Source of the DNA: Clostridiaceae bacterium
GTDB lineage: Bacteria; Bacillota; Clostridia; SK-Y3
Length of the DNA stretch: 40,497 bases
Reading direction: 5' to 3'
Assembly: GCA_012735465.1 (NCBI GenBank)
Contig: JAAYHJ010000056.1
Coordinates: forward strand, 1 to 40,497
Below, piece after piece: positions 1-40,497 of the stretch. The notes beneath the pieces were generated by a model. It did no database searches. It saw nothing but the letters and a program-made list of their open reading frames with translations, and was not told the DNA's origin. Both the position numbers and the translations under genes were made by a program. Position 1 is the stretch's first letter, and each line of letters opens with the position of its first letter.

Positions 1-20
1 CTGTGTTATTATTCATATAT

Positions 21-90
21 AACTCATGGTACTCCTTTGCTAATGTTTTTCTTTGGTTATTAAACATTTTACAATGGATTACCATGAGTT
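21..90. repeat. Nested inverted repeat upstream of zapA
   Basis: AACTCATGGTA (21-31) is the exact reverse complement of TACCATGAGTT (80-90). Inside it, AATGTTT (42-48) is complementary to AAACATT (62-68). The transcript could fold into a two-part hairpin of about 70 nt on either strand. No U-tract follows immediately. It may be the 3' end structure of a gene lying left of the window, or a small repeat element; sequence alone does not decide. Confidence 0.6.
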
Positions 91-156
91 TTCTATATAT
101 TACGGCATTTTATTTTACAACTTCCCAAAAGTATGTCTTTTTTTAGCGACATATAG

Positions 157-162
157 TATAAT
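157..162 (+). promoter_or_regulatory. Putative -10 box of a zapA promoter
   Basis: TATAAT at 157-162 is a perfect sigma-A -10 box 36 nt before the zapA start. No good -35 hexamer sits 16-18 nt upstream (the T-rich stretch around 134-144 is the only candidate), so the promoter call rests on the -10 box and position alone. Confidence 0.4.
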
Positions 163-197
163 GAAATAAATAACCGGTCGTTAAGGGGAGTCGGATT

Positions 198-626
198 ATG
201 TCATCAAAGACAAAGGTAAAGGTCTATATATATGGTAAGGAATATACCATTGTGGGTGAGGAACCGGATTACTATATTCAAAAAATCGCTTCATATATTG
301 ATAAAAAAATGAATATGATATATAGTCTGAACAATAATCTGAGCACCTCTATGGTAGCTGTGCTGACGGCAATAAATGTGGCAGATGAATATTTTAAATG
401 CCAGGAAGAGTTGGAACAGCTTAAAAAAGACATGAATGAACATATCCAACTATTAGAACGGACTTCTTTTGAACTAAAGAAGCAGCAGAAAGAAAATGAT
501 GAGTTAAGGAATACCATTGAGCAGCTTAAACTGGATTTGGTTAGAAAAGAGACGGAACTAATGCGGGAAAATGCCAGAGATAACACGGTAAAAATTAATA
601 GCGCTCGAAAATTCAGGGTAAAATGA
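198..626 (+). CDS. zapA: Cell division protein ZapA
   Basis: ZapA binds FtsZ in the cytoplasm and bundles its protofilaments, stabilising the Z-ring. The 142-residue protein starts with the typical short beta-rich ZapA head (residues about 5-50, KVKVYIYGKEYTI then a YIQKIASYIDKKM helix), followed by the conserved helix with AVLTAINVADEYFK and a long charged coiled coil (about 70-130). It is somewhat longer than Gram-negative ZapA, as is usual in Firmicutes. The ATG at 198 follows GGGGAG at a normal distance. A hairpin with a U-run closes the gene at 630-658, so it probably forms its own short transcript. In many Firmicutes zapA lies beside pheT or mutS2, which would be outside this window. 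Confidence 0.9.
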   Translation: MSSKTKVKVYIYGKEYTIVGEEPDYYIQKIASYIDKKMNMIYSLNNNLSTSMVAVLTAINVADEYFKCQEELEQLKKDMNEHIQLLERTSFELKKQQKENDELRNTIEQLKLDLVRKETELMRENARDNTVKINSARKFRVK

Positions 627-629
627 TAG

Positions 630-658
630 AAGTACCGGTTTATTTACTGGTACTTTTA
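630..658 (+). terminator. Rho-independent terminator after zapA
   Basis: AAGTACC (630-636) pairs with GGTACTT (649-655), loop of 12 nt, followed by a short T-rich tail (TTAGTTT). It begins four bases after the zapA stop codon region. The tail is short, so termination may be partial. Confidence 0.6.
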
Positions 659-680
659 GTTTAGGTATACTCAGGAAGAT

Positions 681-705
681 AATTGGCCGTCCCATCGGCC
701 CAATT
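681..705. other. GC-rich hairpin in the leader of the 764 gene
   Basis: AATTGGCCG (681-689) pairs with CGGCCCAATT (696-705) with one bulged base and a six-base loop (TCCCAT). No U-tract follows, so it does not look like an intrinsic terminator. It lies 58 bases before the ATG at 764 and may be a 5' leader structure. Confidence 0.5.
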
Positions 706-763
706 GCTTCTTGATTATGCCTTATTTATTTTCTTTGATATTAGCGTGTGCCAGGAGGATTAT

Positions 764-1666
764 ATGAAAATCATTTTTGTGTTTATTGATGGTTTTGGAC
801 TGGGAACGGAAGACAAACAAAGGAATCCCTTATACAGTGCCAACGTCCCAAATTATTTCAGAATGATACAGCAGTATAGGGTTATTCCGACCGATGCTAC
901 GCTGGGGGTGGAGGGGTTACCCCAAAGTGCTACCGGCCAGACAACCATTTTGACCGGAAAAAATGCTTCTAAAATTTTAGGAAAGCATTTGCATGGACAG
1001 CCCACGGAAACTTTGAAAAGGATAATTGATCAGTACAGCCTTTTTAAGGTGCTGTTACAAAAGGGAATAAAAGTCACCAACGCAAATGTGTATCGGGATC
1101 ATTACCTTAAGGCTATTAAAGATCCTGCCGAAAGGGGGATAAGACCGTCGGCTTCAACAGTGGCATGCCTGGTGGCAGGCATACCGCTGCGTACGGTGGA
1201 GGATTTGAAACAAGGCAATGGAATTTATCATGATATTACAAACAATACACTTATTGAGAGCGGGTATGATGTGCCACAAATAAAGCCCAGGGATGCTGCA
1301 AAAATATTATATAAAATATCGAGGAATTACGACTTTACTTTTTTTGAATACTTCCTGACGGATTTGGCAGGACATAGCAGGGTGAGGGAGAAAAGTGAAG
1401 AAGTGTTGGAGATATTGGACGAATTTATAGGAGAATTGGATAAGTTAATTGATTATACAAATACTTTATTAATAATAACAAGTGATCATGGTAATATAGA
1501 AGATTTATCCGTAAAAACTCATACATTAAACAAAGTACCTACCATTGTCCATGGCAAATATGAAGAGGTTTTTGCGGAAGGAATACGTTCCCTGACGGAT
1601 ATTTATCCGGCAGTGATCAAGGTACTGGAGCAGGATATGCTCGAGCTAAAAAACAGTAAGGGATAG
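764..1666 (+). CDS. Alkaline phosphatase superfamily metalloenzyme
   Basis: A 300-residue cytosolic protein of the metalloenzyme branch that includes cofactor-independent phosphoglycerate mutase and phosphopentomutase. Visible signs are an N-terminal metal-binding FIDGFG (D9), a QSATGQTT segment at about 54-61 that could hold the phosphorylated Ser/Thr, HLHGQP at about 75-80, and a C-terminal SDHGN at 240-244 followed by THTLNKVP with a ligand histidine. The substrate is unknown. The ATG at 764 is chosen because AGGAGG lies seven bases upstream; an in-frame ATG at 683 has no ribosome binding site and would add residues unlike the family. It ends nine bases before the U32 protein gene and is probably cotranscribed with it. 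A genuine gpmI lies elsewhere in the window (31121), so this is a paralogue rather than the glycolytic enzyme. Confidence 0.75.
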   Translation: MKIIFVFIDGFGLGTEDKQRNPLYSANVPNYFRMIQQYRVIPTDATLGVEGLPQSATGQTTILTGKNASKILGKHLHGQPTETLKRIIDQYSLFKVLLQKGIKVTNANVYRDHYLKAIKDPAERGIRPSASTVACLVAGIPLRTVEDLKQGNGIYHDITNNTLIESGYDVPQIKPRDAAKILYKISRNYDFTFFEYFLTDLAGHSRVREKSEEVLEILDEFIGELDKLIDYTNTLLIITSDHGNIEDLSVKTHTLNKVPTIVHGKYEEVFAEGIRSLTDIYPAVIKVLEQDMLELKNSKG

Positions 1667-1683
1667 CTTAGGATGTGACAAGT

Positions 1684-4176
1684 ATGAAGAAAACGATGGA
1701 ATTGCTTTCCCCTGCGGGGACCTGGGAGGCATTGGTAGCGGCGGTGCAAAGCGGAGCCGATGCGGTATACCTGGGAGGTAAAAAATTTAATGCCCGCCAG
1801 TATGCAGGAAACTTTGATGACGAAGATCTGGCAAAGGCAGTGGAATACTGCCACATTCGCGGAGTAAAGGTATATGTGGCGGTGAACACATTGGTCACGG
1901 ACCGGGATATGGCTCAGTTGGCAGGATGGATTGCATACCTTAATGATATAGATGTGGACGCAGTTATTGTTCAGGACCTGGGGGCAGCTAAACTCATAAG
2001 AGAAATAGCACCCCATTTGACCCTTCATGCCAGCACCCAGATGACCGTGTATAATTTGGAAGGCGTGAAGCAACTGGAGGCCCTTGGGTTTGAACGGGTG
2101 GTTTTAGCAAGGGAACTGCACTATGACGAGATACGGCACATATGTGAAAATACGAAACTGGAAATTGAGGTATTTGTACATGGTGCCCTGTGCATGTGCT
2201 ATTCGGGGCAATGCCTCATGAGCAGCATGATAGGGGGCAGAAGCGGAAACCGGGGATGCTGTGCTCAGCCATGCCGTCTGCCTTATCATATGGTAGATAT
2301 GGATTCAATGCGGTTGCCGGGAGAAAAAGATAAGACTGCCTACCTTTTGAGCCCCAAAGACCTGTGCCTTGTGGAACACCTGGCAAAGCTCAAAAAAGCG
2401 GGAGTGAAATCGTTAAAGATTGAAGGGAGGATGAAACGTCCCGAATACGTGGCTGCGGTTACGGCAATATACAGGAAGTATTTGGACAATGAAAAAGACA
2501 TTGAACCCTATGATTATGAAACATTGCTGCAAATGTTTAACAGAGGGGGATTTACAGAGGGATATTTTGTTGGGGATTTAGGGAAGAATATGATGAGCCA
2601 TGAAAAGCCTGATAACTGGGGTGTATATCTTGGTGAAATTGTATTATATGATAAGAAGAAAAACATAGCTTATGTAAGGCCCCAGACAACCCTTAATGTG
2701 GGGGATGGAGTGGAGATTTGGTCGCAAAGGGGACAAAACTACGGTACGATTATTTCCAGGCTGTTTCCCGGTGATGGGATGAGTAAAGATAAAAAGGGAC
2801 AGGTAATTGGCTTTTATATACGGGGTGATATCAGCAAAGGGGATAAGGTCTATAAAACTTCAGATATGGTTCGCAATAAACAAATGCAAAAATATTTTGC
2901 TGATAATGCTAATTTAAGGCTAATACCAATTTACGCCCATTGTGAGGTGATGCCCGATAAGCCCATAAGGATTGAGCTTTGGGACGAAGACGGGCATTAT
3001 GTGGAAGCATGGGGTGAAGAAAAGGTACAAAAGGCAATAAGCAGGGAATTGGACGACAAGGTTGTAAAACAGCAGATGGAGAAATTAGGAGGCACCCCCT
3101 TTGAATTAAGAGGTATAAGCCTTGATATCCGGCCCGGTTTGGCATTACCTCTTAGAGAGATTAACAAGGCACGCAGGAAAGCCATCAGCCTTTTGGAACA
3201 GGAAAGGGCGGTGCGGCATAAAGAAAGGCAGGGCAAAACCGCAGATGCAAACGAGGTTATTTACAGCCTTTACAAAAAGGAGACAAGGGATAGTAAAAAA
3301 CCCTTGTTGACGGCCCAGGTTTCAAACCTTTTGCAGGCATCGGCATTAGTTGGCACTGGAGTGAAAAGAATATATGTACCGGCAACGGCCTTGCTGGTAA
3401 ATAATCAGGGAAAGGGTACAAAGGAGATACTGGATGCATGTATTTCCAATGGAATAGAAATGGTGTGCACTTTGCCCAGGGCATTCCATGGCAGCTTATT
3501 TGAACAGTTTAAGAACAAAATATCTGTTTTGCCGTCCTTAGGGATATATGGCGTGATGGCAAGGGACATAGGTCAAATGAGTTGGGCCAAAAGTTCCGGA
3601 TTGCTGGATTTATATGGTGATGTTGGGTTAAACGTGTTTAACACGTGTACTTTGCTTGAAATGAAGCGGCTCGGTTTAAAAGCGGTTACCCTTTCGCCGG
3701 AAATGACATTACGGCAGATAAAAGATATTCATAAGCCCGATAATATGCAGACGGAAGTAATTGCTTATGGCCGCCTGCCCCTTATGATTGTGCGCAATTG
3801 TCCGATAGGAAGTGCGTTAAACATGGGCCCAGGGGGTAGGAAGCACTGTGACTGCAATAAAAAACGGTATGGGCTCATGGACAGGAAAGGAGCGATATTT
3901 CCTTTGTTGACCGATTGCTTTACATGTCGCACGGAAATATTAAATTCGCAGCCTCTTTTTATTGCAGACAAACTGGATGAGGTGGTATCGTCAGGTATAC
4001 ACTGCATACGGTTATTGTTTACTATTGAAGAGCCGGAGCAGTGCAGTAAAATAGCAAAAATTTATTCCTGCTCCATGGAAAGGGGACAGGATGGGATGTT
4101 ACAGGCATATGGCGAAGATGTAAAAACTTGGATGGATAAGGGCTATACAAGGGGCCACTTTTACAGGGGAGTATAG
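1684..4176 (+). CDS. Peptidase U32 family protein, long form with C-terminal extension
   Basis: An 830-residue cytosolic protein. Residues 1-330 are the U32 domain, opening with ELLSPAGTWEAL and holding the signature region EVFVHGALCMCYSGQC (about 162-177), then CCAQPC at about 191-196. The cysteines match the cluster used by members such as E. coli RlhA and TrhP, which hydroxylate RNA rather than cut protein, so the peptidase name is historical. The C-terminal half carries a further U32-like region with CPIGSALNMGPGGRKHCDC and a DCFTC motif, as in the DUF3656-containing long clostridial form. Function is therefore likely RNA hydroxylation but is not proven here. Start is ambiguous: a GTG at 1675 would add three residues; the ATG at 1684 matches the usual MKK-ELLSPAG beginning. 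Confidence 0.8.
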   Translation: MKKTMELLSPAGTWEALVAAVQSGADAVYLGGKKFNARQYAGNFDDEDLAKAVEYCHIRGVKVYVAVNTLVTDRDMAQLAGWIAYLNDIDVDAVIVQDLGAAKLIREIAPHLTLHASTQMTVYNLEGVKQLEALGFERVVLARELHYDEIRHICENTKLEIEVFVHGALCMCYSGQCLMSSMIGGRSGNRGCCAQPCRLPYHMVDMDSMRLPGEKDKTAYLLSPKDLCLVEHLAKLKKAGVKSLKIEGRMKRPEYVAAVTAIYRKYLDNEKDIEPYDYETLLQMFNRGGFTEGYFVGDLGKNMMSHEKPDNWGVYLGEIVLYDKKKNIAYVRPQTTLNVGDGVEIWSQRGQNYGTIISRLFPGDGMSKDKKGQVIGFYIRGDISKGDKVYKTSDMVRNKQMQKYFADNANLRLIPIYAHCEVMPDKPIRIELWDEDGHYVEAWGEEKVQKAISRELDDKVVKQQMEKLGGTPFELRGISLDIRPGLALPLREINKARRKAISLLEQERAVRHKERQGKTADANEVIYSLYKKETRDSKKPLLTAQVSNLLQASALVGTGVKRIYVPATALLVNNQGKGTKEILDACISNGIEMVCTLPRAFHGSLFEQFKNKISVLPSLGIYGVMARDIGQMSWAKSSGLLDLYGDVGLNVFNTCTLLEMKRLGLKAVTLSPEMTLRQIKDIHKPDNMQTEVIAYGRLPLMIVRNCPIGSALNMGPGGRKHCDCNKKRYGLMDRKGAIFPLLTDCFTCRTEILNSQPLFIADKLDEVVSSGIHCIRLLFTIEEPEQCSKIAKIYSCSMERGQDGMLQAYGEDVKTWMDKGYTRGHFYRGV

Positions 4177-4211
4177 ACAAGACTAAAAATTTATATGGTG
4201 GGGAGAGATAT

Positions 4212-4673
4212 ATGACAAATAAAATAGAAGTTAAGATAAAATATGTGCGTAAGGAAATTGGTACGAGCATTAAACCGCCCTTTTATGCCACTTCCGGCTC
4301 GGCAGGTATGGACTTGTCTGCTTGCATAGAAAAGCCTGTTACGATAAGGCCGGGCGAAAAAATAATTGTGCCTACCGGGATTGCAATACAATTGCCTTCA
4401 AAAGAATATGCTGCTTTAATTTTTGCCCGAAGCGGACTGGGAATAAAACATGGTATTACCATGTCCAACGGGGTAGGGGTTATTGACAGCGACTATACGG
4501 GTGAAATCATGTGCGGTCTGGTGAACTTAGGAGCCGAACCCTACACAATACAGCCGGGGGACAGGATTGCACAAATGGTATTCGTACCCATTGCAGTAGT
4601 ATCCCTTACCGTTGTAAATGAGCTCCATGAAACAGAAAGGGGCAGCCGGGGGTTTGGCTCCACAGGATATTGA
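4212..4673 (+). CDS. dut: dUTP diphosphatase (dUTPase)
   Basis: Hydrolyses dUTP to dUMP and pyrophosphate, keeping uracil out of DNA and supplying dTMP synthesis; trimeric, cytosolic. All five family motifs are present in order: GSAGMDL (about 29-35), ARSGLG (about 76-81), GVGVIDSDYTGE (about 87-98), PGDRIAQMV (about 116-124) and the glycine-rich C-terminal arm RGSRGFGSTG (about 143-152). The length of 153 residues is typical. GGGGAG lies before the ATG at 4212. It follows the U32 gene by 35 bases and is followed closely by the NusG-domain-II gene, so it sits inside the same run of genes. Confidence 0.95.
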   Translation: MTNKIEVKIKYVRKEIGTSIKPPFYATSGSAGMDLSACIEKPVTIRPGEKIIVPTGIAIQLPSKEYAALIFARSGLGIKHGITMSNGVGVIDSDYTGEIMCGLVNLGAEPYTIQPGDRIAQMVFVPIAVVSLTVVNELHETERGSRGFGSTGY

Positions 4674-4699
4674 CTTATGACTTGGCAAGGAGAATAATA

Positions 4700-5074
4700 A
4701 TGACAAAGGGTGATAAGATAATTATTGTGCTGGTAATGGGTATCTCATTTATAAGCATGTTTCTGGTAAATACCCTTTTTTATGGAACAGCCGGTAAAAG
4801 CATTGTAATTGAGGTGGATGGAGAGTTATATGCCAAATACAACTTTAATGAAATAACTTCGGCGAAACACGTTGAAATAAGGACACAATATGGTTATAAT
4901 AAGATTGAAATAGAGAGTAACAGGGTGCGGGTTGTGGAAGCTGACTGCCCGGATCAGTTGGATGTATTGGCCGGCTGGATAGATAAGGCCAATCAGATGA
5001 TCGTATGTTTGCCTAATAGGGTTGTGATTCGTATTGAAGGAGAGGCAGAAGAGCTTGACGGTGTAGCATACTGA
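4700..5074 (+). CDS. Membrane-anchored NusG domain II protein
   Basis: A 124-residue protein with one N-terminal membrane segment (about residues 7-26, IIIVLVMGISFISMFLV) and an outer beta-rich domain. The GTAGKSIVIEVDGELYAKYNF start and the C-terminal CPDQ...ICLPNRVVIRIEG pattern are those of the NusG domain II family (PF07009), which shares a fold with part of some NusG proteins but is secreted or membrane-tethered, and whose role is unknown. In the visible sequence ICLPNR is VCLPNR. The ATG at 4700 is preferred since AAGGAGA precedes it; an upstream TTG at 4670 overlapping dut is unsupported. In clostridia this family often accompanies a Gx transporter-type protein, as here. Confidence 0.75.
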   Translation: MTKGDKIIIVLVMGISFISMFLVNTLFYGTAGKSIVIEVDGELYAKYNFNEITSAKHVEIRTQYGYNKIEIESNRVRVVEADCPDQLDVLAGWIDKANQMIVCLPNRVVIRIEGEAEELDGVAY

Positions 5075-5078
5075 TTTT

Positions 5079-5100
5079 CCTTCCGCAGGGTATCGGAAGG
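5079..5100. other. Small hairpin between NusG-II and Gx genes
   Basis: CCTTCCG (5079-5085) is fully complementary to CGGAAGG (5094-5100) with an eight-base loop. It is followed only by TTTCC, so it is at best a weak terminator; it may trim or pause the transcript between two otherwise cotranscribed genes. Confidence 0.45.
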
Positions 5101-5144
5101 TTTCCGGCACCTTGTTCACTTATAATGGAATGGAGCTTAGATAT

Positions 5145-5675
5145 TTGAAAAATACATTTAAAATCGTATATATTGCTATGCTTATAGCGATAGGACTTGT
5201 GCTTCATATAATAGAATCTTATATCCCGGTAATGGTTAGTTTACCTGGGGCAAAGTTAGGCCTTGCAAACATTGCCTCCCTATTGACTGTAGTGGTATTT
5301 GGACCGGCAACAGCCTTTGTGGTTTCAGCAGTACGCGCATTGCTGGGAGGACTGTTGACGGGTGGAGTTTCTTCCATCCCCTATAGTCTTAACGGAGCCC
5401 TGTTCAGCACCCTTATAATGTGGCTGGTATACAGGACCCTGTATCCAAAAGTAAGCCTTATAGGTATAAGCGTTTTGGGGGCTGCTGCGCATAATATAGC
5501 ACAAATATTTACTGCTTCGGTGATCCTGGGTAACTTTGGACTTTTTACTTATCTGCCGGTATTGGGTATTGTCGGGACTATAACTGGCTATTTTATAGGC
5601 TTAACTGCAAATTATGCCTTAGGGACGCTTAAGGTAAGCATACAGACACAACGGAAAAACGGAGGGAAAACATGA
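5145..5675 (+). CDS. Gx transporter family membrane protein
   Basis: A hydrophobic protein of about 176 residues with five or six membrane segments. The MLIAIGLVLHIIES start, the PGAKLGLANI motif and the ALLGGLLTGG glycine-rich stretch are typical of the family annotated Gx transporter or heptaprenyl diphosphate synthase component I; these resemble small substrate-binding S-components of vitamin transporters, but the substrate is unknown. I place the start at TTG 5145 because GGAATGGAG lies about nine bases upstream and homologues begin shortly before the first membrane helix; in-frame alternatives at 5112 (TTG), 5124 and 5130 give up to 187 residues. The stop overlaps the next start by four bases, implying translational coupling. 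Confidence 0.75.
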   Translation: MKNTFKIVYIAMLIAIGLVLHIIESYIPVMVSLPGAKLGLANIASLLTVVVFGPATAFVVSAVRALLGGLLTGGVSSIPYSLNGALFSTLIMWLVYRTLYPKVSLIGISVLGAAAHNIAQIFTASVILGNFGLFTYLPVLGIVGTITGYFIGLTANYALGTLKVSIQTQRKNGGKT

Positions 5676-5941
5676 TTATGAGACGGGAAAGAAATACAGG
5701 ATTACTGGTACTGCTAATTTTGATAGGGATAGTCATGGGAGGTTTGTTGGGGGAATTCTTAAGCCAGTTTAAGTACCTGTCCTTTTTAAGTTATGGAAAA
5801 GAATTTGGTATGGATATGGGCAGACCCTTGTTCCTTGATTTGAGTGTCATTAAGTTTTCTTTTGCAATAGCTTTTAACGTTAACATTGCAAGTATTCTTG
5901 GCATTATTGCTTCTATATTTGTTTATAAAAGGGTAATATGA
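5672..5941 (+). CDS. DUF4321 small membrane protein
   Basis: An 89-residue protein with two membrane segments (about 10-28 and 65-85) and the sequence GLLGEFLSQFKYLSFLSYG between them, recognisable as the DUF4321 family that commonly sits just before maf in clostridia. Function unknown. Its ATG overlaps the stop codon of the preceding gene (ATGA-type overlap region), with GGAGGG at about 5661, so it is made together with the Gx protein. A second ATG six bases on is possible. Confidence 0.7.
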   Translation: MIMRRERNTGLLVLLILIGIVMGGLLGEFLSQFKYLSFLSYGKEFGMDMGRPLFLDLSVIKFSFAIAFNVNIASILGIIASIFVYKRVI

Positions 5942-6018
5942 TGTATTTTATATGAAGCGAAAGCACATAATTATTATTAATAATGTTTAAGCAAAAGGTC
6001 ATAAGAGCAGGTGACAAT

Positions 6019-6600
6019 ATGATAAAGATATTCCTTGCTTCTGCTTCACCGCGCAGGCAGGAGTTGTTGCAGCAGATTGGATTGAAATTTGAAGTAATGC
6101 CCAGCAATATAGATGAGAACATAGACAAGAATGAACCGCCGGAACGGATAGTTCAGCAGTTGGCATATTCCAAGGCAAGGGATGTATCGCAGAGGATATC
6201 GGAGCCGGGTATTGTGATTGGTGCGGATACCATTGTTGTACATGGTGGAACTGTTTTGGGAAAGCCGAAAGATGACCGAGAAGCGTTTATGATGTTAAAA
6301 AGTTTGAGCGGAGATGTACATACTGTTTTTACAGGCTTTTCTATTATAAATACATACAGTGGAAAGACGGTAAACGGATACGAGCAAACCTTGGTGAAGT
6401 TTAGAGAAATCAGTGATGAGGATATTCAAAAATATATAAGGACCGGGGAACCGATGGACAAAGCAGGTGCGTACGGTATACAGAAAAAAGGAAGTATGTT
6501 GGTAGACAGAATTGAAGGGGACTATTTTAATGTGGTAGGTCTTCCTGTAGCAAAGATTGCATGGATTCTACAGAAAGAATTTCAGGTTTGCATATTGTAA
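6019..6600 (+). CDS. maf: Maf nucleoside triphosphate pyrophosphatase
   Basis: Maf proteins hydrolyse non-canonical or pyrimidine nucleoside triphosphates (dTTP/UTP-type in the B. subtilis Maf) to monophosphates, and are linked to septum control. The 193-residue product begins IFLASASPRRQELL, the conserved P-loop-like Maf motif with the SxSPRR signature, followed by GADTIV (about 74-79), GKPKD and a C-terminal YGIQ...DGDYFNVVGLP-like stretch (here IEGDYFNVVGLP). The start is ATG 6019, preceded by CAGGTGA; an in-frame ATG at 5983 lacks a ribosome binding site. It is followed directly by mreB; the radC gene often found between maf and mreB in Firmicutes is absent. Confidence 0.92.
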   Translation: MIKIFLASASPRRQELLQQIGLKFEVMPSNIDENIDKNEPPERIVQQLAYSKARDVSQRISEPGIVIGADTIVVHGGTVLGKPKDDREAFMMLKSLSGDVHTVFTGFSIINTYSGKTVNGYEQTLVKFREISDEDIQKYIRTGEPMDKAGAYGIQKKGSMLVDRIEGDYFNVVGLPVAKIAWILQKEFQVCIL

Positions 6601-6620
6601 AAGAGGCGCACTGAATGCAT

Positions 6621-6645
6621 CCCTTGTTTTTTCAAGGGTGTTTTT
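6621..6645 (+). terminator. Weak terminator-like hairpin between maf and mreB
   Basis: CCCTTG (6621-6626) pairs with CAAGGG (6633-6638), six-base T loop, followed by TGTTTTT. It is short but has the form of an intrinsic terminator or attenuator and may separate maf from the mre operon. Confidence 0.45.
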
Positions 6646-6665
6646 GGTGATGAAGGGAGATTATT

Positions 6666-7694
6666 ATGGGATTGTTTTCAAAAGATATTGGTATTGATTT
6701 AGGAACAGCAAATACATTAGTTCATGTTAAGAATAAAGGTATATTGGTAAGAGAGCCTTCCGTGGTTGCCATGAATAAAAACACCGGGGAAGTACTGGCC
6801 GTTGGTGATGAAGCCAAGAGCATGATTGGCAGAACACCGGGGAATATTGTAGCCATTCGGCCTATGAAGGATGGGGTAATTGCCGATTTTGACATTACCC
6901 AAAACATGCTGAAATATTTCATTAAAAAAGCCCTTTCTTCCAATAACATAGCTATTTTTAAGCCCAGGGTTGTGATTTGTGTTCCGTCCGGTGTTACAGA
7001 AGTGGAAAAAAGGGCGGTGGAAGAAGCAGCCATTCAGGCAGGGGCGCGGGAAGTATTTTTAATGGAGGAACCGATGGCAGCTGCTATTGGTGCAAATTTA
7101 CCCGTTGATGAGCCGACAGGGAGCATGGTGGTGGATATTGGCGGAGGAACCAGTGAAGTTGCTGTTATTTCCCTGGGCGGCATTGTAACCAGTAAATCCT
7201 TGCGTATTGCAGGAGATGAATTGGATGATGCTATTATATATCATGTAAAAAAAGAATATAATTTGATGATAGGAGAAAGAACTGCAGAAGATATTAAGAT
7301 GAAGATTGGATGTGCATATCCGAAACCAAAAGAAGAAACCTTGGAAGTCAGGGGAAGGGATTTAATAACGGGCCTTCCCAAAAATTTAATCCTGACTTCC
7401 ACAGAAATATTGGAGGCGTTAAAGGAGCCTGTCCATGCTATAGTAGATGCAATTAAGTTTACCCTGGAAAAAACTCCCCCCGAGCTTGCAGCAGATATCA
7501 TGGACCGGGGTATTATGCTTACGGGGGGCGGAGCATTGCTAAGCGGTTTGGACCGGCTTATACATGAAGAGACCGGAATGCCTGTCAATATTGCAGAACA
7601 ACCTTTGGACTGTGTCGTTTTAGGTGCGGGTAAGGTATTGGACGAGATAAATACCCTTCGGAAAGTACTTCTGTCTCCTAAAAAAATCAGGTAG
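6666..7694 (+). CDS. mreB: Rod shape-determining protein MreB
   Basis: Bacterial actin homologue that polymerises on the inner face of the membrane and guides lateral wall synthesis by the elongasome. The 342 residues hold the actin-fold ATP-binding motifs: GIDLGTANT (about 8-16), [14 protein letters not shown] (about 155-168) and [13 protein letters not shown] (about 287-299). Length is standard. The ATG follows GGGAG. It opens the mreBCD-PBP2-min-rodA cluster, with MreC, MreD, PBP2 and RodA as membrane partners. Confidence 0.96.
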
Positions 7695-7707
7695 CAGGTG
7701 ATATAAC

Positions 7708-8550
7708 ATGCCTAGTTTTTTGAAAAATAAATATGTAGTCGCTTTGATAAGCGCTACGTTGCTTCTTTTTATTTTAATGGCAGCATCTGCAGTTGGTAGA
7801 CCTGAAGTGGCATTTATTGGTGATGCAATGGGAGCAGTGGTAACCCCGGTGCAAAAGTTTTTTTACGGTATTGGAGCAAGGATTGAAGATTCAATAGAGT
7901 TTTTCACTGAGATTAAAACATTAAAAGAGCAAAATGAAAAGTTGTTAGCCGAAATTGATAAGTTGAGGGAAGAAAACAGAAAATTACAGGATTTGAAAGA
8001 TGAAAATGACAGGCTTAGAGATATGCTGGGCCTGAAAGAGCGTTTTGGCCAATTTGATATTGTTGGGGCACAGGTTATTGCAAAAGAGCCTGGTAACTGG
8101 TTTCAGGTTTTTACAATAGATAAGGGTACAAAGGATGGACTGGAAAAAAACGATGTGGTAATTACAAACAAAGGAGTTGTAGGACATATATACGAGATTC
8201 ATGCGAATAGTTCCAAGGTAATATCCATTATTGATCATGACAGTTCGGTGAGTGCCCTTGTGGTTCGTACGAGGGATACGGCTGTTGTTAAAGGGGACCT
8301 TGTTCTCCAAAACGACGGATTGTGTAAGATGAGCTATATTCCAAAGGATGCGGGTATTATGGAGGGAGACTTAATTGAAACTTCCGGGTTAGGCGGAATA
8401 TATCCCAAAGGGTTGTTAATAGGAAAAATAAAAGAAATTGATAAGGAACCCCATGAAATTTCCAAGTATGCGATTATTGAACCGGCTGTTGATTTTAAAC
8501 GTCTTGAACAGGTTTTTGTAATCAGGAATTCTGTCCCCAGTGTTGAATAA
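7708..8550 (+). CDS. mreC: Rod shape-determining protein MreC
   Basis: Elongasome protein that spans the membrane once and activates PBP2/RodA. The 280-residue sequence shows a short cytosolic start (MPSFLKNKYVV), one membrane segment (about 10-30), a coiled coil (about 65-105, EIKTLKEQNEKLLAEIDKLREENRKL region) and two beta-barrel domains with VVGHIYEIHANSSKVISIIDHDSSVSA and a C-terminal GLGGIYPKGLLIGKI motif. The ATG at 7708 has AGGTGA nine bases upstream and lies 13 bases after mreB. Confidence 0.94.
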   Translation: MPSFLKNKYVVALISATLLLFILMAASAVGRPEVAFIGDAMGAVVTPVQKFFYGIGARIEDSIEFFTEIKTLKEQNEKLLAEIDKLREENRKLQDLKDENDRLRDMLGLKERFGQFDIVGAQVIAKEPGNWFQVFTIDKGTKDGLEKNDVVITNKGVVGHIYEIHANSSKVISIIDHDSSVSALVVRTRDTAVVKGDLVLQNDGLCKMSYIPKDAGIMEGDLIETSGLGGIYPKGLLIGKIKEIDKEPHEISKYAIIEPAVDFKRLEQVFVIRNSVPSVE

Positions 8551-8598
8551 TGCTGTTTTTACATAGGGAGCATGTGATGAGATTGAAGGGGTGTGTAT

Positions 8599-9108
8599 GT
8601 GAGAGCATTTATTGTGACCATTATACTTTTGCTTGCGTTTGTTGTCCAGTCAACAGTGCTTCAATATAGCCAGATATTTAATGTTAAGCCGAATCTTGTC
8701 ATCATGCTGATAATACATTTCTCACTGATCAGGGGAAGTGTAGAAGGAGCGATTGTTGGCTTCATAGGCGGATTATTTATGGATATATTGGCCGGTAGGA
8801 TAGTTGGACTTTATTCGCTGATTGGCATGTATATAGGAGTTGCCGCAGGTTATTTTAATAAACGTTTTTATAAAGATAATTACTTCGTTGCTTTATTTTT
8901 TACATTCATATTTACTTTTGCCTTTGAGTTTACTTTTTATCTTTTGTTTTATTTTATATGGGGTGAAACCAGGATACTTTATGTGCTGCAACATATAATA
9001 GTGCCGGAAGCTATATACAACTGTGTAGTAGCGGTTCCGGTCTATATGGTTTTGATAAAAATTGATAACTGGCTGGAAGAAAGGGAAAAGTCATCCAGGA
9101 AATATTAA
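8599..9108 (+). CDS. mreD: Rod shape-determining protein MreD
   Basis: Small polytopic membrane protein of the elongasome that interacts with MreC. The roughly 169 residues are almost all hydrophobic, forming about five membrane segments, with the family pattern FVVQSTVLQYSQIFNVKPNL at the start and GFIGGLFMDILAG near residue 55. A GTG at 8599 is chosen because AAGGGG lies about seven bases upstream and homologues start with RAxIV; a GTG at 8593 would add two residues. It sits between mreC and PBP2 as expected. Confidence 0.9.
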   Translation: MRAFIVTIILLLAFVVQSTVLQYSQIFNVKPNLVIMLIIHFSLIRGSVEGAIVGFIGGLFMDILAGRIVGLYSLIGMYIGVAAGYFNKRFYKDNYFVALFFTFIFTFAFEFTFYLLFYFIWGETRILYVLQHIIVPEAIYNCVVAVPVYMVLIKIDNWLEEREKSSRKY

Positions 9109-9144
9109 TGCAAAGCGGGTGGTTTATGTAAGGGTGAGTTGGCA

Positions 9145-11265
9145 ATGTTATTAGAAAAAATTAAAAACAGGTATTTTATAATAAGCATATTGATAGTCAT
9201 GGTAGGCCTGACCTTCATATATAGGCTCATGCAGTTACAAATAGTTCGCGGAGAAGAATATAAGGAACAGTCGGAAAGAAGATTGCACAAGTCCGTTTCA
9301 GTAAAAGCTCCGAGAGGAGAAATACTGGATACCTATGGCAGACCATTGGCCACCAACAGGATGGGCTTTTCTATAGAAATACATAAAACGGTAATATCAT
9401 CGGATGAATTTAATAATATGCTTTTAAGACTTATAAATTTGCTTGAAGCTAATGGAGATTCATATATTGATACCCTTCCGATTTCCCGATCGCCTTTTGA
9501 ATTTACGTTCACGGATTCTGAAGAAGTTAAAAAGGAGCAAAGGGAGAGGGAATGGAAAAAGGCTAAGGGATTTAATGAGAATGACACGGCAACGCAGGTC
9601 ATTGAGAAGTTAGCTAAAAAATACAAAGTAAAGAATGGTTATACCGATGATGAGATTAGAAAAATTGTTGGTATTCTTTATGAAATGGAGACCAGAGGAT
9701 TTAGCGTACATACACCTATCACCATTGCCACCGACGTCTCTTCAAAAACAGTTATGCAGCTGGAAGAACAGCACATGGACTTTCCAGGCATTAATATTAT
9801 TACAGAACCCATCAGGTATTATGTTCACGGAGAAACCGCTGCCCATATTTTAGGAAGAGTCGGTATTATTTTCCCCGAAGAATATCTGGCCTATAAGGAA
9901 GAGTATGAGAAGACAAAGGATGAAAAAAAACTATATGCAATGAATGCAGTTCTTGGAAAGGATGGAATGGAAAAAATACTTGAGCCCTATTTAAAGGGAA
10001 AGGACGGTACCAGCAGTATTGAACAGGACATAGAAGGAAATATTACACAGGTATTGGCCAGTGAACCTCCGGTACCCGGAGATAATGTTATGCTTACCAT
10101 TGATATTGAGCTGCAGAAGGTTGCCGAGCGTTCGTTGCGTGAAACAATTGAAAAAATTCGCGCCGAAGGTATGGAGATAATAAGAAAGAATCCAGGTAAG
10201 AAAAATGTAGGTGAAGATGCAAGCAGCGGCGCTGTTGTAGTGATGGATGTTAATACGGGAGCCATATTGGCAATGGCTACGTATCCAACCTATAATCCTG
10301 CCAAGTTTAATGAGCAATATACGAGCTTGCTGAATGACCCCTTGAAACCCATGCTCAACAGGGCTATTAGCGGTACATATCCTCCTGCTTCCACGTTTAA
10401 AATGCTGACAGCCATTGCCGCCCTGGAAGAAAACATTATTACACCCGAGACTCAAATCAGGGATTTGGGTCTGTACACTTATTATCCGGGAGATCCAAAA
10501 GCATGTTGGATATACCAGGCAGAATATGGATACGGAAATCACGGTTATGAAAACGTGACCGAAGCAATAAAAGATTCATGTAACTATTTTTTTTATGAAG
10601 TCGGTCGAAGGTTGACAATTGAGAAGCTTGAGGAATACGGTAAAAAATTTGGGCTCGGTCAGTTGACCGGTATTGAGCTGCCGGGAGAAGAAAAAGGCAT
10701 TTTTGCAGGTAAGGAATACCGCGAACAACTAGGTGAGCAGTGGTGGCCGGGGGAAACATTAAGTGCGGCCATTGGGCAGATGCATACTTTTACCCCCATT
10801 CAAATGGTAAGCTATATAAGTACTCTGGCAAATGGAGGTACGAGGTATAAGCCTTACCTGATTAAAAGGATAAAAACCTATGATAACAGCAAAAAAGTTT
10901 TTGAAACTCAGCCAGAGGTGGTTTGCAAGCTGGACATTGACCCCAAAAATCTAAAAGCCGTATTGGAAGGGATGAAAGGTGTCACACAAGGTGATGGTTC
11001 GGTTAGCCACTTATTTAAGGACTTTCCTGTAACAGTTGCTGGGAAAACAGGAACTGCGGAGGTGGGTATTGGAAGAGGGTCAAACAACGGTGTATTTGCA
11101 GGGTTTGCTCCCTTTGATAATCCGAAAATCGCAGTGGTTGTTGTAATTGAACATGGAAGAACCGGTGCAAATACGGCTCCGGTTGTTCGGGACATATTTG
11201 CCCATTATTTAGGAATAGACGATAAAAACAAAGAAGATTTTTCTGTAAACCAGTTGACTCAATAA
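9145..11265 (+). CDS. mrdA: Penicillin-binding protein 2 (elongation-specific transpeptidase)
   Basis: Class B PBP that cross-links peptidoglycan during elongation, working with the RodA glycosyltransferase (encoded at 13223). The 706 residues begin with one membrane anchor (about 10-30), followed by the PBP dimerisation domain (about 50-310) and the transpeptidase domain. Catalytic motifs are complete: STFK with the active serine in PPASTFKM, SCN in KDSCNYFF, and KTG in VAGKTGTAEVG. ATG 9145 has AGGGTGAG eight bases upstream; TTG 9139 is an unlikely alternative. Insertion-rich N-terminal region (EEVKKEQREREWKKAKG) is as usual in clostridial PBP2. Confidence 0.93.
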   Translation: MLLEKIKNRYFIISILIVMVGLTFIYRLMQLQIVRGEEYKEQSERRLHKSVSVKAPRGEILDTYGRPLATNRMGFSIEIHKTVISSDEFNNMLLRLINLLEANGDSYIDTLPISRSPFEFTFTDSEEVKKEQREREWKKAKGFNENDTATQVIEKLAKKYKVKNGYTDDEIRKIVGILYEMETRGFSVHTPITIATDVSSKTVMQLEEQHMDFPGINIITEPIRYYVHGETAAHILGRVGIIFPEEYLAYKEEYEKTKDEKKLYAMNAVLGKDGMEKILEPYLKGKDGTSSIEQDIEGNITQVLASEPPVPGDNVMLTIDIELQKVAERSLRETIEKIRAEGMEIIRKNPGKKNVGEDASSGAVVVMDVNTGAILAMATYPTYNPAKFNEQYTSLLNDPLKPMLNRAISGTYPPASTFKMLTAIAALEENIITPETQIRDLGLYTYYPGDPKACWIYQAEYGYGNHGYENVTEAIKDSCNYFFYEVGRRLTIEKLEEYGKKFGLGQLTGIELPGEEKGIFAGKEYREQLGEQWWPGETLSAAIGQMHTFTPIQMVSYISTLANGGTRYKPYLIKRIKTYDNSKKVFETQPEVVCKLDIDPKNLKAVLEGMKGVTQGDGSVSHLFKDFPVTVAGKTGTAEVGIGRGSNNGVFAGFAPFDNPKIAVVVVIEHGRTGANTAPVVRDIFAHYLGIDDKNKEDFSVNQLTQ

Positions 11266-11310
11266 AATGCTTCTGTTTAAAATTTACTTATTGGTATCAG
11301 GAGGCTGCTT

Positions 11311-11961
11311 ATGGTACACGATTCTGTAATCTTTAAGGGTAATAAAAAAGGGATTGCTGTTATATTGGATAGTGGTAAACCGTTTGATGAAATTGTTAAC
11401 AGTATCAGACAAAAACTCACAAATGCCGTATCTTTTTTTGCCGGGGCAAAAGTGAATATCGTATTTAAAGGCAGGGACCTGCGCGAAGCAGAAAAGCAAA
11501 AGATTTCGGAAATTGTTACAGATATTGTGGGCTCGGATACGAATATAGAATTTGAAAGTGAAAGTAGCGATCATGATGAGAGACGATGGTTTGATGATAC
11601 TTCCATTGTATATGAAGGGATTACCCGATTTTATAAGGGAACCGTCCGGTCGGGTCAACGTATAAGCTTTAATGGTAATCTGATTATTCTAGGAGATGTA
11701 AATCCCGGTGCAGAAGTAGTGGCCGTTGGTAATGTTATAGTAATGGGTTCTTTAAGAGGTATAGTCCATGCCGGTTGCATTGGTAACCGGGAAGCAGTTG
11801 TTGCTGCATTAAATCTGCAACCTACTTTGCTTAAAATTGCAGATGTTATAACCCGTTCCCCCGATGACAGCGAAGAGAAGAAAGGAATGGAACCGGAAAT
11901 AGCGTATATACGTGGAGAACACATTTTAATCGACTGTTATTTGCCGAAAAAAAGCATTTAA
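11311..11961 (+). CDS. minC: Septum site-determining protein MinC
   Basis: Inhibitor of FtsZ polymerisation that keeps division away from the poles together with MinD. The 216-residue protein has an N-terminal MinC domain (about 1-100) and a C-terminal right-handed beta-helix (about 110-216) with the repeated glycine pattern GTVRSGQRISFNGNLIILGDVNPGAEVVA and GSLRGIVHAGCIGN. AGGAGG stands eight bases before ATG 11311. It is first of minC-minD-minE; 148 bases separate it from minD. Confidence 0.93.
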   Translation: MVHDSVIFKGNKKGIAVILDSGKPFDEIVNSIRQKLTNAVSFFAGAKVNIVFKGRDLREAEKQKISEIVTDIVGSDTNIEFESESSDHDERRWFDDTSIVYEGITRFYKGTVRSGQRISFNGNLIILGDVNPGAEVVAVGNVIVMGSLRGIVHAGCIGNREAVVAALNLQPTLLKIADVITRSPDDSEEKKGMEPEIAYIRGEHILIDCYLPKKSI

Positions 11962-12109
11962 AGAATAAAATTTTGTTTAACGTGATTGCGGAATCTACAT
12001 TAATAGACAAAAAGTTCTATAGACGTATACAAAGTGGTATGATATAGTAAATATATAGTAATATTCCGTTGAATTATATATATTTTTATTCTTTAGGAGG
12101 AAGCAACTG

Positions 12110-12907
12110 ATGGGTGAGGTTATCGTAATTACATCAGGTAAGGGTGGTGTAGGAAAGACAACCAGTACTGCAAACATAGGTACAGCCCTGGCAATGCTGG
12201 GTAAAAAAGTTGTTTTAGTGGATACGGATATTGGACTAAGGAATCTTGATGTGGTAATGGGATTGGAAAACAGGATAGTGTATGATCTGGTTGATGTGGT
12301 AGAAGGAAATTGCAGGTTAAAGCAGGCTTTAATAAAGGATAAAAGGTTTGAAGGATTATTCCTGCTTGCTGCAGCACAAACAAAGGACAAGACAGCAGTG
12401 ACACCTGAACAGGTTATGAGTTTATGCAAAGAACTAAAGAAAGAATTTGATTTTGTTCTTGTAGACAGCCCGGCCGGGATTGAGCAGGGATTTAAAAATG
12501 CAATTGCAGGAGCAGACAAAGCAATTGTAGTTACTACTCCTGAGGTATCGGCAGTGCGGGATGCGGACAGGATTATAGGGTTACTCGAAGCCAACGACTT
12601 AAGGGATTCACTCCTTATCATCAATCGTATCCGATATGATATGGTAAAGAAGAGGGATATGATGAGCATTGATGATATCATAGATATATTGGCAATTGAT
12701 TTGCTTGGGGTAATACCGGACGATGAAAAAATCATTATTTCAACCAATAAAGGGGAACCTGTTGTAGCCGATGTCAATTCCAGAGCAGGACAAGGATTTC
12801 GTAATATAGCCAGAAGAATACTGGGAGAACAGGCTCCTATTATGGATTTGGATGTTGAAAAAGGTTTCATGGATAAACTAAGGAGACTGTTTGGAATAAA
12901 AACGTAA
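12110..12907 (+). CDS. minD: Septum site-determining ATPase MinD
   Basis: Membrane-binding ParA-type ATPase that recruits MinC and is released from the membrane by MinE. The 265 residues start with the deviant Walker A TSGKGGVGKTT (about 8-18), then a switch I/Walker A' region LVDTDIGLRNLD, Walker B FVLVDSPAGIE (about 116-126) and the C-terminal amphipathic membrane-targeting helix GFMDKLRRLFGIK (about 252-264). ATG 12110 is preceded by TAGGAGG. A possible weak promoter (TTGTTT, 17-base gap, TACATT at 11973-12001) lies in the minC-minD gap. Confidence 0.95.
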   Translation: MGEVIVITSGKGGVGKTTSTANIGTALAMLGKKVVLVDTDIGLRNLDVVMGLENRIVYDLVDVVEGNCRLKQALIKDKRFEGLFLLAAAQTKDKTAVTPEQVMSLCKELKKEFDFVLVDSPAGIEQGFKNAIAGADKAIVVTTPEVSAVRDADRIIGLLEANDLRDSLLIINRIRYDMVKKRDMMSIDDIIDILAIDLLGVIPDDEKIIISTNKGEPVVADVNSRAGQGFRNIARRILGEQAPIMDLDVEKGFMDKLRRLFGIKT

Positions 12908-12925
12908 AAGAAATGGGGGAAGGAT

Positions 12926-13207
12926 GTGTTGAATTTAATGAAGCTGTTTAGTTCTGGTAGTAATTCAAAGGATATTGCTAGAGAAAGATTAAAGCTGGTT
13001 CTAATTCATGACAGAGCTAATGTTTCCCCACAATTACTGGAAATGTTAAAAACAGAAATCATAAAGGTTATATCGAATTATATGGAAGTACAGGTGGACG
13101 AACTGGATATACAATTGACCAGGATAAAGAATAGTGAAGGAGACAGGACAATTTCTGCACTTGTAGCCAATATACCTATTCGCAATGTGAGATGTGCAGA
13201 GAAATAG
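12926..13207 (+). CDS. minE: Cell division topological specificity factor MinE
   Basis: Stimulates MinD ATPase and drives the pole-to-pole movement of MinCD, restricting the block to the poles. The 93-residue protein has the anti-MinCD helix ARERLKLVLIHDR (about 18-30) and a C-terminal topological domain (about 35-90). The GTG at 12926 gives MLNLMKLF, matching the usual MLDFLKFF start; GGGGGAAGG lies just upstream. The presence of MinE, not DivIVA/MinJ alone, indicates an oscillating Min system in this clostridium. Confidence 0.92.
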   Translation: MLNLMKLFSSGSNSKDIARERLKLVLIHDRANVSPQLLEMLKTEIIKVISNYMEVQVDELDIQLTRIKNSEGDRTISALVANIPIRNVRCAEK

Positions 13208-13222
13208 GATGTTGATAAAAAA

Positions 13223-14341
13223 ATGATTGATAAAAAGCTGTTGAAAAATTTTGATACAATGACCATGGTGATTGTATTAATACTTATAGGAATAGGTATA
13301 GTTGTAATCAGCAGTGCTACCCATGTGCATGAAACAAATGATTTTAGTGCTGTCCAGAAACATATTGTATGGACTGTGCTTGCCATTGGTCTGCTGTTAT
13401 TTATCATAAGCATTGATTATAACAGTCTTGCCGGCATGGTTGTGTATCTGTACATAGGGGCTATTCTTCTGCTCATTTCGGTACTCCTCTTTGGTACAGA
13501 GATAAAAGGTGCAAAAAGCTGGTTTACCATTGGGTCACTGGGAAGCATACAACCTGCTGAATTTGTAAAAGTTATAGTAATCATTACCTTTTCAAAACAT
13601 ATTGATAAAATCAAGGAGAATGACCCTGAAGCAATAAATAAGCCTAAGAATTTGCTGGCTCTCTGCATACACATGCTTATTCCTATTTTGCTTATTATGA
13701 AACAACCCGATTGGGGAACTGCAGCTGTGTTTATTGGAATAATGGTTATGATCCTTTTTGCTGCAGGCATAAGTTATAAGTATATTTTTACGGCTTTTGG
13801 CGCTGCGGCTGTAAGTCTGCCACTGCTCTTTTTTTATGTTATGGAAGACTATCAGAGGGAACGACTTCTCGTTTTTTTGGATCCTAACCGGGACCCTCTG
13901 GGCAGGGGATACCATGTAATTCAGTCCAAAATAGCCATTGGTTCAGGACAGTTGTATGGAAAAGGTCTTTTTCAGGGTACGCAAACACAAAGGGGATTCT
14001 TGCCCGAGCAGGATACGGATTTTATCTTTTCAGTGATTGGTGAAGAATTGGGTTTTATTTGGTGTAGTATAGTCATAATTTTGTTTGTTATTCTTTTGTT
14101 GCGATTTTTGTATCTTGCGTCCATTGCTAAAGATAACTTTGGTTCGTACATCATCATAGGGGTTACTGCCATGTTTTTTTTCCATGTATTGATTAATATA
14201 GGTATGACGATAGGACTGGCGCCTGTAACAGGGATTCCTTTGCCCTTCATAAGCCGCGGAGGTAGTTCCATGCTTACCAATATGGCTGCAGTGGGCTTGG
14301 TTTTAAATGTGGCTATGCGAAGGCAAAAAATCAATTTTTAG
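13223..14341 (+). CDS. rodA: Elongasome glycosyltransferase RodA (SEDS family)
   Basis: SEDS family peptidoglycan polymerase that pairs with PBP2 for lateral wall growth. The 372-residue protein has about ten membrane segments and the family motifs KGAKSWF (about 94-100), PAEFVKV (about 111-117), QPDWGTAAVF (the conserved periplasmic aspartate region) and a C-terminal TGIPLPFISRGGSS. FtsW and SpoVE have the same motifs; RodA is preferred because it follows mreBCD-PBP2-minCDE. Start ATG 13223 lies 15 bases after minE. Confidence 0.88.
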   Translation: MIDKKLLKNFDTMTMVIVLILIGIGIVVISSATHVHETNDFSAVQKHIVWTVLAIGLLLFIISIDYNSLAGMVVYLYIGAILLLISVLLFGTEIKGAKSWFTIGSLGSIQPAEFVKVIVIITFSKHIDKIKENDPEAINKPKNLLALCIHMLIPILLIMKQPDWGTAAVFIGIMVMILFAAGISYKYIFTAFGAAAVSLPLLFFYVMEDYQRERLLVFLDPNRDPLGRGYHVIQSKIAIGSGQLYGKGLFQGTQTQRGFLPEQDTDFIFSVIGEELGFIWCSIVIILFVILLLRFLYLASIAKDNFGSYIIIGVTAMFFFHVLINIGMTIGLAPVTGIPLPFISRGGSSMLTNMAAVGLVLNVAMRRQKINF

Positions 14342-14351
14342 GAGGTAAGCA

Positions 14352-14762
14352 ATGAATATAGCTTTAATTGCTCATGATAAAAAGAAAGAATTAATGGTAC
14401 AGTTTTGTATTGCTTATAAGGGAATATTGAGCAAACATACTCTTTATGCTACCGGAACCACGGGAGGATTGATCATTGAAGCGACCGGTATGCATGTAAA
14501 TCGTTTTTTGTCGGGACCTCAGGGCGGAGATCAGCAGATAGGTGCCCGTATTGCATATAATGAGATTGACCTTGTGCTGTTTTTCCGTGACCCCCTAACT
14601 GCGCAGCCCCATGAACCGGATGTTAATGCACTGTTAAGGCTTTGCGATGTCCATAATATTCCTCTGGCTACCAATGTGGCAACGGCCGAGGTTTTGGTAC
14701 GTGGACTTGAAAGAGGAGATCTTGATTGGAGAGATATTGTCAATCCGAAAGATAAGAAATAG
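14352..14762 (+). CDS. mgsA: Methylglyoxal synthase
   Basis: Converts dihydroxyacetone phosphate to methylglyoxal and phosphate, a bypass that frees phosphate when upper glycolysis outruns the lower part. The 136 residues include [10 protein letters not shown] (conserved histidine), a TGTTGGL phosphate-binding loop, [13 protein letters not shown] and [14 protein letters not shown] with the conserved aspartates. AGGAGG precedes the ATG at 14352, ten bases after rodA, so it is the last gene of the mre-min-rodA transcript; a strong terminator follows at 14767. Confidence 0.95.
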
Positions 14763-14766
14763 GAAG

Positions 14767-14786
14767 CCCCCGGTATGGGGGTTTTT
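14767..14786 (+). terminator. Rho-independent terminator after mgsA
   Basis: CCCCC (14767-14771), loop GGTAT, GGGGG (14777-14781), TTTTT (14782-14786). It is four bases after the mgsA stop and closes the cell-shape block. Confidence 0.85.
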
Positions 14787-14905
14787 ATATGCCCTTTTGC
14801 CCTTTGTTTTGGTAGTTAAGGAGTAATAATTTTATTATATTTCTAATATAAATGTAATAATGGGTTTGGTACATATTCGTTATATATATGGAGGTGCCGG
14901 TACTA

Positions 14906-15754
14906 ATGGAAAGTACATACAGAAAAAGAAATTATGCAAGGCACGGTTTTGGTATGGATTGGAGAAAAAACAAAGGAAAAGAAGACTTTGTTGAGAATGT
15001 GGTAAAGCAGATTTTAGCCTGTTGTATAATTTTCTTAATCCTGTTTGTCATAAAAAGTATAAACTTACCGGCCACAAATATGATTGCAAATAAGATTCGG
15101 TCCACCCTCTCCTATACGGTTGACTGGAAGAATAGCTATAAAAGCGTAACTGCCTTTGCAAGAAACCTGAATTCGATAAATGAAAAAATATTTGGAAGTA
15201 AGAATAATAAACAAGAGGTAAATAACGATACTAAAACGGACGCTACAAAACAGGACACAGGAACAAATGAACAAGGCACAGATAATACCGAGCCTGTAAC
15301 GGACCCGACAGAAATCATAGAAAAGGGATATGTAAGGATCAATCAAGAAATTGCTGCTCCCCTGGACGGTATCATAACCTCGACTTTTGGAATGCGTCAG
15401 CATCCACTGCTTAAAAAAGATGAATATCATTATGGGATTGATATTGACGGCAAAAAAGGAATGGATATCACTGCCGCAATGGACGGGGAGGTACTGGAAA
15501 CAGGATATAATGACTCCTATGGAAAATATGTTCGGTTGAAGCATGAAGAGGATTTGATTACCTTTTATGCCCATTGCAGTGAAATACTTGTGAATAAAGG
15601 GGAAAAAGTAAAGCTGGGTACCCCTATTGCAAAGGTGGGCGGTTCAGGTACAGCGTCAGGAGAACATTTGCATTTTGAGATATGGAAAGGGGATAAGGTT
15701 TTAGATCCGCTTAAATATATCCAATTGCCTTTGGACCCTAATATGCCGGATTAG
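14906..15754 (+). CDS. spoIVFA: M23-family membrane protein, SpoIVFA-like
   Basis: A 282-residue single-pass membrane protein: cytosolic basic start, one membrane segment (about 33-55), a Thr/Asn/Asp-rich linker (about 100-135) and a C-terminal LytM/M23 domain. The zinc-ligand pattern looks intact: HYGIDID for the first His/Asp, YAH, and HLHFEIW for the last. Its neighbour is an M50 protease (12 bases downstream), which is the spoIVFA-spoIVFB arrangement; SpoIVFA holds and inhibits SpoIVFB in the outer forespore membrane until the forespore signal arrives. Start is ATG 14906, eight to nine bases after GGAGGTG; ATG 14888 overlaps that site and is rejected. SpoIIQ-like function cannot be ruled out. 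No convincing sigma-E promoter was found by eye. Confidence 0.72.
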   Translation: MESTYRKRNYARHGFGMDWRKNKGKEDFVENVVKQILACCIIFLILFVIKSINLPATNMIANKIRSTLSYTVDWKNSYKSVTAFARNLNSINEKIFGSKNNKQEVNNDTKTDATKQDTGTNEQGTDNTEPVTDPTEIIEKGYVRINQEIAAPLDGIITSTFGMRQHPLLKKDEYHYGIDIDGKKGMDITAAMDGEVLETGYNDSYGKYVRLKHEEDLITFYAHCSEILVNKGEKVKLGTPIAKVGGSGTASGEHLHFEIWKGDKVLDPLKYIQLPLDPNMPD

Positions 15755-15765
15755 GGAAATTCCTG

Positions 15766-16653
15766 ATGTTTGGAGGTGAACTTACGCATTATATTTATAT
15801 TCACCCAACCTTTTTTATAATAATCCCAATTGCTATTATTACAAAAAGTGTAAAGGAAATAGTTATTTTATATGGAATTATTATAATTCATGAGTTTTTT
15901 CATCTTATTGTAATGCTTCATTATAAAATAGAAATTGAACAAGTTAAAATCATGCCTTTTGGTATTACAATAAAAATAAAAAACAATCTTATAGAAAAAC
16001 CCGAGCATGAAATTATGGTTGCTTTAGCAGGGCCCTTGTCAAATGCATTATTAGCTTTTGCGGCTTACCTGGTAAAAGTATATTGTTTGTACCGCACAGA
16101 TGATATAACTTTTTTTATTTTTGGGAATATTGTAATTGGTACATTTAATCTAATGCCCGTTTTACCCCTGGATGGCGGAAGGATTTTAAAAGCGGTGCTT
16201 ACATTAAAATGGGGGTACGTAAAGGCTTTTTACTTTGTTATGAAGCTTACCAGATGCATGAGTTTTATTTTTTTTATCATTGGCATATATGTTTTTTATA
16301 TAACACGGTTTAATTTTTCCTTGTTGCTGATTGGCACATTTCTTATTTTTAACGGTGTTTATGAGCAGCAAAATAATCGTATAATACTGATGAAGGAAAT
16401 CATTTATTATAAGCAAAAGCTTATAAAGGAAGGCCTTTGGCAGGCAAAAAACATGGTTGTTATAAGTGATTACCCTGCCCATAAGCTGCTAAAAAACTTC
16501 AGCTATAATTATTTTTATTTGGTCACGGTTATTGACAATAAAATGAATATTTTGGGAACATTGACGGAGATGCAGATTATAGATGGATTGATAAGACTTG
16601 GAACAAACGTGTCCGTTGAGGAAATAATAAACGATAATTTTCATACAAGCTAA
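15766..16653 (+). CDS. spoIVFB: M50 intramembrane metalloprotease, SpoIVFB-like
   Basis: Site-2 protease type enzyme that in spore formers cleaves pro-sigma-K in the mother cell. The 295 residues contain the zinc motif HEFFH (H42, E43, H46) in a membrane helix, the second metal motif NLMPVLPLDGG (128-138, D136), four to six membrane segments, and a C-terminal cytosolic part (about 225-295) resembling a CBS domain, which in SpoIVFB senses ATP. The ATG at 15766 has AGGGA eight bases upstream. Oddly, a perfect GGAGGTGA lies inside the reading frame at 15772-15779 with no ATG, GTG or TTG in frame close behind, so an alternative non-standard start is conceivable. Confidence 0.82.
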   Translation: MFGGELTHYIYIHPTFFIIIPIAIITKSVKEIVILYGIIIIHEFFHLIVMLHYKIEIEQVKIMPFGITIKIKNNLIEKPEHEIMVALAGPLSNALLAFAAYLVKVYCLYRTDDITFFIFGNIVIGTFNLMPVLPLDGGRILKAVLTLKWGYVKAFYFVMKLTRCMSFIFFIIGIYVFYITRFNFSLLLIGTFLIFNGVYEQQNNRIILMKEIIYYKQKLIKEGLWQAKNMVVISDYPAHKLLKNFSYNYFYLVTVIDNKMNILGTLTEMQIIDGLIRLGTNVSVEEIINDNFHTS

Positions 16654-16734
16654 AAAAACTATGTTGTTTACGTTATAATAGTGGTATAGGTTACATAGCT
16701 TTTTATGTGTTATTACAAGGAGGACTTTATTTTT

Positions 16735-18573
16735 ATGTCACTAAAGATAAATGATAGGATACTAAGCACTGTTCAAAAGCCAACACGTTATATAGGGAAT
16801 GAATGGAATAGCGTTCATAAGGACCCAAATCAGGTGGATGTACGTTTTGCTTTTTGTTTCCCTGATGTTTATGAAGTGGGCATGTCCCATTTGGGGATGA
16901 AGATATTGTACCACATGTTAAATGACAGGGAAGATGTATACTGTGAAAGAGTATTTGCTCCATGGGGAGATATGGAAGAACAGATGCGGCAAAACAACAT
17001 ACCTTTATTTGCGCTGGAAAGCAGGGATGCGGTCACGAAATTTGATTTTATGGGTTTTACATTGCAGTATGAGATGAGCTACAGCAATGTTGTAAATATG
17101 ATCGACCTGGCGGGCATACCTTTACTTAGTGCAGAAAGGGAAGAAAACCATCCTTTTGTATGCGCCGGCGGTCCTTGTGCCTATAATCCCGAACCTCTGG
17201 CAGAAATCATTGACTTTTTTATACTTGGTGAAGGGGAAGAAATATTAAACGAGGTAATAGATGTATATAAACAGTGGAAAAGGGATAAGGGCACAAGGCT
17301 GGACTTTTTGGATAGGGTCAGTCAAATTAAAGGGGTTTATGTTCCACGGTTTTATTCCTTTGAATACAATGAGGACGGAACAATTAAACGGATGACTAAA
17401 GCAGCGGAAAAATATCCCGATAAAATACTAAAGAGGATCATAAAGGACCTAGATAATTCCTATTTTCCTGAAAAGATAATCGTACCTTATATGGAAATTG
17501 TACATGACCGTATCATGCTTGAAATATTCCGAGGCTGTACGAGGGGATGCCGGTTTTGTCAGGCAGGCATGATATACCGGCCGGTCCGGGAAAGAACGCC
17601 TGAAAGATTGGTAAAGATTGCGAAAGCTTTGCAAAAAAGCACCGGTTATGAAGAAATATCCCTTGCCTCGTTGAGCACCAGTGATTATAGCGCTTTGGAA
17701 AAATTGACAAGGGAGCTGGTTGAGCTTACCGAGAAGCAAAAAACGAGCCTGTCCCTTCCTTCCCTTCGCATAGACTCCTTTTCACTGGATTTGATGGAAA
17801 AGGTCCAAAGGGTGAGAAAGAGCGGGCTGACCTTTGCACCGGAGGCAGGTACCCAAAGGTTGAGAGATGTTATTAATAAAGGGGTTACGGAAGAAGACCT
17901 CATTAAGTCCGTGACGCTGGCCTTTGAAGGAGGTTGGAACAATGTAAAGCTGTACTTTATGATAGGGCTTCCCACCGAAACAATGGAAGATATAGAAGGC
18001 ATTGCAAGTCTGGCCGAAAAAGTGGTGGATGCCTATTATAAGGTGCCGAAGGAAAAAAGGGCAAAGGGACTTACTGTAACGGTCAGCACCTCATCCTTCG
18101 TGCCAAAGGCCTTTACCCCCTTTCAGTGGCAGGCTCAGAATACTATAGAATTACTGCAGGAAAAGCAAGCTTATCTGAAGAGCAGGATAAAAAGTAAACA
18201 TATCAAATATAACTGGCACGAATCCAAGGTCAGCTTTCTAGAAGGCGTCTTTGCCCGGGGTGACAGAAAATTATCCCGCGTTCTAATTGAAGCCCATAAA
18301 AAGGGATGCAAATTTGACGGATGGAATGAATACTTTAATTTTGATAAATGGATGCAGGCCTTTAAAGATTGCGGAGTGGACCCGTACTTTTATACATCAA
18401 GGGAAAGAAAGTATGATGAAATACTTCCCTGGGACCACATTGATGTGGGAGTTACGAAGAAATTCCTCATAAAAGAAGCAGAAAAAGCGTTAAGAGGGGA
18501 AGTTACGCCCCACTGCAGGCAGGGCTGCATAGGATGCGGAGCAACCATCTTCCAGGGGGGTGAGTGCATTTGA
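16735..18573 (+). CDS. Radical SAM protein with B12-binding-like N-terminus (TIGR03960 type)
   Basis: A 612-residue iron-sulfur enzyme of unknown substrate. The N-terminal 200 residues resemble a cobalamin-binding domain (FPDVYEVGMSHLGMKILYHML), followed by the radical SAM barrel with the 4Fe-4S motif GCTRGCRFC (C268, C272, C275) and a C-terminal HCRQGCIGCG cluster at about residues 598-607, which could bind a further metal centre. ATG 16735 has AAGGAGGA about ten bases upstream; an ATG at 16705 lacks a site. A TATAAT box at 16674-16679 is seen without a clear -35. The gene overlaps the next one, its long-known companion (TIGR03936 type), and the pair precedes RNase G and the L21 operon in many clostridia. 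Confidence 0.83.
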   Translation: MSLKINDRILSTVQKPTRYIGNEWNSVHKDPNQVDVRFAFCFPDVYEVGMSHLGMKILYHMLNDREDVYCERVFAPWGDMEEQMRQNNIPLFALESRDAVTKFDFMGFTLQYEMSYSNVVNMIDLAGIPLLSAEREENHPFVCAGGPCAYNPEPLAEIIDFFILGEGEEILNEVIDVYKQWKRDKGTRLDFLDRVSQIKGVYVPRFYSFEYNEDGTIKRMTKAAEKYPDKILKRIIKDLDNSYFPEKIIVPYMEIVHDRIMLEIFRGCTRGCRFCQAGMIYRPVRERTPERLVKIAKALQKSTGYEEISLASLSTSDYSALEKLTRELVELTEKQKTSLSLPSLRIDSFSLDLMEKVQRVRKSGLTFAPEAGTQRLRDVINKGVTEEDLIKSVTLAFEGGWNNVKLYFMIGLPTETMEDIEGIASLAEKVVDAYYKVPKEKRAKGLTVTVSTSSFVPKAFTPFQWQAQNTIELLQEKQAYLKSRIKSKHIKYNWHESKVSFLEGVFARGDRKLSRVLIEAHKKGCKFDGWNEYFNFDKWMQAFKDCGVDPYFYTSRERKYDEILPWDHIDVGVTKKFLIKEAEKALRGEVTPHCRQGCIGCGATIFQGGECI

Positions 18574-19247
18574 GCAGGGTTAGAATAAAATATTCAAAGG
18601 AAGAGCCGGTAAAGTATATATCCCATTTGGATGTGTTAAGGGTGTTTAACCGTGCCATCAGGCGAGCTGGGCTTCCTGTTGCTTATTCCCAGGGGTTTAA
18701 TCCTCACCCCCAAATATCCTTTGGTTTGCCGTTGCCGGTGGGGTATACCAGTGCGGCCGAGTATTTGGAAATGGAAATGGATGGGGAGGTTGATGCAAAC
18801 AAGCTTATAGTTCAACTAAATAAAGAAATGCCTGAAGGTATGCGTATTCTTAAGGCTGTCGTATTGGATGATAAGGATGAGAAGGTGTCCGGCATTATTT
18901 CAATGGCGGATTATAAGGTTACGGTATTTTTAGAAGAAAAATTTAATGGTGATCTTGTTCAGTATGTAAACCATATTATGGCACTCGATGAAGTAAATGT
19001 AGAAAAACAAGGCAAAAAAGGAACGAAGAAGGTAAATATTCGTCCAAATATATATTTGCTTGAAGTGGAGGAACAGCAGGAAAAGATGCTGATACTAAAG
19101 ATGTGCCTGAGTGCCGGCAGCCAGTCAAATTTGAAGCCGGACCTAGTTTTGCAGGCATTGGAAAGCTTATCGGAAAGTTTTCGTGTTGAATTTTTTAAAG
19201 TCCATCGTATGAAATTACTGGATAGGGAAGGCTTTGAAATAATGTAA
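18570..19247 (+). CDS. Radical SAM-linked protein (TIGR03936/DUF2344 type)
   Basis: A protein of about 225 residues, starting RVRIKYSKEEPVKYISHLDVLRVF and containing GFNPHPQISFGLPLPVGYTSAAEYLE (about 42-67), the hallmark of the DUF2344 family, which is either separate or fused to the radical SAM protein encoded just before. Function unknown; the fusions in other species suggest a two-part enzyme. TTG 18570 overlaps the upstream stop codon (TTGA) and follows GGGGGGTGA by about six bases; GTG 18564 would add two residues but sits too near the site. Translational coupling with the radical SAM gene is likely. Confidence 0.8.
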   Translation: MSRVRIKYSKEEPVKYISHLDVLRVFNRAIRRAGLPVAYSQGFNPHPQISFGLPLPVGYTSAAEYLEMEMDGEVDANKLIVQLNKEMPEGMRILKAVVLDDKDEKVSGIISMADYKVTVFLEEKFNGDLVQYVNHIMALDEVNVEKQGKKGTKKVNIRPNIYLLEVEEQQEKMLILKMCLSAGSQSNLKPDLVLQALESLSESFRVEFFKVHRMKLLDREGFEIM

Positions 19248-19272
19248 ATTGAGATAAGGACAGGAGGATGAT

Positions 19273-20757
19273 ATGTCAAATGAAATTATTGTAGACGTAA
19301 GCATGGGACAAACAAGAGTTGCTTTATTGGAGGACAAAGAGCTGGTAGAGCTATATGTGGAGAGCCCTGAGCATCAGGGGATGGTTGGCAATATTTACAG
19401 GGGTAGAGTGGAAAGTGTACTCCAGGGAATGCAGGCAGCTTTTATAGATATTGGGTATGAAAAAAACGCTTTTCTTCATATTAGGGACATTGGTGCTGAG
19501 TATAAAGATGGAGGTAAAACAAATAATTCCGGCAAACTATGCATTACGGATATATTAAAAGAAGGGCAGGAAATTACAGTCCAGGTGATTAAAGAAGCAA
19601 TCGGTACAAAGGGGCCGAGGGTGACAACAAATATTACTCTCCCGGGCAGGTATTTGGTCCTTGTGACCCATGCCGATTATGTGGGCATATCCAAAAGGAT
19701 AACAAATGAACAGGAAAGAAATAGGCTGAGGGAAATAGCGAAAAGCATTCAGCCAAAAGGAATGGGGCTGATTGTGCGAACTGAAGGAGAAGAAAAGGGT
19801 ATTCAGGATTTAATGCAGGATTTAAATTTATTGCTCAAATTGTGGAATAATATAAAAGCAGCAGAACAATCTGCCCAGGTACCAAGCCTTATACATAAAG
19901 ATTTTGATTTGCTGTTGCGTTCGGTAAGGGATTTGTTTACTTATTCCATTGATAAGTTTGTGATTAATAATCGGGAACAGTATACAAGGGTAGTTGAATT
20001 GACGGATATGCTTTCCCCTTCTCTAACCAGTAGAGTAGAATATTTTAGCAAGGATTATCCCGTTTTTGAATATTATAAAATCGAAAACAAGATAGACAAA
20101 TCTTTAAATAAGAAGGTATGGCTTAAATGCGGGGGATATATTGTTATTGACCGGACCGAGGCGCTGACGGTTATTGATGTAAATACAGGAAAATATGTGG
20201 GAGAGACGGACCTGGAAGAAACGGTTTTAAAAACCAATCTGGAGGCGGCAAAGGAAATTGCAAAACAGTTGCGCCTGAGGGATATTGGTGGAATTATAAT
20301 AATTGATTTTATTGATATGCACGGTCAGGAACATCGGGAAAAAGTAATTGAAGCTTTAAAGAATTATTTAAAAAAGGATAAGACAAAAACAACGGTGGTT
20401 GGGATTACCCAGCTTGGCTTGGTTGAGATGACGAGAAAAAAGGTAAGGGATAGGCTGGAAACACTAATGCAGCTTGATTGTCCCAATTGCAGGGGTACCG
20501 GAAAGGTTTTGTCCAATGAAATGCTTATCCGGCTCATAGAGAGGGAAGTGTACCGGGTTGCAAACCAGTCCATAGCACCCATCATACAGGTAAAGATTCA
20601 CCCGGAAGCGTCTTTGCTTCTTTCAAAGGATAATAAGAATAGGATAAAGTATCTCGAAAAAATTTTGAACAAGGAAATCCAGTTTAAGACATGTAGCTCC
20701 CTAAAATACGACAATATTATTGCAGAAGGCGTTGACAATCACAGTAACGTATGCTAA
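19273..20757 (+). CDS. rng: Ribonuclease G (RNase E/G family)
   Basis: Endoribonuclease acting on 5'-monophosphorylated RNA, in rRNA maturation and mRNA decay. The 494 residues show an S1-type RNA-binding domain (about 38-115, GNIYRGRVESVLQGMQAAFIDIG), the catalytic domain with DVNTG and DFIDM (the two metal-binding aspartates), and the zinc-link DCPNCRGTG. The long scaffold tail of E. coli RNase E is absent, so RNase G-like. AGGAGG precedes ATG 19273. Its stop codon TAA (20755-20757) doubles as the first half of the -10 box of the downstream L21 promoter. Confidence 0.93.
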   Translation: MSNEIIVDVSMGQTRVALLEDKELVELYVESPEHQGMVGNIYRGRVESVLQGMQAAFIDIGYEKNAFLHIRDIGAEYKDGGKTNNSGKLCITDILKEGQEITVQVIKEAIGTKGPRVTTNITLPGRYLVLVTHADYVGISKRITNEQERNRLREIAKSIQPKGMGLIVRTEGEEKGIQDLMQDLNLLLKLWNNIKAAEQSAQVPSLIHKDFDLLLRSVRDLFTYSIDKFVINNREQYTRVVELTDMLSPSLTSRVEYFSKDYPVFEYYKIENKIDKSLNKKVWLKCGGYIVIDRTEALTVIDVNTGKYVGETDLEETVLKTNLEAAKEIAKQLRLRDIGGIIIIDFIDMHGQEHREKVIEALKNYLKKDKTKTTVVGITQLGLVEMTRKKVRDRLETLMQLDCPNCRGTGKVLSNEMLIRLIEREVYRVANQSIAPIIQVKIHPEASLLLSKDNKNRIKYLEKILNKEIQFKTCSSLKYDNIIAEGVDNHSNVC

Positions 20758-20760
20758 TAT
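20732..20760 (+). promoter_or_regulatory. Sigma-A promoter of the rplU-prp-rpmA operon inside the end of rng
   Basis: TTGACA (20732-20737), 17-base spacer, TAATAT (20755-20760), with an extended TGC directly before the -10 box. The -35 matches consensus fully and the spacing is ideal. The promoter lies in the last codons of rng and the stop codon TAA forms the start of the -10 box. Transcription would begin near 20767, at the front of the L21 leader. Confidence 0.8.
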
Positions 20761-20765
20761 GAAAC

Positions 20766-20836
20766 GGTAGCCGCATGGGTAAGGTTTTAAACGAGGAATC
20801 GTACCTGTACCCGGCGAGACTGGGTTTGAGGAGGTG
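20766..20836 (+). ncRNA. Ribosomal protein L21 leader
   Basis: The sequence between rng and rplU carries the L21 leader pattern known in low-GC Gram-positives: ACGGTAGCCGCATGGGTAAGG, then AAACGAGGAATCGTACC, then TGTACCCGGCGAGACTGGGT leading straight into GAGGAGGTG, the rplU ribosome binding site. It is thought to let L21 repress its own operon. Boundaries are judged by eye. Confidence 0.85.
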
Positions 20837-20841
20837 TAAAA

Positions 20842-21153
20842 ATGTACGCAATATTTGAAACAGGCGGAAAACAATATAAGGTTCAAGAAGGAGACGTTAT
20901 TTTTATTGAAAAGCTTGATGCTGAGGAAGGGAGTACCTATACATTTACTAAGGTGTTGGCAGTTTCCAAGGATAATAAGGTGAATTTTGGAACCCCTGTT
21001 GTAGAAGGTGCATCGGTTAGCGCAAAGGTATTGTCCCACGGCAAAAGCAAAAAGATTATTGTTTTCAAGTACAAGCCTAAAAAAGGTTACAGAAGAAAAC
21101 AAGGCCATAGACAGCCTTATACAAAGATTCAGATTGAAAAGATTAACGGATAA
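20842..21153 (+). CDS. rplU: 50S ribosomal protein L21
   Basis: Large-subunit protein that binds 23S rRNA. The 103 residues begin [18 protein letters not shown] and end with the conserved [26 protein letters not shown] basic tail. GAGGAGGTG lies six bases before the ATG. First gene of a three-gene operon (rplU, prp, rpmA) with its own promoter and leader RNA. Confidence 0.97.
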
Positions 21154-21155
21154 TT

Positions 21156-21512
21156 ATGATTATTGTAGAGATATATAGAAATAAAATGAACGATATTGAA
21201 AAATTTGTTATACGCGGCCATTCCGGTTATGCAAGGGCCGGAAGCGATATAGTTTGTGCTGCGGTATCAAGTGTGAGTCAGGCGGCGGTCTTGGGACTCA
21301 CGGAAGTCTTGGGACTAAAGATTGGGCTTAAGATTGAAGAAGACAGTGGGTTTAAGGGCTCAGGACCCTATTTGGAATGTATTTTGCCTTCTGACTTAGA
21401 TTCTAATTTTAGGGAAAAGGCAAATATCCTATTACAAACGATGTTTTTGACCATAAAAAGCATTGAAGAGCAGTACAGTGAATATGTTCAGATTCTTGAA
21501 CAGGAGGTGTGA
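21156..21512 (+). CDS. prp: Ribosomal-processing cysteine protease Prp
   Basis: Removes the N-terminal extension of ribosomal protein L27, an essential step in Firmicutes that carry the extension. The 118 residues include the catalytic histidine in RGHSGYA (about 22-28) and the catalytic cysteine in [11 protein letters not shown] (about 31-41). The start is two bases after the rplU stop and the stop is two bases before the rpmA start, so the protease is translated between the two ribosomal proteins, one of which is its substrate. Confidence 0.93.
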
Positions 21513-21514
21513 AA

Positions 21515-21811
21515 ATGCTTAAGATAAATATCCAATTGTTTGCCCACAAAAAAGGAGTAGGTAGTACAAAGAACGGACGTGACAGTGAATCCAAAAGGCT
21601 TGGCGTAAAAAGGGCTGACGGGCAGTTTGTATTGGCAGGCAATATCCTGGTAAGACAAAGGGGTACTAAGATCCATCCCGGTCATAATGTTGGTAAGGGT
21701 AGCGATGATACCTTGTTTGCCCTTATAGATGGTAGGGTTAAATTTGAGAGAAAGGGCAAGGATAAGAAGCAGGTAAGCGTTTATCCGGTGGAAAAAGCTG
21801 TTGCACAGTAA
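21515..21811 (+). CDS. rpmA: 50S ribosomal protein L27 with cleavable N-terminal extension
   Basis: Large-subunit protein whose N-terminus reaches the peptidyl transferase centre. The 98 residues begin MLKINIQLF followed by [12 protein letters not shown]; the mature protein starts at the alanine after Prp cleaves behind the phenylalanine. This matches the MLxxxLQFF/AHKK pattern with Ile and Leu replacements (INIQLF). AGGAGGTG is six bases before ATG 21515. Its partner protease is immediately upstream. Confidence 0.97.
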
Positions 21812-23200
<1,389 letters not shown>

Positions 23201-23238
23201 TTCAGTATAAATTTTAAAGTGGAAAGAAGGTGAATAAA

Positions 23239-23535
23239 ATGTTATCCAGCAAGCAGCGGGCATATTTAAGAGGCCTTGCAAATAATGTTCCTGCAATATT
23301 CCAGGTTGGTAAGGGAGGTATAAATGATAATCTTGTAAAACAGGTAAGTGATGCTTTAGAAGCAAGGGAACTTGTGAAGGTTCATGTACTGAAAAATTCC
23401 TTATTGGATACCCGGGAAGTTGCAGAAGAACTGGCAGGTTTGACAGATTCGGAGACGGTCCAGGTAATAGGTAGTAAATTTGTGCTTTATAAAGAATCCA
23501 GGGAAAATAAAACAATTCAATTGCCGGAGAATTAA
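23239..23535 (+). CDS. yhbY: YhbY family ribosome-associated RNA-binding protein
   Basis: A 98-residue single-domain CRM-fold protein that binds pre-50S particles. It begins MLSSKQRAYLRGLANNV, has the GKGGIN turn (about 26-31) and the C-terminal IGSKFVLYKES strand. ATG 23239 has AGAAGGTG seven bases upstream. It follows obgE by 38 bases; in many Firmicutes nadD and yqeK follow but not here. Confidence 0.9.
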   Translation: MLSSKQRAYLRGLANNVPAIFQVGKGGINDNLVKQVSDALEARELVKVHVLKNSLLDTREVAEELAGLTDSETVQVIGSKFVLYKESRENKTIQLPEN

Positions 23536-23627
23536 AAAAATAAATAAACCCCCTGTAATAAGAAGGATTTTTATATTTTTTATGGAATATATAAGATATA
23601 ACAATCAATAAGGCTGGGGGTAAAAAC

Positions 23628-24098
23628 ATGTCAGGGGAAAAAAGATTTAGAACCAGTTTGTTTGGATATAAAAGGCAGGATGTATATGAGTTTATTGAAA
23701 AGTTGTCAAAAGACTTTGAGGAGCAGTTTAAGGAGAAGGATGACGAGTTAGCCCTGTTAAGAAACCAGAACCAGGATTTGAAGAAAAACTTAGAGGAATT
23801 AAAAAGTAAACTTGATACCCTAGAGAGTGGCCGTACGCATATAGCCAATGCTATTATTAAAGCGGAGGAACAAGCAAAAAATATCATAGAAGACGCTATG
23901 CGGGAAGGGGAAGAAAGGAAGAAAGAGCTTCAAAGGCAGATTAACGAACTAAAAAACAAATTAAAGATGCTTAAAAATGAATTATATGAATTAAGGGTAG
24001 AAGCAATTAACACAATCAGACGATACGAAAGCCAGCTGGTTGAGTTGGTGGAAGAAGAAAATGTGGACTCAGAGCAGGAAGCGGCCGTAACCAAGTAA
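23628..24098 (+). CDS. DivIVA-like coiled-coil protein
   Basis: A 156-residue soluble protein. The start KRFRTSLFGYKRQDVYEFIEKL resembles the DivIVA/GpsB N-terminal membrane- and partner-binding module (F/Y-x-GY followed by the short helix), and residues about 25-145 form a long, highly charged coiled coil (KDFEEQFKEKDDELALLRNQN onward). It is shorter than DivIVA proper and may be a GpsB- or SepF-network partner; function not proven. The ribosome binding site GGGGG (23616-23620) could be masked by CCCCC at 23549-23553. A terminator follows at 24102. Confidence 0.65.
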   Translation: MSGEKRFRTSLFGYKRQDVYEFIEKLSKDFEEQFKEKDDELALLRNQNQDLKKNLEELKSKLDTLESGRTHIANAIIKAEEQAKNIIEDAMREGEERKKELQRQINELKNKLKMLKNELYELRVEAINTIRRYESQLVELVEEENVDSEQEAAVTK

Positions 24099-24101
24099 TA
24101 T

Positions 24102-24125
24102 AAGCCAATCCTGGCTTTTTTTTTT
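24102..24125 (+). terminator. Rho-independent terminator after the DivIVA-like gene
   Basis: AAGCCA (24102-24107) pairs with TGGCTT (24112-24117), loop ATCC, followed by a run of nine or more T. It starts a few bases after the stop codon at 24098. Confidence 0.85.
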
Positions 24126-24142
24126 AATTATTGCAAATTTTT

Positions 24143-24180
24143 TTGTTAGTATAGAATTTTTTTTAATATAATTGTATAAT
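24143..24180 (+). promoter_or_regulatory. Putative sigma-A promoter(s) of the Lrp-aminotransferase pair
   Basis: TTGTTA at 24143-24148 with TATAAT at 24167-24172 (18-base gap); a second TATAAT lies at 24175-24180 preceded by TTG. Both are 70-80 bases before the ATG at 24251 and directly after the upstream terminator. Confidence 0.55.
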
Positions 24181-24250
24181 ATACACTAAATATGCTTAGA
24201 TTTTAGAAGGGTTGTAAGATATCAATACTTTAATATAGGAGGAACGATGA

Positions 24251-24730
24251 ATGGAGCAGATACTTGAAATATTGGAAAAGGATAGTCGTATAACGCCGGA
24301 ACAAATTGCTATAATGTTAAACAAAGATGTTGAAGAAGTAAAAGAGGCAATTAAAAAACTTGAAGATGAAAAAATTATATTGGGATATAATACCCTGATA
24401 AACTGGGAAAAAACGGATAAGGAATTTGTAACGGCATTTATTGAAGTAAAGGTTACGCCCCAGAGGGGAGAAGGATTTGATAAGGTTGCTGAGAGAATTT
24501 ATAAATATCCTGAAGTAAAAGCCGTTTATCTCATGTCCGGAGGCTTTGATCTTGCCGTAATTATCGAAAGGAAAACGATAAAGGATGTGGCCCTTTTTGT
24601 TGCTGAAAAACTTGCCCCCATGGAGTCGGTTTTAAGCACGGCTACCCATTTTGTACTAAAGAAGTATAAAGATGAGGGTGTGATTTTTGAAGATAAAGAA
24701 AAGGACGACAGGCAGGTGATCACATTATGA
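24251..24730 (+). CDS. Lrp/AsnC family transcriptional regulator
   Basis: A 159-residue DNA-binding regulator. Residues 1-60 form the winged helix (LEKDSRITPEQIAIMLNKDVEEVKEAIKKLE) and about 65-145 the RAM ligand-binding domain (AFIEVKVTPQRGEGF...VYLMSGGFDLAVII). It usually senses amino acids. AGGAGGA is seven bases before ATG 24251. The stop overlaps the aminotransferase start by four bases (ATGA), so regulator and enzyme are coupled and the regulator probably controls this operon and perhaps amino acid genes elsewhere. Confidence 0.9.
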   Translation: MEQILEILEKDSRITPEQIAIMLNKDVEEVKEAIKKLEDEKIILGYNTLINWEKTDKEFVTAFIEVKVTPQRGEGFDKVAERIYKYPEVKAVYLMSGGFDLAVIIERKTIKDVALFVAEKLAPMESVLSTATHFVLKKYKDEGVIFEDKEKDDRQVITL

Positions 24731-25893
24731 ACCTTAATGAGATGCTTTCACCGGCCGTAAAAAAAATTGAACCTTCCGGAATCAGGAAGTTTTTTGATAT
24801 TGTCAGCGAAATGAAGGATGCCATTTCCCTGGGCGTTGGTGAACCGGACTTTGTTACGCCCTGGCGCGTACGGGAAGCGGGGATTTATTCTTTGGAAAAG
24901 GGGCATACCCACTATACATCCAACTCAGGATTAATAGAACTGAGAAATGAGATTTCGGCTTATTTAAGCAGAAAGAGCAATATTACATATAACCCCAAGG
25001 ATGAGATACTTGTAACGGTGGGGGGAAGCGAAGCAATAGACCTGGCTATCAGGGCACTGGTATCCGAGGGGGATGAGGTTCTTATTCCTGAGCCTAGCTT
25101 TGTGTGTTATAAACCATGCACTGTTTTAGCAGGCGGAACACCTGTTACAATTGTTACAAAAGCAGAAAATGAATTCCGTTTAACCCCTCAGGAGTTGGAA
25201 GAAAAGATTACCCCCAGAACCAAGCTGCTTATTCTTCCCTATCCCAGTAACCCGACCGGTGCCATAATGAGGAAAAAGGATTTGGAAGCCATAGCCGAAG
25301 TAATCAAAGATACGAATATACTGGTACTTGCCGATGAAATATACTCGGAACTGACCTATGAAGGTTCCCATGTGTCTATTGCAAGCCTGCCCGGGATGAA
25401 GGAAAGGACCATAGTGGTAAACGGCTTTTCAAAATCCTATGCCATGACCGGATGGAGACTGGGATATGCCGCAGGAGATTCTGCCATAATAGGAGCAATG
25501 ACTAAGATTCATCAATATGCCATTATGTGTTCCCCCACTACCAGCCAGTATGCTGCCATTGAGGCTTTGAGGAATTGTGATGAAGATGTTCGTTACATGG
25601 TCAAGGAATATAATTACAGGCGCAGAGTCATAGTGGACGGATTAAGAAAGATAGGGCTGGATTGCTTTGAACCAATGGGTGCGTTTTATGTATTCCCTTC
25701 TATAAAGAAGACCGGTTTATCTTCCGCAGAGTTTTGTGAAAGGTTATTGTATGAGGAAAAGGTAGCAGTTGTTCCGGGTAATGCCTTTGGAGAAAGCGGA
25801 GAGGGATTTATTCGATGTTCTTATGCTTATTCAATCGAAAGCATCAATGAAGCACTGAAAAGAATGGGAAGGTTTGTAAAAAAATACATTTAA
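24727..25893 (+). CDS. PLP-dependent class I aminotransferase
   Basis: Transfers an amino group between an amino acid (aspartate or aromatic type) and a 2-oxo acid. The 388 residues contain SLGVGEPDFVTP (about 34-45), the PLP-binding PYPSNPTGA (about 171-179), the ADEIYSELTY aspartate region and the Schiff-base lysine in NGFSKSYAMTGWRLGY (about 230-245). Length and motifs fit the AspC/PatA subgroup; the exact substrate is not readable. It overlaps the Lrp gene by four bases and probably answers to the same effector. Confidence 0.88.
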   Translation: MNLNEMLSPAVKKIEPSGIRKFFDIVSEMKDAISLGVGEPDFVTPWRVREAGIYSLEKGHTHYTSNSGLIELRNEISAYLSRKSNITYNPKDEILVTVGGSEAIDLAIRALVSEGDEVLIPEPSFVCYKPCTVLAGGTPVTIVTKAENEFRLTPQELEEKITPRTKLLILPYPSNPTGAIMRKKDLEAIAEVIKDTNILVLADEIYSELTYEGSHVSIASLPGMKERTIVVNGFSKSYAMTGWRLGYAAGDSAIIGAMTKIHQYAIMCSPTTSQYAAIEALRNCDEDVRYMVKEYNYRRRVIVDGLRKIGLDCFEPMGAFYVFPSIKKTGLSSAEFCERLLYEEKVAVVPGNAFGESGEGFIRCSYAYSIESINEALKRMGRFVKKYI

Positions 25894-25945
25894 ATTTTAT
25901 ATAATATAATAAATAAGGTTATGTTTTATGGACAGATAAATTTAT

Positions 25946-25964
25946 GGACGCGCATTGCGCGTCC
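25946..25964. other. Perfect GC-rich hairpin upstream of the AI-2E family gene
   Basis: GGACGCGC (25946-25953), loop ATT, GCGCGTCC (25957-25964). The eight-pair stem is fully complementary and unusually GC-rich for this window. No U-tract follows on the + strand, so it does not look like a standard terminator for the aminotransferase gene. Confidence 0.6.
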
Positions 25965-26065
25965 TCAGTTTGCATAGGCGGAAACTTAAATATCGGGTAT
26001 TGTTGCTTTCTTTGGAAGAGGTTGAAGTTTTATTATAAATGAGCCATTGGAATGGTGAGGTTTAG

Positions 26066-27244
26066 ATGAAAATAAAAGTGGAGAGAAGTTTTTTAAAGTA
26101 CTGTATATATATATTTGTTTTGGTGTCGGCATTGATTTTTGTCTATAAGACCCTGGACAATATCAGTGGTATCATATCGAGCATAGCTGGCTTCCTGGGT
26201 TTTGTATGGAGGTTGTTATTGCCTTTTGTTATCGGCTTTGTAATTGCATATCTATTGGACCCTTATGTTATATGGATTGAAAAACATTTGTTTAAGAACA
26301 GAAAAAAGGTATTAGTAAGTGAGAAATGGAGCAAATTGTTATCCATAATCTTTGTATATATTATATTTATAGGCACTATTATCCTTGGATTTGTTTATAT
26401 TATACCTATAGCGATAAAAAATGTGGTGGATCTTATAGGCAAAGTGCCTCAGTATTACCTGCAGTTGGAAGTTATTATTAGTGAGTTTTTGGACAAATAT
26501 AATTTATATAACTTATCCCAGTTATACGAATATGCAGAAAAATATATACTCAGTGTTCTTAATAGTTATGATGTAAAGCACATTGATATAGCAATTAATG
26601 CAGTTATGCGGGGTGTACTTGATATTACTACTATCTTTTTGCATTATATTCTTGGTTTTGTCATAGGATTTTATTTTTTGATGGAAAAAGAAGATTTAAA
26701 AAAAGGGATAAAGAAATTTTTAAGGGCTATTGTAAAAGATGAAACGGTAGAAAAGTGGATTGATTTTGCCGGACAGGTAAATGATATTTTTTCCCGGTTT
26801 ATTGTGGGACGAGCAATAGATTCGTCTATAATCGGAGTACTTTGCTTTGTAGGGCTTATGTTTTTAAAGGTACGGTATGCATTACTGCTTAGTGTAATTG
26901 TTGGAGTCACGAATATGATTCCTTATTTTGGTCCGATTATCGGTGCAGTACCTGCGGTAGTAATTACTTTATTTGACAGCCCTATAAAAGCTTTATGGGT
27001 TGCAATATTTATTTTCATACTTCAACAGTTTGACGGTATGGTATTGGGGCCAAAGATAGTGGGAAGCTCTATTGGTCTAAGTCCATTATGGATTATTTTT
27101 GCCATTATGGTAGGCGGCGGGGTTTTGGGGGTTGTAGGAATGTTTTTAGGAGTACCTTGTATTGCGGTAATCCGATTGTTATTATCTAATTTTATTGAAG
27201 AAAGGCTTAGGTTAAAGGACAAAAAAAATTCTGCAGCGCTTTAA
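26066..27244 (+). CDS. AI-2E family transporter (PerM/UPF0118)
   Basis: A 392-residue polytopic membrane protein with about eight membrane segments. Typical features are the first helix pair (about 10-30 and 45-70), IGFYFLMEKED (about 200), and the C-terminal conserved MIPYFGPIIGAVPAV (about 290-304) and IVGSSIGLSPLWIIFAIMVGG (about 330-350). Members move various substrates (AI-2, sodium/proton, in some cases); substrate is not determinable. ATG 26066 has GGTGAGG upstream. It stands between the aminotransferase and trmL, 28 bases before the latter. Confidence 0.85.
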   Translation: MKIKVERSFLKYCIYIFVLVSALIFVYKTLDNISGIISSIAGFLGFVWRLLLPFVIGFVIAYLLDPYVIWIEKHLFKNRKKVLVSEKWSKLLSIIFVYIIFIGTIILGFVYIIPIAIKNVVDLIGKVPQYYLQLEVIISEFLDKYNLYNLSQLYEYAEKYILSVLNSYDVKHIDIAINAVMRGVLDITTIFLHYILGFVIGFYFLMEKEDLKKGIKKFLRAIVKDETVEKWIDFAGQVNDIFSRFIVGRAIDSSIIGVLCFVGLMFLKVRYALLLSVIVGVTNMIPYFGPIIGAVPAVVITLFDSPIKALWVAIFIFILQQFDGMVLGPKIVGSSIGLSPLWIIFAIMVGGGVLGVVGMFLGVPCIAVIRLLLSNFIEERLRLKDKKNSAAL

Positions 27245-27272
27245 TAAAATTTATGAAAGGTGATGAAGTAAA

Positions 27273-27767
27273 TTGGATTTACATGTTGTACTGGTAGAGC
27301 CTGAAATACCCCAGAATGCGGGGAATATTGCACGCACCTGTGCTGCTACAGGCGCCCATTTACATCTTGTAAAACCTCTTGGTTTTTCTGTAGAAGATAA
27401 ATACTTAAAACGGGCCGGATTGGACTATTGGCATATGGTTGATATACACTATTACGATAATTTAAAGCATTTTTTTGAAGTCAATAAAAACGGGCACTTT
27501 TTTTATGCTACCACGAAAGCAGTTAATACCTACAGCGATGTAAAATACCCCGACTCTTGTTATTTGGTCTTTGGTAAGGAAACAGCCGGTCTTCCTGAGG
27601 AACTTTTAAAGGAGAATAAGGATAGCTGCATACGCATACCGATGATAGAAGGAGCCCGGTCCCTAAACCTTTCTAATTCTGTTGCAATTATAGTATATGA
27701 AGTTTTACGGCAAAAGGGGTTTGAATCTCTTAAATTAAAAGGAAGCCTGACACGTTTCAGTTGGTAA
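27273..27767 (+). CDS. trmL: tRNA (cytidine(34)-2'-O)-methyltransferase
   Basis: SPOUT methyltransferase that 2'-O-methylates the wobble base of tRNA-Leu isoacceptors using SAM. The 164-residue protein opens VVLVEPEIPQNAGNIARTCAATG and has the knot motifs LVFGKETAGLPEE and IPMIEGARSLNLSNSVAI with the SAM-binding trefoil. A TTG at 27273 is the start, with AAGGTGATG about nine bases upstream. Length is typical. Confidence 0.92.
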   Translation: MDLHVVLVEPEIPQNAGNIARTCAATGAHLHLVKPLGFSVEDKYLKRAGLDYWHMVDIHYYDNLKHFFEVNKNGHFFYATTKAVNTYSDVKYPDSCYLVFGKETAGLPEELLKENKDSCIRIPMIEGARSLNLSNSVAIIVYEVLRQKGFESLKLKGSLTRFSW

Positions 27768-27822
27768 TTCTTCAGGTATATATATATATATTATTATTAT
27801 TTATCTGTAAGGAGGAAGACAA

Positions 27823-28674
27823 ATGGCAAGGATAAAAATTATTACGGACAGCACTGCGGACATACCAAAGCAGGTAGCTGAGGATTTGGATATAACGGTT
27901 GTTCCCTTGACGGTGCATTTTGGGGATGAGTCTTATAAGGATTGGTATGACCTTACTTCTGCCCAGTTTTTTGAGAAGTTGAAAAAATCCAGCGTCATGC
28001 CTACCACTTCTCAGATAACACCTATGGAATTTGAAAAAGTATTCAGGAGAGAAATTCAGAATTACGACTCTATCATTTGCGTTACATTGTCTTCAAGAGC
28101 CAGTGGAACCTATCAGTCCGCTGTTATTGCAAAAAATAATCTTGAGGGTGCTGATATCGAGGTTATTGATTCCATGCTGTTATCCTATGCCTACGGCATG
28201 ATAGTGGTTGAGGCTGCAAAAATGGCTAATGAAGGCGTGGCAAAGGATGAAATAGTAAAATGGATAAAGGACACATTACCCAGGGTTGATACCTATTTCA
28301 TTGTGGATACCCTGGAATACTTAAAAAAGGGCGGCAGGATTAATCTGGCAACGGCAGTTATCGGAAACATATTAAATATAAAGCCCATACTTAGTATTAA
28401 AGACGGATTAGTTGTTCCTGTAGACAAGGTGCGCGGAAGTAAAAAGGTTATACCTAAAATTATTGAAATAATAAAGGAAAAAGGGTATTCAGTTACTAAT
28501 GAAATTGTCAATGTTGCCCATGGTGCTGTGCCCGAAAGGATGGAGGAACTGAAAAAGGCTATTCAGGAGGAATTTAATCCAAAAGGGTTTTTTGTTGCAG
28601 AGGTGGGTTGCGTAATTGGTGCCCATTCGGGGCCGGGGGTAATGGGAGCATTTTTTATTCGGAATAATAAATAA
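27823..28674 (+). CDS. DegV family fatty acid-binding protein
   Basis: A 283-residue soluble protein that binds a fatty acid; in Gram-positives such FakB-type proteins present fatty acids to the FakA kinase. The start IKIITDSTADIP (about 4-15), the TTSQITP lipid-head loop (about 60-66), SRASGTYQSA (about 91-100) and C-terminal GAHSGPGVMGAFF (about 266-278) are conserved DegV motifs. AAGGAGGAAG precedes ATG 27823. No fakA is seen in this window, so its kinase must lie elsewhere if it is a FakB. Confidence 0.9.
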   Translation: MARIKIITDSTADIPKQVAEDLDITVVPLTVHFGDESYKDWYDLTSAQFFEKLKKSSVMPTTSQITPMEFEKVFRREIQNYDSIICVTLSSRASGTYQSAVIAKNNLEGADIEVIDSMLLSYAYGMIVVEAAKMANEGVAKDEIVKWIKDTLPRVDTYFIVDTLEYLKKGGRINLATAVIGNILNIKPILSIKDGLVVPVDKVRGSKKVIPKIIEIIKEKGYSVTNEIVNVAHGAVPERMEELKKAIQEEFNPKGFFVAEVGCVIGAHSGPGVMGAFFIRNNK

Positions 28675-29151
28675 ATAATGTTATAAATAATTGTTTTTGG
28701 GGAAATGTATATTACGGTTATATTTATTACACATTGGAAATTGTTAAAAATTTAATAATTTTTATTTATATCCCTTGAAAACTGGTAAAAAATAATATAA
28801 AATATTGTCTGCAAAGTTGGCAGTCTTTGCGAATTAACATGCTGATACATATTATACAGCATTTTCATATTTGTATGTTAGAATATTTTGACTGATTCAT
28901 ACTGATTATTGAAAGCTTGGATGCTCTTTGTAATTATTAGTTATGTTCTTCAGTACGGTCGCTTGACAGAATCGTTGACCTGATTAATTATTGTTGCGGT
29001 AGATGTTTTTAATTTATATTTAGTAAGGATAAAGCAAATGAATGTATAGTGTTTGTGCGGAGGATACTTTAGATTAAAGGTCCGGTTTTGTAATGTGTGT
29101 CTATATGCATTATAGGACTGGGCTTTAAAAATTTAATACGAGGTGAAAGAC
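28675..29151 (+). other. Long leader region of the glycolytic operon
   Basis: No gene is seen in these 477 bases. A promoter lies at 28775-28803, so the transcript would carry over 330 untranslated bases. Hairpins include GCAAAG/CTTTGC near 28812-28830 and ATGCTG/CAGCAT near 28840-28862, plus a repeated TTGAC at 28963 and 28975. TTGACA at 28963-28968 has no convincing -10 partner. I do not recognise a known riboswitch or T-box in it. No tRNA is present. Confidence 0.5.
28775..28803 (+). promoter_or_regulatory. Sigma-A promoter of the pgk-tpi operon
   Basis: TTGAAA (28775-28780), 17-base spacer, TAAAAT (28798-28803). The start site would be about 28810, leaving a leader of about 340 nt before the ATG at 29152. 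Confidence 0.6.
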
Positions 29152-31092
29152 ATGCTAAATAAGAAGACAATAGAAGACATTAATGTATCAGGTAAAAGGG
29201 TACTGGTAAGATGTGATTTTAATGTACCTTTGGACGAAAACAATAATATTACCGATGAGAATAGGATTGTGGGTGTTTTGCCAACCATAAAATATCTTAT
29301 AAATCATAATGCAAAAGTTATACTCTGTTCTCATCTTGGAAGGCCAAAGGGACAGTTTAATCCTAAATATAGCTTAAAACCGGTGGCAAAAAGGTTATCG
29401 GAACTGCTTCAAAAAGAAGTGGTAATGGCAGAAGATGTTATTGGTGAAAGTGCTAAAAAAGCAGTTGCATCCATGAAAGAAGGAGATGTGGTATTACTTG
29501 AAAATGTAAGGTTCCATAAGGAAGAAGAAAAAAATGATCCGGATTTTGCAAAAGAGTTGGCCAGCTTGGCAGATATATTTGTAAATGATGCCTTTGGTAC
29601 GGCTCACAGGGCCCATGCTTCAACCGCAGGAGTAGCAAATTATCTTCCGGCTGTTGCAGGGTATCTGATTCAAAAAGAGCTGGAGGTAATGGGTGCAGCA
29701 TTGGCCAATCCGAAGAGGCCTTTTGTTGCCATTTTAGGTGGTGCAAAGGTTTCTGACAAGATTGGAGTAATCGAAAACCTATTGGATAAGGTAGACGCAT
29801 TAATAATCGGCGGGGGAATGGCTTATACCTTTTTAAAGGCTAAAGGATTTAAAATTGGAGATTCTATTTGTGAAGATGATAAATTGGATCTTGCCAGAAA
29901 ATTAATGCAAAAAGCTGAAGAAAAGGGCGTTAATATGCTTTTGCCTGTTGGAAGCATAGTTGCTGATTCATTTAGCCCTGATGCACGTTCAATGTATGTT
30001 CCTTCCGATGCAATGCCCGACGGTTGGATGGGCGTTGATATAGGGCATATTACGGTGGATAGGTTTGCCAGCGTTATAAAAAAGGCAAAGACCATCATTT
30101 GGAACGGCCCAATGGGTGTGTTTGAATTTCCAAGATTTGCAGAAGGGACCAAACAAATTGCAGAAATTGTTGCAAATACAGATGCTATTACCATAATTGG
30201 TGGAGGGGATTCGGCTGCAGCAATAGAGCAGTTGGGTTACGCTGATAGGATGACGCATATATCTACCGGTGGAGGTGCTACCCTTGAATTCCTGGAAGGA
30301 AAGGTACTGCCGGGTATTGCTGCTTTAGACGACAAGAATCCCAGAAAAAAGATTATTGCAGGAAACTGGAAAATGAATAAAACTCCAACGGAAGCAGTTG
30401 CATTGGTGGAAGAACTAAAACCCCTTGTAAAAGATGTGGATGTTGAAGTTGTCGTATGTCCTCCTTTTGTTTGTATTCCGGCTGTAAAATCGGCCGTTGA
30501 AGGTTCAAACATTAAAGTAGGCGCACAAAATATGTATTTTGAAGAAAAGGGTGCTTATACGGGAGAGGTAGCACCTAATATGCTTGCAGACCTGGGTGTG
30601 GAATACGTAATCATTGGGCATTCGGAAAGAAGACAGTATTTTGGAGAAACCGATGAAATGGTGAATAAAAAAGTGCATGCGGCATTTAAGCATGGTTTGA
30701 CCCCAATCGTATGTGTTGGAGAATCTTTGGAGCAAAGAGAACAAGGGGTTACAAATGATTTGGTCAGAATGCAGGTAAAAATTGCCCTCAGAGGTTTGAG
30801 TGCAGAACAGGTAAAGAAGCTGGTTATTGCTTATGAACCAATCTGGGCTATTGGTACCGGCAAAACAGCTACGGCAGAACAGGCTAATGAGGTTAATGTG
30901 GTTATCAGAGAGACCATAAAAGAGTTATATGGCGAGGAAGTATCGGTTCACACCCGTATACAATATGGTGGCAGTGTGAATGCTGGAAATGCAAAAGAAC
31001 TGATGGAGAAGCCCGATATCGACGGATGTCTGGTAGGCGGGGCAAGTTTAAAAGCTGATGAATTTAGCAAAATAGTAAAATTTGAAGGTTGA
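29152..31092 (+). CDS. pgk-tpiA: Bifunctional phosphoglycerate kinase / triosephosphate isomerase fusion
   Basis: A 646-residue fusion of two glycolytic enzymes. Residues 1-396 are phosphoglycerate kinase (1,3-bisphosphoglycerate + ADP to 3-phosphoglycerate + ATP): RCDFNVPL (about 21-28), SHLGRPKG (about 61-68), [11 protein letters not shown] and [13 protein letters not shown] (the nucleotide loop). Residues about 398-646 are a full triosephosphate isomerase: GNWKMNK (lysine), IIGHSERR (catalytic histidine) and [13 protein letters not shown] (catalytic glutamate). The join at 30331-30351 reads GAC AAG AAT CCC AGA AAA AAG with no stop and no internal ATG, i.e. hardly any linker. Both enzymes normally have separate genes; a PGK-TIM fusion is known in Thermotoga. 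ATG 29152 has GAGGTGA six bases upstream. Operon with gpmI and eno; gap is not in the window. Confidence 0.95.
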
Positions 31093-31120
31093 TTTTATTT
31101 TATAAGGAGAAATTATTATT

Positions 31121-32662
31121 ATGAAAGATAAACTAGTTATGCTTGTTATCATGGATGGATATGGGATAAATAAACTTGAAAAGGGCAATGCAGTGAAGGC
31201 AGCAAGGACTCCCAATCTTGACCGGTTCATGGAACAATATCCTAATACCATCATACATTGTAGCGGATTGGATGTAGGCTTGCCGGAAGGGCAAATGGGT
31301 AATTCAGAAGTGGGGCACACCAATATAGGGGCCGGAAGAATAGTATACCAAGAACTCACAAGGATTACCAAATCAATTGAAGATGGAGATTTTTTCTGCA
31401 ATGAAGCACTTTTAAAAGCCATTGATAATTGCAAAAAACATGGTTCTAAACTTCATCTCTACGGTTTGGTATCCGATGGCGGTGTACACAGTCATAATAC
31501 CCATTTGTACGGATTGTTGGAGTTGGCAAAAAGGGAAGGTTTGAAGGACGTTTACGTCCATTGTTTCCTCGACGGAAGGGATGTACCACCCGACTCGGGA
31601 AGGGGTTTTGTACAGCAGTTGGAGGAAAAGATGAGAGAGATTGGCATAGGTAAAATTGCTACCGTCATGGGGCGGTATTATTCCATGGACAGGGACAACC
31701 GCTGGGAACGTACCAAAAAGGCATACGATGCAATGGTCTTCGGAGAAGGAGAAAAATGCGATTCGGCAGTCAAGGCGGTGGAATTGTCCTATAGCAGGGG
31801 TATTACCGATGAATTCGTAATTCCGGTTGTTATTACAACAGAAGACGGAAAACCTACGGCAGTTATAGAAGAAAACGACTCGATTATTTGTTTTAATTTC
31901 CGGCCCGACAGGGTAAGGCAAATTACCCGCACCTTTGTCGATGCTGATTTTAAAGGGTTTGAGCGTAAAAAAGGATATTTTCCTGTTTTCTACGTGTGTA
32001 TGACCCAGTACGATGCTAAAATGCCTAACGTGACGGTTGCTTTTGGACCTGAAAAGCTCATCAATACCTTTGGCGAGTATATAAGCAAGAAGGGATATAA
32101 GCAGCTTAGAATTGCAGAAACGGAAAAGTATGCCCATGTAACTTTCTTTTTTAATGGTGGTGTGGAAGCAGTATATGAAGGGGAAGACAGGGTATTGATT
32201 CCCTCTCCGAAGGTTGCCACCTATGATTTAAAGCCGGAAATGAGTGCCTATGAAGTAACCGAAGAGGTTTTAAAAAGGATTAATTCAAAAAAATATGATG
32301 TAATAATATTAAACTATGCTAATTGCGATATGGTGGGACATTCGGGAATATTTGAAGCGGCTGTTAAAGCAGTGGAGACAGTGGATGAATGTGTAGGTAA
32401 AGTGGTGGAAGCAGTACGGGCGCAGGAAGGGGTTATCTTGATAACCGCCGACCATGGGAATGCGGAACAGATGATAGATTATGCTACCAATGGACCGCAT
32501 ACGGCGCATACTTCAAATATTGTTCCTCTGATTTTAATTGGAAAGGATGTAAAGCTGCGGGAAGGAAGGCTTGCAGACCTTGCTCCCACTATGTTGGATA
32601 TCATGGGTTTGGAAAAGCCGAAGGAAATGACCGGAGAAAGTCTTATTTGTCATGATAATTGA
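31121..32662 (+). CDS. gpmI: 2,3-bisphosphoglycerate-independent phosphoglycerate mutase
   Basis: Interconverts 3- and 2-phosphoglycerate with Mn2+ and a phosphoserine intermediate; cytosolic. The 513 residues include the metal-binding MDGYG (about 10-14), the catalytic serine in [14 protein letters not shown] (about 60-73), [20 protein letters not shown] and the C-terminal DHGNAEQM metal site. AAGGAG precedes ATG 31121. It follows the pgk-tpi fusion by 28 bases and precedes eno by 42, making a consecutive glycolytic series. Confidence 0.96.
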
Positions 32663-32701
32663 TAATAAAAACATTTTTAGCATATTGCGAAAGGAGACTA
32701 A

Positions 32702-34006
<1,305 letters not shown>

Positions 34007-34031
34007 ACAAATAAAAGGCAGAGGATAAAGG

Positions 34032-34064
34032 TAACAAGGCGGTGGTATATCCTCCGCCTTGTTA
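34032..34064. terminator. Long hairpin after eno, without U-tract
   Basis: TAACAAGGCGG (34032-34042) pairs exactly with CCGCCTTGTTA (34054-34064), 11 pairs, and the loop adds two more pairs after one mismatch. It is followed by TATATATG, not by a T-run, so termination may be by another mechanism or it may act as an mRNA 3' end stabiliser. Confidence 0.55.
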
Positions 34065-34091
34065 TATATGATTATAATCTGTAAAAAGATA

Positions 34092-34120
34092 TTGTATAGG
34101 AGACGCCGATATGTTAAAAT
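34092..34120 (+). promoter_or_regulatory. Sigma-A promoter of secG
   Basis: TTGTAT (34092-34097), 17-base spacer, TAAAAT (34115-34120), 31 bases before the secG ATG at 34151. It directly follows the eno hairpin. Confidence 0.6.
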
Positions 34121-34150
34121 GATTTTGTCAATCATTAGGGAGGTGTTGAA

Positions 34151-34387
34151 ATGGCAATAGCTGTCACAATTGTTCACATAATTGTATCAATTGCGTTAAT
34201 AGCCATTGTTTTATTGCAGTCGGGTAGGAGTGCAGGATTATCAGGTTCTATTGCGGGTGGTGCGGAAACCTTCTTTGGAAAGAACAAGGGAAGGACTATC
34301 GATGCTATCTTAAGCAAATGGACATCGGTTGCTGCTATTGTATTTATTATAACGTCAGTGGTATTGGCAATATTAGCAGTAAAATGA
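34151..34387 (+). CDS. secG: Preprotein translocase subunit SecG
   Basis: Small SecYEG subunit that eases protein export. The 78 residues show two membrane segments (about 5-25 and 54-76) and the LLQSGRSAGLSGSIAGGAETFFGKNKGRTIDA cytosolic linker typical of SecG. GGGAGGTG precedes ATG 34151. Its own promoter lies upstream and a terminator downstream, though rnr follows as in many Firmicutes. Confidence 0.94.
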   Translation: MAIAVTIVHIIVSIALIAIVLLQSGRSAGLSGSIAGGAETFFGKNKGRTIDAILSKWTSVAAIVFIITSVVLAILAVK

Positions 34388-34402
34388 TAAAGTTGAAGAA
34401 AG

Positions 34403-34432
34403 AACTGGCATTTTAATATGTCAGTTTTTTGT
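34403..34432 (+). terminator. Rho-independent terminator after secG
   Basis: AACTGGCA (34403-34410) pairs with TGTCAGTT (34419-34426) including one G-T pair; loop of eight, followed by TTTTGTTTTT. Some read-through into rnr is likely. Confidence 0.75.
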
Positions 34433-34528
34433 TTTTATAGAAGATATAAAAAAGAGTAAAAGTGCGAGAAACGGATAATATTATAATTGAGGATTTAAAA
34501 GTTGTAAACAGATAGGGTGTGATAGAAT

Positions 34529-36790
34529 ATGACACGAAAAGAAAAAATTCTTGCATTTATGCGTGAAGATGCATATAAACCACTTTTGTTAAATGAGCTT
34601 ATCACCGTGCTGGATGTGCCGAAGGAAGATATGGATGAATTTAATAAAATTTTAAATGAATTAGAGGAAGAAGGAAGTATTATTAAGACAAAAAAAGGAA
34701 GATACGGGGTCCCCGAGAGAATGGGACTGGTGGTAGGCAGGTTCCAGGGAAATGAAAGGGGTTTTGGCTTTGTAATTCCGGATGATGAAACCATTGCCGA
34801 TGTGTTTATCCCGCTGGAAGAAGTTAATGGTGCCATGCATAATGACCGGGTTATAGCCAGGTTTACCCGGGCAATTGTGGAAGGAAGAAGAGCCGAAGGG
34901 GAAATAATACGCATTTTAAAGAGGGCAAACGATACGGTGGTGGGTACTTTTGAAAGCAGCAAATACTTTGGTTTTGTAGTACCCGATGACAGGAGGCTCT
35001 CACAGGATATATTTATACCAAGGGATGAATTTAACGGAGCCGTTACCGGACAGAAAGTGGTAGTCAAAATCCTACGATGGCCTGAAGCCAGAAGAAACCC
35101 TGAAGGAAAGATTATTGAAGTGCTTGGATACAAGGATGATCCCGGTACGGATGTTTTATCCATAATGCACCAGTATAATCTTAGTGAAGAGTTTCCGGAA
35201 GACGTTCTTAAACAGGCAGAACAAATTCCTTCCGTTGTTGAAGAAAGCGAGATAAAAAGAAGGCGTGACCTGAGGCATTTAAACATAATAACCATTGACG
35301 GGGAAGATGCAAAGGACCTGGATGATGCCGTTTCCATAGAAAGGCTGGAAAACGGATACTATAGGCTGGGTGTGCATATTGCGGATGTGAGCCATTATGT
35401 CAAAGAAAAAACCCCGTTGGACAGGGAAGCTTTTAAACGAGGCACCAGTGTTTATCTTGTGGACAGGGTCATACCAATGCTGCCTAAGAAACTGTCCAAT
35501 GGCATTTGTAGTTTAAACCCCCAGGTTGACCGCTTAACTCTTTCCGTAATGATGGATATTGATGACAAAGGAAGGGTAGTCAACTATGACATTTTTGACA
35601 GCGTGATTAAGACTAAGGCGCGGATGACCTATGGTGATGTCACCCGGATTCTTGAAGATGAAGACCCGGAATTGATGGAAAAATACAGTGACCTGGTAGA
35701 TGATTTGCGTTTAATGAAAGAACTGGCGCTTATTTTGAGGGATAAAAGGATGGAACGGGGAAGCATTGACTTTGATTTCCCTGAAGCCAAAATCATACTT
35801 GACGAGAAAGGTAAGCCAATTGATGTTAAAAAATACGAAATCACCATATCCAACAGGATTATTGAAGAATTTATGCTGGTTTGCAATGAGACGGTTGCAG
35901 AACATATGTACTGGACCGGTGTTCCCTTTGTATACCGGGTACATGAAGACCCGGACCCAGAAAAAATAGAAAGTTTTAATTTGCTCATATATAATCTTGG
36001 GTATCATTTAAAGGGAATTGCCAAGATACATCCAAAATCGCTACAGCAATTATTAAATAAAATTAAAGGCAAAAAAGAAGAACGTATTATCAGTACTGTC
36101 ATGCTTCGTTCCCTTATGAAAGCAAAATATTCCCATGAAAACCTGGGGCATTTTGGACTGGCAGCCAAGTACTACTGCCATTTTACATCCCCCATAAGAA
36201 GGTATCCTGACCTCGTGATTCATAGGATAATAAAAGAAAGTATTTCTAAAGGAATCAGCAGCAGGCGGGAGGAATTTCTTAAGTCTTTTGTTCAGGAAGC
36301 TGCAAAGCATTCATCCGAACGGGAAATTGCTGCCCAGGAAGCTGAAAGGGAAACGGAAAACCTCAAAAAAGTTGAGTTTATGAAGGATAAGATAGGAGAA
36401 GTGTTTGAAGGTGTGATTTCCGGTGTAACTTCCTTTGGTATGTTTGTTGAATTGGACAATACCGTGGAGGGCTTAATTCGGATAAGCAGTTTGGAAGATG
36501 ATTATTACATTTATGATGAAAAACACTACAGCTTGATTGGTGAAAATAAGAAAAGAATATTTAAAATAGGTGATGAAGTAAAGGTCAGATTAGTCCGGGC
36601 CGACTTACCCACGCGTCAGCTTGATTTTATTCTGGAAGAAGAAGGGACGGAGGACTGGTGGGAGGAAATGCCCGAAGAATATCTTTATGAAATGGAACCG
36701 GGCGGCACAAAGAGTAAGTCTAAAAAGAATAAGGTTGTGATAAAAGCAGAAGCAGTAAAAAAAGAAAAAAATAAAAAGAAGGGGAAGTGA
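34529..36790 (+). CDS. rnr: Ribonuclease R
   Basis: 3'-to-5' exoribonuclease of the RNB family that degrades structured RNA and works with tmRNA-SmpB. The 753 residues show an N-terminal winged helix (about 1-65), two cold-shock-like domains (about 70-215), the RNB catalytic domain (about 250-580) with ITIDGEDAKDLDDAV, which holds the metal-binding aspartates, an S1 domain (about 620-705) and a lysine-rich tail (about 730-753, KSKKNKVVIKAEAVKKEKNK). ATG 34529 follows AGGGTGTGAT. A TATAAT box at 34482-34487 is seen but without a clear -35. It precedes smpB and ssrA, matching a trans-translation set. Confidence 0.95.
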   Translation: MTRKEKILAFMREDAYKPLLLNELITVLDVPKEDMDEFNKILNELEEEGSIIKTKKGRYGVPERMGLVVGRFQGNERGFGFVIPDDETIADVFIPLEEVNGAMHNDRVIARFTRAIVEGRRAEGEIIRILKRANDTVVGTFESSKYFGFVVPDDRRLSQDIFIPRDEFNGAVTGQKVVVKILRWPEARRNPEGKIIEVLGYKDDPGTDVLSIMHQYNLSEEFPEDVLKQAEQIPSVVEESEIKRRRDLRHLNIITIDGEDAKDLDDAVSIERLENGYYRLGVHIADVSHYVKEKTPLDREAFKRGTSVYLVDRVIPMLPKKLSNGICSLNPQVDRLTLSVMMDIDDKGRVVNYDIFDSVIKTKARMTYGDVTRILEDEDPELMEKYSDLVDDLRLMKELALILRDKRMERGSIDFDFPEAKIILDEKGKPIDVKKYEITISNRIIEEFMLVCNETVAEHMYWTGVPFVYRVHEDPDPEKIESFNLLIYNLGYHLKGIAKIHPKSLQQLLNKIKGKKEERIISTVMLRSLMKAKYSHENLGHFGLAAKYYCHFTSPIRRYPDLVIHRIIKESISKGISSRREEFLKSFVQEAAKHSSEREIAAQEAERETENLKKVEFMKDKIGEVFEGVISGVTSFGMFVELDNTVEGLIRISSLEDDYYIYDEKHYSLIGENKKRIFKIGDEVKVRLVRADLPTRQLDFILEEEGTEDWWEEMPEEYLYEMEPGGTKSKSKKNKVVIKAEAVKKEKNKKKGK

Positions 36791-36808
36791 GAAAATTTTT
36801 ATATGTCA

Positions 36809-36836
36809 TTGACATTTTCTTTTATAGTGGTATAAT
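36809..36836 (+). promoter_or_regulatory. Consensus sigma-A promoter of smpB
   Basis: TTGACA (36809-36814), 16-base spacer, TATAAT (36831-36836). Both boxes match consensus exactly. The start site would be about 36843, leaving a leader of about 80 nt that contains a hairpin. Confidence 0.8.
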
Positions 36837-36866
36837 TAGATGTTGAAACATTACGTTAAAAGTATG

Positions 36867-36901
36867 CCCTATTTGTATGTAAACGCAAGTAGGGTTATTT
36901 T
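36867..36901 (+). promoter_or_regulatory. Hairpin in the smpB 5' leader, possible attenuator
   Basis: CCCTATTTG (36867-36875) pairs with CAAGTAGGG (36886-36894), nine pairs with one G-T, ten-base loop, followed by TTATTTT (36895-36901). It lies between the promoter and the ATG at 36926 and has a terminator-like form. Confidence 0.55.
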
Positions 36902-36925
36902 ATCCAAAGCCAGTGGGTGTAAGAT

Positions 36926-37396
36926 ATGGACAAAGAAAACATAAAAATAATTGCACAAAATAAGAAGGCAAGGCATGATTATTTTATTGAAGCAACCTAT
37001 GAAGCGGGTATAGAGCTTGCCGGGACGGAAGTAAAATCTGTCCGCCAGGGAAAGGTAAATTTAAAGGATAGCTATGCTTCAATAGAACGTGGCGAGGTTA
37101 TATTGAAGGGGATGCATATAAGCCCTTACGAAAAAGGAAATATTTTTAATAAGGATCCGTTGAGAGACCGGAGGTTGCTGCTTCACCGGTATGAAATTAA
37201 TAAGCTTATTGGTGCCACGCAGCAGAAAGGTTATTCCCTCATTCCCTTGAGAGTGTATCTTAAAGGGGCGTTAGTTAAGGTAGAGCTTGCTTTGGCTAAA
37301 GGTAAAAAGATTTATGACAGGAGAGCGGATATTGCCCAAAGAGATGCAAAACGGGAGCTGGATAGAGTAATGAAAGAAAAAAATAGATATTTATAA
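36926..37396 (+). CDS. smpB: tmRNA-binding protein SmpB
   Basis: Binds tmRNA and brings it to stalled ribosomes during trans-translation. The 156-residue protein has the beta-barrel start [40 protein letters not shown], with the strongly conserved ELxGTEVKS-type motif, and a C-terminal basic helix [24 protein letters not shown] that reaches the decoding centre. GGGTGTAAG precedes the ATG. The ssrA gene follows only 11 bases after the stop, so protein and RNA partner are likely made from one locus. Confidence 0.97.
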
Positions 37397-37407
37397 AATA
37401 AATACAT

Positions 37408-37755
37408 GGGGGCGTAATGGTTTCGACGGGGACATTGAAGCATGAGTAGCGAGTAGTGGACCAGGGCCACTATAAAACTTGGATTTTAAAAATAAACGCT
37501 AACAATAATTTAGCTTACGCTGCCTAATTAAAGGTAGCCGTTCAACCCGGGAGTACCGCGGCCCGGGATTGGGCGTCGACCAGCGGTGAACGTGACATAG
37601 CTAAGCTTTGCGCTATGCATGACAAATGAAGCTACTGAAGCTGTAAGCCTGTGGGTGGGCGTGCAGCGGAGGGAATGTTAAAACACCCACTGCACTCGGA
37701 GAAGCTCATGTGGATGTGTTTTCGGACAGGGGTTCGATTCCCCTCGCCTCCACCA
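37408..37755 (+). ncRNA. ssrA: tmRNA (transfer-messenger RNA)
   Basis: The RNA that rescues stalled ribosomes and tags incomplete proteins. The 5' end GGGGGCG (37408-37414) followed by TAATGGTTTCGACGGGG pairs with CGCCTCC (37745-37751), leaving A and an encoded CCA (37753-37755). The T arm is visible as GGGGTTCGATTCCCC. The tag open reading segment GCT AAC AAT AAT TTA GCT TAC GCT GCC TAA gives ANNNLAYAA, ending in the protease-recognised AA. Length is about 348 nt. It follows smpB by 11 bases. Confidence 0.95.
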
Positions 37756-37971
37756 ATAAAAATGATATAAGATACTGACGCATCCAACTTTGTCGTATTC
37801 TCATTATTTGAACAGTTTATTTACCGCTATTCTTGGTGTTTGGTTCACATTATCCCCCCTTTCATTAATTATTATGTCATTTTTCATTCCCTCTTTGTTC
37901 TATTTTTTCCTCTTAGGGATGCCACCACTTGACCGGTTTATAAATTGCAGGTTAAAAATTATAAGAGCCTA

Positions 37972-38000
37972 TTGACAATGCATATGGGAAAATATACAAT
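37972..38000 (+). promoter_or_regulatory. Sigma-A promoter of the TetR-family gene
   Basis: TTGACA (37972-37977), 17-base spacer, TACAAT (37995-38000). The likely start site near 38007 is only nine bases before the operator, so a bound repressor would block it. Confidence 0.75.
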
Positions 38001-38015
38001 TATAGTAGCACGATC

Positions 38016-38035
38016 TTAACTAACTGGTTAATTAA
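38016..38035. promoter_or_regulatory. TetR operator, copy 1
   Basis: TTAACTAACTGGTTAATTAA is a near-palindrome just after the promoter of the TetR gene. The other copy at 38824-38843 is the same site in reverse orientation: it shares TTAACTAAC, a central G and the TTAA ends. Likely autoregulation site. Confidence 0.7.
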
Positions 38036-38055
38036 TAAAATTGGAGGAGAAGGAT

Positions 38056-38778
38056 TTGGAGAAAACTTCAGGAAGCGAGGCAAGGGAAAGAATAATCAAT
38101 GCGGCCATAGAGCTTTTTTCTCAAAAAGGTTATGATGCAACCCGGGTCAGCGATACAGCAAGTACTGCCAATGTCAACAAGGCACTTATATATTATTATT
38201 TTAAGAGTAAACAGGATATCCTGGATTTTATGGTTGATTCCTTGCTTGATAATGCAATGTCCATTGCATTGGATTTCATTCAGACAAATATTGTACAAAT
38301 GATTAAAAACGGGTATCTGCACATTAAACCTGACCGATTACACTTTGCCAGTGATGAAGCTATAAATATTTTTATTCAGAATTCTGTTAAATTTTATGAG
38401 AAGGTAGTTGATTATGTTATTGAAAATAAAGACATTATACGTATTTTAATGTTGGAATCCCTTAAAAGCGGAAAACATCAGAATTCCCTGTTCCATTTTA
38501 TGAAATTCATGAATAAGGATGAAAAAAATCCCCTTTTTAAAATTATATCCGGTGCAGAACAGGACTTTGTTTATTCGCATGAAATGATATTGTTTAGATT
38601 TTTCTTTTCTATTATACCTATTGTTAGTTTTGCAGCTTACTTTGATGATTATAAAGCAGTAAGTTCACTAAGCGATGATGAGCTTCGAAGTTCTTTTTTG
38701 AGTGTTTATAAGATAATTATCACTTCGTTGATTTCAGGCAGGGATATTTTATTAAGGAATAATAGCGCTGATACTTAA
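38056..38778 (+). CDS. TetR/AcrR family transcriptional regulator
   Basis: A 240-residue dimeric repressor. The N-terminal helix-turn-helix is clear: ERIINAAIELFSQKGYDATRVSDTASTANVNKALIYYYFKSKQDIL (about 10-55); the rest is helical and would bind an unknown ligand. TTG 38056 is chosen since GGAGGAGAAGG lies just upstream; TTG 38041 overlaps that site. An operator lies before this gene and another before the radical SAM gene that follows, so it probably controls both. The stop is followed only by a weak AT-rich hairpin, so some read-through into the radical SAM gene is expected. Confidence 0.9.
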   Translation: MEKTSGSEARERIINAAIELFSQKGYDATRVSDTASTANVNKALIYYYFKSKQDILDFMVDSLLDNAMSIALDFIQTNIVQMIKNGYLHIKPDRLHFASDEAINIFIQNSVKFYEKVVDYVIENKDIIRILMLESLKSGKHQNSLFHFMKFMNKDEKNPLFKIISGAEQDFVYSHEMILFRFFFSIIPIVSFAAYFDDYKAVSSLSDDELRSSFLSVYKIIITSLISGRDILLRNNSADT

Positions 38779-38823
38779 TTTTTTTTAAGTTAAATGAGCA
38801 CAGCAATACATATTTAAATAAAA

Positions 38824-38843
38824 TTAACCAAACGGTTAGTTAA
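38824..38843. promoter_or_regulatory. TetR operator, copy 2
   Basis: TTAACCAAACGGTTAGTTAA lies 28 bases before the ATG of the radical SAM gene. Its reverse complement, TTAACTAACCGTTTGGTTAA, aligns with the copy upstream of tetR at 16 of 20 positions. No clear promoter is seen, but TATTTAAAT just before it could serve as a -10 region. Confidence 0.7.
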
Positions 38844-38870
38844 TAAAACAACATATTATAGGGGGTAGAA

Positions 38871-40235
38871 ATGATGAATAGGATTCAGAAAACGGCGGTT
38901 AATTTGCTGCTGAACTACATTTCAGACAATCCTATGGGAAGGTTGCCTAAGATGTTGGAGATTGCTGAAAAGTTGGATAGGGGTGGTTTACATTCTGTTC
39001 AGATAAACGCTTTGCGTAATATATTGCTGGATGAGAACAATATTTGGCACACCTTTACTGAAAATCTGGTACAGGAAGTAGACACAAAGCTTTTGCAGAA
39101 GTTTGTAGAATGCTTTATAGTTAATGCAAACCTTGAAGGCGAAGAGCGTGCACGTGCTATTGAGAAAAAATACGACTGCAATATTCCATGGGCGATTTTG
39201 ATGGACCCCACAAGTGCGTGCAATCTGTCCTGTACAGGATGCTGGGCCGCACAGTATGGAGAGAAAAATAATCTGTCTTATGAGATACTCGATTCTATTT
39301 GCCAACAAGGCAAGGAATTGGGTGTTTACTTTTATATATTCTCCGGCGGTGAACCCCTTATACGCAAGAAGGATATTATTAAGTTGTGCGAAAAACATCA
39401 GGATTGCTATTTCTTTGCTTTCACCAACGGTACCCTTGTGGATGATGAACTGTGCAGGGATATTCTGCGGGTAGGCAACTTTGCACTGGCATTTTCCATT
39501 GAAGGGGATGAAGAAGCTACCGACATGAGGCGTGGTAAAGGTACCTATCGCAAGGTAATTGAAGCAATGGAACGAATGAAAGCACACAGGCTTTTATTTG
39601 GATACTCAACCTGTTACCATCGCTATAATACCGAAAGTGTTGGTTCCGATGAATTTGTTGACGATATGATTGCCCGTGGCTGCCGTTTTTCTTGGAACTT
39701 TACCTATATACCCGTTGGAAAGGATGCACGTACAGATCTTCTCGCTACTCCCGAGCAACGAGCATATATGTATCGGCGTATCCGTGAAATCCGCGAGAAG
39801 AAGCCTATTTTTGCAATGGATTTCTGGAATGACGGAGAGTATGCCGGCGGATGTATTGCGGGCGGAAAGCGCTACCTGCATATTAATGCTGCCGGGGATG
39901 TGGAGCCGTGCGCATTCATTCATTATTCCAACGTAAATATTCATGATGTAACCCTTTTGGATGCACTGCGTTCTCCTTTGTTTGTGGCCTATCGCAGAAA
40001 CCAACCGTTTAACAACAATCCCTTGCGTCCATGTCCTTTGCTGGACAATCCCGAAATATTGGCATCCATGGTTAAAGAATCGGGTGCGAAGTCAACAGAT
40101 TTGGAAGCCCCGGAAGATGTGGATGTACTTTGTGCCAAAACAACAGAAGCAGCCAAGGCATGGGCGGATGTGGCCGAACGCCTGTGGGCAGAAAATCCAA
40201 AAAGCCGGGAAAGCTACTGTAAAGCTGCCCGTTAA
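38871..40235 (+). CDS. Radical SAM protein with SPASM/Twitch-like C-terminus, substrate unknown
   Basis: A 454-residue cytosolic iron-sulfur enzyme. The N-terminal 100 residues are helical and not recognised. The radical SAM core starts at about 105 with CNLSCTGC (C117, C121, C124), then FSGGEPL (about 157-163) for SAM binding. Further cysteines in GGCIAGG (about 324), VEPCAF (about 345) and LRPCPLLD (about 386) could hold an auxiliary cluster, like a SPASM or Twitch region. The substrate may be a peptide, lipid or small molecule; no precursor peptide is seen next to it. GGGGG precedes ATG 38871, and ATG 38874 is an equal alternative. It follows the TetR gene and its operator, and a terminator closes the pair at 40262. 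Confidence 0.85.
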   Translation: MMNRIQKTAVNLLLNYISDNPMGRLPKMLEIAEKLDRGGLHSVQINALRNILLDENNIWHTFTENLVQEVDTKLLQKFVECFIVNANLEGEERARAIEKKYDCNIPWAILMDPTSACNLSCTGCWAAQYGEKNNLSYEILDSICQQGKELGVYFYIFSGGEPLIRKKDIIKLCEKHQDCYFFAFTNGTLVDDELCRDILRVGNFALAFSIEGDEEATDMRRGKGTYRKVIEAMERMKAHRLLFGYSTCYHRYNTESVGSDEFVDDMIARGCRFSWNFTYIPVGKDARTDLLATPEQRAYMYRRIREIREKKPIFAMDFWNDGEYAGGCIAGGKRYLHINAAGDVEPCAFIHYSNVNIHDVTLLDALRSPLFVAYRRNQPFNNNPLRPCPLLDNPEILASMVKESGAKSTDLEAPEDVDVLCAKTTEAAKAWADVAERLWAENPKSRESYCKAAR

Positions 40236-40261
40236 ATTCTATCAAATATTTAAATTTGTAT

Positions 40262-40292
40262 AGCCGGTTAACAAAAAACCGACTTTTTTTTA
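40262..40292 (+). terminator. Rho-independent terminator after the radical SAM gene
   Basis: AGCCGGTT (40262-40269) pairs with AACCGACT (40277-40284) with one mismatch, followed by TTTTTTTT. It closes the tetR-radical SAM unit. Confidence 0.8.
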
Positions 40293-40414
40293 AGTTCAAA
40301 ACTATTAATGGAGTATGGAATTTATCAAGAAAAAAGTACTGGGTAAATGAGTAACCGGATAGCCAAGTCGAAGCATAGTGTAAAATAATTGTAGGACATT
40401 TTAAGGATAAAAAA

Positions 40415-40483
40415 ACAAGAGATCCTCACTTTTTGATACAATAGAATCACCATCAAAAACCTTTGAAAAGGAGGATCTCTTGT
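40415..40483. repeat. Nested inverted repeat covering a ribosome binding site
   Basis: ACAAGAGATCCTC (40415-40427) is the exact reverse complement of GAGGATCTCTTGT (40471-40483). Inside it TTTTTGAT (40430-40437) pairs with ATCAAAAA (40452-40459). The right arm contains part of the GGAGG at 40469-40473 and reaches the GTG at 40482, so the folded RNA would hide the start of the following gene. Confidence 0.75.
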
Positions 40484-40497
40484 GAATACTATTGTAA
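40482..40497 (+). CDS. Start of a gene cut by the window edge, possibly a transposase
   Basis: GTG AAT ACT ATT GTA (MNTIV) follows AAAGGAGG by eight bases, an ideal ribosome binding site. Only five codons are visible, so the product cannot be named. The inverted repeat hiding the start resembles the fold-back control of insertion sequences, which makes a transposase a reasonable guess but no more. Confidence 0.4.

Follow-up and report, generated by a model that had tools for sequence, protein, structure and literature searches.

A fold-back hairpin in the left end of an ISLre2 insertion sequence that probably guards the transposase gene, with a predicted escape through RNA started in the loop

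The window, the whole 40,497-nucleotide stretch analysed here (contig JAAYHJ010000056.1 of a Clostridiaceae bacterium), ends within an insertion sequence. Directly upstream of the insertion lie a gene for a TetR-type regulator (38041-38778) and then a radical SAM/SPASM gene. The features from this gene to the contig end are as follows.

38871..40235, + strand: radical SAM/SPASM protein, 454 aa, co-directional upstream gene (PF04055, E 4.9e-18)
40265..40291, + strand: site resembling an intrinsic terminator, after the radical SAM/SPASM gene and before the element (terminator scan)
40365..40373, no strand: target-site duplication, left copy AAGTCGAAG (8/9 identical to the L063 right flank)
40374..40497, + strand: ISLre2-family left end, truncated where the contig stops (repeated left ends; identity to L062)
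40374..40397, + strand: left terminal inverted repeat CATAGTGTAAAATAATTGTAGGAC, matching the reverse complement of the L062 right end GATAGTGTCAATTTGTTGTAGGAT
40381..40386, + strand: -10-like TAAAAT in the left terminal inverted repeat
40415..40432, + strand: hairpin 5' arm, first 13 nt perfect
40430..40437, + strand: inner repeat, left copy TTTTTGAT, perfect over 8 nt with the right copy
40434..40442, + strand: putative extended -10 promoter sequence TGATACAAT, situated in the loop (TGnTAnnnT, recurrent in low-GC ISLre2)
40452..40459, + strand: inner repeat, right copy ATCAAAAA, perfect over 8 nt with the left copy
40466..40483, + strand: hairpin 3' arm, which takes in the Shine-Dalgarno and the GT of GTG
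40468..40474, + strand: Shine-Dalgarno AAGGAGG, 7 nt before GTG (from sequence)
40482..40497, + strand: first codons of the ISLre2 transposase (M-N-T-I-V...), 3' part missing (same start in L062:3195-4577)

The contig stops inside the gene at the edge, which the first-pass annotation had recognized. It is not an ordinary single-copy gene: searches with the last 298 bases of the window found the left end at least 22 times in its 2.3-Mb genome, about 22 of the copies being 100% identical over at least 122 bases. The repetition begins at 40374, and nearly all copies stop 122-125 bases in, at contig ends, while matching right ends, about as many as the left ends, sit at further contig ends in this genome. 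The element is cut at 40497 because the assembly collapsed a multi-copy sequence. As the transposase gene is unassembled in this genome, it was read instead from an identical-ended copy: all 124 of 124 bases of the left end are found at positions 3087-3210 of L062 (JAAYSI010000333.1), an unrelated MAG contig from a Peptococcaceae bacterium. There the element continues into a 460-codon ISLre2 transposase gene (L062:3195-4577), whose product matches NF033529 (E 9e-97, 324.7 bits against a cut-off of 200) and PF06782 (E 1.3e-76), and ends at 4642, giving a total length of ~1.56 kb. The terminal inverted repeats are imperfect and end in C (CATAGTGT...ACACTATC). The ISLre2 family, also termed p-MULT 3, comprises Mutator-like DDE transposases (PF06782, NF033529). 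The extension through the identical copy bears out the earlier proposal of an insertion-sequence end. The accompanying comparison with IS10, a member of the IS4 family, holds for the predicted fold-back type of control but not for the family; membership of IS4 was rejected, as only ISLre2/UPF0236 and Mutator-like relatives match the transposase.

The same left end was observed in two other genomes of different lineages, at 100% identity over 124 bases in L062 and 45 bases in L048; either recent transfer or metagenome mis-binning is possible from these matches. That the L062 contig is simply a mis-binned piece of the window's genome was rejected: its GerA-side flank finds there a best match of 66% over 191 bp, and the lack of a close match implies that the element is common to different genomes. 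A search of viral contigs revealed no relative. Within the window's genome, an older left-end remnant, 95% identical, is located upstream of a greA-like gene (L009, G000:C76, 1150-1273; L080, G000:C24). The C76 copy was rejected as a complete element, the element sequence being lost after ~128 bp. The 9-10 bp flank of the L009 remnant matches a right end on another contig, which suggests that a rearrangement involved both ends of one old insertion. A 77% relative of the hairpin region (G000:C16:31026-31120), beside an S-layer-like gene, is probably a further old remnant.

Both the opposite ends and the target duplications anticipated in the first-pass annotation are present. Exact 9-mers adjoining the element are common to left and right flanks in 12 end pairs other than that of the window. 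For the window's own flank, AAGTCGAAG, the sole matching right-end flank in the genome is L063 (G000:C2:31953-32136), which begins CAGTCGAAG and agrees at 8/9 positions. Of 19 right flanks, 13 have a sigma-A type promoter whose -35 begins exactly 16 or 17 bp past the element, against 0.3 expected from shuffles; the right flank of the presumed partner L063 reads cagtcgaagATTGTATTTGACA-N17-TAATAT, followed by an ABC-transporter-like reading frame (named by eye from the translation). As published, ISLre2 and TnGBS insert 15-17 bases upstream of a -35, with the right end by the promoter, and ISLre2 elements have a terminal cytosine (PMC3942029). The window's element resembles those described there in its transposase family, 9-bp duplication, terminal C, imperfect inverted repeats and oriented placement 16-17 bp ahead of a sigma-A -35. 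It differs in the hairpin and the candidate loop promoter, which go unmentioned in the accessible part of that paper (PMC3942029).

The outer arms of the hairpin, ACAAGAGATCCTC (40415-40427) and GAGGATCTCTTGT (40471-40483), pair without a mismatch over 13 nt and, when lengthened to 40415-40432 and 40466-40483, are 89% complementary over 18 nt. This outer repeat and the inner 8-base repeat are present where the first-pass annotation had placed them, although its wording, that the repeat brackets the ribosome-binding site and GTG, needs correction: the 3' arm itself contains AAGGAGG and reaches into the GTG (40482-40484), the first two bases of which belong to the outer arm. The RNA from 40410 to 40497 folds at -26.7 kcal/mol, compared with -11.1 +/- 2.8 kcal/mol for 200 dinucleotide shuffles (z -5.7), none of which was as good, and the Shine-Dalgarno is buried in the computed fold, as had been anticipated.

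The position of the 5' end of the RNA is predicted to decide whether this burial occurs. In the RNA reading in from outside, the computed probability that the Shine-Dalgarno region (evaluated at 40469-40475) is unpaired is 0.005, compared with 0.35 in RNA starting at 40449. When the 5' end was shifted stepwise, RNAs starting at or before 40420 were computed to be masked and those starting at or after 40424 unmasked, placing the switch in the middle of the 5' arm. The computed contrast persists on heating (0.03 vs 0.50 at 55 C and 0.06 vs 0.60 at 65 C). A start at ~40449, past the 5' arm, is what is predicted for the extended -10, TGATACAAT; as this sequence sits in the loop, transcripts begun by the element itself would not include the 5' arm. 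Read-in RNA from outside the element would carry both arms, pairing the Shine-Dalgarno and the start codon, and little transposase should result, whereas RNA from the element's own weak promoter, presumably the extended -10 in the loop, would begin after the 5' arm with a usable ribosome-binding site. The dose of transposase would thereby be independent of the strength of transcription in the neighbourhood. We consider it likely that this is an ISLre2 left end with a fold-back hairpin guarding the transposase gene, escaped by RNA started in the loop; that the loop sequence acts as a promoter is suggested by its sequence and position, and reduced translation from read-in RNA by the folding model. 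The radical SAM/SPASM gene (38871-40235) is a possible source of read-in RNA, although read-in at this copy may be small since the terminator already separates that gene from the element. A bias towards co-directional upstream genes was sought among the left ends, and no strong one was seen (about 12/21, by eye).

The hairpin's strong stem and left-end location would also suit a transcription terminator or attenuator that halts read-in RNA, and there is precedent in IS200, in which one stem-loop terminates impinging transcripts while another, near the left end, hides the ribosome-binding site (PMC3196728). However, no T run follows the 3' arm, the loop, at 33 nt, is long, and the terminator scan, which reports only the 40265 site, is silent at the hairpin. 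This explanation was rejected as very improbable.

Among 398 species sampled across Bacillota, 74 had a strong ISLre2 match, with many copies in some genomes. ISLre2 genes were gathered from Bacillota genomes, and their start codons were picked by Shine-Dalgarno strength and N-terminal sequence, not by folding; L142 and L144 were excluded for unusable start codons, leaving a final set of 74 non-redundant elements. In 62 of these the start region (-22 to +2) pairs upstream better than 99% of dinucleotide shuffles, and in 48 it beats all 300 shuffles; the remaining 12 fail the 1% level. In 67/74 the last base of the 3' arm falls within -1 to +2 relative to the start codon. Median pairing is -23.4 kcal/mol for the ISLre2 elements, compared with -10.1 kcal/mol for 39 other genes from the same loci with comparable Shine-Dalgarno sequences. 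Named elements conform, among them an ISGsp3-like copy in Geobacillus zalihae (z -6.9) and an ISLre2 of Lacticaseibacillus paracasei (z -2.9).

The arm sequences vary widely across elements (ACAAGAGATCCTC, AAGAATAGCTCC, GAGGAACCTCAC, TCATACAAATC and others), yet each pairs with its own partner. When 3' arms were swapped between elements, mean pairing fell from -23.1 to -14.0 kcal/mol (sd of the swapped-arm means 0.40), and the best of 10,000 permutations reached only -15.4. Base composition does not explain this loss: low-GC elements alone fall from -21.8 to -11.9, and high-GC elements alone from -26.3 to -19.1. Abolition of the excess pairing by arm swapping shows covariation, and at most positions between -11 and -3 the base pair takes several, up to all four, of the Watson-Crick forms. 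In most of ISLre2, these comparisons show, the two arms change together so that the hairpin persists. RNAalifold on a plain MAFFT alignment gave no consensus structure, the likeliest reason being 5' arms that do not line up with one another. The masking of the transposase start in read-in RNA, central to the first-pass annotation, thus has both computed burial and covariation behind it, with silencing as the predicted outcome.

These data also bear on the reading of the repeat as a DNA feature, such as a sub-terminal transposase-binding site, with the RNA fold incidental. The repeat does lie 42-110 bp from the element tip, the zone in which some insertion sequences have sub-terminal sites, and the terminal inverted repeat is conserved separately from it. 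A binding site should keep its sequence, however, whereas the arms change while their pairing stays, as the pair types and swap tests indicate, and the position of the 3' arm is tied to that of the start codon. On arm covariation and start-codon locking this reading was rejected, and we regard it as scarcely credible.

The proposed loop promoter shows a narrower distribution than the hairpin that contains it. TGnTAnnnT starting between -60 and -40 is found in 26 of 42 low-GC elements, where 0.9 are expected and the maximum in 200 shuffles was 4, and it stands near the end of the 5' arm. Letters that never vary in a MAFFT alignment of 25 elements are TG in the extended -10, one T in the -10 and TG in the start codon. 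An extended -10 may be used because the 5' arm, being complementary to the Shine-Dalgarno region, can hardly carry a TTGACA -35. In the 32 high-GC elements the hairpin is present and TGnTAnnnT occurs in the loop of only one. When the 5' arm was removed across the family, median computed exposure of the Shine-Dalgarno rose from 0.28 to 0.47, with an increase in 53/67 elements; the predicted gain is less clear-cut than at the window's element.

The high-GC elements, with no -10 in the loop, favour an alternative in which transcription starts mainly from a promoter ahead of the 5' arm, such as an IRR -35 TTGACA joined to an IRL -10 TAAAAT in the excised circle. The hairpin would then also silence the RNA that the element makes for itself and be a general brake, possibly opened by antisense RNA, protein or heat. 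Of the 23 elements for which both ends were found, 22 have TTGACA or TTGACG close to the tip of the right end; left ends carry GTGTAAAAT or GTGTAAAGT, with TAAAAT or TAAAGT at positions 8-13. A joint of 4-6 bp would give a spacing of 16-18 bp and an RNA start near 40393, which includes the whole hairpin. Circular ISLre2 forms have been detected (PMC3942029), and in ISPpu9 a 5'-UTR hairpin that buries the ribosome-binding site is opened by an antisense RNA (PMC8450116). The published circle joints, on the other hand, are 6-10 bp, and the resulting 18-22 bp is mostly too long (PMC3942029); in low-GC elements, moreover, a well-placed extended -10 stands exactly where the RNA would skip the 5' arm. 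The ends of ISLre2 may thus form a circle-junction promoter, with a spacing mostly sub-optimal for the reported joints, but a main promoter upstream of the 5' arm appears improbable. Junction RNA would contain the whole hairpin and should therefore be silenced. In a speculative and rather unlikely extension of the loop-promoter model, the hairpin would sort three transposase RNAs, silencing the read-in and circle-junction RNAs, which carry the 5' arm, and leaving only the loop-started RNA of the integrated element to be translated.

The guard proposed for ISLre2 has counterparts in other insertion sequences. In IS10 and IS50 an inverted repeat in read-in RNA sequesters the ribosome-binding site, and the element's own promoter starts inside the repeat. 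The window's element is computed to share the sequestration and may share the promoter start inside the repeat, but its transposase family is unrelated and its repeat is different. Translational occlusion by a left-end stem-loop, as predicted for the window's element, is also found in IS200, which differs in being an HUH element without terminal inverted repeats and with a separate terminator stem-loop, whereas the window's element has one hairpin with a putative loop promoter (PMC3196728). Burial of the ribosome-binding site by 5'-UTR structure is further shared with the ISPpu9 tnp gene, where weakening mutations raised expression 26-fold; that element is a different one, and its structure is opened by the antisense RNA Asr9 (PMC8450116), which has no known counterpart in the window's element. 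Within the other Mutator-like insertion sequences, comparable start-region pairing was found in 2/2 ISKra4 and 6/19 IS256 genes (smaller samples). From this pairing, the device probably extends beyond ISLre2 to other Mutator-like elements, although it is not the rule in IS256.

Fold-back silencing of transposases is already known from IS10, IS50 and IS200, and ISLre2 is, judged by its sequences, a new family for it; the ISLre2 papers searched for it report no hairpin upstream of the transposase gene. Rfam covariance models gave no match up to E 1 in window positions 38000-40497; in 11 element loci, tRNA-Sec and BsrG, both unrelated, were all that they matched. The BsrG match (type I antitoxin RNA region) lies at L149 343-580 on the - strand, ~165 bases upstream of an ISLre2 transposase gene. 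The hairpin is a candidate RNA family absent from Rfam and, being conserved, marks the true start codon and the left end of ISLre2 elements. Fold-back control, if conserved, would explain how an element that always lands beside host transcription keeps its transposase low. If the sorting of three RNAs were true, then, with insertion upstream of host promoters, transposase output would be independent of the site and off after excision. For ISLre2 as a family, the fold-back hairpin gives a simple, testable rule.
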